Source: Sphingomonas sp. M1-B02
GTDB taxonomy: Bacteria; Pseudomonadota; Alphaproteobacteria; Sphingomonadales; Sphingomonadaceae
DNA: 64,000 bases
NCBI RefSeq assembly: GCF_026167525.1
Contig: NZ_CP110679.1
Coordinates: 496,001-560,000, forward strand
Direction of reading: 5' to 3'
In this document: positions 1 through 64,000 of the stretch, one piece after another
Layout of the letters: each line of letters starts with the position of its first letter
Position numbering within the stretch: position 1 is the stretch's first letter
Program-made: the position numbers and the translations under genes
The notes under the pieces: model-generated
Database searches by the model: none
Seen by the model: the letters and a program-made list of their open reading frames with translations, nothing else
What the model was told of the DNA's origin: nothing

Positions 1-461
1 GGCAACTGGCGCGCGGCAAAGCCGGCGCTGCTATATTCAGTGCGATGGGCGGGATCCTGGAAGCGCAGGTCACGCGAAACGTTTGCCTTGGTGTCGGCGA
101 CCTTGAGCGTGAACACGCCGTCGCGCGGATCATAGCTGATCGTGCCGCTGGGGGCGCCGACGGTGGCTGCATTGCCGGTGTAGAGCGTCGCAACCGCGCC
201 TGTCGTGGCATCCGTCTTGCGGTCGAGCGCCTGGAAGCCGCCGATCGCGTCGAAGGTGGCGGCGCTCGTCACATCGAGGAAATTCGCCGGGGTCGGCGTC
301 GGCGTGGTCGTGCCGCCGCCGGTGCCGACGCCGCCGCCGGAGCCTGGTGATCCGCCTGCCGGGGGCGCGACGCTGCCGACAGTCTGCGGTGCGGTATCGC
401 CGCCGCATGCGGCGAGCAGAACGGCGCCTGAAAGCACCACGAAGTTACGGAACGAACGCAT
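1..461 (-). CDS. Lipoprotein, transferrin-binding-protein-like (partial)
   Basis: The 3' part lies beyond the left edge; about 153 N-terminal codons are visible. The product starts MRSFRNFVVLSG and has a lipobox ending LLAAC (Cys19), so it should be an outer-membrane or periplasmic lipoprotein. A low-complexity Gly/Pro/Thr linker (about residues 35-58) follows, then a region beginning NFLDVTSAATFDAIGGFQ that resembles the TbpB-like solute-binding lipoproteins common in sphingomonads. The ATG at 461 has a GGGGGAA Shine-Dalgarno just upstream. The family call is from memory of similar sequences; ligand unknown. Confidence 0.65.
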   Translation of the reverse strand, partial: MRSFRNFVVLSGAVLLAACGGDTAPQTVGSVAPPAGGSPGSGGGVGTGGGTTTPTPTPANFLDVTSAATFDAIGGFQALDRKTDATTGAVATLYTGNAATVGAPSGTISYDPRDGVFTLKVADTKANVSRDLRFQDPAHRTEYSSAGFAARQL

Positions 462-579
462 CGGAAATTCCCCCAGCCCGGAAGTTGGCTTGGGAATAAA
501 GCGGCCGTGGTTAAGAAGCTGTTTAACCCGAGTGCAAAAATCGCGCTTTTTAGGATGCTTCCAACGCAGCGTCGGGGAC

Positions 580-1359
580 TTACTTCCCCCGGCGCTTCCG
601 ATGGCTTTCGAGGTCGAGGACCGCCGAATCGGCACCTTCCGGCAACAATCCAAGTCGCCGCGCAACTTCCTGATATGCCTCGACTTCACCGCCCAGGTCG
701 CGACGGAAGCGATCCTTGTCGAGCTTCTCGTCCGTGGCGATATCCCAGAGCCGGCACCCGTCCGGGCTGATCTCGTCGGCAAGGATCACGCGTGCGAAAT
801 CATTATCCCAGATCCGGCCGAATTCGAGCTTGAAGTCGATCAGCCGGATGCCGACTCCGGCAAACAGGCCCGAAAGGAAGTCGTTCACGCGGATGGCCAT
901 GTCGGCCATGTCGTGCAGTTCCTCCTGCGTCGCCCAGCCAAACGCCAGGATATGCTCGTCGGTGACCATCGGATCGCCGAGCGCATCGTCCTTGAAATAA
1001 TATTCGATGATCGTGCGGGGCAGGGGGCCACCCTCTTCGATCCCCAGTCGCTTCGCCAAGCTGCCGGCAACGACATTGCGGCATACGACTTCGATCGGAA
1101 TGATCTCGACCTGGCGAATGAGTTGTTCGCGCATGTTGAGGCGGCGTATGAAGTGCGTGGGGATGCCGATATGGCCGAGCAGCGTGAAGATATGCTCGGA
1201 AATCCGGTTGTTGAGCACGCCCTTGCCGCTGATCGTGCCCTTCTTCTGGGCGTTGAACGCGGTCGCATCGTCCTTGAAATATTGGATAAGCGTGCCGGGC
1301 TCCGGACCCTCATAGAGAATCTTGGCCTTGCCTTCGTAGATCTGACGGCGGCGTGCCAT
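580..1359 (-). CDS. purC: Phosphoribosylaminoimidazole-succinocarboxamide synthase (SAICAR synthetase)
   Basis: PurC joins CAIR and aspartate with ATP to give SAICAR in cytosolic de novo purine synthesis. The 259-residue product has the normal family length and starts [18 protein letters not shown], the usual bacterial PurC N-terminus. Family signatures are visible: LIDFKLEFG near residue 175 and [12 protein letters not shown] just after, which line the nucleotide and CAIR site. It is followed by the lipoprotein gene at the left edge and preceded by a DUF4349 gene on the same strand, with about 110 bp between. Nothing looks unusual. Confidence 0.97.
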
Positions 1360-1440
1360 GTCGGCCTATACCCCTGAAAAGCGTGGCCCCGGCGGCACGG
1401 GATGGGACCGTACGACTGCCGGGGCGCTGGAAGGTTCGGG

Positions 1441-1467
1441 CCTATAAAGCACGGCGTGGTGCCGTGC
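1441..1467 (-). terminator. Terminator-like hairpin after DUF4349 gene
   Basis: GCACGGC (1449-1455) and GCCGTGC (1461-1467) form a perfect 7-bp stem with a 5-nt loop. Read on the minus strand it starts 3 nt after the DUF4349 stop and is followed by TTTATAG, so a weak intrinsic terminator is plausible. Confidence 0.5.
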
Positions 1468-1469
1468 AA

Positions 1470-2339
1470 TCACGCTTCGCTGGCGCGCCGTCTGCGCAGG
1501 GCGCGGAAAGCGACGACGGGAATCGCGGCGAGCAGCCCCCAGGGGAGGAGATAGATCAGCAGCGAGAGCAGGAAGCGCAGGCCGATCAGGAATACCGCGG
1601 CCGAGCCGGAGAGCGATTCGCCAAGCTGTGCGCCGATCTGACCGGCCGATGGCGCGATCGCGGCATAACGGATCTGGAAGTCGGACATTGCGACGCGGCC
1701 CCTTAGCTCGGCGAGCCAGCTCCGGCCCTGTTCCAGCTCTCCCTGCGCCTGAGCGATGCTGCGTTCTGCGTCGAGCAGATCGGCGGGCGTGCCGCCGCGC
1801 TTGCGAAGCATTTCGGTGTGCCGCGCGACGAGCAGTTCGCGCTGGCGAACGCGGGCCTCGGTATCGACGATCTGCTTGGAGACTTCGTCGGTGGCAATCG
1901 TGGCGTTTTCGGCGCGGCCGCCAGCCGCGTTGACGCTGTGATCCAGCAGGACCTGAAAGCGGTGGGCTTCGCTGGTGGCGACACGCAGCTTGAGCGAGGC
2001 TGCATTGGACCGGTCGCTGCCCACGCCGCGCTCGAGCCCGACGAGCTGGCAGCGTGACGGCCCCATTTCCGCGCACAGTTCGCGGTGCGCGTCTTGCGCG
2101 GTGGCGATCTTATCGCCGGGGACCAGATAAGACAGTGTGTAGGCATAGCTGAGTTGCGGCAGCGTCGTCGGAAGCTTCGATCGGGGATCGGCGGGCACGG
2201 CGCTCCGGGCGATGTCGGCGGCGAGCGCGTCGTTCGGGACGCCCTCCGCAACCGATTGGCCGGGCTGCGTGGTATCCGGATTTTCCGCCGAACAGGCGGC
2301 CAGGGTCGCGGCGGTGGCAAGCGCTAGGATGCGGCGCAT
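1470..2339 (-). CDS. DUF4349 domain lipoprotein
   Basis: The 289-residue product starts MRRILALATAATLAAC, a lipoprotein signal with Cys16. The centre contains the DUF4349 pattern (VDTEARVRQRELLVARHTEML, then an A/E/Q/R-rich coiled coil such as LLDAERSIAQAQGELEQ). The C-terminus holds one long hydrophobic segment (about 250-278) followed by the basic tail RALRRRRASEA. It is probably anchored at both ends in the envelope; the family's function is unknown. The ATG at 2339 was chosen because GGAGA lies 7 nt upstream and the signal peptide starts there; an in-frame extension upstream is not needed. Confidence 0.85.
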   Translation of the reverse strand: MRRILALATAATLAACSAENPDTTQPGQSVAEGVPNDALAADIARSAVPADPRSKLPTTLPQLSYAYTLSYLVPGDKIATAQDAHRELCAEMGPSRCQLVGLERGVGSDRSNAASLKLRVATSEAHRFQVLLDHSVNAAGGRAENATIATDEVSKQIVDTEARVRQRELLVARHTEMLRKRGGTPADLLDAERSIAQAQGELEQGRSWLAELRGRVAMSDFQIRYAAIAPSAGQIGAQLGESLSGSAAVFLIGLRFLLSLLIYLLPWGLLAAIPVVAFRALRRRRASEA

Positions 2340-2510
2340 GGGCAAGTCTCCAGCAGTAGGAGCCGTCATCCCATCACGACGCAGGGACAAAGTAAAGCCG
2401 TAAAATAGCCGTAACCATGGCCAAAATGTGGCATCCTGCCTTATTATTCCATTTTGATGGGCGGCTCCGATGGCGGCAGGATGGCGACAGGCGTAAAGCC
2501 AGCCCTACAC

Positions 2511-2551
2511 TTGACCGACCTGGTTATATAGCGCATAGCTTATATAACGAG
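2511..2551 (+). promoter_or_regulatory. Promoter/operator of the ArsR gene
   Basis: GTTATATA (2523-2530) and TATATAAC (2541-2548) form a perfect 8-bp inverted repeat with a 10-bp spacer, and a further half-like GGTTATG follows at 2551. TTGACC at 2511 could be the -35 element. Dyads of this form just ahead of an ArsR gene are usually the autoregulatory operator. The -10 is not clear. Confidence 0.6.
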
Positions 2552-2561
2552 GTTATGTAGT

Positions 2562-2879
2562 TTGAATCTGGACTCGACCTTCGGCGCCCTCGCGGACCCG
2601 ACACGACGCGCGATCCTTGCCCAGCTCGCTTTGGGTGAGGCCACGGTGATGGACATCGCCCGGCCCTTCGCGATGTCGCAGCCTGCGGTGTCGCGGCACC
2701 TCAAGGTGCTCGAAGGCGCCGGTCTCATCGTGCGGCGTATCGACGGCACGAAGCGGCCGTGTCGGCTCGTGCCCGGCGCACTCGACGCGATCGACGCATG
2801 GCTGACACAGCTCCGCGAGGGGCTGGAGATGAATTATGATCGACTCGATGCCCTGTCGGGGAGCCCGCGCAACGATTGA
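2562..2879 (+). CDS. ArsR-family winged-helix transcriptional regulator
   Basis: A 105-residue DNA-binding protein that begins with the family hallmark FGALADPTRRAILAQL and has the recognition-helix region MSQPAVSRHLKVLEGAGLI. There is no CxC metal site, so it belongs to the metal-independent ArsR group often paired with SRPBCC genes. Translation starts at TTG (2562) with GAGG upstream; no ATG fits. The SRPBCC gene starts 13 bp downstream and a DUF1801 gene overlaps that one, so the three form one transcription unit. The inverted repeat directly upstream suggests autorepression. Confidence 0.92.
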   Translation: MNLDSTFGALADPTRRAILAQLALGEATVMDIARPFAMSQPAVSRHLKVLEGAGLIVRRIDGTKRPCRLVPGALDAIDAWLTQLREGLEMNYDRLDALSGSPRND

Positions 2880-2892
2880 GAAAGGACGAGCC

Positions 2893-3357
2893 ATGTCGAA
2901 ACTCGAGATCAAGACCGACGGTGAGACCAATGTTATCGTGACCCGCCAGTTCGCGGCGGCGCCGGAGGCGGTCTATCGGGCGCATATCGAACCGGAGCTG
3001 ATCCAGAAATGGATGCTCGGGCCAGACGGGTGGACGATGCCCCTGTGCATCAACGATGCCCGGCCGGGCGGGGAAATCCGCTACGAATGGGCGAATGGCG
3101 ACGGTCATCGCTTCCAGCTCACCGGCGAATTCATCGAACTCACGCCGTTCAGTCGGATCGAGCATGTCGAGCGGATGCACCTGCCCGATCCCACGCCCGA
3201 CAATCATATCGTCACCACGTTCGAGGCCAGCGGCACGGGGACGTTGATGACGATGCTGATGACCCTGCCCGACGCCGAGACGCGGGCGGCCATGCTCGCC
3301 ACCGGTATGGAGCATGGCATGGAGGCCGGATATGTCCGGCTCGAAGCCCTGGTCTAG
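2893..3357 (+). CDS. SRPBCC (AHSA1-like) domain protein
   Basis: A 154-residue single START/Bet v1-like domain. Visible features are VTRQFAAAPEAVYRAHIEPELIQKWM at the front, the central acidic patch GGEIRYEWANGDG and a C-terminal helix ending MEAGYVRLEALV. Such proteins bind hydrophobic ligands in a deep cavity; no ligand can be named. The start was set at the ATG at 2893 because GAAAGGA lies just upstream and the longer frame overlaps the arsR gene. ArsR plus SRPBCC pairs are very common in alphaproteobacteria. Confidence 0.88.
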   Translation: MSKLEIKTDGETNVIVTRQFAAAPEAVYRAHIEPELIQKWMLGPDGWTMPLCINDARPGGEIRYEWANGDGHRFQLTGEFIELTPFSRIEHVERMHLPDPTPDNHIVTTFEASGTGTLMTMLMTLPDAETRAAMLATGMEHGMEAGYVRLEALV

Positions 3358-3795
3358 GCGCATGGAAGAGGCCATTCGCGCGTATCACGAGGCACAGGCT
3401 CCGGAATGGCGACATATCTGCGAGCGACTTGCGGACGAGATTGCGCGGGGACTTCCTGAAGCAAGCGCCAGGCTCTGGCACGGCGGCCCGGTGTGGTTCC
3501 TCAGCGGCAATCCGATCGTCGGCTATTGGTGCGCAAGGGGCGGGTGCAGCTCTTGTTCTGGAGCGGTCGATCGTTCGACGAGCCAGGCCTTGCGCCCGAA
3601 GGCAAGTTCCAGGCGGCGGAGGCGAACTATGCGAGCGTCGATGCGGTGGACTCGGACCTTCTGCACCGATGGCTGGCGGCTTCGCGGACGATCCAATGGG
3701 ACTATAAGAACATCGCAAAACGACGCGGCAGGCTCGAGCGGCTGGATAGCGCTTCGGCTACGGACAGGTTGGACGCACCGCGGCATTCTGCATAA
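3332..3795 (+). pseudogene. DUF1801 protein, frameshifted
   Basis: The N-terminal half (MEEAIRAYHEAQAPEWRH to LSGNPIVGY) reads in one frame and the C-terminal half (VRKGRVQLLFWSGRSFDEPG to IQWDYKNIAKRRGRLERL) in another. Together they give a complete DUF1801 domain, a small fold of unknown function. Continuity is restored by adding one base near 3523, so the gene is broken by a 1-nt deletion or a sequencing error. The likely start is ATG 3332, which has GGAGG 7 nt upstream and overlaps the SRPBCC gene by 26 bp; ATG 3362 is an alternative. It is third in the arsR cassette. Confidence 0.8.
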
Positions 3796-3843
3796 TTCGC
3801 CGCGCTTTTCCCATGCCGGCCCGCCTGCTATCGCGTTCCCGAT

Positions 3844-6084
3844 ATGACCCTCGACACCGAAACGCCCGATCCCGCCGGCCAGTCCGACGTTCCGTTCGAT
3901 ACCGCGCTGTCCGAGCGCTATCTCGTCTATGCGATGTCGACGATCACCGCGCGCTCGCTGCCCGATGTGCGCGACGGGTTGAAGCCGGTGCATCGCCGCT
4001 TGCTCTGGGCGATGCGGCTGCTGCGGCTCGATCCTGCCTCGGGCTACAAGAAATGCGCGCGCGTCGTCGGCGACGTCATCGGCAAATATCATCCGCACGG
4101 CGATCAGTCTGTCTATGACGCGATGGTCCGCCTCGCGCAGACCTTTGCGCTGCGCTATCCGCTGGTCGACGGGCAGGGCAATTTCGGCAATATCGACGGC
4201 GATAATGCCGCCGCCTATCGCTATACCGAAGCCCGGCTGACCCAGGTCGCAATCGACCTGATGGACGGGCTCGACGAGAATGCCACCGATTTCCGCCTGA
4301 CCTATAATGGAGAGGAGGAAGAGCCCGAGCTGTTCCCGGGCCTGTTCCCCAATCTGCTCGCCAATGGCGCCGCCGGCATCGCGGTGGGGATGGCGACCTC
4401 GATCCCCCCGCACAACGCCGCGGAATTGATCAACGCCGCGGTCGCGCTGATCGATCAGCCGCAAGCGGACGTGCTAGACTATGTCAGCGGGCCCGATTTC
4501 CCGACCGGCGGCGTCGTCGTCGACAGCCCCGCCGCGATCCGCGAATCCTATGTGACCGGCCGCGGCAGCTTTCGTGTCCGTGCGAAGATCGAGAAGGTGA
4601 CCGAGAAGGGCGGCGGCTGGCACCTGCTCGTTACCGAGATCCCCTACGGCGTCCAGAAGGGCAAGCTGATCGAGGCGATCGCCGAGCTGATCAACGACAA
4701 GAAGCTCCCGATCCTCGGCGACGTCCGCGACGAATCCGCCGACGATTTGCGCATCATCCTCGAGCCGCGCAGCCGCACGGTGAGCGCCGAGGATCTGATG
4801 AACAGCCTGTACCGGCTGTCGGACCTCGAAATCCGCGTTCCGCTCAACCTCAACGTACTCGATGCGCTGCACACGCCGCGGGTGATGAGCCTGCACGAGG
4901 CGCTGACCCAGTGGCTCGCGCACCAGTTCATCGTCCTCCAGCGCAAGTCGCAGCATCGACTCGACAAGATCGGCGACCGGCTCGAGATCGTCGCGGGCTA
5001 TATCACCGCCTTCCTCAACCTCGATCGGGTCATCGAGATCATCCGCACCGAGGATGAGCCGAAGCCGATCATGATGGCGGAGTTCGAGCTGACCGATCGC
5101 CAGGCCGAAGCGATCCTAAACATGCGGCTCCGCTCGCTGCGCCGGCTCGAGGAGATGGAGCTTCGGAAAGAGCAGGCAGCGCTGGAGAAAGAGAAAGGCG
5201 AGCTCGAGCTCTTGCTCTCGTCCGACGCGCGCCAGCGCACGCGGATGAAGCGCGATCTCGGCAAGCTGCTCGTTCGCTACGGTCAGGATACGCCGCTGGG
5301 CGCACGTCGCACTGCGATCACCGAAGCCGGGCCGACCCGCGAGATTCCGCTCGAGGCGATGATCGAGCGCGAGCCGATCACCGTTATCCTGTCGCAGCGC
5401 GGATGGATCCGGGCGATGAAGGGGCATGTCGAGCTCGCGTCTGCGGAGACCCTGAAGTTCAAGGAAGGCGACGGCCCGCTCTACGCCTTTCACGCCCAGA
5501 CCACCGACAAGATCCTGCTCGCCGCCGACAATGGCCGTTTCTACACGCTGGGCGGCGACAAGTTGCCCGGCGGGCGCGGCTTTGGCGAGCCCGTGCGGCT
5601 GATGATCGACCTGGAGGGCGAGCGGACCATCGTCGCCTTGATGCCGGCGGTGGCGAGCCAGAAGCTGCTGCTCGCGGCGAGCGACGGGCGTGGCTTCATC
5701 GTCAACGTGTCTGACGTGATCGCGGAAACCCGCAAGGGCAAGCAAGTGGTGACTCCACGCGCGGGCGCCCGGCTCAAGATCGTTCGACGCGTCGGCACCG
5801 AGGACGATACGATCGCGGCGATCGGCGACAATCGAAAGATGCTGGTATTCCCGATCACCGAAGTCGCCGAGCTGGCGCGGGGGCAGGGGGTGCAGCTCCA
5901 GCGCTACCGCGACGGCGGGCTTTCGGATGCGATCAGCTTCCGCATGGCCGATGGGCTGAGCTGGGCGATGGGCGGCGAGAGCGGGCGGACGCGGACCGAG
6001 ACCGATCTCTCGCCGTGGCGCGCGGCGCGGGGCGCGGCGGGGCGAATGCCGCCGACCGGTTTCCCACGCGACAACCGCTTCTAG
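3844..6084 (+). CDS. parC: DNA topoisomerase IV subunit A
   Basis: The 746-residue breakage-reunion subunit of topoisomerase IV, which decatenates daughter chromosomes with ParE. The N-terminal GyrA/ParC domain contains [15 protein letters not shown] and the catalytic tyrosine in [12 protein letters not shown] (Tyr127). The coiled coil lies around residues 430-490 and the degenerate beta-propeller CTD covers about 500-746. ParC rather than GyrA is called because the GyrA-box of gyrase is absent and the CTD is short. In the quinolone pocket Gln88 stands where E. coli ParC has Ser80; Asp92 matches Glu84. It follows the DUF1801 remnant with 48 bp between. Confidence 0.93.
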
Positions 6085-6130
6085 TCCGGATCCCGCGCTT
6101 CAGCCCGATTTAACCAATTCCCTCTAGGGG

Positions 6131-7846
6131 ATGAAGGCAATGGCGTTTGGACGCATCAAGCCTGCCCCCCACCAGCCCGCGGAGACCGCTCCGAAGGTGC
6201 CGGACGCGCTTGCCGTCGGCCCGCTCGATACGGCGATGATGCTCGATCTGCTGCCGGTGCCCGCGGCGACCGTCTTTCTCGAGGGAGGCAAGTTTCGGTT
6301 CGGCGCGCTCAACAAGCCGTTCCGCACGGCCGGGCTGGGCACGGTGGCGCAGGAATCGCCGTTGATCCGCCTGCTCGGCACCCGCCTGCGCCGCTTTCTG
6401 GAGTCCGACGAAACCCATTGCGAGATCAGCTGGCAGTTTGGCGAGGAAGTCGACTGCCGCTATTTCCGCGTGCTGTTCGCCCGGCGCGCCTCGGACCGGG
6501 GGGCGCGCAGCTGCCTGGTGACGCTGGTCGACCTTACCGCCGAGCTGCGCACCGAGCATAGTCTGCGCCGCGAGATGGCGACCGACAGTCTAACCGGCCT
6601 GCCAAATCGCGCCGGGTTCAGCGACCAGCTCGAAAATGCGATCGCCCCGGGTGAGTCGGCGCGCTTTGCGGTGCTGGTAATCAATCTCGATCGATTCAGC
6701 CGCGTCAATGCCTGCATGGGCGGGCTGGCGGGCGATGAGGTGCTGATCTCCGTCGCCCGGCGCCTGAAGGGCGCGCTGCGCGGACGCGACATATTGGCGC
6801 GGATGGGCGGCGACGAGTTCGGCGTGCTGTTGACGCTCGACGAAGGGCTCGCCGACGCGCTCCAGGTAGCCAAGCGTATCGAAGCGGCGCTGACCACGCC
6901 GTTCCGTCTCTCTGCGTTCGAGATCAGGGTCGATTGCTCGATCGGTATTGCGATGGGCATCGACGATTCGGGCGATCCGGAAGATCTGATCCGTCACGCG
7001 CAGTTTGCGGTGAAGCGCGCGAAGAAGAGCGGCCGTACCGAAATCTATCAGGCGCGCGCCTTCGACATCGCTCGCGAACAGTTCAGCATCGAGACCGAAC
7101 TGCGCCGCGCGATCGAGAACGGCAAGATGACGCTGAGCTACCAGCCGATCTGCGATCTGGGAACCGGCAAGATCACTTCCTTCGAGGCGCTGGCGCGCTG
7201 GACGACCGAGGACGGTGTCAAGCTCTCGCCGGACGAATTCATTCCGGTCGCCGAGGAATCGGGACTTATCATCCCGCTCGGCCGCTGGGCGATGGAGGAA
7301 GCCGCCAGGGCAATTGCGGAATGGGACCGCGCGGCCGGCGGCGACTGTGGCGTGAAGGTTGCGGTCAATCTCTCCGCAATCCAGCTGCAACGCGACAGCA
7401 TTCCCGAAATGGTCGAGGCGGCGCTCGCCCGGCACAACGTTTCGGGCAAAAGGATCACACTTGAGCTCACCGAGAGCGCGATCGTCAGCGACCCCGATCG
7501 GATCACTCGAACGATGATAGCGCTCAAGGACATGGGCACCACGCTCGCGATGGACGATTTCGGCACCGGCTATTCCAACCTGGCCTATCTCCAGAAACTG
7601 CCTATCGACATCCTCAAGATCGACCGAAGCTTCGTCTCGGGAATGCTGGCGGATCGCGACAAGGTCGCGATCGTCCGCGCGATCCTCAGCCTCGCGCAGG
7701 CGCTGGGCATGCAGACGACGGCCGAAGGCATCGAGACCAACGAACTGGCGCAGACGCTGGCGGCGCTGGGCTGCTCCTATGGCCAGGGCTATCTCTACGC
7801 CCGCCCGCTGGCCGAGGCCGATGCCTACGCGTTGCTGAGCGCCTGA
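6131..7846 (+). CDS. GGDEF-EAL protein (diguanylate cyclase / c-di-GMP phosphodiesterase)
   Basis: A 571-residue cytosolic protein with no membrane segment. An N-terminal PAS-like region (about 38-140) leads into a GGDEF domain (about 148-308) with intact GGDEF at 226-230 and an RxxD inhibitory site (RGRD 217-220) at the right spacing. The EAL domain (about 316-570) has FEALARW (EAL at 352-354), ELTES, DDFGTGYSNL and KIDRSF. Both halves look catalytically competent, so it could make and degrade c-di-GMP or use one half as a regulator. The start may be ATG 6131 or 6140, since AGGGG lies nearer the ideal distance from the second. Its 3' end overlaps the convergent CCA gene by 22 bp. Confidence 0.95.
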   Translation: MKAMAFGRIKPAPHQPAETAPKVPDALAVGPLDTAMMLDLLPVPAATVFLEGGKFRFGALNKPFRTAGLGTVAQESPLIRLLGTRLRRFLESDETHCEISWQFGEEVDCRYFRVLFARRASDRGARSCLVTLVDLTAELRTEHSLRREMATDSLTGLPNRAGFSDQLENAIAPGESARFAVLVINLDRFSRVNACMGGLAGDEVLISVARRLKGALRGRDILARMGGDEFGVLLTLDEGLADALQVAKRIEAALTTPFRLSAFEIRVDCSIGIAMGIDDSGDPEDLIRHAQFAVKRAKKSGRTEIYQARAFDIAREQFSIETELRRAIENGKMTLSYQPICDLGTGKITSFEALARWTTEDGVKLSPDEFIPVAEESGLIIPLGRWAMEEAARAIAEWDRAAGGDCGVKVAVNLSAIQLQRDSIPEMVEAALARHNVSGKRITLELTESAIVSDPDRITRTMIALKDMGTTLAMDDFGTGYSNLAYLQKLPIDILKIDRSFVSGMLADRDKVAIVRAILSLAQALGMQTTAEGIETNELAQTLAALGCSYGQGYLYARPLAEADAYALLSA

Positions 7847-8997
7847 GCCACCAGGCTGTCGGCCAGTTGCTCGACGCGCGCCGCATCGGGAAAGTCCTCT
7901 GCAATCCAGCGATCCTCGATCTGGCGAAGTAGGCGCGCGACGTCCGGACCCTTTGAAAGCCCGCGTGCGACCAGCGCGCCCCCCCCGATCGGCAGGCGGG
8001 GCAGGGGCCAGTCCGACACGAGCCTGGCGTCAGCCGGCCGGCCAGCCAGAAGCAGCATATCGACCGCGCCTTCGGTGCCGATACGATACGCCATGGCCTT
8101 CGGCAGGTCGGCTAGCGCGCCCGCCGCGACCACGAGTCGCTTGCGCTGCGCCTTCGATAGCTTGAGCCGCGCGCCGATCGTCTCCGCCGTCTGTGCGTCT
8201 GCGGGGAGCAGCGCCGCGAGCCGGCGGACGGCGTCGGTCTCGATTCCTGCCGACGCCTCATGCCGGGAGAGCTGACCCAGTCGCTCGACGCCTGATTGCT
8301 CGATTTCGGGCAGCACCGGTTGGAAGATGCCTCGATCGACCATCAGATCGACGACGCGGACGGCGTCCTTTGCGACCAGGAGCTTGAGCAGCTCGTCGGC
8401 AATCCGTTCGCGCGACAAGGCCATGAGGTCGTTCGCCCGTGCTGCGCAGGCCGCAAGTCCCTCGGCATCGGGCTGGTCGCCGAAGCGCGCGAGGAAGCGG
8501 AAGAAGCGGAGGATGCGCAAATGATCCTCGGCGATGCGCTGCAGCGGATCGCCGATGAAGCGGACGTGGCGCGCATCGAGATCGGCCCGCCCGCCGAAAT
8601 AGTCGAACATTTCCCCCGTGCGCGGATCGGCGTAGAGCGCGTTCATCGTGAAGTCGCGCCGCGCGGCATCCGCACGCCAATCGTCGGTGAAGGCCACCGT
8701 GGCGTGGCGGCCGTCGGTCGACACGTCGCGGCGCAGCGTCGTGACTTCGACCGGGCCGCTCTCGATCACCGCGGTGATCGTGCCGTGCGCGAGGCCGGTG
8801 GGCACGGCACGGATACCCGCGCTTCCGAGCAGGTCGAGGACATCCTCGGGAGGCAGCGGCGTGGCGATGTCGATGTCGGACACCGGGATCTGCAGCAGGG
8901 TGTCGCGTACGCAGCCCCCGACGAACCGGACGTCTCCCAACACCTCGACCAGCCGGTCGAGCCCTGCACGATGACGCCAATCGGCATCCGGCAGCAT
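7825..8997 (-). CDS. cca: CCA tRNA nucleotidyltransferase / poly(A) polymerase family
   Basis: The enzyme adds or repairs the CCA end of tRNA. The 390-residue product carries the class II nucleotidyltransferase head: FVGGCVRDTLL (about 27-37) and the metal-binding DID of PVSDIDIATPL. Then come RRDFTMNALYADP and DPLQRIAEDHLRILRFFRFLARFG, typical of bacterial CCA-adding enzymes. The ATG at 8997 was chosen because it overlaps the stop of the upstream Nudix gene (TGATG) and has GGGAA 5 nt upstream; ATG 9009 is possible. It is the last gene of a DUF1285 / Nudix / cca operon. An exclusive poly(A) polymerase role cannot be excluded. Confidence 0.93.
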   Translation of the reverse strand: MLPDADWRHRAGLDRLVEVLGDVRFVGGCVRDTLLQIPVSDIDIATPLPPEDVLDLLGSAGIRAVPTGLAHGTITAVIESGPVEVTTLRRDVSTDGRHATVAFTDDWRADAARRDFTMNALYADPRTGEMFDYFGGRADLDARHVRFIGDPLQRIAEDHLRILRFFRFLARFGDQPDAEGLAACAARANDLMALSRERIADELLKLLVAKDAVRVVDLMVDRGIFQPVLPEIEQSGVERLGQLSRHEASAGIETDAVRRLAALLPADAQTAETIGARLKLSKAQRKRLVVAAGALADLPKAMAYRIGTEGAVDMLLLAGRPADARLVSDWPLPRLPIGGGALVARGLSKGPDVARLLRQIEDRWIAEDFPDAARVEQLADSLVAQALSNA

Positions 8998-9593
8998 CAG
9001 ATTTCCCATCGCATCCGCCTCGAAAGGTTGATCAGCATGGCTGCGGTGGCGCCCCAGATCCGGCGCTCTCTCCACAGGATCTCATAATAACGTCGCTCCC
9101 GACCAAGATGCTCGGCGACGCGTTGCACATGATTGGCGGGGTCGAACAGAAAGGAGAGCGGAACCTCGAATACGTCGGCGACTTCCGCCTCGGCGGGTAC
9201 CAGCGGCAGATCGGGCGGTACGACGCCGACAACCGGAGTGACATCGAAGCCGGTGACCGTGCGATAGCGATCGGCGACACCTATCACCCAGACCTTTCCG
9301 GCGGAGAGCGCGATTTCCTCCTCGGCTTCGCGCAGCGCCGCGCCGACGGGGCCGTCATCGTCCGGATCGATCCGCCCGCCCGGAAACGCGACTTGTCCGG
9401 CATGGCTGCGCAGTGTCTCGGTCCGCGTGGTCAGGATAATTCCGGGCTCCGCACGATCGGTGATCGCGACCAGCACCGCCGCCTCGCGGCCGGCAACCTG
9501 GGGATCGATGAGGTAATCGTCGCTCGGAAGCAGGATCGGGGCCTCCGCATGCGGGGCCTCCAGGGCGGCGCGCAGCCGATCGGCGAGACTCAT
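8997..9593 (-). CDS. CoA pyrophosphatase (Nudix hydrolase)
   Basis: A 198-residue Nudix enzyme that probably splits coenzyme A into 4'-phosphopantetheine and 3',5'-ADP. The CoA-specific signature is clear: LTTRTETLRSHAGQVAFPGG, followed by the Nudix box GGRIDPDDDGPVGAALREAE continuing EEIAL. The ATG at 9593 overlaps the DUF1285 stop by four bases (ATGA) and its own stop overlaps the cca start, so the three genes are translationally coupled. The length is typical of the NudL/YeaB group. Confidence 0.92.
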   Translation of the reverse strand: MSLADRLRAALEAPHAEAPILLPSDDYLIDPQVAGREAAVLVAITDRAEPGIILTTRTETLRSHAGQVAFPGGRIDPDDDGPVGAALREAEEEIALSAGKVWVIGVADRYRTVTGFDVTPVVGVVPPDLPLVPAEAEVADVFEVPLSFLFDPANHVQRVAEHLGRERRYYEILWRERRIWGATAAMLINLSRRMRWEI

Positions 9594-10156
9594 GCGCCCG
9601 GCTCCAGCGCGAAGAATGCGCCGTTGCTCCACACGCCCGCCGGTTGGGTGCCGTTGCCCAATGCCATCGAAGCAAGTTCGTAATATACAGACCGCGTCAC
9701 TAGCGCCTCGAGCCCTCTACGCACCATCAGGTAAGGGCGCGGACCGTCTTCCTGGTCGTCGAAGCGCAATGGGTTCGTTGGCCCAGCGGTGACGATGTCG
9801 CTGGTGTTGAGCCGGAAGGCGAGTTTGGTCGATTCGCCGCTGCCCTCCGCCTTCAGCTCGACTGCGGTAAACGGTGCATCCTCGACGTCGATGTCCAGCT
9901 TTTCGACCGGGGTCACCAGCACGAAACGCCCATCCGGCTCGCGACGGAGAATCGTCGAGAAGAGACGCACCATTGCCGGGCGACCGATCGGTGAGCCCTG
10001 GTGAAACCAGGTGCCGTCGCGCGCAATGCGCATGTCACTATTCCCGCAATGATCGGGATTCCAGCTCTCGACGGGCGGCAGGCGATTTTCCTCCGCCAGG
10101 CGCGCGATCTCAGTCAGCGAGAGGTTGGCGAAATCGGGCGGGGGCGGGGCGGGCAT
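9590..10156 (-). CDS. DUF1285 domain protein
   Basis: The 188-residue product matches the DUF1285 family, which is conserved in alphaproteobacteria. WNPDHCGNSDMRIARDGTWFHQGSPIGR and VRLFSTILRREPDGRFVLVTPVEK are the recognisable blocks. No membrane segment or known catalytic motif is visible. The ATG at 10156 has AAGGAAG 4 nt upstream; the longer open frame upstream is in another gene's space and has no support. It is the first gene of the operon with the CoA pyrophosphatase and cca. Function unknown. Confidence 0.88.
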   Translation of the reverse strand: MPAPPPPDFANLSLTEIARLAEENRLPPVESWNPDHCGNSDMRIARDGTWFHQGSPIGRPAMVRLFSTILRREPDGRFVLVTPVEKLDIDVEDAPFTAVELKAEGSGESTKLAFRLNTSDIVTAGPTNPLRFDDQEDGPRPYLMVRRGLEALVTRSVYYELASMALGNGTQPAGVWSNGAFFALEPGA

Positions 10157-10193
10157 GGGCTTCCTTAGACCGTTCGGCGCGAGCGGGGAACGG

Positions 10194-10721
10194 TTACGCC
10201 GTCCGCGGGGAACGAGGTCCGAGTAGCCCGGCGCAATCGGGCACACGCGGCCCCCGAGCGAGCAGGCGATGCGACTCGAACGGGCCGGGGAGGCGCCACT
10301 CGGCGGTACGCTCCGCAGTGAAGCCGAAAAAGCGGCCATAATATTCGGGATCGCCGACGAGCATCAGCGAATCGCACCCTCTGGAGCTGCAGCCGGGAAC
10401 CGCGTCGAGCATGCGATCCATCAGCGCGCGGCCGATACCCTCCTGTTGCCGATCGGGTTCGACCGCGACGGGACCCACCATCACGAGCGGGAAGGCCTTG
10501 CCGTTGTCGCATGCCAGTTCGACCGGCCAGCACTGGATGGTGCCCAATAGCTCACCTTCCTTGCCGAGCGCCGCAAAGCTGAGCTCGTCGAGGGCGGAAA
10601 TTCCGGCACGGATCCGGTAGGCAGTGCGGCCGCGGCGATCGAGCCCGAATGCCCGATCGAGCAGGGAATCGATCGCTGGAGGAGCAATGCTTGCAAGCGG
10701 AACCAAGGCAATCACGGGCAT
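10194..10721 (-). CDS. GNAT-family N-acetyltransferase
   Basis: A 175-residue GNAT-fold protein. The acetyl-CoA motif A is visible as VGPVAVEPDRQQEGIGRALMDRML, that is QxxGIG/A near residue 98, and the C-terminal motif includes GDPEYYGRFFGF, typical of the YhbS-like subgroup. The acceptor substrate cannot be deduced. Start choice is uncertain: ATG 10721, GTG 10715 (GAAGGA at good distance) and GTG 10742 are all possible. It lies just upstream of the DUF1285 operon on the same strand. Confidence 0.88.
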   Translation of the reverse strand: MPVIALVPLASIAPPAIDSLLDRAFGLDRRGRTAYRIRAGISALDELSFAALGKEGELLGTIQCWPVELACDNGKAFPLVMVGPVAVEPDRQQEGIGRALMDRMLDAVPGCSSRGCDSLMLVGDPEYYGRFFGFTAERTAEWRLPGPFESHRLLARGPRVPDCAGLLGPRSPRTA

Positions 10722-10853
10722 TCCTTCAGTTCGGACCCCCACCAGGGGGTCGCGCGCTTTAACGCCCGCACATCATGACGCAAGACCTGATGATGATGCG
10801 AGGCTTCCTCCCGCGACACCTTCTGCTATGCGCGGCGCAAATTCACGAAAGGC

Positions 10854-11231
10854 ATGCGTTTGCGCGATCTCCTCCAGCTTCAGGTCCACGACCTGGAAGT
10901 CGAAGTCCTGACCGGCATCTACTCCGAAGAAACGCATTTGCCGCAGCCGCTGCGCATCTCGGTGACCGCGGACATCGACATGCCCGAGCGATTCGATCCC
11001 GACACGCCGCTCGGCGCCTCGAAAAGCTATATCGACCTGAAGCATGCTGCGACCACGGCGCTGCCGCGGGACACACATTTCACCCTGATCGAGGCAGTGG
11101 CCGAGCATGTCTGCGACACGCTGTTTGTCTCCGATGCGCGCGTGCGGAGAGTGGAGGTGCGGATCGTCAAGCTGGCAATATCGGAAGGCGGCGAATCGAT
11201 CGGGATCACGATGGTGCGCCACCGGGGCTGA
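10854..11231 (+). CDS. folB: Dihydroneopterin aldolase
   Basis: A 125-residue enzyme of folate synthesis that cleaves 7,8-dihydroneopterin to 6-hydroxymethyl-dihydropterin and glycolaldehyde. The conserved site is present: GIYSEET (Glu25) at the N-terminus and VRIVKLAISEGGESIGI with catalytic Lys106. The ATG at 10854 has GAAAGG a few bases upstream. It is flanked on both sides by minus-strand genes, so it appears to be a single-gene unit. Epimerase activity, seen in some family members, is possible. Confidence 0.93.
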   Translation: MRLRDLLQLQVHDLEVEVLTGIYSEETHLPQPLRISVTADIDMPERFDPDTPLGASKSYIDLKHAATTALPRDTHFTLIEAVAEHVCDTLFVSDARVRRVEVRIVKLAISEGGESIGITMVRHRG

Positions 11232-11237
11232 GGCTCC

Positions 11238-12074
11238 TCAGACGCAGGGCCCCAGCGCGCGCAGGACGAACGCATAATCCTCGCGAGCGATCGCCGCGTT
11301 CGTGCCCTCGTCCGATTCGATGCTGCCGGCGGGCAATTCGCTGGGGAGGCCACAGGCCAGCCGATACCAGAGCAAGGTATCGGGCAGCGGCGGTCTTGCC
11401 GAATCATCGACGATGTCTCCCAATGATACGGACCATCGCGGCTGCTCGCCGGGGCGGCGGAGAATCTGAAGCGAGACCGGCTGATTATTCTCGGTCTGCA
11501 AGAAAATCTGGGTTTCGCCCTCGCCGGGCAGCGTGCCCGGCACATGGAAGGCGTTGCCTACCCGCGTGATCGCCGGTGGCGCCTCGGCTGCGAGGACCTC
11601 GCGGGTGACCCCGCGAACCAGCATATCCAGTTCGGGGCTATGGATGCGCTGGCTGTCAAGGCCGGTGAGCTGCACCTGATCCGGCCGGCTGGCCACCGGA
11701 CGCGCGAACAACAGCACGCGTTGCTTCTTGAGCTTTGGCGCGCGCCCGCGCTCCCCGAGCGGCACATCCGCGACGTAGCCGATTCGCGGCGGCACCGCCG
11801 TCGCACCGCGAATCAGGGCGAGAACATCGGCCTCGATATAGAAGCGTGCCCGGTCCGGAGCCACGTCTGCGGCCTCTGCGCCCTTGATCCTGACTGCGCT
11901 TCGGATTCGCGCGTCGACGATGAGCGGGGCACCGATCACTTGGGGGGCCACGACCGCATAGCTGGGCAGGCCCACCGCCGCGGGAGCTTGGTTTTGCGCG
12001 GGTTTCGCTGCTGCGAACGACGGCGCGGTTAAGGACATCGCGCAATAAAACGCCAGTGCTGAGATACGGATCAT
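11238..12074 (-). CDS. Exported hypothetical protein
   Basis: A 278-residue product beginning MIRISALAFYCAMSLTAPSFAAA, a clear Sec signal peptide. The mature part has no recognised motif; it contains a basic stretch (GRAPKLKKQRVLL) and ends RALGPCV with Cys 277 near the C-terminus. A longer in-frame reading exists upstream, but the signal peptide fixes the start at ATG 12074. It converges with folB (6 bp apart) and diverges from tonB, sharing a 222-bp intergenic region. Function unknown. Confidence 0.75.
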   Translation of the reverse strand: MIRISALAFYCAMSLTAPSFAAAKPAQNQAPAAVGLPSYAVVAPQVIGAPLIVDARIRSAVRIKGAEAADVAPDRARFYIEADVLALIRGATAVPPRIGYVADVPLGERGRAPKLKKQRVLLFARPVASRPDQVQLTGLDSQRIHSPELDMLVRGVTREVLAAEAPPAITRVGNAFHVPGTLPGEGETQIFLQTENNQPVSLQILRRPGEQPRWSVSLGDIVDDSARPPLPDTLLWYRLACGLPSELPAGSIESDEGTNAAIAREDYAFVLRALGPCV

Positions 12075-12296
12075 CACGCCGCGATACCGGATCACCGGCT
12101 TCTTAAACAGAAATAATTCGGTCACCAAGCGCCGGTAGGCCCGGTTTGTCCGACAAAGCGTTTGCGTAGCCCCTATCGCCGCGATAGAGACTCGCGCTCT
12201 GCCGAACGGACGCAAGACAGCGAACGGCGGTCGGACTTGTGCGTTGGTACAGCTTCCGCGCAGGGTCGCATAGGATTAGAGGAGTGACGTTGCCGA

Positions 12297-12968
12297 ATGG
12301 CTTACGCTGACCGTAATGCAAGTGGCAGTCGGATCGTTGCGATCGTCCTGGTCGCAATCATCGTGGCAGGCATGGGATATGCCTTCGTCACGGGTTTGGC
12401 TTACCAGTATATCAAGAAGAAGGCGGAAGAGCTGAAGACCTTCGAGGTCGAAGAGCCGCCGCCCCCGCCCGAGGAAGTCCCACCGCCGCCGCCGCCGCCC
12501 GACACGCCAGTGCCGCCGCCGCCGACGCAGGTCGTATCGCCCCCGGCGATCGTCCAGACGGTGACGCCGTCCCCGCCAATGTATACCACGCCGATCATCC
12601 CGCCGGCGCCGCCTATCTCACCTCCGGCTCCGCCTGCGCCCGTCGCGCCGCCGGCACCGCCGGCTCCGGTGATCAACAAGGCCGCTGGTGCCCGTGGCAA
12701 TCCCGCGGACTGGGTGACGACCGACGACTATCCGGCCTCCTCGCTTCGTAACGAGGAAGAGGGAACGACGGGAATCGCGTGGGACATCAACACGCAGGGG
12801 CGCGTGGAAAACTGCCGGGTGACTTCTTCGAGCGGCCATCCGGCTCTCGATCAGGCTGCCTGCCGGGCGCTTACGCGCAAGGGTCGTTATTCCCCGGCGC
12901 TCGACCAGGCTGGAAATCCCATTCGTTCTTCATCGTCCCGTCGCGTGAAATGGCAAATTCCAAAGTGA
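12297..12968 (+). CDS. tonB: TonB energy-transducing protein
   Basis: A 223-residue inner-membrane protein that passes proton-motive energy from ExbB/ExbD to TonB-dependent receptors. It has a short cytosolic N-terminus, one membrane segment (about 13-34), a long proline-rich periplasmic spacer (about 53-127, many PPPPP runs) and a compact C-terminal domain (about 145-223: GIAWDINTQGRVENCRVTSS to RRVKWQIPK). It is the first gene of tonB-exbB-exbD-exbD, which supports the assignment. Confidence 0.95.
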   Translation: MAYADRNASGSRIVAIVLVAIIVAGMGYAFVTGLAYQYIKKKAEELKTFEVEEPPPPPEEVPPPPPPPDTPVPPPPTQVVSPPAIVQTVTPSPPMYTTPIIPPAPPISPPAPPAPVAPPAPPAPVINKAAGARGNPADWVTTDDYPASSLRNEEEGTTGIAWDINTQGRVENCRVTSSSGHPALDQAACRALTRKGRYSPALDQAGNPIRSSSSRRVKWQIPK

Positions 12969-13028
12969 CCGGCCCGCCGGCTTGATCGCCGGTACCGCCA
13001 GCAACTTATACAGAGGAAAGAAACGACA

Positions 13029-13814
13029 ATGCTCACGACCATTCTCGCTGCCGGGGCACCCGCAGGCGAAAACCCTTATGGCCTCGAAGCTGCACTGCGC
13101 GAGGGCGGTCTCATCGCCCAGACCGTGTTCGGCATTCTGGTGCTGATGCTCTTCGTATCGCTCTACATTCTCTTCACGAAGCTCTTCGAGCAACAGAAGA
13201 TCATCAACCAGTATAAGCGCATGCGCTCGACCTTCTGGAGCGCGAACAGCCTCCGCGAAGGTGCTGCCAAGCTCGAGAAGAACTCGGCCTATCGCCAGAT
13301 CGTCGACGACGGCATCCAGGCGCAGGACCAGTATAAGCAACTGACCGATCCGATGGAGGCGCATGACTGGCTGCACGGCTCGCTCGCGCGTTCGGAAGCG
13401 ACCATCAACTCGGCACTGGGCGGCGGCCTCGCCTTCCTGGCGACGACCGGCGCGACTGCACCGTTCATCGGCCTGTTCGGCACCGTGGTCGGCATCTACC
13501 GCGCACTGATCAAGATCGGTTCGGCCGGTCAGGCTTCGATCGACGCCGTTGCAGGCCCGGTCGGTGAAGCACTGATCATGACCGCGCTCGGCCTGGTCGT
13601 CGCGGTTCCGGCCGTGCTGGCGTACAACTTCCTGCAGCGCCGCAACAAGGCGATCTCGGAGAATCTGAACGCCTTCTCGAACGACGTGCTCGGCTATCTC
13701 GCTTCGGACGGCCGCGTTCGCCCGGCAGTGACGACGAAGGCTGCGGCACCGGTCAAGCCGGCCGCGCCGACCACGACTGCCGGCCAGACCGGCGGCGTTC
13801 AGACCCGCGCGTAA
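13029..13814 (+). CDS. exbB: ExbB/MotA/TolQ proton channel protein
   Basis: The 261-residue channel subunit of the TonB motor. Three membrane segments are predicted by eye (about 29-50, 132-160 and 178-202), with a large cytosolic loop between the first and second. GGGLAFLATTGATAPFIGLFGTVVGIYRAL and VGEALIMTALGLVVAVPAV are the conserved ExbB blocks. The tail (233-261) is Ala/Pro/Thr-rich and ends at the inner membrane surface. GAGGAAAG lies before the ATG. A strong GC hairpin separates it from the next gene. Confidence 0.95.
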   Translation: MLTTILAAGAPAGENPYGLEAALREGGLIAQTVFGILVLMLFVSLYILFTKLFEQQKIINQYKRMRSTFWSANSLREGAAKLEKNSAYRQIVDDGIQAQDQYKQLTDPMEAHDWLHGSLARSEATINSALGGGLAFLATTGATAPFIGLFGTVVGIYRALIKIGSAGQASIDAVAGPVGEALIMTALGLVVAVPAVLAYNFLQRRNKAISENLNAFSNDVLGYLASDGRVRPAVTTKAAAPVKPAAPTTTAGQTGGVQTRA

Positions 13815-13828
13815 GTCTTGAGGGAATT

Positions 13829-13851
13829 GGCCGCGCGCGGCGCGCGCGGCC
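13829..13851 (+). other. GC hairpin between exbB and exbD1
   Basis: GGCCGCGCGC (13829-13838) and GCGCGCGGCC (13842-13851) form a perfect 10-bp stem with a 3-nt loop, 14 bases after the exbB stop. There is no T-run, so it is more likely an mRNA-stabilising or partial-attenuation structure than a full terminator. Confidence 0.6.
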
Positions 13852-13909
13852 ACCTTGCCACCAGCCATATGGCGTTGGTGGAACGATACGAAGGATAGGA
13901 TAACGCCCA

Positions 13910-14389
13910 ATGGCGATGAGCGTAGGCGATACCGTAGACGACGCACCGATGTCCGACATCAACACCACTCCGCTGGTGGACGTGATGCTGGTGCTTCTGA
14001 TCATCTTCCTGATCGCCGTTCCGGTGGTGATCCAGTCGGTCGATCTCGCGCTGCCCAAGGTGCAGTTCGAACCGACGACGACCAAGCCCGAAAATGTGGC
14101 GCTCTCGATCACGGGTGCGGGCGGCAAATGCCAGGTTTATTGGGGCATGACTCAGGTCAGCTCCGCCGAATTGCTCGATCGTGGCGTGGCCAAGCTGCGC
14201 GCCGAGATCGCCCGTCAGGGCGGCGAGAATGCGCCCGGGCTCGAATTGCCCGAGGTTCATATCCGTGGCGACGTGAACACCCCGTACCGCTGCATCGGCG
14301 GCACGATCTACACGATGCAGATGGCTGGTTTCGCGAAGGTCGGCTTCATCTCCGAGCCTGAAGCGGGATCCACCGTCACGCGCATCTGA
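13910..14389 (+). CDS. exbD: ExbD biopolymer transport protein, first copy
   Basis: A 159-residue ExbD with one membrane segment (about 22-43) that contains the essential proton-pathway aspartate (Asp24 in TPLVDVMLVLLIIF). The periplasmic domain is longer than usual and has Cys74 and Cys128, which could pair. The gene starts 96 bp after exbB and is followed 26 bp later by a second exbD. Tandem exbD genes are known in Xanthomonas and some alphaproteobacteria, where the second copy is needed only for some substrates. Confidence 0.93.
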   Translation: MAMSVGDTVDDAPMSDINTTPLVDVMLVLLIIFLIAVPVVIQSVDLALPKVQFEPTTTKPENVALSITGAGGKCQVYWGMTQVSSAELLDRGVAKLRAEIARQGGENAPGLELPEVHIRGDVNTPYRCIGGTIYTMQMAGFAKVGFISEPEAGSTVTRI

Positions 14390-14415
14390 CGCGCAGCGTT
14401 TTAGGAGTTTTGTAA

Positions 14416-14841
14416 ATGGCAATGAGCGCAGGCCGCGAAGACGGCGAGCCGATGATGGAAATGAACACGACGCCGTTGATCGACGTCATGCTCGTGCTCC
14501 TCATCATGTTCATCATCACCATTCCGATCCAGACTCACGCCGTGAAGGTCGATCTGCCGCAGAACAGCCCGCAGAACGCCCCGCCGGTCGAGCCGGAGAA
14601 GAACAAGGTCTATATCGACGCGCAGGGCCAGGTGTTCTGGAACAGCGTGCCGATCAACGACGTGACGCTGCGCCAGTATCTGGACGCATCGATCGCGCGT
14701 AGCCCGGAGCCGGAGCTGCACTTCCAGCCCGATCCCAACGCGCGCTACGACGTCGTCGATCGGGTGCTTGCGATCATCAAGCGCGCCAACGTGACCAAGC
14801 TGGGTTTTGTCGGCAACGAGCAGTATCGCGGCGACTTCTAA
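14416..14841 (+). CDS. exbD: ExbD biopolymer transport protein, second copy
   Basis: A 141-residue ExbD of standard length. The membrane segment (about 21-42) holds Asp23 in TPLIDVMLVLLIMF. The periplasmic domain (VKVDLPQNSP to LGFVGNEQYRGDF) lacks the cysteines of the first copy, so the two are clearly diverged and unlikely to be a recent duplication. TTTTAGGAG lies upstream of the ATG. It is the last gene of the operon, followed by an intrinsic terminator. Confidence 0.94.
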   Translation: MAMSAGREDGEPMMEMNTTPLIDVMLVLLIMFIITIPIQTHAVKVDLPQNSPQNAPPVEPEKNKVYIDAQGQVFWNSVPINDVTLRQYLDASIARSPEPELHFQPDPNARYDVVDRVLAIIKRANVTKLGFVGNEQYRGDF

Positions 14842-14872
14842 CGACGGCGCTTCGGCGCGGTTCGATCTTCAA

Positions 14873-14902
14873 AAGGCGGTCCTCCGGGGCCGCCTTTTTC
14901 TT
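14873..14902 (+). terminator. Intrinsic terminator of the tonB-exbBDD operon
   Basis: AAGGCGG (14873-14879) pairs with CCGCCTT (14890-14896) and is followed by TTTCTTT. This is a classical Rho-independent terminator 32 bases after the second exbD stop. Confidence 0.88.
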
Positions 14903-14934
14903 TGCATGCAGAGGATTGCAGTAGCGTCGCAGAA

Positions 14935-14974
14935 GTGTCACATTAGTGTCATCCGAGAGTCACGAGATCGTCAT
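14935..14974 (+). promoter_or_regulatory. 11-bp-phased GTCAY direct repeats (Pho-box-like)
   Basis: Four heptamers, GTGTCAC, GTGTCAT, GAGTCAC and TCGTCAT, start at 14935, 14946, 14957 and 14968, exactly 11 bp apart, and a weaker GCGTCGC lies one period upstream at 14924. This matches the layout of PhoB sites (CTGTCAT repeated every 11 bp) or of another OmpR-family regulator. It ends 27 bp before the TPR gene. Confidence 0.55.
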
Positions 14975-15001
14975 CGTGATCCGAACCTTTAGGAGACGCC
15001 G

Positions 15002-15349
15002 ATGCGTATGTGCTTCATCGCCCTCGCCGCGCCGCTGATCGCAGCGCTCCCCGCCATGGCCCAGGATCGTGCTGCCAGCAGCTACATCTCGCAGGGCTCT
15101 TACGGGCAGGCCGAGTCGCAACTGACCAGCGAGCTGCGGATACACCCGGATCGCCCTGAGCTACTGCTCAATCTCGCCGCGGTATATGCCAGGACCGGCC
15201 GTGTGGCGGAGGCGCGCACCCTCTACACGCGCGTGCTTTCTCAGAACGAAGTGCTGATGGACCTTTCGGCCCAACGCACTGCCAGCTCGCACGCCGTGGC
15301 GCGCAGAGGGATGGGACGGCTGGACGCGGTGCAGTTCAGCGCGCGGTGA
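15002..15349 (+). CDS. Small exported TPR protein
   Basis: A 115-residue product with a Sec signal peptide (MRMCFIALAAPLIAALPAMAQ, cleavage near residue 21). The mature part has a tetratricopeptide pattern (YISQGSYGQAESQLTSELRIHPDRPELLLNLAAVYARTGRVAEARTLYTRVL), enough for about two TPR units. It probably acts as a periplasmic protein-binding module. Start is ATG 15002, with GGAG 6 nt upstream. It sits alone between the exb terminator and the convergent dcd gene, behind the 11-bp-phased repeat array. Confidence 0.82.
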   Translation: MRMCFIALAAPLIAALPAMAQDRAASSYISQGSYGQAESQLTSELRIHPDRPELLLNLAAVYARTGRVAEARTLYTRVLSQNEVLMDLSAQRTASSHAVARRGMGRLDAVQFSAR

Positions 15350-15447
15350 TTCGGCGAGCCTGACAATCCTGGAACGGCGCGCATGGAGCGCCGTCGCAGC
15401 TTGATTTCACGGGGTCGCCCGAGGCGTTGAGCCAGGCGCTCCTGCCG

Positions 15448-16002
15448 TCACAAGCGAGGCAGGGTCACACCCCGTTGGCCCATATATTTGCCGGCGCGAT
15501 CGGCATAGCTAGTCTCGCAGGGCTCGTTGCCCTTGAGAAAAAGGAACTGGCACGCGCCCTCATTGGCGTAGATCTTCGCCGGGAGCGGCGTCGTGTTCGA
15601 GAATTCGAGCGTGACATGGCCCTCCCATTCGGGCTCGAGCGGGGTCACGTTCACGATGATCCCGCAGCGCGCATAGGTCGACTTGCCCAGGCAGATCACC
15701 AGAACGTCGCGCGGGACCCGGAAATACTCGACCGTTCGCGCCAATGCGAAGCTGTTGGGGGGGATGATGCAGACATCGGTCTTGCGATCGACGAAGCTGT
15801 TCGCCGAGAAGTCCTTCGGGTCGACCACCGCGCTGTCGATGTTGGTGAAGATCTTGAACTCGTCGGCAACGCGGGCGTCATATCCGTAGGATGAGAGGCC
15901 GTAGCTGATGCAGCCCTCGCGGCGCTGAGCCTCGACGAAGGGCTCGATCATTTGATGCTCGCGCGCTTGCTCGCGGATCCAGCGGTCGGACAGGATGGAC
16001 AT
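15448..16002 (-). CDS. dcd: dCTP deaminase
   Basis: The 184-residue homotrimeric enzyme converts dCTP to dUTP and ammonia, the main source of dUMP for thymidylate synthesis. Conserved blocks are [13 protein letters not shown] at the N-terminus, [53 protein letters not shown] around the active-site Ser/Arg/Glu, and [19 protein letters not shown] at the end. The ATG at 16002 has GGGAG 5 nt upstream. Convergent with the TPR gene. Confidence 0.96.
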
Positions 16003-16047
16003 CAATGCTCCCAGATTTCCGGCAAAGGCTTAAGCGCTCGGCGGCGG

Positions 16048-16500
16048 TCAGGCGAGTCCCAGATCGGCGGGACCGAAGGCAGCGGGCAACAAATCGGAGA
16101 GGCGATATTCGACGATCGCATCGCCCTCGGCGCCAGCGCAGAAGATCGCGATGTCGCGCTTGCCGAGCTGGGCGGCCTCGTTGATGATCTGGCGGCAGCG
16201 CCCGCAGGGGCTGACCGGGGCTGTGCCGGTGGCGCCATGATCGCCGATCATCCCGCCGACGACGCCGATCGCAACGACGTCCCGCAAGCGTCCCTGTGCG
16301 TTCAACGTGGCTAGCGCGACGGTCTCAGCGCAGAGCGAGAGGCCGTAGCTGGCATTCTCGAAATTGGCGCCCGTCACGATGCTGCCGTCGGTGAGCTGGA
16401 CCGCGGCGCCCACTGCGAAGTTCGAATAGGGTGCATAGGCGTTGCCGGCTGCTACGCGTGCCGCCTCGATCAGCGCCTTGGGGTCCGAGTCGTTCGGCAT
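16048..16500 (-). CDS. cdd: Cytidine deaminase
   Basis: A 150-residue enzyme of the small tetrameric class that deaminates cytidine and deoxycytidine. Zinc ligands and catalytic Glu are visible: LCAETVAL (C-A-E) and SPCGRCRQ (PCxxC). YAPYSNFAVGAA near residue 22 binds the nucleoside. Three ATGs in a row (16506, 16503, 16500) overlap the stop of the upstream UPF0262 gene; the third has the best distance from AAGGG. Together with dcd 45 bp downstream it makes a pyrimidine salvage cluster. Confidence 0.95.
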   Translation of the reverse strand: MPNDSDPKALIEAARVAAGNAYAPYSNFAVGAAVQLTDGSIVTGANFENASYGLSLCAETVALATLNAQGRLRDVVAIGVVGGMIGDHGATGTAPVSPCGRCRQIINEAAQLGKRDIAIFCAGAEGDAIVEYRLSDLLPAAFGPADLGLA

Positions 16501-16502
16501 CA

Positions 16503-16985
16503 TCATCCCTTGATGTGGAGTACGCAGAGCAAGGTGAAGAGCCGGCGGGCGGTGTCGAAATCGACATCGATCTTGCCCTCCAGCCGCTCCTTGAGCAGTT
16601 CGGCGGCCTCGTTGTGAATGCCGCGCCGGGCCATGTCCACCGTCTCGATCTGCTGCGGCGTCGCGTTGCGAATCGCCTGGTAATAGCTGTCGCAGATCGC
16701 GAAATAGTCGCGGATCGGGCGGCGGAAGCGCGCGAGGCCCAACACGAGCGTCTCCAGCGGCGCGCCGTCCGCTCGATGGATCTCGAGCGCCAGCCTGCCT
16801 TCCTCGACGCGCAGGTGCAGCTTGTAGGGTCCGGCATAGCCGTCGGCGTGCTGGCGCTGCGGCGCGAAATGATTGTCTTCGAGCAGGTCGAAGATGGCGA
16901 TCCGCCTTTCCTGCTCGACGTCGGCCGAGCGCCACAGGATGGTGCGCTCGTCCAGCGTGACGCTGATGATCCTTGGATCGCTCAT
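16503..16985 (-). CDS. UPF0262 family protein
   Basis: A 160-residue member of UPF0262, an uncharacterised family almost restricted to alphaproteobacteria. Typical blocks are ERRIAIFDLLEDNHFAP, DYFAICDSYYQAIRNATPQQIETVDMARRGIHNEAAELLKERL and DFDTARRLFTLLCVLH. No signal peptide or membrane segment. The ATG at 16985 gives the usual family N-terminus (MSDPRIISVTLDER). It is followed directly by cdd with overlapping stop and start codons, and diverges from dnaB. Confidence 0.92.
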   Translation of the reverse strand: MSDPRIISVTLDERTILWRSADVEQERRIAIFDLLEDNHFAPQRQHADGYAGPYKLHLRVEEGRLALEIHRADGAPLETLVLGLARFRRPIRDYFAICDSYYQAIRNATPQQIETVDMARRGIHNEAAELLKERLEGKIDVDFDTARRLFTLLCVLHIKG

Positions 16986-17065
16986 TCGGCGATGCTTTGG
17001 GGGCATTCCCCGTTTTCCACAAGCTGCCCGGTTGCCGCGCCGGCCGGCATCGGCAAAGAGAGACG

Positions 17066-18556
17066 ATGGCTCAACCGATACCGTTTCCTGCCCCAGAGGC
17101 GCCCGAAGGCGTGAGCCTGCCCCAGAATGTCGAGGCCGAGGCGGCCTTGCTGGGCGCGATGATGATCGACAACCGAGTCGCGGAAGACGCGCTCCAGCGG
17201 CTGCGCCCGGAGCATTTTTTCGAGCCGCTGCACGGCCGTATCTACGAAGCGATCTCGATGCTGGTCGGTGACAATAGGCTGGCGACCCCGGTGACGCTGC
17301 GACCGCTGTTCGCCGCGGACCCGGCGATGAAGGAATTGGGCGGGCCGGCCTATCTGGCCCAGCTCACCGGCAATCCGGCAAGCCTGATCGGCGCCAAGGC
17401 ATTTGCGGACCAGGTCTATGATCTGGCGATGTTGCGTGCGCTGGTGATGGTGGGGCGCGAGCTGGTCGAGGAGGCGCTCGACACCAGCAAGGACATCAAT
17501 CCTTCCAAGCAGATCGAGCAGGCCGAACTCAAGCTTTACGAGGTGGCCGAGAAGGGCGGCGAGGAGACCGGCGCGCGCAGCTTCACGCGAGCCGCCGCGC
17601 TCGCGGTGAAGCAGGCCGAACGGGCGATGAACTCCGGGGGAAGCGTCTCGGGGATCACGTCGGGGCTTGCCGATCTCAACGCGATGACCGGCGGCATGAA
17701 CCGTTCGGACCTGATCATCCTCGCCGGGCGCCCGGGCATGGGCAAGACCTCGCTCGCTACCAACATCGCCTTCAACGCCGCCAAGCGCTGGGTGGACGAC
17801 AAGGAAGCGGGGATCAGCGAGGACAAGTCGATCGGCGCGCCGGTGGTGTTCTTCAGCCTCGAAATGTCGTCCGACCAGCTGGCGACCCGTATTCTCTCCG
17901 AGCAATCGGAGATCGTCTCCGAGAAGCTGCGCACCGGCAATATTTCATCGAGCGAATTCATGAAGTTCGCGCGGGCGGCGGGCGATCTGGAATCGCTGCC
18001 CTTGTTCATCGACGACACGCCGGGTCTGACGATCGCGGCGCTGCGCACGCGAGCCCGGCGGCTCAAGCGGCAGCACAAGATCGGGATGGTCGTGGTCGAC
18101 TATCTCCAGCTGCTGACCGGCTCGGCGAAGGCCTCGGGCGACGGGCGCGTACAGGAGATTTCGGAGATCAGCCGCGGGCTCAAGACGCTGGCCAAGGAAC
18201 TCAACGTGCCGGTGCTGGCGCTCTCCCAGCTCAGCCGGCAGGTCGAAAGTCGCGAGGACAAGCGTCCGCAGCTATCCGATCTGCGCGAGTCGGGATCGAT
18301 CGAGCAGGATGCGGACATCGTGATGTTCGTCTATCGCGACGAATATTATCATGATTTCAAGGCGCCCAAGGCGCCCGACGGCAATTCCTCGGCCGACGAT
18401 ATCGCGAAATACCAGACCTGGCAGGAAGAGCAGTTGCGCGTCGCAAACAAGGCGACGGTGATCATCGCCAAGCAGCGCCACGGTGCCACGGGCCATGTCG
18501 ATCTGCGCTTCGACCGCCAGTTCACCAAGTTCAGTGATCTCGCACCGGGCTACTGA
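17066..18556 (+). CDS. dnaB: Replicative DNA helicase
   Basis: A 496-residue hexameric helicase that unwinds DNA ahead of the replisome. The N-terminal domain starts LPQNVEAEAALLGAMMID (about 18-36). The RecA-like C-terminal domain has Walker A GRPGMGKT (221-228), MVVVDYLQLLTG (Walker B) and the arginine-finger region LALSQLSRQVE. AGVENVRDKR-like inteins are not present; the reading frame is continuous. The ATG at 17066 has a weak GAGAGACG upstream. Confidence 0.97.
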   Translation: MAQPIPFPAPEAPEGVSLPQNVEAEAALLGAMMIDNRVAEDALQRLRPEHFFEPLHGRIYEAISMLVGDNRLATPVTLRPLFAADPAMKELGGPAYLAQLTGNPASLIGAKAFADQVYDLAMLRALVMVGRELVEEALDTSKDINPSKQIEQAELKLYEVAEKGGEETGARSFTRAAALAVKQAERAMNSGGSVSGITSGLADLNAMTGGMNRSDLIILAGRPGMGKTSLATNIAFNAAKRWVDDKEAGISEDKSIGAPVVFFSLEMSSDQLATRILSEQSEIVSEKLRTGNISSSEFMKFARAAGDLESLPLFIDDTPGLTIAALRTRARRLKRQHKIGMVVVDYLQLLTGSAKASGDGRVQEISEISRGLKTLAKELNVPVLALSQLSRQVESREDKRPQLSDLRESGSIEQDADIVMFVYRDEYYHDFKAPKAPDGNSSADDIAKYQTWQEEQLRVANKATVIIAKQRHGATGHVDLRFDRQFTKFSDLAPGY

Positions 18557-18568
18557 CCGCGGCGAAGC

Positions 18569-19345
18569 TCAGAAAACCGGGAGGTTGGGGTCGTTGTCCT
18601 CGATCGGAGTGTGGATGCCGCACTCGGTCTTGTCCCAGCCGCGCCAGCGTCCGGCGCGGGGGTCTTCGCCCGGTTTCACGCTGCTCGTGCAGGGCGCGCA
18701 GCCGATCGACGGATAGCCCTGCGCCACCAGCGGGTGGACCGGCAGCTCATGCTTCAGGAAATAGGCGTCGAGATCGGCGCGGGTCCAGTCCGCCAGAGGA
18801 TTGATCTTGAGCCGGCCGATCGCATCGGACGTATCGAGTTCGAAGCGGGGAAGGGCGTTGCGGGTCGAGGCCTGGAAGGCCTTGCGTCCGGTGATCGTCG
18901 CGTCGAGGCCGGCAAGGCCGCGGGCGAGCGGCTCGACTTTCCGGATCTCGCAGCAGCCGTCGGGATCGAACGACCAACGCAACCGGTTGGCGTCGCGCGC
19001 GGCAAGGACTTCGGCGTCCGGATGCAGGATCTGCAGGTTCGTGAGACCCAGCCGCTCCGCCAGCGCATCGCGATAGAGCAAGGTCTCGGGAAAGTGACGC
19101 CCGGTATCGAGGAAGAGCACCGGGATATTCCTGTCGATCGAGCTGACCAGATGGAGCAGCGCGGCCGATTCGGCGCCGAACGACGATACGATCGCGACAT
19201 CGCCGACCATCTGTTCGGTCAGGACGGTGCGCAGCATCTCCTCGGCGCTGGTGCCGCGGAACATGTTGTTGAGGCGAATCGCCTCATGTTCGGTGAAGCG
19301 CGTCGTCAGATCGAGCCGATCGATTTTCCGGGCAAGCTCAGCCAT
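18569..19345 (-). CDS. cysH: Phosphoadenylyl/adenylyl sulfate reductase (assimilatory)
   Basis: A 258-residue enzyme that reduces activated sulfate to sulfite in cysteine synthesis. It has the nucleotide-binding IVSSFGAESAALLHLV (52-67) and the catalytic Cys242 in KTECGIH. It also has the CC...CxxC set (Cys131, Cys132, Cys216, Cys219), which holds a [4Fe-4S] cluster in enzymes that use APS directly, so APS rather than PAPS is the likely substrate. The ATG overlaps the DUF934 gene by 8 bp. Last gene of the cobA-DUF2849-cysI-DUF934-cysH operon. Confidence 0.93.
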   Translation of the reverse strand: MAELARKIDRLDLTTRFTEHEAIRLNNMFRGTSAEEMLRTVLTEQMVGDVAIVSSFGAESAALLHLVSSIDRNIPVLFLDTGRHFPETLLYRDALAERLGLTNLQILHPDAEVLAARDANRLRWSFDPDGCCEIRKVEPLARGLAGLDATITGRKAFQASTRNALPRFELDTSDAIGRLKINPLADWTRADLDAYFLKHELPVHPLVAQGYPSIGCAPCTSSVKPGEDPRAGRWRGWDKTECGIHTPIEDNDPNLPVF

Positions 19346-19760
19346 GTCGGAGCTTCCAGACCGGCACCGCGCCGTCGGCTGCGGGTTGATAGACATGTTC
19401 GTAGCGCGCGAGTGCGGCCGACAGGGTAGCCTCGTCGATCTCGGACTCGGGCGCGAAACTGTCGAAGCCGCAGCGGCGCATCAGCGGGATCTGATCGACC
19501 AGCACGTCGCCCTGTGCGCGGAGCTCGCCGGTATAGCCCGCCTCGCGCAGGATGCGGCCCGACGAATAGCCGCGCCCGTCGCGAAACTTGGGGAAGCTGA
19601 CTTCGACCAGCGCCAGCCGATCGAGATAGGGAAGCAGCTCGCGTGCATCCTCGCTCGATTCGAGGCGGACGGCAGTGGCGTTCGACTGGCCCAGGAAGGA
19701 GTCGAGCGTCACGGCGGGCTCTTCGTGCGGAACGTCGTCGCGGAAGCGAAGATCAACCAT
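19338..19760 (-). CDS. DUF934 protein (sulfite-reduction accessory)
   Basis: A 140-residue protein of family DUF934, which nearly always lies between the sulfite reductase and the APS/PAPS reductase genes. Recognisable are LVEVSFPKFRDGRGYSSGRILRE, GDVLVDQIPLMRRCGFDSF and the C-terminal YQPAADGAVPVWKLRHG. The ATG at 19760 overlaps cysI by 8 bp and its stop overlaps cysH by 8 bp, so all three are translationally coupled. The biochemical role is not established. Confidence 0.92.
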   Translation of the reverse strand: MVDLRFRDDVPHEEPAVTLDSFLGQSNATAVRLESSEDARELLPYLDRLALVEVSFPKFRDGRGYSSGRILREAGYTGELRAQGDVLVDQIPLMRRCGFDSFAPESEIDEATLSAALARYEHVYQPAADGAVPVWKLRHG

Positions 19761-21384
19761 AAAGCGCCTCCTTGAACGGCTCCATGCCGATGCGGCGATA
19801 GGTATCGAGGAAGCGCTCGCCCTCGGTGCGCTGTGCCAGATAGACGTTGGTCGCGGTTTCGACGGCGTCGACGATGCCGTCCTCGCTGAAGCCGGGGCCG
19901 GTGATCTTGGCGAGGCTGACATCCTCCGCGCCCGAGCCGCCGAGCAGCAGCTGATAATTCTCGGTGCCTTTGCGGTCCACGCCGAGGATGCCGATGTGGC
20001 CGGCATGATGGTGGCCGCAGGCATTGATGCAGCCGCTGATCTTGAGCTTGAGTTCACCCAGCTCGCGCTGGCGGCCGAGATCGGCGAAGCGGGCGTGGAT
20101 CTTCTGCGCGACGGGGATCGAGCGGGCGTTGGCGAGGCTGCAATAATCGAGCCCGGGGCAGGCGATGATGTCGCTGATCAGGTCGAGATTGGCCTCGGCG
20201 AGGCCGTTCTCGGCGAGTTGCTGCCAGAGGGTGTAGAGATCGATCTTGCGCACATGCGGCAGGACGATGTTCTGGGCGTGGGTGACGCGCAGTTCGTCGA
20301 AGCTGTGCTTTTGGGCGAGGTCGGCCATCAGATCGATCTGCGCGGAGGACGCGTCGCCGGGGATGCCGCCTTGCGGCTTGAGGCTGATCGTGACGACGGC
20401 ATAGCCCGGCGCCTTGTGGGCGCTGACATTCTGGTCGAGCCAGACCGCGAAATCCGGGTCGCTGCGATCGACCTCATCCGGAAGGGCCGTCTCGAAGGCG
20501 GGCGGGGCGAAGAAGGCCGAGATACGGTCGAACTCGGCCTTGGGCGGATCGATGCCGAGCTTCTTGACCGCCACGAACTCATCCTCGACCTGACGACGAT
20601 AGTCGTCCGCACCGATCTCGTGGACCAAAATCTTGATGCGGGCCTTGTAGATATTGTCGCGGCGGCCGTAGCGATTGTAGACGCGCAGGCACGCCTCGAC
20701 ATAGCTGAGCAGGTCTTCGATCGGCACGAAGTCCTTGATCTCGGGGGCGACCATCGGCGTGCGGCCCATGCCGCCGCCGACGAAGACCTTGGCACCGAGC
20801 GCGCCATCCTGCTCCACGATCTGAATGCCGATATCGTGGAGGCGCATCGCCGCGCGATCCTCGTCGGCGGCGATCACTGCGATCTTGAACTTGCGCGGCA
20901 GATAGCTGAATTCGGGGTGGAAGCTGCTCCATTGGCGGAGCAATTCGGCCCAGGGGCGCGGATCGGCGATCTCGTCGGCGGCGGCGCCGGCGAACTGGTC
21001 GGAACTGATGTTGCGGATGCAGTTCCCGCTGGTCTGGATGGCGTGCATCTCGACGGTGGCGAGATCGGCCAGGATATCGGGCGCGTCGGCGAGCTTGATC
21101 CAATTATACTGGACGTTCTGGCGCGTGGTGAAATGGGCGTAGTCGCGGTCATATTTGCGCGCGATCGTGGCGAGCATGCGCATCTGCCGGCTGTCGAGCG
21201 TGCCATAGGGGATGGCGACGCGCAGCATGTACGCGTGCAGCTGCAAATAGAGCCCGTTCATGAGCCGCAGCGGCTTGAACTGGTCTTCGGTGATCTGGCC
21301 GGCGAGGCGGCGGTTCACCTGATCGCGGAACTCCTCGACGCGGGCGTCGACGATCGACTGGTCGTAGTGGTCATATTTATACAT
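19753..21384 (-). CDS. cysI: Nitrite/sulfite reductase (siroheme, beta-type)
   Basis: A 543-residue siroheme enzyme that reduces sulfite to sulfide. Both half-domains are present. The [4Fe-4S]-siroheme ligands are Cys409 and Cys415 (CPGLDYC) and Cys452 and Cys456 (SGCINACGHH). FTTRQNVQYNWIKL and the TSGNCIRN loop line the substrate site. Its position between cobA/DUF2849 and DUF934/cysH makes sulfite, not nitrite, the likely substrate. No cysJ flavoprotein is nearby, so the electron donor may be ferredoxin or encoded elsewhere. Confidence 0.93.
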   Translation of the reverse strand: MYKYDHYDQSIVDARVEEFRDQVNRRLAGQITEDQFKPLRLMNGLYLQLHAYMLRVAIPYGTLDSRQMRMLATIARKYDRDYAHFTTRQNVQYNWIKLADAPDILADLATVEMHAIQTSGNCIRNISSDQFAGAAADEIADPRPWAELLRQWSSFHPEFSYLPRKFKIAVIAADEDRAAMRLHDIGIQIVEQDGALGAKVFVGGGMGRTPMVAPEIKDFVPIEDLLSYVEACLRVYNRYGRRDNIYKARIKILVHEIGADDYRRQVEDEFVAVKKLGIDPPKAEFDRISAFFAPPAFETALPDEVDRSDPDFAVWLDQNVSAHKAPGYAVVTISLKPQGGIPGDASSAQIDLMADLAQKHSFDELRVTHAQNIVLPHVRKIDLYTLWQQLAENGLAEANLDLISDIIACPGLDYCSLANARSIPVAQKIHARFADLGRQRELGELKLKISGCINACGHHHAGHIGILGVDRKGTENYQLLLGGSGAEDVSLAKITGPGFSEDGIVDAVETATNVYLAQRTEGERFLDTYRRIGMEPFKEALYG

Positions 21385-21411
21385 TGGCGTTGGGCCCAGG
21401 AAATTTGTTCG

Positions 21412-21435
21412 CGCGACGACGCGACGACGCGACGG
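21412..21435. repeat. Three tandem 8-bp units before cysI
   Basis: CGCGACGA, CGCGACGA and CGCGACGG run head to tail about 28 bases upstream of the cysI start in the 150-bp gap between DUF2849 and cysI. A second low-complexity stretch (21446-21477, GGCGCAGAGAGCTCAGAGAG) follows. Either regulatory repeats or remnants of a dispersed repeat. Confidence 0.55.
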
Positions 21436-21534
21436 AAGAAGAATGGTTCGCGCAGGGGCGCAGAGAGCTCAGAGAGGTTTCGCCCGGCTGCGTCAGCAGC
21501 CCTTCACTCGCGTCGCGGCGTCGTTGCGCGGAGT

Positions 21535-21831
21535 TCATATCACCCAGCTTCCCGCAGCAGGGTCCGCCGGCTTGAGCGTCAGGTCCATGCGCACCGTCGG
21601 ACCCAAGGCGCGGATGCGATCCTTGATGTGGGCGGGGCGCGGGCCTTCGGGCGTCAGGGTCGCGTCAATGACATAGGGGGCGTTGACGCGGCGCGCGCCT
21701 TCCTCGGCATGGGCGATCGCCTCGCCCTGGTCGGCGACATCGACCGCGTCCGCGACGTGGCGCGACCAGCCGGTGCCGGTCCACCAGGTCACGTCTCCGG
21801 TGCCCAGATCGTTTCCGGTAAGCAATTTCAT
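21535..21831 (-). CDS. DUF2849 protein
   Basis: A 98-residue protein of family DUF2849, found in alphaproteobacterial sulfate-assimilation operons. It starts MKLLTGNDLGTGDVTWWTGTGW and contains APYVIDATLTPEGPRPAHIKDRIRALGPTVRMDL. The ATG at 21831 overlaps the cobA stop by four bases (ATGA). No enzymatic motif is visible; an accessory role in siroheme or sulfite reductase assembly is plausible from context only. Confidence 0.9.
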   Translation of the reverse strand: MKLLTGNDLGTGDVTWWTGTGWSRHVADAVDVADQGEAIAHAEEGARRVNAPYVIDATLTPEGPRPAHIKDRIRALGPTVRMDLTLKPADPAAGSWVI

Positions 21832-22613
21832 GCGAGCGCCTCCGCCGCCTTGGCCCAGTGGGCGAGCTTGTCCTGCGCGTCGGCGAGCATCACGACTTCG
21901 CCGACGACGATGATCGCGGGGCTCAGCACCTTCTCGCGCTCGACCATCGGGCCGAGATCGGCGAGCAAGGTGCGCAGCGCACGGCTGCCTTTGAGCGTCC
22001 CACGCTCCAGCACCGCGACGGGCATGTCGGGCGCCACGCCGTCGTTCATCAATTTCTCGCTGATCTCCGGGCAGGTTGCGACGCCCATATAGATGACAAG
22101 GGTGCGCCCCTTGCCGGCGAGGCCGGACCAATCCTGCTCCGACAGCCCCTTGCACTGCCCAGCCACGAAGCTGACCGCGCTCGACCAGTCGCGGTGGGTG
22201 AGGGGGAGCATCGCCTCTGCAGCGGCGCCCAGTGCGGCGGAGATGCCAGGGATGACCTCGACACGGATGCCGGCCTCGCGCGCGGCTTCGACTTCCTCGC
22301 CGCCGCGGCCGAAGATAAAGGGATCGCCGCCCTTCAGCCGCACTACGATCGCGCCGGTCTTCACATGCGCGACGATGAGCGCGTTGATCGATTCCTGCGG
22401 CAAGGTGTGGCGCGCACGCTGCTTTGCCACCGAGATGCGATGCGCCTGCGGAGCGAGATCGAGCACGCGCGGATCGACCAGCCCGTCATGGACCAGGACG
22501 TCGGCCTGTTTGAGCGCTTCGGCCGCGCGCACGGTGAGCAGACCGGGATCGCCGGGGCCGGCGCCGACGAGGATGAGGCGCCCGCGGGCGGAAGGATCGA
22601 GCAGCGAAACCAT
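21828..22613 (-). CDS. cobA: Uroporphyrinogen-III C-methyltransferase
   Basis: A 261-residue SUMT that methylates uroporphyrinogen III at C2 and C7 with SAM to give precorrin-2, the precursor of siroheme. The signatures are LILVGAGPGDPGLLTVRAAE near the N-terminus and VVRLKGGDPFIFGRGGEE in the middle; VIPGISAALGAAA also matches. It lacks the CysG dehydrogenase/ferrochelatase half, which must be supplied elsewhere. As the first gene of the cysI operon it should make the siroheme for that enzyme. The start may be ATG 22613 or 22634. Confidence 0.93.
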   Translation of the reverse strand: MVSLLDPSARGRLILVGAGPGDPGLLTVRAAEALKQADVLVHDGLVDPRVLDLAPQAHRISVAKQRARHTLPQESINALIVAHVKTGAIVVRLKGGDPFIFGRGGEEVEAAREAGIRVEVIPGISAALGAAAEAMLPLTHRDWSSAVSFVAGQCKGLSEQDWSGLAGKGRTLVIYMGVATCPEISEKLMNDGVAPDMPVAVLERGTLKGSRALRTLLADLGPMVEREKVLSPAIIVVGEVVMLADAQDKLAHWAKAAEALA

Positions 22614-22704
22614 GCCAGCGAAATGGGCCCGCACCCCGCGGCGGGCAACCGAAGCTTGCTTTGCGTGGATGTAGCGGAGCTATCGCCGCCGGCGGGCGAC
22701 AGCC

Positions 22705-23628
22705 CTAGCGCGGAGGAAGCCGCACAACTCGGGGCGCACACATCGCCAGCGCGCGATCGATGATATGGACGAGGCGCTTGCGTGCTTCGGCGAGGCCCGC
22801 CGGCTCCACGCCGCGCTCGAGCGTCTCGAAGTTGAGATAGTCCAGCCCGTGCAGCACCGCATAATTGGAGAGAGAGCGATCGCTGGTGACGATGCGTTCG
22901 AACACGACGTTGAAGTCGGCGGCGACCATCTGCCTGGCGCAATAGGCGTCGGCGCGGTTGGTGCCGGTGCGATAGGGGGCGAAGGCGACGGTATCGTCGT
23001 CGTCCCACGGCCAGGCGCGGGCCTGCGAGGGGCTGGGGGTGAGCGTATCGTCGCAATAGCGGATCGAGATCACGCCATTGCCGGGCGGATCGGACTGGTT
23101 GCAGCGCGAATCCGCAGTGTCGAAGCCGCGGCCGTTGGTGTGGAGCGCAATGATCGGCATGCCGGGGGAAAGATCGGCGAGGATGCGACGGGCGTAGCCG
23201 GGCAGTGCCGAATCGAAATTGCGGTTGGGATCGACGGGGCGGCCATAGTCGATCGCCCGGTTCATGCGGACGCCGTCGGTGCCGTCGGCGACCCCCGCGT
23301 CGACGGCGATGATCGTGCCGCCATATTTGCGCACCGCCACCAATGCCGCTTCGAAGCCGGCATTCTCATTGTCATGCGGCACGAACCACAGGGGCCCCTT
23401 GCGCTGGCGGAGGTTGGCGATCCGCCACAGCCGCCAGGCGGCGCGCTCCTCGCGAAACTCGATGCGGGTGACCGCGAGCCCCCGCCAGTCGGCGGGATCG
23501 CGATGACGGGCGAAATCGTCGTCGTCGACCGTAAGCGGATCCACCCGCTCGACGCGGGCGTCGGAGGCGGGGGCGGCGCTGGTCAGGGCCAGCCAGGCGA
23601 GGCCGGCGACGAACATCGGACGGAGCAT
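22705..23628 (-). CDS. Exported M14-like zinc carboxypeptidase relative
   Basis: A 307-residue product with a signal peptide (MLRPMFVAGLAWLALTSAAPAS). The mature part has the pattern of M14 carboxypeptidases: HDNE (His85, Glu88) as the HxxE zinc site, DPNRNF (Asn135, Arg136) as the substrate-carboxylate site, ALHTN (His163) as the third ligand, and NFETLER (Glu268) as a catalytic Glu. Several cysteines (176, 192, 230) could form disulfides. The family call rests on motif spacing alone. It starts 3 nt from the end of the upstream serine hydrolase gene, so the pair is likely one operon. Confidence 0.6.
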   Translation of the reverse strand: MLRPMFVAGLAWLALTSAAPASDARVERVDPLTVDDDDFARHRDPADWRGLAVTRIEFREERAAWRLWRIANLRQRKGPLWFVPHDNENAGFEAALVAVRKYGGTIIAVDAGVADGTDGVRMNRAIDYGRPVDPNRNFDSALPGYARRILADLSPGMPIIALHTNGRGFDTADSRCNQSDPPGNGVISIRYCDDTLTPSPSQARAWPWDDDDTVAFAPYRTGTNRADAYCARQMVAADFNVVFERIVTSDRSLSNYAVLHGLDYLNFETLERGVEPAGLAEARKRLVHIIDRALAMCAPRVVRLPPR

Positions 23629-23630
23629 GC

Positions 23631-25022
23631 TCAACCCGCCGGGGTGATGAAATATTGCTCGAACTTCCCGTCGCGCCCCGGATCGGCATACGTGACCAGG
23701 ATCAGCGAGCGCCCCGGATAGCTGATCCGATAGTTGCGGTTGACGAAGCCGCCGCGCAGCTTGGGCGTGCCCAGCGGCTCGAAGCTGGTCGGGGCGCCGA
23801 GCGGGGCGAGGCTGTCGCGATAATCACGGACGGTTTCGGCATTGAAATAATATGCCGCATTGTCGGTGAGCAGGCGGCGATCGGGCTCGCCCTTCTGGAG
23901 CGCGGCGTAGAAATTGCGCGCGAGGGTGGCGCGATGGGCCTCGTCGCCGGATAGCGCCGCGGCCGGCAGCAGCAGGTTGACGATGCCGCTGGCGATGCTC
24001 GAATGGGCGTTTCCGAAATCGCCGTTGACCAGCGAGACGACCGCGAGGCGGGCGTCGGGGATAACGATATTCTGGCTGAGGAAGCCGACCGCGGCGCCAC
24101 CATGGCTGACCTGCTTATAGTCGCCGCGCTGGCCGAGCGTGACGCCGAGGCCGTAATTTGCCGGGCTGCCGTCGGCGAGCTTGATCATCCGTTCCTGCTC
24201 GACCCAATCCTCGGCGGGGAGCAGTTTGCGCTCGATCCGGGCGATGTTCCACTTGGCGAGATCGGTGGCCGACATCGCCAATTCGCCGGTGGCGAACATC
24301 CAGTCCGCGCCGGGGACAATGACAGGGCGCACCGGGCCGAGCGCGTTGCGGCGATAGCCGGTGACCGAACCCTTGCCGACCGCGAGATCCTGATCGATCG
24401 GGCGGATGCCGAGCGGCTTGAACAGCTTGCGGTCGAGATAGGCCAGGATCGGCTCGCCGGCGACCTTTTCGAGGATCATGCCGGCGATCGTGTAGCCGGT
24501 GTTCGAATATTGCCAGGCGGTGCCGGGGACGAAATCGAGCGGCTTCTTGGCCCAGCGATCGACAATCGCCTGCGGGGTCGCGGGCTGCTCCATCGCGGCG
24601 AAGCTGTAATCCTGCGGCCAATAATCCTGGAGGCCGGCGGTGTGGCTGAGCAACTGGCGGATAGTGATGGTGGCGCCGCCCGAGACGCCGGGGAGATATT
24701 TGCCGATCGTATCGTCGAGGCTGAGCTTGCCTTCATCCTCGAGCAGGAGGAGCGCGGCGGCGGTGAATTGCTTGGAGATCGAGGCGACCTGGTAGCGCGC
24801 GTCGGAGGTGGGGGCGGCGATGTTCGGGCCCTGGTCTCCATAGGCCTTGGCGTAGACGATCTTGCCGTCGCGGACGATCGCGATCGAGGCTGAAGGGACC
24901 TGAGTGGCGGTGAGCGCGTCTGCGACGAGCTTGTCGACCTGGGCGGTCTGGTCGGCGGTGAGCGGCTGGGCGGCGGCGGGGGCGGCGAGGAGGAAGGCGG
25001 CGAGCAGGATGAGGCGGCGCAT
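23631..25022 (-). CDS. Exported serine hydrolase (beta-lactamase / class C family)
   Basis: A 463-residue secreted protein with the signal peptide MRRLILLAAFLLAAPAAAQ. The class C fold motifs are SISK (SxxK nucleophile block), YSNTGY (YxN) and HGGAAVG (HxG in place of KTG). A C-terminal region after about residue 350 resembles the extra beta domain of D-aminopeptidase or esterase-type members. Substrate unknown: peptide, ester or amide. The ATG at 25022 has GGAGT 7 nt upstream; the longer open frame overlaps the ndk promoter region and was dropped. Confidence 0.88.
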   Translation of the reverse strand: MRRLILLAAFLLAAPAAAQPLTADQTAQVDKLVADALTATQVPSASIAIVRDGKIVYAKAYGDQGPNIAAPTSDARYQVASISKQFTAAALLLLEDEGKLSLDDTIGKYLPGVSGGATITIRQLLSHTAGLQDYWPQDYSFAAMEQPATPQAIVDRWAKKPLDFVPGTAWQYSNTGYTIAGMILEKVAGEPILAYLDRKLFKPLGIRPIDQDLAVGKGSVTGYRRNALGPVRPVIVPGADWMFATGELAMSATDLAKWNIARIERKLLPAEDWVEQERMIKLADGSPANYGLGVTLGQRGDYKQVSHGGAAVGFLSQNIVIPDARLAVVSLVNGDFGNAHSSIASGIVNLLLPAAALSGDEAHRATLARNFYAALQKGEPDRRLLTDNAAYYFNAETVRDYRDSLAPLGAPTSFEPLGTPKLRGGFVNRNYRISYPGRSLILVTYADPGRDGKFEQYFITPAG

Positions 25023-25212
25023 GGTCACTCCGAATTTGCTTGGGCACGACCGTAAGGCGGGCACTCGGCTCTCGCAATGATCGAGACCGCGCGCGGTCAT
25101 GCCCGTTCGGAATGGGGATAGGGGTGCGGAGATTGTGTCCGGCTTGCATCGGGCGACCGCGAGGACTAGAGAGCCGCGACTTTTCCCAACCCCAATATAG
25201 GAGCCGCAGGCC

Positions 25213-25635
25213 ATGGCCGCGACCCGTACTTTCTCGATCATCAAGCCCGATGCCACGCGCCGCAACCTCACCGGCGCCGTTACCAAGATGCTGGAGGATG
25301 GCGGCCTGCGCGTCGTCGCTTCCAAGCGCATCCAGATGACCCGCGAGCAGGCCGAAGGCTTCTATGCCGTCCACAAGGAGCGGCCCTTTTTCGGCGAGCT
25401 CGTCGACTTCATGATCTCCGGCCCGGTGGTCGTGCAGGTTCTCGAAGGCGAGAATGCGATGCAGCGCAACCGCGACATCATGGGCGCGACCAACCCCGCC
25501 AACGCCGAGCCCGGCACGATCCGCAAGGAACTGGCGGAATCGATCGAGGCGAATTCGGTCCATGGTTCGGACAGCGACGAGAATGCGGCGATCGAGATCG
25601 CTTATTTCTTCAAGCCGGAAGAGATTGTCGGCTGA
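25213..25635 (+). CDS. ndk: Nucleoside diphosphate kinase
   Basis: A 140-residue enzyme that balances nucleoside triphosphate pools by phosphate transfer through a histidine. It starts [18 protein letters not shown] and has the active-site block NSVHGSDS with His117. [20 protein letters not shown] binds the nucleotide. TAGGAG lies upstream of the ATG. Divergent from the serine hydrolase, followed by a strong intrinsic terminator. Confidence 0.97.
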
Positions 25636-25659
25636 TATCGTCGCCTGGCGATGCCGAAG

Positions 25660-25687
25660 GAGCCGGGGCGCATGCCCCGGCTCTTTT
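25660..25687 (+). terminator. Intrinsic terminator after ndk
   Basis: GAGCCGGGGC (25660-25669) pairs with GCCCCGGCTC (25674-25683) around a 4-nt loop and is followed by TTTT. A very stable Rho-independent terminator 24 bases after the ndk stop. Confidence 0.92.
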
Positions 25688-25757
25688 CGTATCGGGGCCC
25701 AGGCTACCGGATTTTAAGCGTCGCCTGCCACGATGCGCCTGTCTACGGAGAGAGCGC

Positions 25758-26492
25758 ATGGTCTTCGGTAGTTTTCGGGGCGACAAAAGGCTGCAGGCCC
25801 AGAAAGCGGCGCTGCGCGAAACGCTGGATGCGTTGACGGAGGTTGAGCGCCGGATCAGCGATACCGCCCTGTTGCGCCAACATTTCGCCGCGGTGTGGCA
25901 TGGGGTACCCGACGATGTGCTGATTGCCCTGGGCAAGGCACGCGAACTGGGCGGTCTGCTGGACGAGCGCGCCGCGATGGCGCAGCGCGAGCTGCCGGCA
26001 TTCGATGACGCCGCGGCGTTCTTCACACGCCAGGTTCAGGGGCTCGAGCGAAGCTGGCAAGCGTTCCTGGCGCTATTGCTGGCGCGTCTGACGATAGCAC
26101 AAGGCAAATCGAGGGCGGTGCCGGCAACGCACAATCCCAGCATGGCCGCGTGCCAGCGCGCGCTGATCGAGATCGCCAGCGATCTGCGCAATGCGGTGCG
26201 CACCCATCTCGACGAACTCATCCCGGTCAAAGCGGACCATGAGGGACCCTGGCCCGAACGTCTCGATCTCGCGAAGATCAAGCGGCTGGTCGACGAGGTC
26301 GGCGTCGCACTCGACATCTATAGTCAGCGTTCGCAAGACGAGGGCGAATTGCCGCAGGCGTCTTCGGCGACCTTGATGGAGATGATCGCGACGCTGCAAG
26401 ACAGCATTGCTACGATCGAGGATCAGCGCGTCAACCTGGCCGCGCACATGACGATAACGGCAGCGATGCGCAATTGCGGACTTAGCACCTAG
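25758..26492 (+). CDS. Hypothetical helical protein
   Basis: A 244-residue soluble protein starting MVFGSFRGDKRLQAQK. The composition is strongly alpha-helical (many A/L/E/R/Q heptad-like stretches such as LRETLDALTEVERRISDTALL and LMEMIATLQDSIATIEDQRVNL), with no signal peptide, membrane segment or catalytic motif. It is not a family I recognise. It stands alone after the ndk terminator, and its stop codon overlaps the stop of the convergent histidine kinase gene. Codon use is like its neighbours, so it is probably a real gene. Confidence 0.75.
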   Translation: MVFGSFRGDKRLQAQKAALRETLDALTEVERRISDTALLRQHFAAVWHGVPDDVLIALGKARELGGLLDERAAMAQRELPAFDDAAAFFTRQVQGLERSWQAFLALLLARLTIAQGKSRAVPATHNPSMAACQRALIEIASDLRNAVRTHLDELIPVKADHEGPWPERLDLAKIKRLVDEVGVALDIYSQRSQDEGELPQASSATLMEMIATLQDSIATIEDQRVNLAAHMTITAAMRNCGLST

Positions 26493-27814
26493 CCGCGTGG
26501 CAAAGTGATCGTTGCGGTCAACCCGCCGCCTGCGCGGTTGGCCAGTACAATATCGCCCCCCGCATCGCCGACGATCGCCTTGGCTAGTGCCAGGCCCAGG
26601 CCGATGCCGCCGGTTTCGCGGTTGCGCGAGGTTTCGAGCCTGGTGAAAGGCGCGAAGACCGCAGCGAGCTTGTCGGGCGGGATTCCGGGGCCGCGATCTG
26701 CCACTTCGATCGCCACGCTGCGCTCGCCGGGGATCAGCCGGACCTCGGTGGCGCCGCCGCCATATTTGACGGCATTCTCGATCAGGTTGCGCAGCGCGCG
26801 GCGCATCAGCGAGGGGCGCATCCGCATCTTGAGGCGCGGCGCTTCCTCGAAGCTGACATCGGCGTCGAGATCGCGGAAATCCTCTACCACCGCGTCGATC
26901 AGCGCCGACAGGTCGACGTCGGTCGGCGGCTCGCTGGGCCGGCCCAACCGGGCCAGCGACAGGATATCGTCGAGCGTGCGGTTCATTTCGTCGATCGTAT
27001 CGGCCATCCGTGCGCGATCATCGTCGTCCTCGACCGATTCGATGCGGACTCGCAGCGCGGCGAGCGGGGTGCGCAGATCGTGGCCGATCGCGCCGAGCAT
27101 GCGATCCTTCTCGTCGAGCATCGCATTCACCCGCAGGCTGAGCGTATTATAGGCGCCCACCACGGCGCGAACGTCGCTGGGGCCCCGCTCCTCTAGCGGT
27201 TCGGTGCCCTCGCCGGGGCGGAAATCGCGCGCCGCATCGGCCAGCGAGCGTAGCGGACGCGAGATGCGGCGGACGATCCACATCACCGGCAGCAGGATGA
27301 TCGCATAGAGGATCAGCGTCTGTATCGTCAGGTTGACGAAGAGTCGCCGGTCCGGGCGCGGCCAGCCAGAATTCACCGTCAGCCAGCCCCGTCCGGGCTG
27401 TTCGATCGCGATCATCAGCGACGTCGCGGGGCCGCGTCGGAACCCGCGTGCATCGGGTTCGGCCTCGGGATTGGCGCGAATGCCGGTGTCGATCCGCGCG
27501 GCGGCGATGCCGACCTCAGCAAGCTGGCGACGGAGTTCGGCAGCAACTTCGGGGCGGCGTTCGAGCCCGGCGGGAATGGGATTGACGGCGACCCGGCGGA
27601 CGCGGCCGCGATCGGGCTGGAGCGAGCGGGTGCGGGTTTCGCGCTCGAGCGCATCGACGAGGCGGGTGACCGCCGGGCGGGTCGCCTGCGCGAGGCGATA
27701 TTCGGCGCTGGCCCGCAGCGCGAGGCCGAAGTTGAGCGCCTGCGCCGCGAATAGCGCGATCGCGATCAGCAGCGCCATCTGGCCGGCGAGGCTCTTGGGG
27801 AGGGAGCGTGTCAC
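26489..27814 (-). CDS. Sensor histidine kinase
   Basis: A 441-residue membrane kinase of a two-component system. TM1 is at about 11-33, the periplasmic sensor region 34-157 is rich in Arg, and TM2 lies at about 159-181. HAMP follows, then HisKA with His245 in GHDLRTPLAALR, the N box NLIENAVKYG, the G1 box DRGPGIPP and the G2 box GGIGLGLALAK. It lies 7 bp downstream of its OmpR-type regulator, as expected of a cognate pair. The signal is unknown, but the EF-hand gene upstream hints at a divalent cation or envelope cue. Confidence 0.93.
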   Translation of the reverse strand: MTRSLPKSLAGQMALLIAIALFAAQALNFGLALRASAEYRLAQATRPAVTRLVDALERETRTRSLQPDRGRVRRVAVNPIPAGLERRPEVAAELRRQLAEVGIAAARIDTGIRANPEAEPDARGFRRGPATSLMIAIEQPGRGWLTVNSGWPRPDRRLFVNLTIQTLILYAIILLPVMWIVRRISRPLRSLADAARDFRPGEGTEPLEERGPSDVRAVVGAYNTLSLRVNAMLDEKDRMLGAIGHDLRTPLAALRVRIESVEDDDDRARMADTIDEMNRTLDDILSLARLGRPSEPPTDVDLSALIDAVVEDFRDLDADVSFEEAPRLKMRMRPSLMRRALRNLIENAVKYGGGATEVRLIPGERSVAIEVADRGPGIPPDKLAAVFAPFTRLETSRNRETGGIGLGLALAKAIVGDAGGDIVLANRAGGGLTATITLPRG

Positions 27815-27821
27815 GACGTCG

Positions 27822-28541
27822 TCACAGCCGGGTGACTTCGGCGGCGAGCGTGTAACCGCCTCCCCACACGGTCTTGATCAGATTGGGTGTCTTGGGATCG
27901 GGCTCGATTTTCTTGCGCAGGCGGCTGATCTGATTGTCGATCGCGCGATCGAAGGCGGCGGCCTCGCGGCCCTGTGTCAGATCCAGCAACTGATCGCGGG
28001 TGAGGACCGCGCGGGGGCGCGTTACCAGCGCGTGGAGGAGGTTATACTCGCCGGTCGACAAGGGCACCGAGACGCCTTCGCGATCGACCAGCGCGCGCTC
28101 GCCGGTCTTGAGCACCCAGCCGGCAAAGGCGAAGCTGCCGGTTTCCGGGGCGGACTGGCGCGATCCGCCGGCGACCATGCGGCGCAGGATCACCTTGATC
28201 CGCGCGGCTAGCTCGCGCGGCGAGAAGGGCTTCACGACATAATCGTCGGCGCCCATTTCCAGCCCGACGATTCGATCGGTCTCCTCGCTGCGCGCGGTGA
28301 GCAGGATCACCGGGATCTCGCTGGTCTCGCGGATGTGGCGGCACAGGCTGAGGCCGTCCTCGCCCGGCATCATGATGTCGAGGATCACCAGATCGATCGC
28401 ATAGGCCGACATGCGCGCGCGGGCGCCCTCGGCGTCGCCGGCCTGGGTGACGCGGAACCCCTGCTTGGTGAGATATTGCGCGAGCGGCTCGCGGATCGAG
28501 CGTTCGTCGTCGACGAGGAGGAGGTGCGGGGTTTCGGTCAT
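27822..28541 (-). CDS. OmpR-family response regulator
   Basis: A 239-residue regulator. The receiver domain (about 5-120) has Asp10/Asp11, phospho-acceptor Asp55 in LDIMMPGEDG, Thr in LLTARSEE and Lys in YVVKPFSPREL. The winged-helix DNA-binding domain (about 140-235) ends IEPDPKTPNLIKTVWGGGYTLA. The ATG at 28541 gives the usual N-terminus. It forms an operon with the histidine kinase. The neighbouring EF-hand gene on the same strand is a probable target. Confidence 0.94.
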   Translation of the reverse strand: MTETPHLLLVDDERSIREPLAQYLTKQGFRVTQAGDAEGARARMSAYAIDLVILDIMMPGEDGLSLCRHIRETSEIPVILLTARSEETDRIVGLEMGADDYVVKPFSPRELAARIKVILRRMVAGGSRQSAPETGSFAFAGWVLKTGERALVDREGVSVPLSTGEYNLLHALVTRPRAVLTRDQLLDLTQGREAAAFDRAIDNQISRLRKKIEPDPKTPNLIKTVWGGGYTLAAEVTRL

Positions 28542-28576
28542 GGGGAAGCGTAGCAACTCCGCTGGGGGATGGAAGT

Positions 28577-28607
28577 GCCCGGGCCGGGAGGGGAGACCGG
28601 CCCGGGC
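28577..28607 (-). terminator. Strong hairpin after the EF-hand gene
   Basis: GCCCGGGCCGG (28577-28587) and CCGGCCCGGGC (28597-28607) form a perfect 11-bp stem with a 9-nt loop between the EF-hand stop and the regulator start. No T-run follows on the minus strand, so termination may be partial. Confidence 0.5.
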
Positions 28608-28620
28608 AGTCGCCGCCGAC

Positions 28621-29127
28621 TCAGTTGGTCGGCGGGGTCGGCATGGTGCCGCGCATTGCCTTGCGGGCTTCGCGGGCTGCCTCGCGCTCGGTCGGGCTCA
28701 GCTTGCCGTCCTTGTCGGTGTCGAAGCGCTCGAGCATCTTCGCGCGCATCTCGCCGCGATTGCCCTGCCGGGCTGCCTGCGCGGCCTGGCGCTCGGCGGG
28801 GCTGAGCGTGCCATCCTTGTCGGCGTCGAACCGTTCCATCATGCCGGCGTGCATCTTGCCGTGGCCGCCCTTGCCGGCGCCGCGGGCCCCGTGCTTGCCG
28901 CGCATCGCCTTGCGCTCCTCGGCGCTGAGCTGGCCGTTCCTGTCGGTATCGGCCATTGCGAAACGGGCTTCGGCATGCGCCATCGCCTCGGCGCGGGTGA
29001 CGACGCCGTCCTTGTTGGCATCGGCCTTTGTCATCGGGGCAGGCGGCGGAGTGGTCTGCGGTCCGGCAACGGCGGCGCCGCCGAGCAGCGAGGCGCCGAG
29101 CAGGCCGGCGATCAGGGTCTTCTTCAT
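28621..29127 (-). CDS. Exported EF-hand protein
   Basis: A 168-residue protein with a signal peptide (MKKTLIAGLLGASLLGGAAVAG). It carries four EF-hand loops: DANKDGVVTRAE (36-47), DTDRNGQLSAEE (60-71), DADKDGTLSPAE (101-112) and DTDKDGKLSPTE (136-147), each with acidic residues at positions 1, 3, 5 and 12. It probably binds calcium in the periplasm. A basic His/Gly-rich linker (about 75-97) separates the two pairs. The ATG at 29127 has AGGAG upstream. It is upstream of the two-component pair on the same strand. Confidence 0.9.
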   Translation of the reverse strand: MKKTLIAGLLGASLLGGAAVAGPQTTPPPAPMTKADANKDGVVTRAEAMAHAEARFAMADTDRNGQLSAEERKAMRGKHGARGAGKGGHGKMHAGMMERFDADKDGTLSPAERQAAQAARQGNRGEMRAKMLERFDTDKDGKLSPTEREAAREARKAMRGTMPTPPTN

Positions 29128-29217
29128 TACGCGATACTCCTGTGCGGGTCCGCGATCATTCGCGGCTGATGTCCCTTCTGGTCCAGGGCTGTCGCAGGCA
29201 TTTGTCATGAAGACGCC

Positions 29218-29237
29218 AAATTGTCGCAAATTGTCGC
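29218..29237. repeat. Tandem decamer upstream of the EF-hand gene
   Basis: AAATTGTCGC occurs twice head to tail (29218-29227, 29228-29237), with further TGTC words at 29190 and 29203. It lies 63-110 bp upstream of the EF-hand start and just downstream of the thioesterase stop, a possible site for the adjacent OmpR-type regulator. Confidence 0.5.
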
Positions 29238-29240
29238 GGT

Positions 29241-30011
29241 TCAGCCGAAGATCGCGACTCCTTGCATCGCCTCGGCCACCGGCGCGCCGGCGGCGTTCCA
29301 GATCGTCATGCGCTGGCTGCTGTAGCCGGCGCGCGCCGAATCGGCTCGAGCGTGGAGCAGCCACCAGCCGTCCTGAGTCGCGGGCTCCGCGTCGAGGAAA
29401 TTGATCTGCCAGTTGAGCGAGCTGAGCGGAGTGTTGGGCTTGGCCAGCTTGAACGCGCCCGGCGGCAGCGCGTCGCCGATCGCCATCAGCTCGACCATCG
29501 GGTGAAGTTCATTGCGGTCGCGCAGCCGGACCCAACGGAGCCATTCGGCAGGCGCAAGCGCGAGCTTGGGATCGAGGAAGTTGAAGTTGCCGGTGAAGAA
29601 ATTGCCGGGGCCGGTGTAGAGTTCGGCATCCGCGGCGGGCGGCGTGACGGCGCCGCGGGGGGCCTCGTCATGGACGATTGCCGAGGGCAAGGCGGCCATG
29701 AAGACGAAGGTGGCGCGCAGGCCGAGGCCCGCGTCGGAGGTGACGTCCGCCTGAAGGAAGGCGGCGTTGCGGCCGCGGCGCAGGCGCGTGGCGGTGATCC
29801 GCACGCGCCCGGCGAGCGGACCGATGAAGGCCACCTGCGCGGAGCGCAGCGGCGGGAGGTCGGGCTCCAGTTCGAGGGCGGCCTGGAGCGCGATCGCGGC
29901 GGACAGGCCGCCATAGGCCGTCCGGCCCTGCAGCCAGTCGGCCGGGATGCTGGTCTCGAAGCCCATCTCGAGGGGGGTGCGGGCGGCGAGGATTTCGGCG
30001 ATCGGAGTCAT
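29241..30011 (-). CDS. Acyl-CoA thioesterase (TesB-like double hotdog)
   Basis: A 256-residue thioesterase-family protein. The first hotdog contains LQGRTAYGGLSAAIALQAAL (the central helix and oxyanion Gly-Gly) and the second ends WWLLHARADSARAGYSSQRMTIWNAAGAPVAEAMQGVAIFG. It should hydrolyse acyl-CoA to free acid and CoA. The chain length specificity cannot be read. It is a single gene between the EF-hand locus and a GST. Confidence 0.85.
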   Translation of the reverse strand: MTPIAEILAARTPLEMGFETSIPADWLQGRTAYGGLSAAIALQAALELEPDLPPLRSAQVAFIGPLAGRVRITATRLRRGRNAAFLQADVTSDAGLGLRATFVFMAALPSAIVHDEAPRGAVTPPAADAELYTGPGNFFTGNFNFLDPKLALAPAEWLRWVRLRDRNELHPMVELMAIGDALPPGAFKLAKPNTPLSSLNWQINFLDAEPATQDGWWLLHARADSARAGYSSQRMTIWNAAGAPVAEAMQGVAIFG

Positions 30012-30048
30012 GCAGGCTCCATACGCGAAATTCGAAAGCGGTGAACCG

Positions 30049-30750
30049 TCAGTTCGCCGAGCCCTTCGCGGTCTGGCCGAACAGGATCTTGCGCTGCTCG
30101 CCGGTCATCGGCGAAGTGGTCGCCTGGATCTCGCGGCCTTTCTCATAGGCGCGGACCGTGGCGGGGCGGGCGGTGATGCTCTCGAACCAGCGCTTGAGAT
30201 TGGGGAAGTCGCCCAGATCCTGCTTATGATTCTCGTGCGGGACGATCCAGGGATAGGCGGCCATATCGGCGATCGAATAGGCGCCGGCGATGAAATCGCG
30301 CCCCTCGAGCCGCCGATCGAGCACGCCGTAGAGCCGATTGGTCTCGTTGACGTAGCGATCGATGGCATAGTCGATCTTCTCGGGCGCGTAGATGTTGAAA
30401 TGGCCGTTCTGGCCGGCCATCGGCCCGAGCCCGCCGACCTGCCACATCAGCCATTCGAGCTGCTCGGTCTTGGCGCGCAGTTCAGGGCCGAAGAACTTGC
30501 CGCTCTTGTTGGCAAGATAGACCAGGATCGCGCCGCTTTCGAACACGCTGATCGGCTCGCCGCCATCGGCGGGGGCGCGATCGATGATCGCCGGCATGCG
30601 GTTGTTCGGGCTGAACTTGAGGAAGGCGGGATCGAACTGCTCGCCCTTGCCGATGTTGACGGGGTGGATTTCGTAGTCGAGCCCGGCTTCCTCGAGGAAA
30701 AGCGTGATTTTGTGGCCGTTGGGCGTGGGCCAGTAGTAAAGCTCGATCAT
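30049..30750 (-). CDS. Glutathione S-transferase family protein (YfcG-like)
   Basis: A 233-residue GST. The thioredoxin-like N-terminal domain starts MIELYYWPTPNGHKITLFLEE, with Thr9/Asn11 in the position used by YfcG/YghU-type disulfide-bond oxidoreductases instead of Tyr or Ser. FESGAILVYLANKSG binds the glutathione gamma-glutamyl group. The helical C-terminal domain contains MWQVGGLGPMAGQNGHF, also typical of that group. A disulfide reductase role is more likely than classical conjugation. Confidence 0.9.
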   Translation of the reverse strand: MIELYYWPTPNGHKITLFLEEAGLDYEIHPVNIGKGEQFDPAFLKFSPNNRMPAIIDRAPADGGEPISVFESGAILVYLANKSGKFFGPELRAKTEQLEWLMWQVGGLGPMAGQNGHFNIYAPEKIDYAIDRYVNETNRLYGVLDRRLEGRDFIAGAYSIADMAAYPWIVPHENHKQDLGDFPNLKRWFESITARPATVRAYEKGREIQATTSPMTGEQRKILFGQTAKGSAN

Positions 30751-30925
30751 GGAAGTCTCCGATGCGGTTGGGCGGGAGATGGGGAGGCCGGGCGGTTACG
30801 CAACCGATTGCGGCGGGGAGAGGCGGCGGACGCGCTGGCCTGCCAAAGTGCAAGAGGAGTGCTTGACGGGGCGAGCTCCATACCGCAACCTCGAAACAGG
30901 CTCTGAACGGGCAGTGGAGAGGATG

Positions 30926-32143
30926 ATGGCGACAGCAATCGAGGGCGACGCGCCGGTGGACGCGGGCGAGGCGTTTCGGGCGAAGGTCCGCGATTGGCTC
31001 GCCGCGAATTTTCCGCCGAGCCTGAAGGGCAAGGATAATGGCATGTCGGCGGTCGAGGGGCCGAGCGAGCCGACGCCCGACGAGGACGCGTGGCGCAAGG
31101 CGATGGGCGAGACGGGCTGGGGGGTGCCGACGTGGCCCAAGGAATATGGCGGCGGCGGGCTGAGCCGGGCCGAGTCGCGGATCCTGCAGGAGGAGATGAC
31201 CCGCGCCGGCGCTTCCAACCCGATCGGCGGGATGGGGGTGATGATGTTTGGCCCGACCCTGCTCGAATATGGCTCCGAGGAGCAGAAGCGCGAGCATATT
31301 CCGCCGATTGCGCGCGCCGAGATACGCTGGTGCCAGGGCTATTCGGAGCCGGGCGCGGGATCCGATCTCGCCAGCCTGCAATGCTTTGCCGAGGATCGCG
31401 GCGATCATTATCTGGTCAACGGCCAGAAGACCTGGACCAGCGGCGGGCAGTGGGCGGACAAATGCTTCATGCTGGTCCGCACCGATCGGACCAAGAAGCA
31501 TGAGGGGATCACCTTCCTGCTGTGCGATATGGATTCGCCGGGGGTGGAGGTAAAGCCGATCCGGCTGATCTCGGGATCGTCGCCCTTTTGCGAGACCTTC
31601 TTTACCGACGTGAAGGTGCCCAAGACCAACCGTGTGGGCCAGGAAGGCGAGGGCTGGACGATCGGCAAGCGGCTGCTCCAGCACGAGCGATCGAGCCTGT
31701 CGGGCGGATCGGGGGCGGGGCGGATGTTTGCCGGCACGCCGCTGTCGCAAATCGCCAAACAATATGTCGGCGTGGACGGCGAGGGGCGGATCGCCGACGC
31801 CGATCTGCGCGGCCGGATCGTACGGCACGAGATGGACATGCGCGCCTTCATGCTCACGCTGCGGCGTGCGAGCCAGGAGGCGAAGTCGAACCAGGGCCCG
31901 TCGGCGGCGACATCGATCATGAAGAATGTCGGCGCGCGGATCATGCAGGAGCGCTCCGAGCTGCTGATCGAGATTCGCGGCTTGGCCGGGCTAGGCTGGG
32001 AGGGGGAGGGCTTTGGCGACGAGGAGCTGCGCGACGTGCGCACCTGGCTCTTCGGCAAGGCAGTGTCGATCTATGGCGGATCGAGCGAGATCCAGAACAA
32101 TGTGATCGCCAAGCGGATCCTTGGGATGCTGGATCATCAATGA
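30926..32143 (+). CDS. Acyl-CoA dehydrogenase
   Basis: A 405-residue flavoenzyme. The FAD/substrate blocks are WCQGYSEPGAGSDLASLQ, VNGQKTWTS and the C-terminal YGGSSEIQNNVIAKRILG. The substrate is not evident; the N-terminal length fits the large subunits of two-gene dehydrogenases used for steroid, terpene or branched acyl chains. The ATG at 30926 has GGAG 7 nt upstream; an upstream extension lacks one. The second dehydrogenase follows 44 bp later, so the two may form a heteromer. Confidence 0.92.
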   Translation: MATAIEGDAPVDAGEAFRAKVRDWLAANFPPSLKGKDNGMSAVEGPSEPTPDEDAWRKAMGETGWGVPTWPKEYGGGGLSRAESRILQEEMTRAGASNPIGGMGVMMFGPTLLEYGSEEQKREHIPPIARAEIRWCQGYSEPGAGSDLASLQCFAEDRGDHYLVNGQKTWTSGGQWADKCFMLVRTDRTKKHEGITFLLCDMDSPGVEVKPIRLISGSSPFCETFFTDVKVPKTNRVGQEGEGWTIGKRLLQHERSSLSGGSGAGRMFAGTPLSQIAKQYVGVDGEGRIADADLRGRIVRHEMDMRAFMLTLRRASQEAKSNQGPSAATSIMKNVGARIMQERSELLIEIRGLAGLGWEGEGFGDEELRDVRTWLFGKAVSIYGGSSEIQNNVIAKRILGMLDHQ

Positions 32144-32187
32144 CCTCAACCCCTCTCCCCACCGGAACGGGAAAGCAGGAATAAGCA

Positions 32188-33258
32188 ATGGCCGTACTGA
32201 CCGAAGAACAGACGATGCTGCGCGACATGGCGCGCGAGTGGGCGGACAATGAATCGCCCGTCACCGCGTTTCGCAGGATGCGCGATGCGGCGCCGGCGAC
32301 CTACTATGATCCTGCCGCCTGGGAGGCGCAGGCGGCGATGGGCTGGGCGGGCATATTGGTGCCCGAGGCACAGGGCGGCGTTGGGATGGGGTATCTCTCG
32401 CTGGGGATGGTGCTCGAACAACTGGGCCGCACCCTGACCGCGACCCCGCTGGCGGCGACGGCTTCGGCGACCAGCGCGCTGTTGCTGGGCGGATCGGAGA
32501 AGCAACAGGCCGAATGGCTGCCGCGGATCGCGGCGGGGGAAGTGATCGCGACGCTGGCGATCGACGAGGGACCCCGCTTCGATCCCGCAACGATCGCGAC
32601 CAAGGTCGAGGGCGGGCGGCTGACGGGCACTAAATTGTTCGTGGCCGAGGGCGACAGCGCGCAGCTGTTCGTCGTCGCGGCGAGCGACGGGCTCTATCTG
32701 GTCTCGGGTGACGAAGGGGTGACGCGTAGCCCGCGGAAGCTGACCGATTCGCGCAGCCATGCCGAACTGCGGTTCGACGGCGCACCGGCGCAGAAACTGG
32801 AGGGCGGGGACGACTTGCTCACCCAGGTCGCGGATCGGGCGACGGCGGCGGCCTGCGCCGAGATGCTGGGGATGGCCGAGGCGGCCTTCGCGCAGACCAA
32901 CGATTATCTGAAGACGCGCGTCCAGTTCGGGCAGGCCTTGTCCTCTTTTCAGGCGCTGCAGCACCGGATGGCCAAGATGTTCACCGAGCTCGAATTGATG
33001 CGATCGGTCGTCGAGGCCGCGCTGGAAGCGATCGATTCGGGACGCGCAAATGTCAGCCAGGAAGTGAGCCTGGCCAAGGCGCTCGCGAACGAAACGCTGC
33101 ATCTGGTGAGTCGCGAGATGGTGCAACTGCACGGCGGCATCGGCATGACCGATGAGCATGATGCGGGCTTCTATCTCAAGCGGGCGCGGATACTGGAGGC
33201 GATGTGGGGGAATGCATCGTGGCATCGCGAGCGCTTTGCGCGACTGGGCGGCTTTTGA
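32188..33258 (+). CDS. Acyl-CoA dehydrogenase (small partner type)
   Basis: A 356-residue, shorter acyl-CoA dehydrogenase. TEEQTMLRDMAREW opens the helical domain and VQLHGGIGMTDEHDAGFYLKRA is the conserved C-terminal block. The middle beta domain is degenerate (for example ATLAIDEGPRF in place of the usual TEP), as in the second subunit of alpha2beta2 dehydrogenases of actinobacterial cholesterol and proteobacterial steroid side-chain degradation. It follows the previous gene on the same strand. Substrate unknown. Confidence 0.9.
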   Translation: MAVLTEEQTMLRDMAREWADNESPVTAFRRMRDAAPATYYDPAAWEAQAAMGWAGILVPEAQGGVGMGYLSLGMVLEQLGRTLTATPLAATASATSALLLGGSEKQQAEWLPRIAAGEVIATLAIDEGPRFDPATIATKVEGGRLTGTKLFVAEGDSAQLFVVAASDGLYLVSGDEGVTRSPRKLTDSRSHAELRFDGAPAQKLEGGDDLLTQVADRATAAACAEMLGMAEAAFAQTNDYLKTRVQFGQALSSFQALQHRMAKMFTELELMRSVVEAALEAIDSGRANVSQEVSLAKALANETLHLVSREMVQLHGGIGMTDEHDAGFYLKRARILEAMWGNASWHRERFARLGGF

Positions 33259-33337
33259 GGCAAGCGGGTTCGTGCTGCCAACTATGACAAATGCGCAACA
33301 GTCGCAGTTCAGTCGCTGATTGCAACGTTTGTTATGC

Positions 33338-33366
33338 TTGACGGCCCTTAGGGAAATGCGTGTAAT
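33338..33366 (+). promoter_or_regulatory. Sigma70-type promoter for the TonB-dependent receptor
   Basis: TTGACG (33338-33343), a 17-bp spacer and TGTAAT (33361-33366) form a near-consensus promoter 55 bp before the receptor start. Confidence 0.7.
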
Positions 33367-33420
33367 TCGAGGATAGGGTATGGCGCCGACAAGCGCGCCA
33401 GCCGCTGTGGGAGAGAGAAT

Positions 33421-36213
33421 ATGCGGTTACGCCTTTTGTCGGCCTGCGCAGTTCCGGCGCTAATCGTGGCCCTGGCAGCGCCAGCGCATGCGCAGGATGC
33501 CCCCGCCGTCAGCCAAAGCGAGCAGCAGGCGGAACCCACCTATGACGGCAACGATATCGTCGTTACCGCGCAGGGCCGTGCGCAGGCGCTGGCCGACGTG
33601 CCGGTGGCGATTTCGGCGGTGACATCGGATTCGCTCAAGAATTCCGGCGCCAACGACATTCGCCAGCTCAACCAGCTTGCGCCGTCGCTCCTCGTTTCTT
33701 CGACCGGGTCGGAAGCAAACGGCTCGCCGCGCATCCGCGGCATCGGCACCGTCGGCGACAATGCCGGCCTGGAAAGCTCGGTCGTGGTGTTCATCGACGG
33801 CGTATACCGTTCGCGCTCGGGCATCGGCCTGAACGAGCTCGGCGAAATCGACCGGATCGAAGTGCTTCGCGGTCCGCAGGGTACGCTGGGCGGCCGCAAC
33901 TCCTCCGCAGGCCTGATCAGCATCATCAGCAAGCAGCCTTCGTTCACCTTCGGCGCGAACGCCGAGGCTACCTATGGCAATTACGATTTCATGCGATTTG
34001 CCGGCGGCGTTACGGGCCCGCTCACCGAGAAGATCGCGGCGCGGCTGGACGGCGTCTATGTGAAGCGCGACGGCTTCTATGGCGACCCGGCGAACAACAA
34101 GCGCGTCAACGATCGCGACCGCTATTTCGTGCGCGGCCAACTGATGTTCGAGCCCTCGTCGGACATCAGTTTCCGACTGATCGGCGACTACAGCAAGCGC
34201 GAAGAGGCATGCTGCGGCGCGACCTATGTCAGTGCTGCGATGAACCCCTATGTCGGCAATCTCAACAATCCGGCGACGCCGCTCACCACCGGGCTTGCGA
34301 CCGGCAACAACATCATCAACGTGCTGACCGCTCTTGGTCAGGATCCGGCCGCGTTTAATCAGCGATACTCCCGCAATCTGTCCGTCACGCGCGGAAGAAG
34401 CTATGACAACAAGACGGAGGATTGGGGCATTTCGGGCCAGCTCGACTGGGACCTGGGCGGCGCCAAGCTCACTTCGATCACGGCCTATCGCGACTACTAT
34501 AACGAGAATGGCGGCGACCTCGATTACAGCACGGTCGATATCTTGTATAACGCCGATGACGGTAACAATCGCCGTGCGTTCAAGACGTTTACGCAGGAAG
34601 TCCGGCTGCAGGGCAGCGCGTTCGGCGACAAGCTCGACTGGCTGATCGGCGCTTTCTACTTGAACGAGCAGTTCCACGGAAAGAGCAATTTGCGCTTCGG
34701 CAACCAATATGGCCGGTTCGCAGCGTGCCGCGCGGTCTCGGGCGGCGCATTGGGCGCCTTCTATTCCCCGACCGGCGCCGGCTGCCTTTCGGCGACCGGG
34801 CGTGGCGCGGTCGCAAGCGGCGCGGTCACCGGCTCACCGGTGACCGGTGCGATCCTTCTCGGCGCCTTCGATCGCCTCGATTCGGTCAACGATCGCGGCA
34901 GCACGATCGACTTTTATGACCAGGACAATCAGAGCTTCGCCGTCTTCACCCACAATATCGTGCACGTGACGAACACCGTCGATCTGACATTGGGCCTGCG
35001 CTACACCGACGAAAGCAAGAAGTTCAGCGCCACGTTCGGCAACGACAACGTCGCGTGCCCGGCACAGCAGGCCGCGTTGGCGCCATTCCTGACATCGGCG
35101 CTGGCGGCGACCGCAGGCGGACTCATCAGCCTGACCTGCCAGGGCAATGCGACCTCCGAGCTGAACGGCGTCAGCATACAGGACGAACGCAGCGAAAGCC
35201 AGTTCACCGGCACGGCGATCCTCTCGTGGAAGCCGATCGACGACCTCTTGCTCTATGGAAGCTATTCGCGCGGCTACAAGGCCGGCGGGTTCAATTTCGA
35301 CCGCTCCGCGCTGAAGGGTCCGATAGCCACCTTCGCATCGGTGGGCGGCGCACAGGCGCTGGTCGGCAACCTTCAGTTCGAGCCGGAGAAGGTCAACGCT
35401 TTCGAAGTGGGCGCGAAATACGCAACCGGCCCGTTCAGCCTGTCGATCGCGGGTTTCCGCCAGGAGTTTCGCAACTTCCAGCTCAACACCTTCGACGGCA
35501 CGGTGTTCATCGTTCAGAACGTCAACGGCTGCACTACGTCGCTGAACGGTGCCGATCGGGATCAGAGCAAGTTCACCGGTGCGCCCAATTACAGCGCCGC
35601 GGCGTCCGCAAGCGGAACCTGCGCCGCGGACGACATCGGCTGGGGCGTGGCATCGACGGGCGTCGAGCTGGAGGCGATGATCGCGCCGGCGCGCGACTTC
35701 CGCGTGACGGCCGGCTTGACCTACGCGAAGACCAAATATCGGGACAATCTGGTCGGCACGGAAACGGGAGCGCCGCTCAATCAGGCGTTGCGCAAGTTGC
35801 CCGGCGACAATCTTTCCAACGCTCCGGAATTTGTCGTGACCGGTTCGGCGGCATGGACGCCGGAACTCGGCAGCTCCGGCCTCTCGGGGCTGTTCTACGT
35901 CGATACGCGCCTGTCGGACGATTATAATACGGGCTCCGATCTATTCCCCCAGAAGGAGCAGGACAGCTTCGTGCTGTTCAATGCGCGGATCGGCATTCGC
36001 GGTCCGAACGAGCGCTGGGCGATCGAATTCTGGGGGCAGAATATCCTGGACAAGGACTATGCGCAGGTCGCGTTCAACTCGCCGTTCCAGGAGGGCGCCA
36101 CGTCCACCACTGCTGGCTTTGCCGATCCGCAATATCCGGGTGGGCGGCAGATATTCTCGCAATTCCCGGCGGAGCCGCGGACCTACGGCGTGACGCTGCG
36201 CGGGAGCTTCTGA
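33421..36213 (+). CDS. TonB-dependent outer-membrane receptor
   Basis: A 930-residue receptor with a signal peptide (cleavage after AHA, about residue 24), a TonB box DIVVTAQ (45-51), a plug domain (about 55-170: VPVAISAVTSDSLKNSG, DRIEVLRGPQGTLGGRNSSAG) and a large beta barrel ending GVTLRGSF with the terminal Phe needed for assembly. It has the pattern of sphingomonad receptors that take up hydrophobic or aromatic substrates rather than siderophores. The MFS gene downstream and the acyl-CoA dehydrogenases upstream suggest it imports the substrate of the local pathway. Confidence 0.93.
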   Translation: MRLRLLSACAVPALIVALAAPAHAQDAPAVSQSEQQAEPTYDGNDIVVTAQGRAQALADVPVAISAVTSDSLKNSGANDIRQLNQLAPSLLVSSTGSEANGSPRIRGIGTVGDNAGLESSVVVFIDGVYRSRSGIGLNELGEIDRIEVLRGPQGTLGGRNSSAGLISIISKQPSFTFGANAEATYGNYDFMRFAGGVTGPLTEKIAARLDGVYVKRDGFYGDPANNKRVNDRDRYFVRGQLMFEPSSDISFRLIGDYSKREEACCGATYVSAAMNPYVGNLNNPATPLTTGLATGNNIINVLTALGQDPAAFNQRYSRNLSVTRGRSYDNKTEDWGISGQLDWDLGGAKLTSITAYRDYYNENGGDLDYSTVDILYNADDGNNRRAFKTFTQEVRLQGSAFGDKLDWLIGAFYLNEQFHGKSNLRFGNQYGRFAACRAVSGGALGAFYSPTGAGCLSATGRGAVASGAVTGSPVTGAILLGAFDRLDSVNDRGSTIDFYDQDNQSFAVFTHNIVHVTNTVDLTLGLRYTDESKKFSATFGNDNVACPAQQAALAPFLTSALAATAGGLISLTCQGNATSELNGVSIQDERSESQFTGTAILSWKPIDDLLLYGSYSRGYKAGGFNFDRSALKGPIATFASVGGAQALVGNLQFEPEKVNAFEVGAKYATGPFSLSIAGFRQEFRNFQLNTFDGTVFIVQNVNGCTTSLNGADRDQSKFTGAPNYSAAASASGTCAADDIGWGVASTGVELEAMIAPARDFRVTAGLTYAKTKYRDNLVGTETGAPLNQALRKLPGDNLSNAPEFVVTGSAAWTPELGSSGLSGLFYVDTRLSDDYNTGSDLFPQKEQDSFVLFNARIGIRGPNERWAIEFWGQNILDKDYAQVAFNSPFQEGATSTTAGFADPQYPGGRQIFSQFPAEPRTYGVTLRGSF

Positions 36214-36220
36214 CGGTGTG

Positions 36221-36244
36221 GGAGGAGCGCGACCGCGCTCCTCC
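36221..36244 (+). terminator. Perfect hairpin after the receptor gene
   Basis: GGAGGAGCGCG (36221-36231) and CGCGCTCCTCC (36234-36244) form an 11-bp inverted repeat 8 bases after the receptor stop. No T-run follows; it may reduce read-through into the MFS gene. Confidence 0.5.
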
Positions 36245-36271
36245 ACTCTCTAGCAAGGGGTTATTTACGCG

Positions 36272-37588
36272 ATGACCGAGCCCGCGAGCGACGCACTCGC
36301 GATGAAGCGGCGGTCGCTGACGCTCGCTTTGCTGACGCTGACCTATTTCTTCAGCTATATGGACCGGCAGATCCTCGCGATCCTGCAGGAAGCGATCAAG
36401 CGCGACCTGCTGCTCGAGGACTGGCAGCTCGGGCTGCTGGCCGGGCTGGCCTTTGCGATCTTCTATGCGACGCTGGGGATACCTGTGGCGTGGATCGCCG
36501 ATCGCGCCAATCGCCGAAACATCATCGCGATCAGCCTGGCGCTGTGGAGCGCGATGACCGCGGCGGGCGGGCTTGCGACCAACTTCACCCAATTGCTGCT
36601 CGCGCGGATCGGCGTGGGGATCGGCGAGGCGGGATCCTCGCCGCCGAGCCATTCGATCATCGCCGACCTCTATCCGCCCGAGAAGCGCGCGGGTGCGATG
36701 GGGATCTACTCGCTGGGCGTGGTGCTGGGCGCGGCGCTGGGGACCTTCATCGGCGGGCTGGTGGCAAGCGCCTATGGCTGGCGCGCGGCGATGTTCGTGA
36801 TCGGGCTGCCCGGAGTGGCGCTGGCGGTGATCGTCTGGCTGTTCGTGGTCGAGCCGCGGCGCGGGCTTTCGGACCCGCAGCATGCCGCTGCGGCGAGCGG
36901 GGCGATGCCGCCGCTGCTCGACGGCTTCCGCGCCATCCTGCGCAGTCCGCCGGCGCTGCATCTGGTGGTGGCGGTGACGATTACTTCGATGGTGGGCTAT
37001 GGGCTCACTGCGTTCGGGCCGAGCTACATGCAGCGCTCGCTCAGCTTCACGATGCGCGACATCTCGCTCTACGTGGCGCTGCCGTCGGGCTTTTGCGGAA
37101 TGTTGTCTGCAGTGTTCGGCGGCAAGCTCGCGGATCGCTTTGCGCGCACGCATGGGCTGCATATGCAAAGCACGATGGTCGCGGTGCTCAAGACGCTGGC
37201 GCTGCCCTTCACCTTCGCTTTCCTGCTGATCGACGTCCCCGCGATCGCGATCGGATCCTTTTTCGCCTATGTCTTGCTCGCGAACTCCTATCTCGGACCG
37301 ACGTTCGCGCTCATCCAGGGGCTGGCGCCGATGCGGCAACGGGCCTTGTGGGCGGCGATCACGCTGCTGGTGATCAACCTGATCGGTCTGGGGCTCGGGC
37401 CGACTCTGGTGGGCGTGCTGAGCCACTTGCTGCGGCCGTCGCTGGGCGAGGAATCGCTGCGCTGGGCGATGTTGCTGTTCGTCGCGGTGACGCCCTGGGC
37501 GATCTATCATTATTGGCGCGCGGGCGTGCTGCTGAAGCGTGCGAAGGTCGCGCGCCCACCGTCGGGGATTGGCGATGTACCGCATTGA
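36272..37588 (+). CDS. MFS transporter
   Basis: A 438-residue inner-membrane permease with about twelve hydrophobic segments. The MFS motif A region is visible as IPVAWIADRANRRNIIAIS (about 70-88), and GIGEAGSSPPSHSIIADLYPPEKRAGAMGIYSLG is typical of the spinster-like group common in sphingomonads. AAGGGG lies upstream of the ATG. It probably works downstream of the TonB-dependent receptor, moving the substrate from periplasm to cytosol or exporting a product. Confidence 0.9.
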   Translation: MTEPASDALAMKRRSLTLALLTLTYFFSYMDRQILAILQEAIKRDLLLEDWQLGLLAGLAFAIFYATLGIPVAWIADRANRRNIIAISLALWSAMTAAGGLATNFTQLLLARIGVGIGEAGSSPPSHSIIADLYPPEKRAGAMGIYSLGVVLGAALGTFIGGLVASAYGWRAAMFVIGLPGVALAVIVWLFVVEPRRGLSDPQHAAAASGAMPPLLDGFRAILRSPPALHLVVAVTITSMVGYGLTAFGPSYMQRSLSFTMRDISLYVALPSGFCGMLSAVFGGKLADRFARTHGLHMQSTMVAVLKTLALPFTFAFLLIDVPAIAIGSFFAYVLLANSYLGPTFALIQGLAPMRQRALWAAITLLVINLIGLGLGPTLVGVLSHLLRPSLGEESLRWAMLLFVAVTPWAIYHYWRAGVLLKRAKVARPPSGIGDVPH

Positions 37589-37940
37589 GGTGGACGCCGA
37601 GCAGGGCGTGCTCGAGGTGACGCTGGGCGGCATGATGCCGGTGGAGGAAGCGGCGGAATATATCGCCGCGCTGAAGCGCACGCTCGCGGCGCATCGGCTG
37701 AGCGACTATGCGATGGTGATCGACGTATCGGACTGCCCGATCCAGTCGCAGGAAATGATCCGATCGATGGGCGGGCTGATGGCGACGATGCCCAAGGCGC
37801 GGGCGCTGGCAATCGTGACCGAAAGCTCCCTGGCGCGGATGCAGATTCGACGGTTGTTCACCCAGCCATATGCGCGGATCGCGGGCACGGTTGCGGACGG
37901 GCGGGCCTGGGTCGTGTCGGGGATTGAGCCGGCGGTTTAA
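37575..37940 (+). CDS. STAS/SpoIIAA-like small protein
   Basis: A 121-residue protein starting MYRIEVDAEQGVLEVTLGGMM. The alternating strand/helix pattern with VIDVSDCPIQSQEMIRSM resembles the STAS/SpoIIAA-like fold, a module that binds nucleotides or lipids or partners; no phosphorylatable serine loop is obvious. The gene overlaps the 3' end of the MFS gene by 14 bp, so it is translated from the same message. Function unknown. Confidence 0.7.
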   Translation: MYRIEVDAEQGVLEVTLGGMMPVEEAAEYIAALKRTLAAHRLSDYAMVIDVSDCPIQSQEMIRSMGGLMATMPKARALAIVTESSLARMQIRRLFTQPYARIAGTVADGRAWVVSGIEPAV

Positions 37941-38026
37941 GTCGAGCGAGCGACGGCACCAAGCGCTCGAGGGAGCGTTGGCGCGACGCACATCTCCGAC
38001 CTTCAGCAAAGGCGCCGAACCCGACC

Positions 38027-38953
38027 ATGCCACATGCCGATACTGCAACCCCCGCTGCCATCGCTTTGGTTGGAGGGACGGGCGATCTGGGGCTGCGGAT
38101 CGCGCGGGTGCTCGTTGCGCGTGGCGCGCGGGTCCGGGCCCTGGTGCGATCCAGCTCGAATTCGGCCGCCCTCGCCGGCAGCGGGGCCGAGATTGTGCCG
38201 ATCGATTTCAATGACGCGCACGCCCTGCGCGAAGCCTTGCGCGGTGCGGCCTGCCTGGTCTCCGCGCTGAACGGGCTCGAGGACAGCATCTTCGACCTGC
38301 AGGGGCGGGTGCTGGATTTCGCGGTCGCGGCCGGGGTGCCGCGTTTCATCCCCTCAGACTATTCGCTGGATTTCACTCGCACCCGGCCGGGGCGGAACCG
38401 CAACCTCGATTTGCGCCGCCGCTTCCTGGCGCGGATCGACGCCGCGCCGATCCGGGCGACGTCGATCCTGAACGGCGCCTTTGCCGAGTTGCTCGCCGGG
38501 CAGGCGCCGATCGTGCTGCGCGGACCAAAGATCGTCCTCCATTGGGGCAGCGCCGACCAGTTGCTCGATTTCACGATGAAGGACGACGTGGCGGCCTATA
38601 CCGCGGCGGCGGCGATGGACCCCAATACGCCGCGATTCCTGCGCATCGCCGGCGATGTGGTTAGCCCGCGCGATCTTGCCGCGACGATGCGGGGGCTGAC
38701 CGGGCAGCGCTATCGGCTGGTGCGGCCCGGGGGCGTTGCGGTGCTGAGCGCGATGATCGGCATCGCCCGGCGGATCGCGCCGGAGCCCGGGGCGGTCTTT
38801 CCGGCCTGGCAAGGCATGCAATATCTGCGCGACATGATGGAAGGGCGGGGCAAGCTCGAACCACTGGATAACGAGCGCTATTCCGGTCTTGGCTGGACGA
38901 AGGCGCGGGATATTCTTGCGGCTGGCGGCATGGATCTGGCTACGCGCGCTTAG
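38027..38953 (+). CDS. NmrA-like NAD(P)-binding oxidoreductase
   Basis: A 308-residue protein with an N-terminal Rossmann fold: IALVGGTGDLGLRIARVLVARGARVRALVRSS (GxxGxxG near 16-22, Arg pair for NADPH). VPRFIPSDYSLDF replaces the catalytic YxxxK, as in isoflavone-reductase and NmrA types. It probably reduces a small molecule or acts as a redox sensor. It lies 86 bp after the STAS-like gene and could belong to the same unit. Confidence 0.82.
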   Translation: MPHADTATPAAIALVGGTGDLGLRIARVLVARGARVRALVRSSSNSAALAGSGAEIVPIDFNDAHALREALRGAACLVSALNGLEDSIFDLQGRVLDFAVAAGVPRFIPSDYSLDFTRTRPGRNRNLDLRRRFLARIDAAPIRATSILNGAFAELLAGQAPIVLRGPKIVLHWGSADQLLDFTMKDDVAAYTAAAAMDPNTPRFLRIAGDVVSPRDLAATMRGLTGQRYRLVRPGGVAVLSAMIGIARRIAPEPGAVFPAWQGMQYLRDMMEGRGKLEPLDNERYSGLGWTKARDILAAGGMDLATRA

Positions 38954-39106
38954 GCCGGCGTCGCAGCAACAGCCGGCGCCCTCTTTCATCCCGTGGTGCA
39001 GTTGCTTAAAGCGCCAGTAAGCCAGATACTTCGCAATGTTCAGAACCAAAGGCCCGCAAGCGCGTTGTTTCTTGGCCGACCATGGCAATTACATGGGGAG
39101 ACCATC

Positions 39107-39922
39107 ATGCGAGCACACGCTTTCATTGCCCTGACCGCCACGCTTGGCTGGGCCGGTCCTGCCGCCGCACAATCCGCAAGCGACCTGTCCGATCTCGTCA
39201 ATGCGCGCGCAGCGGGCGGGGAAACCCAACTCGAAGCGCGTGGCTATGAATTCGTCACCACCAACACAGTGCGCGATACGAAATGGTCGTTCTGGTGGAA
39301 CGAGCGGACGCGGCAATGTGTGCAGGTTGCCACGTCGAACGGCCGCTATAGCGCGATCCAGCGCGTGCCCGAGGCGAATTGCCGCCCGTCCGCAACCACG
39401 CTGCCCTCGGGTCCGGTCCGTCCGTTGCCGGTTCCGGGTCGACCCGATTATGGGCCACCGCGGCCGCCGCAGCCCGACGATGACCGGCCCGGCGCCGGGG
39501 ATCGGTTCGGCCCTTCGATCACGCTCGTCTGCTTCGGCGGCGGCAGTGCGCCGACGACGCAATATCAATCGGGCTATGTCTATAATTCGCGCTCGCACCG
39601 CTTCGAACCGCAGTTCGGGACGACGTTGAGCCGCGACGGCTTCACCTCAGACGTTCAGATCGAGATCTGGCATGGGCGCGGACGGATTCACCTCGACGGG
39701 AGGCTGATCTCGCCGTTGCATTCTGGCGGCAATAACGGCTGGTGGGACATCGACAATCTGGTCGTCACGCCCGATCGGATCACGGGGCAGTATCGGATGA
39801 ACGGACTCAACAAGCCGCGCATCGAGATCGATCGCCGAAGCCAGCGCATCACGATCCGCGCGGCCACGAACTTTTCGGGGCGCTGCGATGTCGGCAATTG
39901 GCGCGGGGGCGGCGGCTTCTAG
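39107..39922 (+). CDS. Exported hypothetical protein
   Basis: A 271-residue secreted protein (signal peptide MRAHAFIALTATLGWAGPAAAQ). The N-terminal part (about 25-100) has a small domain with WSFWWNERTRQCVQV, then comes a Pro/Arg/Asp-rich linker (about 110-140), and the C-terminal half contains a repetitive beta-strand pattern (VQIEIWHGRGRIHLDGRLIS, RMNGLNKPRIEIDRRSQRITI). The start is fixed by GGGGAG upstream and the signal peptide. No family recognised. Confidence 0.78.
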   Translation: MRAHAFIALTATLGWAGPAAAQSASDLSDLVNARAAGGETQLEARGYEFVTTNTVRDTKWSFWWNERTRQCVQVATSNGRYSAIQRVPEANCRPSATTLPSGPVRPLPVPGRPDYGPPRPPQPDDDRPGAGDRFGPSITLVCFGGGSAPTTQYQSGYVYNSRSHRFEPQFGTTLSRDGFTSDVQIEIWHGRGRIHLDGRLISPLHSGGNNGWWDIDNLVVTPDRITGQYRMNGLNKPRIEIDRRSQRITIRAATNFSGRCDVGNWRGGGGF

Positions 39923-39935
39923 CCTGACGGAGCGA

Positions 39936-40607
39936 TCAGGCGATCAGCGGCGCAAGGAGCGCGAACGCGAGCAGGCACTCGACCATCCCGACGCTTGCCG
40001 CCCAGAAAGCGCGTACCCGGCTTAGTTTGAGCACGCGTCGGAACCAGCCGGCCTGCACGGTGCCGAACCAGAGGAAGGCGGCGAGGGCGATCAGCCATCC
40101 GGCGATGGTGACGACCTCGCCGCGGTGGAGGTGCGGGAGCAGTACGCCGATGCCCAGCGTCAGCGCGAATACAGCAGTCGGATAGCATTGCGCGTAGAAA
40201 GGCAGCCGCAGGCTGTTCCTGGTCAGCCGCTGCCGTCGAATTCGGATCATCCGCACCGACATGACGAGCGGAATCACGCTGAAGAACACCACGCGCAGCA
40301 GAAGCAGGCTGGTGTCGTCCGTGATCAGGCTAGCCAGCCCTCGATTGCTGGTGACGAGCGGGTTCTGGCCGACCAGCGCCAGTTCGAGCGCGTGGCTTAG
40401 CAACAGCGTGAGGAGCAGGAAGATGGGTGGACTGAGCGTGTCGGTATATTGCTCGTCGGGCCGATCGCCCAACTCGTCGTCGGCATATTCCATCATCGCC
40501 GATGGCCGCGAGATCGTCCGCCAGAGCGTGATCGGATAGAAGACGAGCCAGGTTGCGATCTCGAAGAGCAGATCGTCCAGCGACTTGAGGAAGTTCATGA
40601 AGATCAT
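39936..40607 (-). CDS. Hypothetical multi-span membrane protein
   Basis: A 223-residue inner-membrane protein. It begins MIFMNFLKSLDDLLFEIATWLVFYPITLWRTI, then has four to five further hydrophobic stretches (IFLLLTLLLSHALELALV, LLLLRVVFFSVIPLVMSV, TAVFALTLGIGVLLP, IAGWLIALAAFLWFGTV, VGMVECLLAFALLAPLIA). No transporter signature is visible and the family is not known to me. Two possible ATGs (40607, 40598) lack a good ribosome site. It converges with the exported protein gene. Confidence 0.72.
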   Translation of the reverse strand: MIFMNFLKSLDDLLFEIATWLVFYPITLWRTISRPSAMMEYADDELGDRPDEQYTDTLSPPIFLLLTLLLSHALELALVGQNPLVTSNRGLASLITDDTSLLLLRVVFFSVIPLVMSVRMIRIRRQRLTRNSLRLPFYAQCYPTAVFALTLGIGVLLPHLHRGEVVTIAGWLIALAAFLWFGTVQAGWFRRVLKLSRVRAFWAASVGMVECLLAFALLAPLIA

Positions 40608-40660
40608 GAAGGGGAATGCAGCACGTCCCGGGCGCGATTGAAAGCCGGGATCGGATCGAT

Positions 40661-41917
40661 TCAGCCCCTCAGCACGCGATCGTCGAACAGTCCGAAGGCC
40701 AGCGTCGAGGCATAGAAGGCCACCGCCCGTTCGCGCGGCATGGTGCTCGCCCATTTGCGCATGTCGAAGGCGGCATTCTGGAGGGCCATGAGCGCCTGGC
40801 TGGCGACCAACGGGTCGATCGGGCGGATCGAGCCTTCGGCGATGCCGTCGGAAAGCATTCCGGCGAAGCGGCGGGCGATGCGGTTCGAGCGATCGATCAT
40901 CGTGGTGCGGACGCCCGGAGGCAGGCCTGAGAGCGCGGTGGTGCGGAGCAGCGGGCCGCGCTCGGAGAATTGGACGTCGAGCAGCGTGGCGATCGTGCTT
41001 TCAAGCCGGTCCCAATGGCTGCCCTTGTGGGTTTCGGCGAGACGCTGGGCCTCGGCGATGATGTCGAAGCTGCGCTTGTAGCAGGCGATGACCAGATCGT
41101 CCTTGGCATCGAGATGGTGGTAGAAGCTGCCCTTGGTGACGTTGAGTTCGGAGGCGATGCGCTGGACCGAGGCGCCGCGATAGCCGAGCTCGTTGATCAG
41201 CCGCGTGGCGGCGAGGAGGAAGGCTTCGCGGCCGGGCTCGGGCTCCTCGTGGACGAGATCGAGCAATTCGGGGCGCCAGTCCTGGCCCGGGGCGGCTATG
41301 CCTGAGCGGAAGACGTCCATCAGCCGCGCCTCGACGCGCGGATATTCGTCGACTTCGTAGCGCGGCAGCCAGGCGGTGAGCCAGAAGCTGTTCTCGAGGA
41401 GGACATGCGCGCGGGCGCCGCGCAGATCGGTCTCCGCGCGGGTGCCGTCGCTGCCCCAGAGGCTGCGCGTCTTGCGGAAGATGTTGCGCCAGCCGGTGAG
41501 GAGCTGGCCCTTCATCGGATCCTCCATCGCGCGAAGGTCCGAGAGGATCGCGAAATCGCGCTCCTCGCCGCGGCGGATGCGGGCGAGGCGCTCCATGTTG
41601 AGGTTGAGATAGCGGGCGACGCGGGCTTCGGGGCTGGGCTCTGCGAGCGCTTCGTCGAGCATCGCCGCCAGCCGTTCGAGCGTCTGTTCGAAGGCGGCGG
41701 TCGCAAGGTCCTCCTTGCGCTTGAAATAATAAGTGACCGACGTGGTGTTGAGCCCGACGCGGCGCGCGACGTCGGCGAAGGTCATGCCCTTGGCGCTCTG
41801 TTCGTTGATCGCATCGGCGGCCGCGGCCAGGATCGCGTCGCGCTTGGCCTGGAAGCGTTTGGTGCCGGCTGCTGCCTCTGCTTTTTCGATCGCGGTCATT
41901 GCGCGCAGCTTAGTCAT
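40661..41917 (-). CDS. Double TetR-family transcriptional regulator
   Basis: A 418-residue protein with two complete TetR units in one chain. The first HTH is at about 25-72 (MTFADVARRVGLNTTSVTYYFKRKEDL), the second at about 231-276 (ASVQRIASELNVTKGSFYHHLDAKDDL), each followed by its own helical ligand region. A monomer therefore carries both DNA-binding heads that normal TetR dimers supply separately. It diverges from an acyl-CoA dehydrogenase operon and most likely controls it through the inverted repeat between them. Start could also be ATG 41899. Confidence 0.92.
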   Translation of the reverse strand: MTKLRAMTAIEKAEAAAGTKRFQAKRDAILAAAADAINEQSAKGMTFADVARRVGLNTTSVTYYFKRKEDLATAAFEQTLERLAAMLDEALAEPSPEARVARYLNLNMERLARIRRGEERDFAILSDLRAMEDPMKGQLLTGWRNIFRKTRSLWGSDGTRAETDLRGARAHVLLENSFWLTAWLPRYEVDEYPRVEARLMDVFRSGIAAPGQDWRPELLDLVHEEPEPGREAFLLAATRLINELGYRGASVQRIASELNVTKGSFYHHLDAKDDLVIACYKRSFDIIAEAQRLAETHKGSHWDRLESTIATLLDVQFSERGPLLRTTALSGLPPGVRTTMIDRSNRIARRFAGMLSDGIAEGSIRPIDPLVASQALMALQNAAFDMRKWASTMPRERAVAFYASTLAFGLFDDRVLRG

Positions 41918-41953
41918 TTCGCGGCGGAGCCAAAGGGGTTTTTTGAAGGTGAT

Positions 41954-42002
41954 GCGTACCGATTTTGGTTGGCGTCCAGACTTTACCGAATATCCGGTAC
42001 GC
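41954..42002. promoter_or_regulatory. Inverted repeats between double-TetR gene and operon
   Basis: GCGTACCG (41954-41961) and CGGTACGC (41995-42002) are perfect inverted copies 33 bp apart. The second lies at the end of TACCGAATATCCGGTA (41984-41999), itself a near palindrome. The site sits between the divergent starts, so it is the best candidate operator. Confidence 0.5.
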
Positions 42003-42036
42003 TCTAAGCCGGGCCGACAGATCGGGAGAGACGGCC

Positions 42037-43317
42037 ATGGACTTCACTTTGAGCGCGCGCGAGACCGAGTTTCGCGATCGGGTGAAGGACTTCATCGACG
42101 CCGAGATCCGGCCGCGCGATCCGCTCTATCATGCGCAGCAGGCCGAGGGCGAACGCTGGAAGGTCCTGCCGGTGATCGAGGAGGCCAAGGCGAAGGCCAA
42201 GGCGCAGGGGCTTTGGAATTTCTTCATGCCGCCGCATTCGGGGCAGGTGCATGTCGACGATAGTTTCGCGTTCGAGGGGACGCAGCTCAGCAACCTCGAA
42301 TATGCGCTGTGCGCCGAGGAAATGGGGCGGATCGGCTGGGCTTCGGAATGCTTCAATTGCTCGGCGCCGGACACCGGAAATATGGAAGTGTTCCACCGCT
42401 ATGGGACGCTCGCGCAGAAGGAGCAGTGGCTGGGGCCGCTGATGCGTGGCGAGATCCGTTCGGCCTTCCTGATGACCGAGCCGGCAGTGGCATCGTCCGA
42501 CGCGACCAACATCCAGACGCGGATGGAGCGGGACGGCGATCAGTATGTGATCAACGGGCGGAAGTGGTGGTCGTCGGGGGTGGGCGATCCGCGCTGCAAG
42601 GTGGCAATCGTGATGGGCAAGACCGATCCGGGCGCCGCCAAGCACGCCCAGCAGAGCATGATCCTGGTGCCGCTCGGCGCGTCCGGCGTGAGGATCGAGC
42701 GGATGCTTTCGGTGTTCGGGTATGATCATGCGCCGCACGGGCATGGCGAAGTGGTGCTGGAGAATGTGCGCGTGCCGGCGGAGAATATCCTGCTCGGCGA
42801 AGGGCGCGGCTTCGAGATCGCGCAGGGGCGGCTGGGGCCGGGGCGGATCCACCATTGCATGCGCACGATCGGGGTGGCCGAGGAAGCGATTGCAGCGATG
42901 GCGAAGCGGCTCGTCAGCCGCATCGCCTTCGGCAAGCGGCTATCGGACCATAGCGTGTGGGAAGAACGGATCGCGCGGGCGCGGATCGACATCGAGATGA
43001 CGCGTTTGCTGTGCCTGAAGGCGGCGGACATGATGGACAGAGCGGGCAACAAGGCGGCCCAGCTCGAAATCGCGATGGTGAAGGTGCAGGCGCCGCTGAT
43101 GGCGCTGAAGATCATCGACGATGCGGTGCAGGCGCATGGCGGGGCGGGGGTCTCGGGCGATTTTCACCTGGCGCATGACTGGGCGGGAATCCGGACGCTG
43201 CGGCTCGCCGACGGGCCGGACGAGGTGCACAACCGGGCGATCGCGCGGGCGGAGTTCGGGAAGTTCGGGGAGTTCCGGGCGGATCGGGTTTCGTCTGGGG
43301 ATGGGGTGAGCCGGTGA
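42037..43317 (+). CDS. Acyl-CoA dehydrogenase
   Basis: A 426-residue flavoenzyme of the ACAD11-like group. Conserved blocks are [59 protein letters not shown] and [35 protein letters not shown]. In this group the enzyme often works with an APH-like phosphotransferase, encoded here two genes downstream. The ATG at 42037 has GGGAGAG upstream. First gene of the TetR-controlled operon. Confidence 0.93.
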
Positions 43318-43346
43318 TTGTCCTCTCCGGCACGGAGCGTCGGGCC

Positions 43347-43507
43347 GGATCGTCCCCCGGACGATCCTCGATCATGCGGGGCATGATCGACCCGATGCTG
43401 GGGACCGCCGTGAAGCGGTGGTGGAGGGGGCGCGCCCCAAACAGGACCGCTGGTGGAGAGCCCCCACCACCAGCCTGCGGCTGGTCCCCCTCCCCGTGCC
43501 GGGGAGG
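43347..43507 (+). promoter_or_regulatory. Multi-hairpin leader of the alcohol dehydrogenase
   Basis: The gap after the acyl-CoA dehydrogenase holds several perfect stems: 43347-43354/43360-43367, 43369-43377/43381-43389, 43449-43456/43467-43474 and CCTCCCC/GGGGAGG (43489-43495/43501-43507). The last one contains the Shine-Dalgarno GGAGG of the next gene. It looks like a repeat-derived block that may damp translation. Confidence 0.5.
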
Positions 43508-43512
43508 ATAAG

Positions 43513-44598
43513 GTGAAAGCAGCAATCCTATTCGAAGCGGGAAAGCCGCTCGAGATCGGCGAGGTCCGGGTCTCCGACCCTGGGCCGCGCGAGGTGCTGA
43601 TCCGCACGGTCGCCTGCGGGGTATGCCGCTCCGACCTGCATTTCGTCGACGGTGCCTTCCCGCATCCGGTGCCGACCGTGCCGGGGCATGAGGCGGCGGG
43701 GGTGATCGAGGCAGTGGGGAGCGATGTCGCGCATCTGAAGGTGGGCGATCACGTCATCACCTTCTTCACGGTATTCTGCGGATCGTGCGAGATGTGCGTG
43801 AGCGGGCGACCGTCGCTGTGCATCGATCCCTCGACCCGGCGGGCGCCGGGGGCGGAGCCGCGGTTGCGGATGTCGGACGGGACGCCACTCGCCCCGTTCC
43901 TCAATCTGTCGGCCTTTGCCGAGATGATGCTGGTGCATGAGAATGCCTGCGTGGCGATCGACAAGGCGATGCCGCTCGATCGTGCGGCGTTGCTCGGCTG
44001 CGCGGTGATCACCGGCGCGGGGGCGGTGTTCAACGACAGCCGGGTGCGGCCGGGCGAGAGCGTCGCGGTGATCGGCGCGGGCGGGATCGGGCTTGCGGCG
44101 ATCAATGCCGCGAAGATCGCAGGCGCGGGGACGATCCTGGCGATCGATCCGATGCCCGAGAAGCGCGAACTGGCGCTCAAGCTCGGCGCGACGCATGCGC
44201 TGGATGCCGCGAGCGAGACCATCGTCAAGGACGTGCTGAAGCTGACCGGCGGCGGGGTCCATTATGCGATCGAGGCGGTCGGGCGGCCGAGCACGGCGGA
44301 ACTGGCCTGGAACATCCTGCGCCGCGGCGGGACTGCGACGATATTGGGGATGATCGCGCCGGGGCAGAATGTCAGCCTGGCCGGCCACACCTTCCTAACC
44401 GGCAAGAAGATCCAGGGATCGCTGCTGGGATCGACTCGCTTTCCGATCGATATGCCGCGGCTGGTGCGGATGTATCTGGATGGGGTGCTCGATCTGGATA
44501 CGATGGTGGCGGAGCGGATCGGGCTGGAGGACGTGAACGATGCACTGCAGAAGCTGCGCGACGGGCATAGCGTGCGTTCGGTGATCAGCTTCGCATGA
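43513..44598 (+). CDS. Zinc-dependent alcohol dehydrogenase
   Basis: A 361-residue medium-chain dehydrogenase. Catalytic zinc ligands are in CGVCRSD (Cys37) and GHEAAG (His59); the structural zinc site has CGSCEMC and later Cys. The NAD site is VIGAGGIGLAAINAAK (GxGxxG). The sequence is closest in pattern to class III/benzyl-alcohol type enzymes. Translation starts at GTG 43513 with GGAGG 5 nt upstream. Its stop overlaps the start of the phosphotransferase gene (ATGA). Confidence 0.92.
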   Translation: MKAAILFEAGKPLEIGEVRVSDPGPREVLIRTVACGVCRSDLHFVDGAFPHPVPTVPGHEAAGVIEAVGSDVAHLKVGDHVITFFTVFCGSCEMCVSGRPSLCIDPSTRRAPGAEPRLRMSDGTPLAPFLNLSAFAEMMLVHENACVAIDKAMPLDRAALLGCAVITGAGAVFNDSRVRPGESVAVIGAGGIGLAAINAAKIAGAGTILAIDPMPEKRELALKLGATHALDAASETIVKDVLKLTGGGVHYAIEAVGRPSTAELAWNILRRGGTATILGMIAPGQNVSLAGHTFLTGKKIQGSLLGSTRFPIDMPRLVRMYLDGVLDLDTMVAERIGLEDVNDALQKLRDGHSVRSVISFA

Positions 44599-45611
44599 GC
44601 GATCTCGACGAAACCCGGCTGGGCGAATGGCTGGCGGCGAACGTCGCCGGGTTCAGCGCACCCTTCACGCTGGAGAAGTTCGCCGGGGGGCAGAGCAATC
44701 CTACCTATTGGCTTGATGCGGCAGGAGAGTCGTTCGTTTTGCGGCGCAAGCCGTTCGGGGCGATTCTGCCCTCGGCGCATGCGGTGGAGCGCGAGCATCG
44801 GCTGATCGCGGCGCTGCATCCGACTGGGTTTCCAGTGGCGCGGCCTTACGGGCTTTGCGAGGATCCGGAGGTGATCGGCGCGCCCTTCTACATCATGGAG
44901 ATGGTGGAGGGGCGGACGCTGTGGGACGGGGCGCTGCCGGGGATGACGCCGGACCAGCGAACCGCGCATTATGGGGCGATCGTCGATACGCTCGCGGCGC
45001 TGCATACGATCGATCCGGATGCGGTGGGGCTGGGCGATTATGGCCGGCCGGGCAATTATTTCGAGCGGCAGGTGGCGCGCTGGACCAAGCAATATCGGGC
45101 CAGCCAGACCGACGACATGCCCGAGGTCGAGGCGCTGATCGAATGGCTGCCGCGCACCGTGCCCGCGCAGACGCGCACCGCGATCGTCCATGGCGATTTT
45201 CGCATCGACAATATGATCTTCGCGCCCGACGGGCCACGCATCCTGGCGGTGCTCGACTGGGAGCTTTCGACGCTGGGCGATCCGCTGGCGGACTTTTCCT
45301 ATTTCCTGATGAGCTGGGTGACCGCGCCCGAGGGGCGTTCAGGGGTTCAGGGACTGACCGGGGCGGAGACGGGGATTCCGACGATGGCGGCGGTGGTGGA
45401 ACGCTATTGCGCGGCGACCGGGCGCGACGGGGTGCCGGACCTGAACTGGTATTTTGCCTATAATCTGTTTCGGCTGACGGGCATTGTCCAGGGGATCAAG
45501 AAAAGGATGATCGAAGGGAATGCCTCGAGCGCGCAGGCCGCGGCGACGGTGGCGCGGTTGCCAGGCTTGGCGGCTTCGGCCTGGGGGTTTGCGCGGGAGG
45601 CTGGGGCTTGA
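44595..45611 (+). CDS. APH-like phosphotransferase (ACAD10-type kinase)
   Basis: A 338-residue kinase of the aminoglycoside-phosphotransferase fold. Catalytic loop HGDFRIDNMIF and the DFG-equivalent LDWELSTLGDPLADFSYF are intact. Enzymes of this type are found beside acyl-CoA dehydrogenases and phosphorylate 4-hydroxyacyl-CoA so that the dehydrogenase can dispose of it; that role is inferred from the neighbours. ATGA overlap with the alcohol dehydrogenase indicates translational coupling. Confidence 0.9.
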   Translation: MSDLDETRLGEWLAANVAGFSAPFTLEKFAGGQSNPTYWLDAAGESFVLRRKPFGAILPSAHAVEREHRLIAALHPTGFPVARPYGLCEDPEVIGAPFYIMEMVEGRTLWDGALPGMTPDQRTAHYGAIVDTLAALHTIDPDAVGLGDYGRPGNYFERQVARWTKQYRASQTDDMPEVEALIEWLPRTVPAQTRTAIVHGDFRIDNMIFAPDGPRILAVLDWELSTLGDPLADFSYFLMSWVTAPEGRSGVQGLTGAETGIPTMAAVVERYCAATGRDGVPDLNWYFAYNLFRLTGIVQGIKKRMIEGNASSAQAAATVARLPGLAASAWGFAREAGA

Positions 45612-45622
45612 TTACCCACGCT

Positions 45623-45704
45623 CGTCATCCCCGCGAAGGCGGGGATCCAGCGTTGCGAGCCGCTCCCTTTGTGACTCTGGATCCCCGCCTTCGCGGGGAT
45701 GACG
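45623..45704. repeat. Palindromic repeat, copy A
   Basis: Two 28-bp arms (45623-45650 and 45677-45704), each with the core CCCCGCGAAGGCGGGG, are perfect inverted copies around a 26-bp loop. First of six related elements between here and 58.3 kb. It lies between the phosphotransferase and SDR genes. Confidence 0.9.
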
Positions 45705-45726
45705 ATGGTAGGACGAAGGGCGCGTG

Positions 45727-46512
<786 letters not shown>

Positions 46513-46535
46513 GGGTTTGACTACAGCTCGATCTC

Positions 46536-47792
46536 TCATCCGGACGCGCTTGCTGACGGCGCGCGCTCCAGACGCGAGCGCTCCGGGGGAACGACGGGCA
46601 CGATCAGGCACACGCTCTGTGCCGGAAGGACGTCGCGCCAGTCGGCGATAAGCTGCTTGTAGGCCTTGCCCACCGCGCGGATGTTGCGATCGAGATCGTA
46701 GAGGCCGAGCGGAATGACGTTGCCGTTCTGCTCGCGCAGCGCCGTATCCCAATCGACCTGATCGGTGAGCGAATACCAGGTGAAGCCGACGGTGGGGATG
46801 CCGACGTTGCGCAGCCGCAGGACGTTGGCCCATTCCTTCCACAGCCAGTTGACCGCCTCGTCGCCGTTCGGCCCTTCGCGCATATTGGTTTCGGTGTGCA
46901 TCACCGGCAGGCCGTAGCGGCCATAATATTGGCGGGTGATCTCCGAATAGCCGAACACCTCGCCAGACGCCCAGGTGCGCCCGTCGGCATGGACGCGATG
47001 CTCGTTGGTCCAGTAATAATCATTGCCGAGGATGCAGTGCTGCTTGAGCCGCTTGCCCAGGAAGAAGTGATATTCCTCCTTCGTCATCCCGCAATCGAGC
47101 AGATATTCGTACATCTCGCTATCGACGCGGCGGCCATAGTTGAGATCGAGACTGAGGAAGCGCTTCGAGTTCATGATTTCCGCCGGGCCGATCGCGGCGG
47201 GGCTGTCGGCATGGAAATATTCGGAGGATTCGCTCTGGATGAATATCGCGTCGGGGCGGCGCTTGAGGATTTCTTCCATCGCCAGGACGTTCGCCTTCAC
47301 GATATGCTTGAGCGCGGTGACGAAGGCCTTGTCGCCGGTCATTTGCTCGTTCCACCAGCCATATTGCGCCGAGAAGACCGCGCAGATGAACATCTCGTTG
47401 ACCGGGGTGTAGAGCTGGATCCAGTGATAGCGCTCGGCAAAGGCCGCGGCATAGCGTGCGAACAGCTCGGGGAAATCGGGGTTCTGGAAATTGCCGATCC
47501 AGTCCGGCACGCCAAAATGGCAGAGATCGACGATCGGGGTGATGTCGCGCTTGCGCAGATCGTTGAGGGTGAGATCGGCGAATTCCCAATCGTAGCGATC
47601 GGGACCGAGATAGGCTTTGTGCAGCGGCGGGCCGAAGCGGAGATAGTGGATCCCCATATCCTCGACGAGATCGAAATCGTCCTTCCAGCGCCGATAATGG
47701 CCGCAGGATTCCATCTGGTCGACTCGGGTACGGCCGTTGTTGATCGTCGGTATGCTATTCTCGATGCCCGTGCAGAACATGAAATTGGCCAA
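46536..47792 (-). CDS. Family 1-like glycosidase
   Basis: A 418-residue TIM-barrel protein with the GH1 pattern. FCTGIENSIPT opens the first strand, YTPVNEMF carries the acid/base Glu133 (usual NEP), MHTETNMR the nucleophile Glu301 (usual TENG), and FTWYSLTDQVDWDTAL lines the glycone site. It is therefore a divergent beta-glycosidase. Start chosen at TTG 47792 because AAAGGA lies upstream and the chain then begins MANFMFCTGIENS; ATG 47780 is possible. It converges with the SDR gene. Confidence 0.85.
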   Translation of the reverse strand: MANFMFCTGIENSIPTINNGRTRVDQMESCGHYRRWKDDFDLVEDMGIHYLRFGPPLHKAYLGPDRYDWEFADLTLNDLRKRDITPIVDLCHFGVPDWIGNFQNPDFPELFARYAAAFAERYHWIQLYTPVNEMFICAVFSAQYGWWNEQMTGDKAFVTALKHIVKANVLAMEEILKRRPDAIFIQSESSEYFHADSPAAIGPAEIMNSKRFLSLDLNYGRRVDSEMYEYLLDCGMTKEEYHFFLGKRLKQHCILGNDYYWTNEHRVHADGRTWASGEVFGYSEITRQYYGRYGLPVMHTETNMREGPNGDEAVNWLWKEWANVLRLRNVGIPTVGFTWYSLTDQVDWDTALREQNGNVIPLGLYDLDRNIRAVGKAYKQLIADWRDVLPAQSVCLIVPVVPPERSRLERAPSASASG

Positions 47793-47944
47793 TGGGAGTC
47801 CTTTGTTTCTCGGGCAATTGGGGGCAACGAAGCCGTATCGCCTTGGTTGCCCAAAGCCGCGCGGCGCGCCACCCCGTAAAGGGCGAAATCGGCGGGCTGC
47901 TGGCCGACTTGAAACCGTCACGCCGTCGGGCGATGCTGCCGCGC

Positions 47945-49120
47945 ATGAAGCTAGTCACTCTGGGCCTGTTGGCTGCCATCCTCCCGACCCTCGGCGCCAC
48001 GCAGGATGCGCCGCCGGTGATGGTCCTTCCGCCGGCAGTCGAGGCTAGTCCGATCACGCCACATGGGGCGGCGTTCCCGGTGCTACCGACGCTGATCCAG
48101 TACGCGCGGACGTCGCTTCGCTGCGGGGACGACACAGTGGTCCCGCTGCTCGACGTCGAACCCTTCGTGGCGACCGGGTGGGGCGGGCCGACGGCATCCT
48201 CGCAAGCCGTATCGTTGCGCTTTCGCATCGATGCGACGGGCAGGCCGCTGGGTATCGAGCGGCTGGGCGCCGGCGGGAGCTATCTTAGTGGTGCGGAGGA
48301 TTTGGCGCCGGCGCTGGCGGCATTGCGATTTGCATTGGGCGAGGCACGCGACAATTGCGTGGTGCGTTTTGCGCCACGGCACATTCCGATCCCATCTGCG
48401 CCCACGGCCCTGCTCGCGCGCTATTACGGGATGCCGCATCGGGCCGGGCCGCACGATCGACGGATCTACAAGGCGCTGGTCCCGACGGGAGCAGATTGCA
48501 CGTGGCCATCGCCCGAGCCCCGCGCGCTTCACTATCCCCCTTACAGCGATATCGAGCAGGCGCCCGGAACCTCGTCCTTCATAGTGCTCGGCTATGATCT
48601 TGATGCGCGCGGCAAGCCGGTCCGAGTGCGGACAATCGCTTCTGCGGGAAATGTGGCACTCGATCGGGCGTCGGTCGCTGCAATCGAACGCTCGCGGTTT
48701 GCGCCGGGTGCGCGAACCGGGTGCGTGACGCGCTTCTACCGCCGGCAGAACGTGCCGATCCCGGCCCCGGCAATTCCCGAGCCCGCGCCGTTCGTCGCCG
48801 GGCCGCTGTGCAAGGATCTGCCCGATTGGAGCCAAAAGCCGAACCTGGTCTTTCCGGATCCCTATAGACGTCGCGCGATCGAGGGCTGGGCGATCATCGG
48901 CTTCGACGTGGCCCCTTGGGGCGCGACGGGTAACGTACGCGTGCTGGCGAGCGAGCCCAGCGCCGATTTCGGGATAGCGGCGAAGACGATCGTCGAGCGG
49001 GCGCGGTTGCCGAACTCGCCGACAGGACGCAGCGGATGCGCAGAAAAAGTGCGGTTCCTACTGCCGGCGAAGGGAGCGGCTGAAGATGACACGCCGCCCC
49101 CGCCGATTATCATGCACTGA
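47945..49120 (+). CDS. Exported protein with repeated TonB-C-like domains
   Basis: A 391-residue protein with a signal peptide (MKLVTLGLLAAILPTLGATQ). Three regions (about 88-145, 210-266, 314-373) share the pattern of the TonB C-terminal fold, for example SFIVLGYDLDARGKPVRVRTIASAGNVALDRASVAAIERSRFAPG and GWAIIGFDVAPWGATGNVRVLASE. Each repeat has a cysteine near its end. No membrane anchor. The start may be ATG 47933 or 47945. It diverges from the glycosidase and its stop is 2 bp from that of tesB. Confidence 0.75.
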   Translation: MKLVTLGLLAAILPTLGATQDAPPVMVLPPAVEASPITPHGAAFPVLPTLIQYARTSLRCGDDTVVPLLDVEPFVATGWGGPTASSQAVSLRFRIDATGRPLGIERLGAGGSYLSGAEDLAPALAALRFALGEARDNCVVRFAPRHIPIPSAPTALLARYYGMPHRAGPHDRRIYKALVPTGADCTWPSPEPRALHYPPYSDIEQAPGTSSFIVLGYDLDARGKPVRVRTIASAGNVALDRASVAAIERSRFAPGARTGCVTRFYRRQNVPIPAPAIPEPAPFVAGPLCKDLPDWSQKPNLVFPDPYRRRAIEGWAIIGFDVAPWGATGNVRVLASEPSADFGIAAKTIVERARLPNSPTGRSGCAEKVRFLLPAKGAAEDDTPPPPIIMH

Positions 49121-49122
49121 GA

Positions 49123-49998
49123 TCAGTCCCCCAGGCGTACCAGCCCCTCCTGGGCGGCGCTGGCGACCAGGCGCCCGTCGCGGCTGTAGATCCGGCCGCG
49201 GTTGAAACCACGGCTGTGGCCGGCCCAGGGACTATCGGTGGTGTAGAGCAGCCATTCGTCGAAGCGGAAGGGCTCGTGAAACCAGAGCGCGTGATCGAGG
49301 CTGGCGGTCTGGACCTTGCCGCTCATCCAGGAGACGCCGTGCGGCAGCATGCAGGTGCCGAGCAGGGTCATGTCGCTGGCGTAAGCGAGCATCGCGCGGT
49401 GAAGCGCGGGTTCGTCGGGCAGGGGGGCGCAGACGCGGAACCAGCTGTGCTGGACGGGCTCGGTCGGCTCAGGGTTGAACCAGTTGCGTGGGGAGACCGG
49501 GCGGATCTCGATCGGGCGCGCGCGCAGGAAGAAGCGACGGAATTTCTCGGGAACCTGGTCCTGGATCTCGTCGCGCAGTTCGCGTTCGGACCGGAGGTCC
49601 TCGGGGGCGGGGACGTCGGGCATCGGCTGCTGGTGGTGGAGCCCCTCCGCCGGCAGCTGGAAGCTGGCTGCCATGTTGAGGATCGGCTTGCCCTTCTGCA
49701 TCGCGATGACGCGGCGATTGGCGAAGCTGCGGCCCTCGAAGTCGCGGACGACGCGGTAGATGATCGGGTGATTCTCGTCGCCGGGACGCATGAAATAAGC
49801 GTGGAGCGAGTGGGCGACCTTCGCGTCCTCGATCGAGCGTTGCGCGGCCTGGAGCGCCTGGGCGATCACCTGCCCGCCGAACACGCGACCGACCCCGCCG
49901 GGCTGGCGCGGGCCGCGGTAGAGATCGGTGTCGATCTGCTCGACGTCGAGGAGGGTGGTGAGCTGGGTTACCAGCTCGGTGGGGGTGGGTTCGGGCAT
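49123..49998 (-). CDS. tesB: Acyl-CoA thioesterase II
   Basis: A 291-residue double-hotdog thioesterase that hydrolyses medium and long acyl-CoA. VFGGQVIAQALQAAQRSI (about 38-55) and SLDHALWFHEPFRFDEWLLYTTDSPWAGHSRGFNRGRIYSRDGRLVAS with the catalytic Asp match TesB. The gene starts inside a series with two acyl-CoA dehydrogenases and FadB on the same strand, so it likely serves that pathway by releasing CoA. Confidence 0.94.
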   Translation of the reverse strand: MPEPTPTELVTQLTTLLDVEQIDTDLYRGPRQPGGVGRVFGGQVIAQALQAAQRSIEDAKVAHSLHAYFMRPGDENHPIIYRVVRDFEGRSFANRRVIAMQKGKPILNMAASFQLPAEGLHHQQPMPDVPAPEDLRSERELRDEIQDQVPEKFRRFFLRARPIEIRPVSPRNWFNPEPTEPVQHSWFRVCAPLPDEPALHRAMLAYASDMTLLGTCMLPHGVSWMSGKVQTASLDHALWFHEPFRFDEWLLYTTDSPWAGHSRGFNRGRIYSRDGRLVASAAQEGLVRLGD

Positions 49999-50006
49999 AT
50001 TCTACT

Positions 50007-50110
50007 CCGTCATCCCCGCGAAAGCGGGGACCCATCTCCGGCGCGCGCCGCGCGCAGAACAGTGGGTGACTTCTCCCCGAGATGGGCCCCCGCTTTCGCG
50101 GGGGTGACGG
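50007..50110. repeat. Palindromic repeat, copy B
   Basis: Left arm 50007-50041 and right arm 50075-50110 have the inverted cores CCCCGCGAAAGCGGGG and CCCCCGCTTTCGCGGGGG followed by GATGGGCCC-type ends. It fills the gap between tesB and the next acyl-CoA dehydrogenase and ends 8 bp before the tesB start. Confidence 0.9.
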
Positions 50111-50120
50111 TGGGACGGCA

Positions 50121-51227
50121 TCAATAGCCCGCCGCTTGCGCCAGCGAGTCGGCATGGAAATTGGCATCGCCGAACAGTTCGGCCAGGGCGCGTGCGCGCT
50201 TCATGTAGAAGCCGATATCATATTCGTCGGTCATGCCGATGCCGCCGTGCATCTGGATACCCTCCTGGACCGCCAGCGTAGTCGCGAGGCCGCTCATCGC
50301 CTTGGCGACGGCGACGGCTTCGCTGGCGTCCTGGCCCGAATCGAGGCGCTGCTGGGCCTTGAGGACCGCGGCGCGGGCGACTTCCATTTCGCTGTAGAGA
50401 TGCGCGGCGCGGTGCTGGAGCGCCTGGAAGCTGCCGATCGGCACGCCGAACTGCTTGCGCTCCTTGAGATAGGCATTGGTCAGGTCCATCGCGCCACCGC
50501 CGACGCCGAGCAGTTCGGCCGAGGCGCCGGTGCGGCCCGCGGCGAGGAGGCGGGCGAGGAGGGTGCCGCCCTGATCGACTTCGCCGATCACCGCGTCGGC
50601 ATCGACTTCAACGGCTTCGAAGGCGAGATGCGACGCCAGGCTGGAATCGGCGAGGCGCTCGGGGGTGGCGGTTAGGCCCTTGGCGTCGTTCGGGACGGCG
50701 AAGAGGGTGGTGCCGCGGTCGGTCTTCGCGGCGACGAGGATCAGGTCGGCGACATGGCCGTGGGCGACGAAGCGCTTGGCGCCGGTCAGGCGGAAGCCGT
50801 TGCCGGCGCGTTCGGCCTGCATCGCGATCCGGCCGTTGTGCTTGGGGGATTCGTCGATCGCGAGCGCGGCGACGGTCTCGCCAGCGAGGATGCCGGGGAA
50901 CCAGCGCGGGGCGTGGGGAGTGCTCTTTAGCGCCTCGACGGCGGCGACGGCGGTGGTGAGGAAGGGCGAGGGAGAGAGGTTTCGACCGATTTCTTCCAGT
51001 ACGATGCCGGCTTCGACATGGCCGAGGCCTAAGCCGTTATCGGCTTCAGGAATGAGGATACCGGTGAGGCCCATTTCGGCGAATTGCTTCCACAGGTCGC
51101 GGGAGAAGCCGTTGGTGTCGTTCGCGTCGCGCAGCTGGCGGAGGTGCGCGGGAGGCGCGTGTTCGGCGACGAAGTCGCGCGCGGTGTCGCGGAGCATCTG
51201 CTGTTCGTCGTTGAGGTAGAGGGGCAT
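50121..51227 (-). CDS. Acyl-CoA dehydrogenase (small type)
   Basis: A 368-residue acyl-CoA dehydrogenase. LNDEQQMLRDTARDFVAE at the N-terminus and IQMHGGIGMTDEYDIGFYMKRA near the end are conserved; the middle domain has VAALAIDESPK in place of the usual TEP, as in the second subunit of two-gene enzymes. GAAGGA lies upstream of ATG 51227. It follows another dehydrogenase on the same strand, across repeat copy C, so the pair may be one enzyme. Confidence 0.92.
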   Translation of the reverse strand: MPLYLNDEQQMLRDTARDFVAEHAPPAHLRQLRDANDTNGFSRDLWKQFAEMGLTGILIPEADNGLGLGHVEAGIVLEEIGRNLSPSPFLTTAVAAVEALKSTPHAPRWFPGILAGETVAALAIDESPKHNGRIAMQAERAGNGFRLTGAKRFVAHGHVADLILVAAKTDRGTTLFAVPNDAKGLTATPERLADSSLASHLAFEAVEVDADAVIGEVDQGGTLLARLLAAGRTGASAELLGVGGGAMDLTNAYLKERKQFGVPIGSFQALQHRAAHLYSEMEVARAAVLKAQQRLDSGQDASEAVAVAKAMSGLATTLAVQEGIQMHGGIGMTDEYDIGFYMKRARALAELFGDANFHADSLAQAAGY

Positions 51228-51240
51228 TTCTTCTTCCTTC

Positions 51241-51330
51241 CTCATCCCCGCGGAAGCGGGGACCCATCTCCTGCGGTCTCGCCCAGCTCCACGGTCGGGA
51301 GATGGGCCCCCGCTTTCGAGGGGGTGACGG
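51241..51330. repeat. Palindromic repeat, copy C
   Basis: Left arm 51241-51271 (core CCCCGCGGAAGCGGGG) and right arm 51297-51330 (core CCCCCGCTTTCGAGGGGG) are inverted, imperfect. The right arm touches the stop of the next dehydrogenase (51331). Confidence 0.88.
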
Positions 51331-52482
51331 TCAGCTTGGTAAATCCAAAATCCGCTTCGCGATGATGTTGAGCTGGATCTCGCTGGTCCCGCCTTCGATC
51401 GAATTTGCCTTGGTGCGCAGCCACGCGCGCGCCGCCGCGCCGTGGATCGAGGCTTCGCTCTCCCATTCGAGCGCATCGCTGCCGCCGGCGGCCATCAGCA
51501 GTTCGTGGCGGATCTTGTTGAGCTCGGTGCCGTAATATTTCATCATCGAGGGTTGGGCGGGATGGGCGCGGCCTGCCTTGAGCTCGTCGATGAAGCGTTC
51601 GGACATCGCCGCGAACGCCCGGGCGCGGACCTGGAACAGAGCGATCTGGCCGCGCAGGATCGGATCGACTCCCTTGCGCGCCGCTTCGACCAGCGGATCG
51701 ATCCCGCCGGCGCCCATGTTCGAGATCATCTCGCGCTCATGGCCGAGGAGGTATTTGGCGACGTCCCAGCCCTTGTTCAGCTCGCCGAGCAAATTGGACT
51801 TGGGGACCTTCACATCGTCGAAAAAGGTCTCGCAAAAGGGCGAATTGCCACTGATCAGCAGGATCGGCTTGGTGCTAACGCCCTCGCTGGCCATGTCGAA
51901 CAGCAGGAAGCTGATGCCGCCCTGTTTGCTCGTCTTGTCGGTGCGGACGAGGCAGAAGATCCAGTCGGCCTGATCGGCATAGCTGGTCCAGACCTTCTGG
52001 CCGTTGACGATGAAATGGTCGCCGGCATCCTCGGCGCTGGTCTGCAGGCCGGCGAGGTCGGAGCCGGCATTGGGCTCGCTATAGCCCTGGCACCAGCGGA
52101 TTTCGCCGCGGGCAATCTTTGGGAGATGCTCGAGTTTCTGTTCTTCGGTGCCGTATTTGAGCAAGGCCGGCCCGAGCATCGAGATGCCGAAGCTGTTGAG
52201 CGGATTGCGGGCGCGGATCGCAGCCATTTCCTCGCGGAGGATCTTGGTCTCGGCTGCGGAGAGCCCACCGCCGCCATATTCCTTTGGCCAATCGGGGACG
52301 GTCCAGCCGCGCGCGCCCATGCGCTCCATCCAGAGCTTCTGGTCGGGGTGGGCATAGATGGGGTTGCGGCCGCCCCAGGTGGCGTCCTTCTCGCTGCGCA
52401 GGGGCAAGCGCATGCTGGGGGGGCAATTGGCCTCGAGCCAGGCTCGGGTTTCTTGGCGGAATTGGTCGAGGTCTTGGTTCAT
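51331..52482 (-). CDS. Acyl-CoA dehydrogenase (large partner type)
   Basis: A 383-residue acyl-CoA dehydrogenase with intact WCQGYSEPNAGSDLAGLQ, VNGQKVWTSYADQADW and the C-terminal IEGGTSEIQLNIIAKRILDLPS. It is highly similar in layout to the gene at 30926-32143, so the window holds two large/small dehydrogenase pairs. The ATG at 52482 has GGGAG upstream, at the edge of repeat D. Substrate unknown. Confidence 0.93.
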   Translation of the reverse strand: MNQDLDQFRQETRAWLEANCPPSMRLPLRSEKDATWGGRNPIYAHPDQKLWMERMGARGWTVPDWPKEYGGGGLSAAETKILREEMAAIRARNPLNSFGISMLGPALLKYGTEEQKLEHLPKIARGEIRWCQGYSEPNAGSDLAGLQTSAEDAGDHFIVNGQKVWTSYADQADWIFCLVRTDKTSKQGGISFLLFDMASEGVSTKPILLISGNSPFCETFFDDVKVPKSNLLGELNKGWDVAKYLLGHEREMISNMGAGGIDPLVEAARKGVDPILRGQIALFQVRARAFAAMSERFIDELKAGRAHPAQPSMMKYYGTELNKIRHELLMAAGGSDALEWESEASIHGAAARAWLRTKANSIEGGTSEIQLNIIAKRILDLPS

Positions 52483-52492
52483 CGTACTCACT

Positions 52493-52578
52493 CCCGTCAT
52501 CCCCGCGAAGGCGGGGACCCAGAGCCAAGAGCGGCGCCGCCCGTTACCCTGGGTCCCCGCCTTCGCGGGGATGACGGG
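52493..52578. repeat. Palindromic repeat, copy D
   Basis: Two 30-bp arms (52493-52522, 52549-52578) with core CCCCGCGAAGGCGGGG are perfect inverted copies around a 26-bp loop. It lies between fadB and the acyl-CoA dehydrogenase and is closest to copy A. Confidence 0.9.
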
Positions 52579-52606
52579 TGCGGGGCGGCGCGCCTTGGCC
52601 GTGCCG

Positions 52607-54634
52607 TCAGTTGAACCGCGCGCCCTTCTCGGCCTTCTCGCGGAGCAACGGCGCTACCTTGAAACCGTGCTTCTCGAGCCCGGCGACGATCTTCTTGAGG
52701 CCCTCGGTGTCGGCCCAGAACATCGGGCCGCCGCGATAGACCGGCCAGCCATAGCCGTAGATCCAGACGACATCGATGTCCGACGCGCGCTGGGCCTTGC
52801 CTTCGGCGAGGATCAGCGCGCCTTCGTTGACCATCGGGTAGAGCGTGCGCTCGACGATTTCCTCGTCGGTGACTTCGTGCTGGACCGCGCCCGATTTCTT
52901 GCGGAAATCCTCGATGATCTCGGCGACGCGGGGGCTGTTCGAGGGCTGGCGCTTCTCATCATAGTCGTAGAAGCCTGCGCTCTTCTTCTGGCCCCAGCGG
53001 CCTTCGGCGGCGAGTGCGTCGCGGATATTCTCGATTCGGGTGGGATCGCGGTGCCAGCCGATGTCGACCCCGGCGAGGTCGCTCATCTGGAACGGGCCCA
53101 TCGGCATGCCGAAGTCGACATGGACGCGATCGATCTGTTCGGGGGTGGCGCCTTCCATCAGCAGCTTCATCGCCTCGACCTGACGCGGCATCAGCATGCG
53201 ATTGCCGATGAAGCCGTGGCAGACCCCGGCGACGACCGCGACCTTCTTGATCTTCTTGGCGACCGCCATCGCGGTGGCGAGCACGTCGTCCGCCGTCTTG
53301 TCGCCGCGGACGACTTCGAGCAGCTTCATAACATTGGCGGGCGAGAAAAAGTGGAGGCCGAGAACATCTTGCGGGCGCGAGGTGGATGCGGCGATTTCGT
53401 TGACGTCGAGATAGGAAGTATTGGAGGCGAGGATCGCGCCGGGCTTGGCGATCTTGTCGAGCCGGCCGAAAATGTCCTTCTTGACCGACATTTCTTCATA
53501 GACCGCCTCGATGATCAGATCGCAGTCGCCGAGCGCGTCGAAATCGAGCGTCGGGTTGAGCAGCCCCATCGCCTGATCGACCTGCTCGGGCTTGATCCGA
53601 CCCTTGGCGGCGCTCGCTTCGTAATTCTTGCGCATCGTGCCGGCGCCGCGATCGAGCGCCTCCTGCTGCATCTCGACGATGGTCACCGGGATGCCCGCCG
53701 AGAGGAAGTTCATGCTGATGCCGCCGCCCATCGTGCCGGCGCCGATCACGCCGACGCGCTTGATCGGGCGGAGCGCGATGTCATCGGCGACACCGTCGAT
53801 CTTGCCGGCCTTGCGCTCGGCGAAGAAGATGTGGCGCTGGGCGGCGGACTGGACGCTCATGATCAGCTTCATGAAACCCTGGCGCTCGAGCGCGACGCCT
53901 TCCGCAAAGGGCTTACCCATGCTGTTTTCGATCACCGAGATGATCTCGGCGGGGGCCTCAAAGCCACGGAAGCGCTTGCCGTTGGTCTTGCGGAAGGTTT
54001 CGAACACCGACGGATCGGCAGTGATAGACTTGGCCGACGCGCGCGGGAGCGGGCGGGCGGTGGCGACTTCGCGGGCGAAGGCGACGGCGTCGTCGAGCAG
54101 GCTGTCTTCGCCGGCGAGGCGATCGACGAGGCCGGCCTGCTGGGCTTTTGCGGCGGAGACGGGATCGCCCTTGGCGGCGAGTTCCAGCGCGAATTCGACG
54201 CCGGCGACGCGCGGCAGGCGCTGGGTGCCGCCCGCGCCGGGGAGGATGCCGAGCTTCACTTCGGGCAGGCCGAGCTTGGCCGAGGGGACGGCGATGCGAT
54301 AATGGGCGCCGAGCGCGACTTCGCAGCCGCCGCCCAGCGCGGTGCCGTGGATCGCGGCGATGACGGGCTTGTCGAGCGCCTCGATCATGTCGACCAAGGT
54401 GGGGAGCGCGGGCTCCTGCATCGGTTTGCCGAATTCGGTGATGTCGGCGCCGGCGAAGAAAGTCTTGCCGGCGCAGACGATGACGACCGCCTGGATGCTC
54501 TCATCGTCGCGCGCCTGCTCGATGCCGGCCTGGAGGCCCTGGCGGACCGCGGCGGAGAGGGCGTTCACCGGCGGGCTGTCCGAGGTGAGGATCAGGACTT
54601 CGCCCTGGCGGCTGGTGGTGATGGGGGAGGTCAT
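52607..54634 (-). CDS. fadB: 3-hydroxyacyl-CoA dehydrogenase / enoyl-CoA hydratase
   Basis: A 675-residue bifunctional beta-oxidation enzyme. The N-terminal crotonase half (about 1-190) has the oxyanion and catalytic blocks [21 protein letters not shown] and [21 protein letters not shown]. The dehydrogenase half starts at about 293 with [12 protein letters not shown] (NAD site) and has [16 protein letters not shown] with catalytic His and Glu. It catalyses hydration and oxidation of enoyl-CoA. Same strand as tesB and the dehydrogenases. Confidence 0.94.
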
Positions 54635-54651
54635 GTTCGGTCTCCAATTAG

Positions 54652-54680
54652 TGGTTCACGCAAAGGCGCGAAGGCGCAAA
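54652..54680. repeat. Short dispersed-repeat fragment
   Basis: GGTTCACGCAAAGGCGCGAA and the following GGCGCAAAG resemble the low-complexity stretch at 21446-21477 (GTTCGCGCAGGGGCGCAGAG). Both may be remnants of one sphingomonad intergenic repeat; it lies between fadB and the serine hydrolase. Confidence 0.35.
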
Positions 54681-54700
54681 GATCGATTGCTGGTGAAGGG

Positions 54701-55918
54701 TCATGTCAGGGCCGAATAGATCAGCGTCTTGAGCTCGCGGCGGACGGGGTAGAGCATCGATGGCGAGAATTGAGTCATGAAGACCATCGAGACACGTTCG
54801 ACCGGATCGACCAAGAAGGCGGTCGAGAACATGCCGCCCCAGTAGAACTCGCCTGCCGAGCCTGGCATGAGCGATTTGGCGACGTCCATCGTGACCGCAA
54901 AGCCGAGGCCGAAGCCGGTGCCTGCATTGGTTGCCTCGCTGAACAAGGCGCGCGACATTGCGGTGAGATCCTGGCCGCCGGGAAGGTGGTTCATCGTCAT
55001 CAGCTCGATCGTCTTCGGGCTGACCAGACGCGTGCCCCCGAACGTGCCCTTGTTGAGCAGCATCGTGTTGAAGCGGTGATAGTCGAGCGCAGTCGAGACG
55101 AGCCCACCGCCGCCAGAGACCAGTCGGGGCGCCTTAGCCCATGCAGAATTGGCGCCGCGATCGTAGAGGGCAGGTTTGCCATCGACGAGCGCCCAGCAAT
55201 CGGCGAGGCGAGCGATCTTTTCGGCGGGCACCTGGAAGAAGGTGTCTTGCATGCCGACGGGCGCAAAGATCCGCTCGGCGAAGAAGCGATCGAGCATCGT
55301 GTCCGATAGGCGCTGGACCACGGCACCGAGCACGTCGGTGGACACCGAATAATTCCATTCGGCGCCGGGCGAGAATTCGAGCGGGAGCTTGGCAAGGGCG
55401 GCAACGAATTCGTCGAGGGTCAGGCCGTTGTACCAGCTCTCGAGCTTCGACTCGCGATAGGCGGCGTCGACATTGGTGCGGTTCTGGAAGCTGTAGGTGA
55501 GGCCCGAGGTATGGCGGAGCAGATCGACCATCCGCATCGGCTCGGCGGTGGCCTTGGTGACGAACGAAACGCCGCCGCCGCCGCCGGCATAGACGCCGAC
55601 GCCCTTGAACTCCGGGAGGACGTGGTGGACCGGCGTGTCGAGCCCGACCTTGCCCTCCTCGACCAACATCATGAAGGCGAGGCTGGTGACCGGCTTGGTC
55701 ATCGAGGCGATGCGGAACAGGGTGGTGTCGTCGACAGGGGCGCCGTCTTCGCGCGCCGGGCCCTGGTGCGAGAAATGGACGATCTCGCCTTCGCGGGCGA
55801 TGAGCAATTGGGCGTGGGGGAAGCGACCCGAATCGAGATAGCGCTCCTTCACGAACGCATCGATCCGCGCCAGCCGCGCGGCATCGAATCCGTAGCGTCC
55901 GGGCTGGTGCATTTGCAT
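54701..55918 (-). CDS. Serine hydrolase (beta-lactamase family, cytosolic)
   Basis: A 405-residue member of the class C beta-lactamase/EstB superfamily without signal peptide. The nucleophile block is ASMTKPVTSLA (SxxK) and the tyrosine block WNYSVSTDVLG (YSV); WGGMFST stands for the KTG. Such cytosolic members are usually esterases or amidases. It starts MQMHQPGRYGFD and diverges from the acyl-CoA synthetase. An esterase that releases the acid later activated by the synthetase is plausible. Confidence 0.88.
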   Translation of the reverse strand: MQMHQPGRYGFDAARLARIDAFVKERYLDSGRFPHAQLLIAREGEIVHFSHQGPAREDGAPVDDTTLFRIASMTKPVTSLAFMMLVEEGKVGLDTPVHHVLPEFKGVGVYAGGGGGVSFVTKATAEPMRMVDLLRHTSGLTYSFQNRTNVDAAYRESKLESWYNGLTLDEFVAALAKLPLEFSPGAEWNYSVSTDVLGAVVQRLSDTMLDRFFAERIFAPVGMQDTFFQVPAEKIARLADCWALVDGKPALYDRGANSAWAKAPRLVSGGGGLVSTALDYHRFNTMLLNKGTFGGTRLVSPKTIELMTMNHLPGGQDLTAMSRALFSEATNAGTGFGLGFAVTMDVAKSLMPGSAGEFYWGGMFSTAFLVDPVERVSMVFMTQFSPSMLYPVRRELKTLIYSALT

Positions 55919-56076
55919 GCGGGCGGCATACCTCTTGTTCGAATCTACGCTTGTGCATCGCGCGGCGGTGCGCTTCTCCTATTGCCTTGAGCGCGTCTCG
56001 AATCAACACTAACGTTGTTCATGGGGCCGCAGAAATGCCAAACCCAACATTCAGAAGTTGATGGAGAGAGAGCATC

Positions 56077-57828
56077 GTGGCCCCCGAACCGATCGTGCCG
56101 CTGGATCCCGAATGGCCGAGAATGACGCTCGAGCAGGTAAAGGCGCTGCTGACTGCGCCGGGCGCTCGCTTCGAGATGGACAGCACGCTGATCCAGGGCG
56201 TCGAGACGCGGGTGTGGAAGAATGCGCCGCCTTCGCTGCGGCTGCTGGCGCAGATGGTGCGGGCCTATGGCGCGCGCGAATTCACGATCCAGGAGGAAGA
56301 GCGCGTCACCTACGAGGCCAATTATCGCGCGACGTCGCATATCGCGCATTGGCTGGTCGAGATGGGAGTCGGCAAGGGCGACCGGGTGGCGATGGCGATG
56401 CGCAACCTGCCCGAATGGCCGGCGATCTTCTTTGCCGGCGTCAGCATCGGCGCGATCATGGTGCCGCTCAATGCCTGGTGGACCGGCGGCGAGGTCGAGT
56501 TCGCAATGCGCGATTCGGGAGCCAAGATCCTGTTCGTCGACGGCGAGCGGCACGAGCGGTTCAAGCATTGCTACGACGACCTGCCCGATCTCGAGCGAGT
56601 GGTGGTGAGCCGAGCCAAGAGCGATCTGAGTGGAATCGCAACAGCATTGGAGGACCGGATCGGCACCAGTACGGGCTGGGCTACGCTGGAGGATGTCGGC
56701 TTTCCCGATGCAGATATCGCCCCCGATGACGATGCGACGATCTTCTACACCAGCGGCACCACCGGCAGTCCGAAGGGCGCGCTGGGGACGCACCGCAATT
56801 TCGCGACCAATATCATGTCGAGCGGCTATGTCGCGGCGCGGGCGATGCTGCGGCGGGGCGAGACGCCGCCGGCGGCGCCTGAGCAGAAGACCATCCTGCT
56901 GGTGATCCCCTTGTTCCACGTCACGGCCTGTTCGGCGGTGATGATGGGGGTGGTTGCATCGGGATCGACCATGGTCTTCATGCGCAAATGGGAGCCCGAG
57001 CCCGCGATGGCGCTGATCGAGCGCGAGCGGATCAGCGTGACCGGCGGCGTCCCGACGATCGCCTGGCAATTGCTCGAGCATCCGGCACGGGCAAAGTACG
57101 ACCTCTCGAGCCTGGACAGCATCGGCTATGGCGGCGCACCCTCCGCGCCCGAGCTGGTCAAGCGCATCTATGAGGAATTCGGCGCGCTGCCCGGCAATGG
57201 CTGGGGAATGACCGAGACCACGGCGACGGTCACGACGCATTCGGGCGAGGACTATCTCAACCGACCGAATAGCGCCGGACCGCCGGTGGCGACGGCGGAT
57301 CTCAAGATCATGTCGGTGGAAGGCGATCGCGAACTGCCGCTGGGCGAAGTCGGCGAATTGTGGGCGCGCGGGCCGATGATCGTGAAAGGCTATTGGAACC
57401 GGCCCGAGGCGACCGCGGAGACGTTCGTCGACGGCTGGGTGCGCACGGGGGACCTCGCGCGGGTAGACGAGGAGGGGTTCCTGTTCATCGTCGACCGGGC
57501 GAAGGACATGATCATCCGCGGCGGCGAGAATATCTATTCGAGCGAAGTGGAGGACGTCCTGTACGCCCATCCCGCGGTGACCGACTGTGCACTGGTGGGG
57601 GTGCCGCATCGCTCGCTCGGCGAGGAACCGGCGGCGGTGGTGCATCTGGCGCCGGGGACGTCGGCAACCGAGGCGGAACTGCAGGATTGGGTGCGGGCGC
57701 GGCTGGCGGCGTTCAAGGTGCCGGTGGCGGTGCGCTTCGTTGCGGACGTATTGCCGCGTAATGCGAATGGGAAGATTTTGAAGACCGAGCTGCGGGGCTT
57801 GTTTGGGGGCTCCGCCGAACAATCCTAA
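56077..57828 (+). CDS. Acyl-CoA synthetase (AMP-forming)
   Basis: A 583-residue adenylate-forming enzyme that activates a carboxylic acid to its CoA thioester. IFYTSGTTGSPKGALGTHRN is the AMP-binding P-loop, GWVRTGDLARVDEEGF the hinge block, and PRNANGKILKTEL has the catalytic lysine. Translation starts at GTG 56077 with GGAGAGAG upstream. It would feed the acyl-CoA dehydrogenases; chain type unknown. Repeat E follows its stop by 5 bp. Confidence 0.92.
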   Translation: MAPEPIVPLDPEWPRMTLEQVKALLTAPGARFEMDSTLIQGVETRVWKNAPPSLRLLAQMVRAYGAREFTIQEEERVTYEANYRATSHIAHWLVEMGVGKGDRVAMAMRNLPEWPAIFFAGVSIGAIMVPLNAWWTGGEVEFAMRDSGAKILFVDGERHERFKHCYDDLPDLERVVVSRAKSDLSGIATALEDRIGTSTGWATLEDVGFPDADIAPDDDATIFYTSGTTGSPKGALGTHRNFATNIMSSGYVAARAMLRRGETPPAAPEQKTILLVIPLFHVTACSAVMMGVVASGSTMVFMRKWEPEPAMALIERERISVTGGVPTIAWQLLEHPARAKYDLSSLDSIGYGGAPSAPELVKRIYEEFGALPGNGWGMTETTATVTTHSGEDYLNRPNSAGPPVATADLKIMSVEGDRELPLGEVGELWARGPMIVKGYWNRPEATAETFVDGWVRTGDLARVDEEGFLFIVDRAKDMIIRGGENIYSSEVEDVLYAHPAVTDCALVGVPHRSLGEEPAAVVHLAPGTSATEAELQDWVRARLAAFKVPVAVRFVADVLPRNANGKILKTELRGLFGGSAEQS

Positions 57829-57833
57829 TCCGG

Positions 57834-57945
57834 CGTCACCCCCGCGAAAGCGGGGGCCCATCTCCGGTGCTCGCCAAGCGCAAAACAGCCGTTGTGACTC
57901 GCGGCAACTCCCGGGAGATGGGCCCCCGTTGTCGCAGGGGTGACG
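57834..57945. repeat. Palindromic repeat, copy E
   Basis: Left arm 57834-57867 (core CCCCCGCGAAAGCGGGGG) and right arm 57911-57945 (core CCCCCGTTGTCGCAGGGG) are inverted, imperfect. The right arm ends 9 bp before the stop of the GIY-YIG gene. Confidence 0.88.
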
Positions 57946-57954
57946 TTTTTTTTG

Positions 57955-58242
57955 TTATTTGTTCAGGTCGAACCACAGATCGCGCCAATCCGGGTTCAGG
58001 GCTTCGATCAGTTCGATCTTCCAGGCCCGGTTCCATTTCTTGATGCGCTTCTCGCGGACGATCGCGTTCTCGATTTCGTCGTGATGCTCGACATAGACGA
58101 GGCGAACAGTCGCGTGCTTCGCGGCAAACTTGCTGCCGGTGTTTTCGCGGTGCTGGGTGATGCGTTAGGCGATCGTGGCGGTTACGCCGGTGTATAGCGT
58201 GCCGTGCTTGCGGTTGGTGACGATGTAGACGCAGCCGCCCAC
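57955..58242 (-). pseudogene. GIY-YIG nuclease-domain gene with an in-frame stop
   Basis: The reading VGGCVYIVTNRKHGTLYTGVTATIA, stop, RITQHRENTGSKFAAKHA continues to NPDWRDLWFDLNK, together a complete small GIY-YIG endonuclease (about 95 residues) with the GIY-like YIV...YTG strands and the conserved REKRIKKWNRAWK. A TAA at 58165-58167, one change from CAA, interrupts it, so the gene is dead, mis-sequenced or read through. The GTG start (58242) overlaps the glpK stop (TAGTG). Repeat arms lie on both sides in the same orientation. Confidence 0.85.
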
Positions 58243-59750
58243 TACTGCTTCGCTTGAGGCTCGTGCGGGAGATGGGCCCCAGCTTTCGCGGGGGTGACGA
58301 TCGAGTGGACGGCTTGCGTCCAACCTGCCAACCGAGCGTGGCGCCGGCCTACATCCAATTTCGGCTCGAAGGTAACCGCGGGTCCGCGCATCTTGGCGGC
58401 CTCCTCCAGCCCGCTGAACAGGCCGCAGCCGACCCCCGCCAGCATCGCCGCCCCCAATGCAGTCGTCTCGGCGAAGTCGGGCCGGTCGACGGGTACAGCC
58501 AGTACGTCGGCCAAATCCTGCGCCATCCAGTCGTTGGCGACCATGCCGCCGTCGATTCGCAGGCGGGCCCAGTCGGCGCCGTCGGCGGCGAAGGCGGTCT
58601 TGAGGTCGTGGCTCTGGTGCGCCATCGCCTCTAGCGCGGCGCGGATGATGTGGGCGCGGGTGCTGGCGAAGCTGAGGCCGGAAATGGCGGCGCGGGCGTC
58701 GGGCTCCCACCAGGGGGCGCCGAGACCGCTAAGCGCGGGGACGAGATAGACGCCGCCATTGTCGGGGACCGATTTCGCGATTGCCTCCGTTTCGGGGGCG
58801 GTCTCGATCAGGCCGACCGCGTCGCGGAGCCACTGGATCAGGCTGCCGGCGACGAACACCGATCCTTCGATCGCATAGGTGCGGCGGCCGTTCAGTTGCC
58901 AGAGGACGGTTGCGAGCAAGCGATGCTTGGAGGCCGGCGGGGTGGTGCCCGCGTTGGTGAGGACGAAGGCGCCGGTGCCGTAGGTGGCCTTGGTCTCGCC
59001 CTTGGCGAAGCAGGCCTGGCCGATCGTCGCGGATTGCTGATCGCCGGCGAGGCCGCAGATCGGGATTTCGCCGCCGAACAGCCGGGTTGTGCCGAAGCGG
59101 CCCGCGCAATCGACGATCTCGGGCAAGGCATCGCGAGGGGCCGAGAACATGTCGAGCAGCCCATCGCTCCAGCCGCCACTGCCGAGGCCCATCAGCAGTG
59201 TGCGCGAGGCGTTGGTGGCATCGCTGATGTGGAGCCCGCCGGTGAGCTTCCAGACCAGCCAGCTCTCGACCGTGCCGATCGCGAGGCGATCGCACGCCGC
59301 GGCGAGCTGGGGCCAATGCTCCATCGCCCAGGCGATCTTGGTCCCCGAAAAATAGGGGTCGAGCAGCAGGCCGGTGCGCGCCTGGACGCCGGGCTCCTCG
59401 CCGGCGTCGCGCAATTTCCGGCACAAGGCGGCGGTGCGGCGGTCCTGCCAGACGATCGCCGGGGCGAGCGGTTCGCCGGTCGTCTTGTCCCAGAAGACGA
59501 TCGTTTCGCGCTGGTTGGTAATGCCGATCGCGGCGATGCGATCCGCGCCGCCGGCCTTGTCGACCATCGCGATTGCGCATTCGAGCGTGCGGCGCCAGAT
59601 CTCGTTCGCGTCATGCTCGACCAGGCCGGGGCCGGGATAGTGCTGGGTGAGCTCGGCGGCGTGGCTGCCGAGACATTTGCCCGACGCCTCGAAGAGCATC
59701 GCGCGGGTGGAGGTGGTGCCTTCGTCGAGGACCAGCAGGAGTTCGCCCAT
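58242..59750 (-). CDS. glpK: Glycerol kinase with repeat-derived C-terminus
   Basis: A 502-residue FGGY kinase that phosphorylates glycerol to sn-glycerol-3-phosphate. The N-terminal DEGTTSTRAMLF, VWQDRRTAALC, YGTGAFVLTNAG and GGMVANDWMAQDLADVLAVPV match GlpK. The body ends near AGWTQAVHS; the last residues (about 484-502, VTPAKAGAHLPHEPQAKQ) are read from a repeat arm (58266-58300) and replace the normal tail. No glpF or glpD is near. Minus strand, stop overlapping the GIY-YIG start. Confidence 0.93.
   Translation of the reverse strand: MGELLLVLDEGTTSTRAMLFEASGKCLGSHAAELTQHYPGPGLVEHDANEIWRRTLECAIAMVDKAGGADRIAAIGITNQRETIVFWDKTTGEPLAPAIVWQDRRTAALCRKLRDAGEEPGVQARTGLLLDPYFSGTKIAWAMEHWPQLAAACDRLAIGTVESWLVWKLTGGLHISDATNASRTLLMGLGSGGWSDGLLDMFSAPRDALPEIVDCAGRFGTTRLFGGEIPICGLAGDQQSATIGQACFAKGETKATYGTGAFVLTNAGTTPPASKHRLLATVLWQLNGRRTYAIEGSVFVAGSLIQWLRDAVGLIETAPETEAIAKSVPDNGGVYLVPALSGLGAPWWEPDARAAISGLSFASTRAHIIRAALEAMAHQSHDLKTAFAADGADWARLRIDGGMVANDWMAQDLADVLAVPVDRPDFAETTALGAAMLAGVGCGLFSGLEEAAKMRGPAVTFEPKLDVGRRHARLAGWTQAVHSIVTPAKAGAHLPHEPQAKQ
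58266..58300. repeat. Single palindromic-repeat arm, copy F
   Basis: This is one right-type arm (GAGATGGGCCCC, then CTTTCGCGGGGGTGACGA) without a partner. It has the same orientation as the right arm of copy E, so the two arms are direct repeats around the GIY-YIG gene. It lies inside the 3' end of glpK. Confidence 0.88.
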
Positions 59751-59861
59751 CAGGCGAGGCTAGCGGGGTTTGCGTCGGCGCTCCAGCCAAGGAATCAGTA
59801 GCGCGCCTCATTGCTCGGCTCTTCGCGCAAGCCTATCGTGCGGCGAAACAGGGTGGACATA

Positions 59862-61097
59862 GTGGACGAACAGGGCGGCACGATCACTGGCGGCGCAAGC
59901 GGGGAGGGTGTGGCGCCTTCCGATCCGCGCGAGCCTATCCTTACGCCTGAGGCCCCCGACAATATGGGCGACGGGCTCAAGCGAGATCGGCTGATGGCGT
60001 CGCTGGCGCTGTGCGCCGGGCTGGGGCTGTTGCTGGCGCTTCCCTTCGCGCTGCAAGCGGGTTCGCCCTTCTTCCTGCCGCTCACGGCGGCTCTCGTCAT
60101 TGCGATCGCCCTCGTGCCGATGCTCGAATGGCTGGAACGGCACCGCGTACCGGCGCCGCTGGCGGCATTCTTTTGCGTGCTGGTGTTCCTGGTCACGGCG
60201 AATGTCGCGCTCGCCTCGATCGTCGTGCCCGCCTGGCAATGGGTCCAGCAGCTCCCCGAGAGCATTCCGCAGATCCAGCACAATCTGGAGCCGCTGATTC
60301 GATTTTATTCGAACCTCGAACAGTTCGTCGACAAGATGCTAAACAACTTTGCCTCGGCGCCGGTGCAGACGCAGACGATAGCTACCGCGCCGCCGCGTTC
60401 GCTGATGGACCTGTTCACCACCTCGGCTCCCTCGGCGCTGATCGAGATGTTTTTCGCGATCCTGGTCATCTATTTCTTCCTGTCGGGCTGGACCCGGCTG
60501 CGGCGCAACGCAATCACCAGCCGCTCCAGCTTCGGCGGGGCGATGGCGACCGCGCGGGTGATCCAGGATGTGGTGGACGATACGTCCGCCTATTTGGGAA
60601 CGATCACGCTGATCAACGTCACTCTGGGTCTGATCGTCGCCGGCGCGCTGTGGATGATTGGGATGCCGACGCCGTTGATGTGGGGCGGGATCGTCGCCCT
60701 ACTCAACTACATTCCCTATATCGGGCCGGTGGTGGCGGCACTGCTGCTTGCGGTCGGCGGGTTGATGAGCTTCAGCGAGATCTGGTGGGCGCTGATGCCG
60801 GCTGCGATCATGGTCGGCGCGCATCTCGTCGAGGCGAATGTGGTCACTCCGCTGGTGGTGGGGCATCGGCTGACGATCAGCCCGATCCTGATCCTTATCT
60901 CCCTGAGCTTCTGGGGGTGGGTGTGGGGCACCACCGGGGCGCTGCTGGCGGTGCCGCTACTGATCATCATCCAGACGGTGATGCGGGCGGCCGGAAAGCC
61001 CGATATTGCGGGTTTCCTTTTCGAGCATGGCACGCTGGTGCGCGATCCGGGCGAGACGCGACCCCATCGTCGTCCGGGGCGCGACCAATCCGGTTGA
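59862..61097 (+). CDS. AI-2E family transporter (PerM/YdiK-like)
   Basis: A permease of about 411 residues with some eight hydrophobic segments. Typical blocks are LTAALVIAIALVPMLEWLERHRVPAPLAAFFCVL, PLMWGGIVALLNYIPYIGPVVAALLLAVGG and LVEANVVTPLVVGHRLTISPILILISLSFWGWVWG. The family is a putative export permease or sodium-proton antiporter; substrate uncertain. The start is unclear: GTG 59862 has AGGG at a good distance, but GTG 59853 and TTG 59811 also fit. Its stop codon lies within the -35 of the tRNA-Asp promoter. Confidence 0.88.
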   Translation: MDEQGGTITGGASGEGVAPSDPREPILTPEAPDNMGDGLKRDRLMASLALCAGLGLLLALPFALQAGSPFFLPLTAALVIAIALVPMLEWLERHRVPAPLAAFFCVLVFLVTANVALASIVVPAWQWVQQLPESIPQIQHNLEPLIRFYSNLEQFVDKMLNNFASAPVQTQTIATAPPRSLMDLFTTSAPSALIEMFFAILVIYFFLSGWTRLRRNAITSRSSFGGAMATARVIQDVVDDTSAYLGTITLINVTLGLIVAGALWMIGMPTPLMWGGIVALLNYIPYIGPVVAALLLAVGGLMSFSEIWWALMPAAIMVGAHLVEANVVTPLVVGHRLTISPILILISLSFWGWVWGTTGALLAVPLLIIIQTVMRAAGKPDIAGFLFEHGTLVRDPGETRPHRRPGRDQSG

Positions 61098-61122
61098 CAG
61101 CCATTTGAGGCGCGGCTAGTGC
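61094..61122 (+). promoter_or_regulatory. Promoter of tRNA-Asp
   Basis: TTGACA (61094-61099) is a perfect -35, followed by 17 bp and TAGTGC (61117-61122). It overlaps the stop codon of the AI-2E gene and lies 22 bp before the tRNA. Confidence 0.6.
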
Positions 61123-61143
61123 CCGCCTCCTCGCACGGATACT

Positions 61144-61220
<77 letters not shown>

Positions 61221-61369
61221 TCCCGTTCCTGTGGAACGTGGATTGGCGGATGCCGATGCCCCCGGGATTGCCCCGGCCCAGCGCCTGATTGACTCCGCGC
61301 TGCTTCGCTATAGCCTGACCGTAAAACAAGCCAGTCGCCAGTCTGCGTGCACCCATCCGGAGGGAAGCG

Positions 61370-62368
61370 ATGCGTCTGCGTCTGATTCTGTCGCTCGCGC
61401 TTTTTGCCGGTTCGAGTTGCGCGCGGTTGTCGCGCCCCGAGCTTCAGCCTGCCAGTCCTGTGACCGCCATCGGCAGCGAGGAGGTGTTGCCGAGCCCACC
61501 AGTGGAGATGGGCGAGGTCCTCGAGCCGATGGTGCCGACACCGGTTCCTCCCCGCCGGCCGGCCGAAGCCGGTCCGAATTGGAGCGCGCGCGCCCCGGCG
61601 TCCGCACCGCGGACACGGTCGCAAAGCGGGAGGCTTGCTGCGGTTGCCGCGCCGGGCGACGGAGTCGTCGCATGCGACGTGGTCAACGACGACGTGCCCG
61701 AGGCGGAATGCCGCGACTATGAGCGACAGAAGGCGCGTCTCGCGCCGGGGCTGATGAGTTTCGATCCACCGACGACGATGCTGGTTGGGATGTCGTACGA
61801 ACTCACGCTGAGCGTCGGGCTCGCCGCGAATGCCGAAGCGGTGCGGGCGGTGGTGCGGCAGGAAGGACGGCGACTGGAGGAGCGGGCGATCCCGGTCGGC
61901 AAATATATGACTGCCAGCCTGAGCGGGGGTGCTTTTCAAATTGAATCAACGGGCCAGGAGGGCCCTGCACGCACCTTGGGCGCGGATCGGAGCGATGTCT
62001 GGCAATGGCGGGTGACACCGCTCGCGAAGGGTAAGCAGAGGCTGCTGCTTACGGTTTCGGTGGAGGCGATGGGGCCGGGTGGCGCGCGCAGCCGATTCGC
62101 GCTGGTGACGCGACCGATCGAGATCGCGGTCGAGGTCAGCCCGGCGGATGCGCAAAAGGCAAAGGCGGACGACCGCGAGAAGCGGCTCAAGCAGGGCACC
62201 TCGATGCTCAACCTGCTGCGCGACTGGCTGATGGCGCTGGCGGCGGTGATCGCGGCTGCGGGGGGTGTTTGGCTCGGTATCCGGCGATTCGGCAGAGAGA
62301 AGCCAGCCGGAGAAACGAAAGGCGCTAGCGCCAGCGCCCCGTCTCCATCCAGCGCAAGAGGGGCTTGA
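61370..62368 (+). CDS. Hypothetical membrane-anchored exported protein
   Basis: A 332-residue protein beginning MRLRLILSLALFAGSSCARL, a signal sequence with a weak lipobox Cys. A Pro-rich stretch (about 25-75) leads to a beta-rich domain (about 120-250: FDPPTTMLVGMSYELTLSVG, RLLLTVSVEAMGPGGARSRF). A C-terminal membrane segment (about 288-308) and a basic tail follow. GGAGG lies upstream of the ATG. Family not recognised. Its stop overlaps the convergent DUF2842 gene by 44 bp. Confidence 0.75.
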   Translation: MRLRLILSLALFAGSSCARLSRPELQPASPVTAIGSEEVLPSPPVEMGEVLEPMVPTPVPPRRPAEAGPNWSARAPASAPRTRSQSGRLAAVAAPGDGVVACDVVNDDVPEAECRDYERQKARLAPGLMSFDPPTTMLVGMSYELTLSVGLAANAEAVRAVVRQEGRRLEERAIPVGKYMTASLSGGAFQIESTGQEGPARTLGADRSDVWQWRVTPLAKGKQRLLLTVSVEAMGPGGARSRFALVTRPIEIAVEVSPADAQKAKADDREKRLKQGTSMLNLLRDWLMALAAVIAAAGGVWLGIRRFGREKPAGETKGASASAPSPSSARGA

Positions 62369-62543
62369 GCGGCAGGATCCAGACGATCCCCAGGACGATG
62401 TAGACGAGCAACTGGATCAGGACGGGCAGTGCGCCGATCTCGGCCGAGAAACTGGCGACGAGCACTACCCAGACGAGGATGAGCAGGACGATGCCCAATG
62501 CGCCTGCGGGCTTGCGCCAGGTCGGGGCTATTCCTCGTGACAC
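62325..62543 (-). CDS. DUF2842 membrane protein
   Basis: A 72-residue protein of family DUF2842, small alphaproteobacterial membrane proteins of unknown role. It starts at GTG 62543 (MSRGIAPTWRKPAGALG), has two membrane helices (about 17-37 and 44-61) and ends PLLRWMETGRWR. AGGAGG lies 8 nt upstream of the GTG, inside the end of the cyclo-ligase gene, whose last codons it overlaps by 16 bp; the two are probably co-translated. Confidence 0.85.
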   Translation of the reverse strand: MSRGIAPTWRKPAGALGIVLLILVWVVLVASFSAEIGALPVLIQLLVYIVLGIVWILPLKPLLRWMETGRWR

Positions 62544-63079
62544 AGCATGCCCTCCTCGGTGATGATGGCGTGCAAAGGCACGTCCCAGATGTCGGCGGGG
62601 ATAGCGGGGACTTGCTGGATCGACCAGGCCACCCCGACGCGCCAGGCTGATTCGTAGCGGGCGAACGCCCGGTCGTAATGGCCGCCGCCTTGTCCGAGGC
62701 GGTTGAGACGGCGATCGAAGCCGATCAGCGGCGACAGGATGAGATCGGGGGCGACCTCGCTGCTGGAGATAGCGGGCTGGCGCAACTTGTACGGGCCCTC
62801 GACCAGCAGATCGCCCCGCTGCCAGGCGAGGAAGCGGATCGGGGTGGCTCGATCGACGACGAAGGGGAGCGCGAGCGTGCAGCCTTGCTCGATGGCAGCG
62901 GCGGCCAGCATTGCCGGGTCGGCCTCGCCACCCACCGCGCAATAGGTGGCGACCACCATTCCGGGCTTGAGACGATCCAAGAACGACGGCGGTGCGAGAA
63001 TGGCGCGGCTCGTTTCGGCTGCAAACCGATCGCGATCGGCGCGAAGCTGCGCGCGCAAGGCGGGCTTATCGATGCTCAT
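62528..63079 (-). CDS. fau: 5-formyltetrahydrofolate cyclo-ligase
   Basis: A 183-residue enzyme that converts 5-formyl-THF to 5,10-methenyl-THF with ATP. The N-terminal KPALRAQLRADRDRF and the C-terminal glycine-rich substrate loop LGQGGGHYDRAFARY are diagnostic. It sits after zapA and the probable 6S RNA on the same strand, the classical zapA-ssrS-fau order known from E. coli, which supports both assignments. Confidence 0.94.
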   Translation of the reverse strand: MSIDKPALRAQLRADRDRFAAETSRAILAPPSFLDRLKPGMVVATYCAVGGEADPAMLAAAAIEQGCTLALPFVVDRATPIRFLAWQRGDLLVEGPYKLRQPAISSSEVAPDLILSPLIGFDRRLNRLGQGGGHYDRAFARYESAWRVGVAWSIQQVPAIPADIWDVPLHAIITEEGMLCHEE

Positions 63080-63094
63080 GGCAGACGGGCGGGG

Positions 63095-63250
63095 TGGCGG
63101 GACCGCCGTGGCCGTTTGCTCGCATATCCTCTGACGCGCGGTACGTCAGGTGGGAACCATGTGCCGCAGACCAGGATCTGCACAGGGACAGCTCCCATGG
63201 ATGATGAATAGCCTCAGGGATATCTGAGAGCTCGTACCGGGCAGTGCCCG
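63095..63250 (-). ncRNA. ssrS: Probable 6S RNA
   Basis: Between zapA and the cyclo-ligase gene, on their strand, the RNA has a closing stem GCTC...ATATCC (from 63231 and 63223) paired with GGATAT...GAGC (63129-63118), then a long bulged hairpin with the apical stem GCAGA/TCTGC. That is the 6S shape of a mostly double-stranded rod with a central bubble that mimics an open promoter and binds sigma70 RNA polymerase. Ends are approximate. Confidence 0.65.
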
Positions 63251-63261
63251 CCGCCCCTTAC

Positions 63262-63558
63262 TTAGGCGTCCGCGGCATCTTCCTCAAGTGCCGCTGCGAC
63301 CGCTTCCAGACGATCGGCGATGCGATCGAGCAGGAGCGGGGAGACTCCTTCGGGCGGGTTGCGCTCTGCATCGTCGAGCAGATCGGCGAGGATCAGCGTG
63401 AGATAGACCAGGACGCGTTCGGAATTGGGCCCGGCCGCGCGCTGGGCCGATTCGGCGTGGCGCGCGATCAATGCCTCGAGCTGGCGGAGATGGGGTTCCT
63501 CGCCTTCGCGCGCGGCGATGGCGTGGGTGCGGCCGGCGATATTGAGCAATATGTCCAT
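63262..63558 (-). CDS. zapA: Cell division protein ZapA
   Basis: A 98-residue FtsZ-ring stabiliser. It starts MDILLNIAGRTHAIAAREGEEPHLRQLEAL, the ZapA globular head, followed by a helix (about 45-95) for dimer and tetramer formation. The last codons (LEEDAADA) are acidic. The ATG at 63558 overlaps the stop of the small coiled-coil gene upstream (TGATG). Followed by the 6S RNA. Confidence 0.9.
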   Translation of the reverse strand: MDILLNIAGRTHAIAAREGEEPHLRQLEALIARHAESAQRAAGPNSERVLVYLTLILADLLDDAERNPPEGVSPLLLDRIADRLEAVAAALEEDAADA

Positions 63559-63743
63559 CAGTCGCCGTCCGCCGGAGATTCGCGCACGATCAGGGAATCG
63601 AGCGAAGCGACGGCCTCCTGAATTCGCGCGCGCAGCTTGGCATGGCGCCGGGCCAGTCGATCGCTGGCATAGGCACGCGCCGCCGCCGCCGCCTCGATCC
63701 GGGCGAGCGCATTTTCGATACGGTCTGCGTAAGCATCTGACAT
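63558..63743 (-). CDS. Small coiled-coil protein, possible ZapA partner
   Basis: A 61-residue protein (MSDAYADRIENALARIEAAAAARAYASDRL to SLIVRESPADGD) that is helical throughout, with heptad spacing of A, L and I. It is translationally coupled to zapA. In Caulobacter a coiled-coil ZapA partner (ZauP) is encoded beside zapA; this gene has the right place and form, though the length is shorter and the link is inferred. Confidence 0.7.
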   Translation of the reverse strand: MSDAYADRIENALARIEAAAAARAYASDRLARRHAKLRARIQEAVASLDSLIVRESPADGD

Positions 63744-63868
63744 CAGGAGACTCGGATAGGCACCGCCGGGCGGTGCGGCAAGCCCCGACGCATTTGCGAA
63801 GCGGCGAGTCGGTTGACGTGTGGGTGCGACGCCCGCAAAGGCTGCCCGCGACTTAAAGGGGAGTCCGA

Positions 63869-64000
63869 GTGACCGCATCCTTCACGACATGCGCCAACGC
63901 AATCCGCGCACTTTCCATGGACGCAGTGGAGGCCGCCAATTCGGGCCATCCCGGCATGCCGATGGGCATGGCCGACGTCGCGACCGTGCTGTTCCAGCGC
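63869..64000 (+). CDS. tkt: Transketolase (partial, 5' end)
   Basis: The first 44 codons ([44 protein letters not shown]) match the transketolase N-terminus; [12 protein letters not shown] is the thiamine-site signature. It transfers two-carbon units in the pentose phosphate pathway. Start is GTG 63869 with GGGGAG 5-6 nt upstream. The rest lies beyond the right edge. Divergent from the zapA operon. Confidence 0.93.

Follow-up and report, generated by a model that had tools for sequence, protein, structure and literature searches.

Between a ligase gene and glpK in the genome of Sphingomonas sp. M1-B02 lies a small gene for a GIY-YIG nuclease with palindromic repeats close to both of its ends, and the question that this locus raises is whether the enzyme belongs to the repeats, as a RAYT belongs to its REPs. 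An earlier note on the window, by which we mean the whole 64,000-nucleotide stretch of contig NZ_CP110679.1 that was analyzed, had pointed to this resemblance, and as far as organization is concerned, the likeness holds. The repeats have the features of CGTC-REPs, a group defined by Di Nocera et al. in 2013, which occurs mainly in alphaproteobacteria but also in Neisseriae and other groups and whose members "apparently lack a dedicated transposase" (PMC3733652).

The window locus and the other nuclease genes of the genome

The elements of the locus are as follows.

57834..57865, plus strand: left arm L of repeat E, with a CGTC tag, an 8-bp stem, a GAAA loop, and a CCA tail; outer end of the unit
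57914..57945, minus strand: right arm R1 of repeat E, inverted, 91% complementary to arm L
57834..57945, strand unassigned: repeat E entire, a REPIN-like doublet of CGTC-REPs
57955..58242, minus strand: small GIY-YIG nuclease gene, broken copy, with the GIY-YIG domain at 58015-58236
58165..58167, minus strand: in-frame TAA within the GIY-YIG domain, from the profile match and the translation
58266..58299, minus strand: arm F (R2), which marks the outer end of the unit on the right and runs in the opposite orientation to arm L

The order at 57834-58299 is arm L, the inverted R1, the minus-strand nuclease gene, and arm R2. The coordinates of the earlier note proved correct, with 9 bp between R1 and the gene and 23 bp between the gene and arm F, and R1 and arm F are indeed direct copies (88% identical over 34 nt). 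What the note overlooked is that 57834-57888 and 58245-58299 form an inverted pair enclosing the gene (78% over 55 nt). The flanking repeats share with the CGTC-REPs of PMC3733652 a CGTC tag, an 8-bp stem, a 4- or 5-nt loop, a CCA tail, and head-to-head dimers; judged by these traits, with stems of 8-9 bp and loops of 4-5 nt allowed, the window repeat has the features of a CGTC-REP, an assignment made by described features and not by sequence comparison. Its 16-mer core occurs at 10 sites in the window with up to two mismatches, versus 0.74 expected, and at 77 sites in the 3.6 Mb genome with up to one mismatch, versus 2 for a reversed control pattern.

The gene product matches PF01541 with an E value of 5.0e-15 and 57.6 bits, interrupted by one internal TAA. 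Because this codon at 58165-58167 is in frame, the window copy is broken. The presence of the TAA within the GIY-YIG domain had gone unnoticed in the earlier note. Folded as single-stranded DNA, arm L forms a hairpin of −10.2 kcal/mol (z −4.0) and the entire repeat E reaches −43.5 kcal/mol (z −7.5); arm R1 alone gives a weak hairpin (z 0.23), and the fold of arm F is also weak (z −0.8). Given the TAA and the weak folds of R1 and R2, the window unit looks like an ageing, decayed copy of an arm-nuclease unit.

The genome encodes four PF01541 genes, three of them small, the window copy included. One of the other two small genes (C1:2654876-2655094) has a REPIN of the window's repeat family on either side, and the other (C1:2995654-2995875) is framed by the inverted arms of a related palindrome, which match perfectly over 31 nt. 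The fourth is a 661-aa frame that we read, by its size, as UvrC, and such a repeat is absent around it. An intact ortholog of the window gene with a matching arm layout was found in one related genome (G075, L197:3012-3296), also between the ligase and glpK genes. When the nuclease piece was used as query against 14 further ligase-glpK relatives, taken from 30 glpK loci fetched, there were no matches; in the 12 of these 14 that were inspected, the ligase and glpK ends are 51-983 bp apart, and in 3 of the 12 the distance is 51-88 bp. One relative (L202) carries a doublet of a different repeat between the two genes.

The earlier note also recorded an impression that small GIY-YIG proteins of this kind carry N-terminal extensions read from the repeat. 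Such extensions exist: in the window the frame upstream of the nuclease gene is open through arm F (ORF 58165-58710), arm F appearing in the ORF list both in frame 5′ of the nuclease gene and as the C terminus of glpK, and when the 120 best of 1565 homologs were inspected by eye, 5 showed an extension from the repeat. As a functional feature the extension was rejected, the upstream repeat being equally open in other frames. It is open in the gene's own frame in 37 of 63 loci and in the other two frames in 32 and 48, so that the extension looks incidental.

Repeats around small GIY-YIG genes in related genomes and wider taxa

Among the matches listed for the genome itself and 60 relatives, 113 small GIY-YIG loci were analyzed; long-frame (UvrC-like) rows, G022:C12:600521, G029:C18:42790, the tandem second copy G058:C5:159631, and G010:C1:3123039 were left out. 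Our motif rules placed 18 loci in a second clade, or 24 under a wider rule, and the first clade comprised 79 genes from 39 related genomes, again among the matches listed. With a definition that also admits some untagged hairpins with a near-perfect stem, a CGTC-REP was found within ~200 bp of 66 of the 79 first-clade genes, and on both sides of 44, versus 56 and 0 of 1446 random anchors, which fall mostly in coding DNA and are therefore a lenient control. Counting GTC-tagged repeats only, the figures are 51 of 79 and, for both sides, 32 of 79. This leaves 13 of the 79 loci without a REP by the broader definition and 28 without a GTC-tagged one. REPs occur at 4.28 per kb in the vicinity of the nuclease genes and at 0.11 per kb in the remainder of these loci. 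The hairpin loops lie at a median of 37 nt before the gene start and 22 nt after the stop. The usual polarity has the CGTC tags outermost, either as arm-gene-inverted arm or as REPIN-gene-REPIN. A motif-free test for inverted arms, which compared the upstream 250 nt with the downstream 320 nt at a score of at least 16, detected them at 51 of 79 first-clade genes, 11 of 18 second-clade genes, and 5 of 16 other GIY-YIG genes, and at none of 960 random placements within these loci.

Stricter controls are provided by the other GIY-YIG genes and by the 3′ flanks of glpK. A CGTC-REP was detected near none of the 18 second-clade genes and near one of the 16 other genes, L108, which we read as a broken first-clade copy. 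In the glpK 3′ flanks that lack the unit, a count on one side only in which the GTC tag was obligatory, tagged CGTC-REPs were found in 0 of 28. Chance association was rejected on the evidence of the random anchors, the other GIY-YIG genes of the same genomes, and these flanks, and the test of nuclease flanks for the repeat that had been suggested in the earlier note, run on loci from related genomes, comes out in favor of the association.

The same holds in other taxa. The wider set comprised the best 80 of 588 confirmed named loci and spanned several phyla, with alpha-, beta-, gamma-, and deltaproteobacteria represented alongside MAGs labeled otherwise; the GTC tag was obligatory in its repeat counts. 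Inverted arms were detected at 51 of the 80 loci versus 1 of 1086 controls, a tagged REP on either side at 48 versus 33 of 1086, and tagged REPs on both sides at 30 versus 0 of 1086. Seven far-out MAG loci, whose labels may be in error, were checked singly: only the Dehalococcoidia locus (L165) was flanked by tagged REPs on both sides, those labeled Planctomycetota, Clostridiales, and FCPU426 had a tagged REP on one side, and those labeled Anaerolineae, Bipolaricaulota, and Kerfeldbacteria had no tagged REPs. A plasmid collection gave 34 matching records, of which seven were inspected by eye; the copies of A. lipoferum, S. meliloti, N. aromaticivorans, Shinella, and N. gonorrhoeae lie between such repeats, and those of Photobacterium and R. 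tumorigenes have no clear arms on both sides. With a looser REP definition applied to 159 first-clade loci, 144 have a REP and 99 have REPs on both sides (controls, 62 and 0 of 607), 15 loci being without a REP even then. The 159 loci represent 82 flanking contexts; in 74 of these at least one locus has a REP, in 55 at least one has REPs on both sides, and shared ancestry of a few sites therefore fails as an explanation.

Genes of the second GIY-YIG clade (FWTYILRCADGSYYTGHTD...) have another repeat nearby, CCGTTCGNCCTGAGC..., in 22 of 24 loci and on both sides in 16 of 24. In the comparison between clades, this CCGTTCG repeat was found at none of the 79 first-clade loci, and genomes with more second-clade genes tend to have more copies of it (Spearman 0.60). 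The two nuclease clades thus pair with two repeat families in a double dissociation. Within the first clade, the type of REP loop maps onto the protein tree (159 tips, 144 labeled) with 12 changes versus a minimum of 28 in 300 shuffles, and with one locus per context the numbers are 10 versus a shuffle minimum of 14. Stem labels require 37 changes versus 63, and with one locus per context 25 versus a shuffle minimum of 26; because this reduced stem test is marginal, fine-grained stem matching is not established.

The boundaries of the unit can be read from duplicate copies and from sites with and without it. In one genome (G038), copies L022 and L044 on different contigs align over 417 bp at 90% identity; the aligned block holds a CGTC arm, the gene, and the inverted arm, and ~10-20 bp beyond the two arms the likeness dies away. 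The 98 noncoding bases of this pair (arm to start plus stop to arm) differ at 5 sites, and dS is 0.54, so that selection or conversion has kept the arms more constant than silent sites. In the sufB-sufC interval of A. lipoferum 4B, all 617 bp are taken up by a REPIN-gene-REPIN unit. Among the matches listed (23 matched), 11 other Azospirillum records contain sufB and sufC in two pieces, with 69-71% of the query matched, and in the four of these 11 that were aligned the gap is 55-129 bp and lacks the unit. Insertion is the simpler reading of this presence and absence; no clean target-site duplication was found in the sufB-sufC comparison or otherwise identified. Since many copies occupy the same place across species, the largest context clusters comprising 21 and 13 loci, movement looks rare and inheritance mostly vertical. 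Tandem nuclease copies were observed in G058.

Copy number, the enzyme, and what it may do to its repeats

The number of first-clade genes per genome (first-clade loci among the matches listed, plus L108) correlates with the number of CGTC-REPs across 61 genomes, without correction for phylogeny, at Spearman 0.68 (0.62 within the genus only and 0.52 in other families). On the same uncorrected basis, at least 5 REPs are present in 36 of the 39 genomes with the gene versus 6 of the 22 without, and, in a set of 240 Alphaproteobacteria genomes, in 27 of 69 with the gene versus 8 of 171 without. The correlation that the earlier note had suggested looking for is therefore present; the observation that it held would count against the idea, repeats abundant in genomes lacking the gene, was made in a minority only, namely in G045, G228, and G298, which have 57, 50, and 61 repeats and no detected gene. 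Fewer than 5 pattern hits were found in 42 of the 69 gene-bearing Alphaproteobacteria genomes, possibly because the search patterns were derived from Sphingomonadales.

The Y1 transposase domain (PF01797) has no match in the genome of Sphingomonas sp. M1-B02 and was not found in 15 of the 17 genomes with at least 50 REPs, this genome included. Y1_Tnp is present in 10 of the 61 genomes and shows no link to REP number (p = 0.16). With the domain absent here and unlinked to repeat number, a RAYT was rejected as the mover of these CGTC-REPs.

Five intact relatives of the window protein match PF01541 at 46.9-69.1 bits against a cut-off of 22.6, and PF01797 was absent from all five when they were scanned with Pfam. 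Residues Y8, Y19, R29, and E66, among others, are invariant in 30 aligned proteins, and we take these four to be the catalytic GIY tyrosine, YIG tyrosine, arginine, and glutamate. Nine gene pairs were entered for dN/dS analysis, and the eight of equal length were computed: the ratio is 0.06-0.24 in seven, and the eighth has zero nonsynonymous changes, which indicates purifying selection on the nuclease in the pairs tested. The nearest solved structures by sequence are the UPF0213 proteins 1zg2 and 1ywl, and UvrC (1yd6) was also matched; TIGR01453 gave only partial, sub-threshold matches (20.5 and 20 bits against a cut-off of 56.05). Names given to the homologs in sequence records include "GIY-YIG nuclease family protein", "putative endonuclease", and "excinuclease ABC subunit C". 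An anti-phage defense system was considered and rejected, three intact relatives having no match to PADLOC models at E ≤ 0.01.

Taken together, we consider it probable that the small standalone GIY-YIG nucleases of the first clade are the dedicated partner enzyme of the CGTC-tagged REP palindromes and form one unit with their arms. The comparisons above show the association and the structure of the unit; an action of the nuclease on the repeats, and mobilization by it, we infer. The REPINs elsewhere in the genome would be gene-less relatives of the unit formed by the gene and its flanking arms. Most probably, the nuclease would recognize its own palindrome in a hairpin or cruciform fold and nick or cut beside it, and host replication and repair would then copy the element to the break, a break-and-copy route nearer to homing than to RAYT strand transfer. 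GIY-YIG enzymes hydrolyze DNA without a covalent enzyme-DNA intermediate, and we know of none that joins DNA strands; it is this hydrolytic chemistry that favors cutting and repair copying over strand transfer. The wider proposal is that CGTC-REPs and REPINs, and the CCGTTCG-tagged family with them, a whole class of mobile palindromes, are propagated by small GIY-YIG nucleases, each cutting its own hairpins and being copied through repair, as a second, independently evolved REP-propagation system beside the HUH RAYTs; here our judgment is evenly divided.

The chief rival is that the host retains the nuclease for processing the REP hairpins or cruciforms at which replication stalls; by trimming or resolving them the enzyme would keep REP-rich genomes viable, with REP spread driven otherwise. 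Purifying selection, long residence at fixed sites (the clusters of 21 and 13 loci), and the correlation between gene and repeat number all fit such a role. It leaves unexplained, however, why the gene itself is enclosed by repeats, why two clades sit in two different repeats, why in two copies from one genome the arms are more conserved than synonymous sites, and why a unit is found between sufB and sufC, and we regard it as unlikely.

It is less probable still, and in our view doubtful, that the gene is a passenger moved between REPs by host recombination or by another transposase, without acting on them. REPs, being repeats, can recombine, and the tandem copies in G058 are compatible with such events. 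Yet random anchors in the same loci are never REP-enclosed (0/1446 and 0/1086, in a search that ran outward from nuclease genes only), whereas REPs enclose the nuclease in 55 or more of the 82 contexts; the repeat type follows the nuclease clade; and 15 of the 17 repeat-rich genomes lack the Y1 domain. That the REPs are merely terminators or mRNA-stabilizing hairpins around a small gene, with no mobility, is very improbable, for although they lie near the gene ends and are able to fold, CGTC-REPs are missing from all 28 glpK 3′ flanks and all 18 second-clade genes, the same repeats are dispersed across the genome, and the unit is present or absent at sufB-sufC.

If the partner-enzyme reading with propagation by the nuclease is true, REP-type elements arose twice, with unrelated enzymes, and, homing elements aside, no earlier transposon-like family of prokaryotes is to our knowledge driven by a GIY-YIG enzyme; should the proposed mechanism hold, its chemistry would be new for such elements. 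The partnership also provides a function hypothesis for a common orphan GIY-YIG protein, together with a cognate DNA substrate and a ready control in the second clade with its different repeat.

Comparison with known systems

A literature search that ran outside bioRxiv and most subscription journals found no link between GIY-YIG proteins and bacterial REPs. The sole bacterial paper found with both GIY-YIG and RAYT has them, in its accessible text, as separate gene names (PMC9465073), and the accessible portions of PMC12306157 and PMC4741004 contain nothing on such a link. CGTC-REPs as published have no associated transposase, whereas here a nuclease gene is associated with them; the 2013 study left their spread open and tied no transposase to the repeats (PMC3733652), and the nuclease is now a concrete candidate gene. 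In that study, tyrosine and other transposase genes were examined, and hypothetical ORFs of less than 120 aa were kept off the list of intragenic repeats (PMC3733652), which is perhaps why nucleases of ~100 aa were missed.

UPF0213/YhbQ-type small GIY-YIG proteins are the nearest by sequence, and in the literature searched we found no report of their association with repeats. GIY-YIG homing endonucleases (I-TevI-like; TIGR01453) share the catalytic domain and possibly the break-and-copy logic, but at the window locus there is no intron to be seen and no interrupted host gene, the nuclease gene being intergenic and not part of an intron or intein within a conserved gene.

The closest parallel in organization is with the RAYT, REPtron, and REPIN systems (PMC2817692, PMC3116915, PMC8266576; Nunvar 2010, Bertels and Rainey 2011, and Corneloup 2021, respectively), for which an autonomous element with a gene-less population has been proposed in the first two. 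In both cases a single nuclease gene lies between two inverted REPs ("always" for RAYTs in PMC2817692, in a majority here), enzyme and repeat co-vary (here, loop type follows the nuclease tree), gene presence correlates with REP abundance (here with G045, G228, and G298 as exceptions), and gene-less REP doublets are dispersed through the genome. The differences are that a RAYT is an HUH tyrosine transposase and the enzyme here is a GIY-YIG protein without PF01797, that REPs are GTAG-tagged and the window arms CGTC-tagged, and that rayt genes evolve fast (PMC2817692), whereas the pairs tested here are under purifying selection. Set against those accounts, the nuclease unit is not a RAYT, having neither the HUH domain nor the GTAG tag, but three organizational hallmarks of RAYTs are found in the majority of cases, and we propose for the CGTC-REPs a RAYT-like organization with an unrelated enzyme.

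Doublets and translated repeats in the window

Four additional doublets of inverted REPs, resembling REPINs and of the same repeat family as that around the GIY-YIG gene, were found in the window:

45615-45712, REPIN-like doublet
50007-50110, REPIN-like doublet
51242-51327, REPIN-like doublet
52493-52578, REPIN-like doublet, translated within the long frame 52358-55309

The right outer arm beside the broken GIY-YIG gene (arm F, 58266-58299, minus strand), together with a short stretch beyond it, holds the end of the glpK reading frame (58242-59750, minus strand). Because this frame finishes within the arm and slightly past it, the last glpK residues (VTPAKAGAHL...) are repeat-encoded.

Fused frames of the second clade

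Thirteen GIY-YIG frames of the type associated with the CCGTTCG repeat continue as a single open frame of ~354-409 aa (L006, L007, L012-L018, L021, L023, L029, and L035). In one of them, L006, a domain scan placed a TrmJ/SpoU-type RNA methyltransferase downstream of the GIY-YIG domain, and the linker joining the two parts is translated repeat.

Arms and occurrence of the first-clade nuclease

Between the two first-clade copies of one genome (L022 and L044), divergence of arms and spacers is far below that of synonymous sites: either the arms are under selection or gene conversion has kept them alike. The first-clade nuclease was not found in G045, G228, and G298 despite abundant CGTC-REPs (57, 50, and 61, respectively); possibly the enzyme was lost while the repeats persisted. 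At L033 (genome G058), the nuclease domain is present twice in tandem with equal scores and 578 bp between the copies, which adjoin REPs that have a CTTGA loop and a longer stem; the search patterns used do not count these REPs. A Neisseria gonorrhoeae record (L238) contains a first-clade GIY-YIG gene (1501-1776) with CGTC-REPs, identified by eye, nearby on each side, and these repeats resemble the Neisseria repeats called dRS3.
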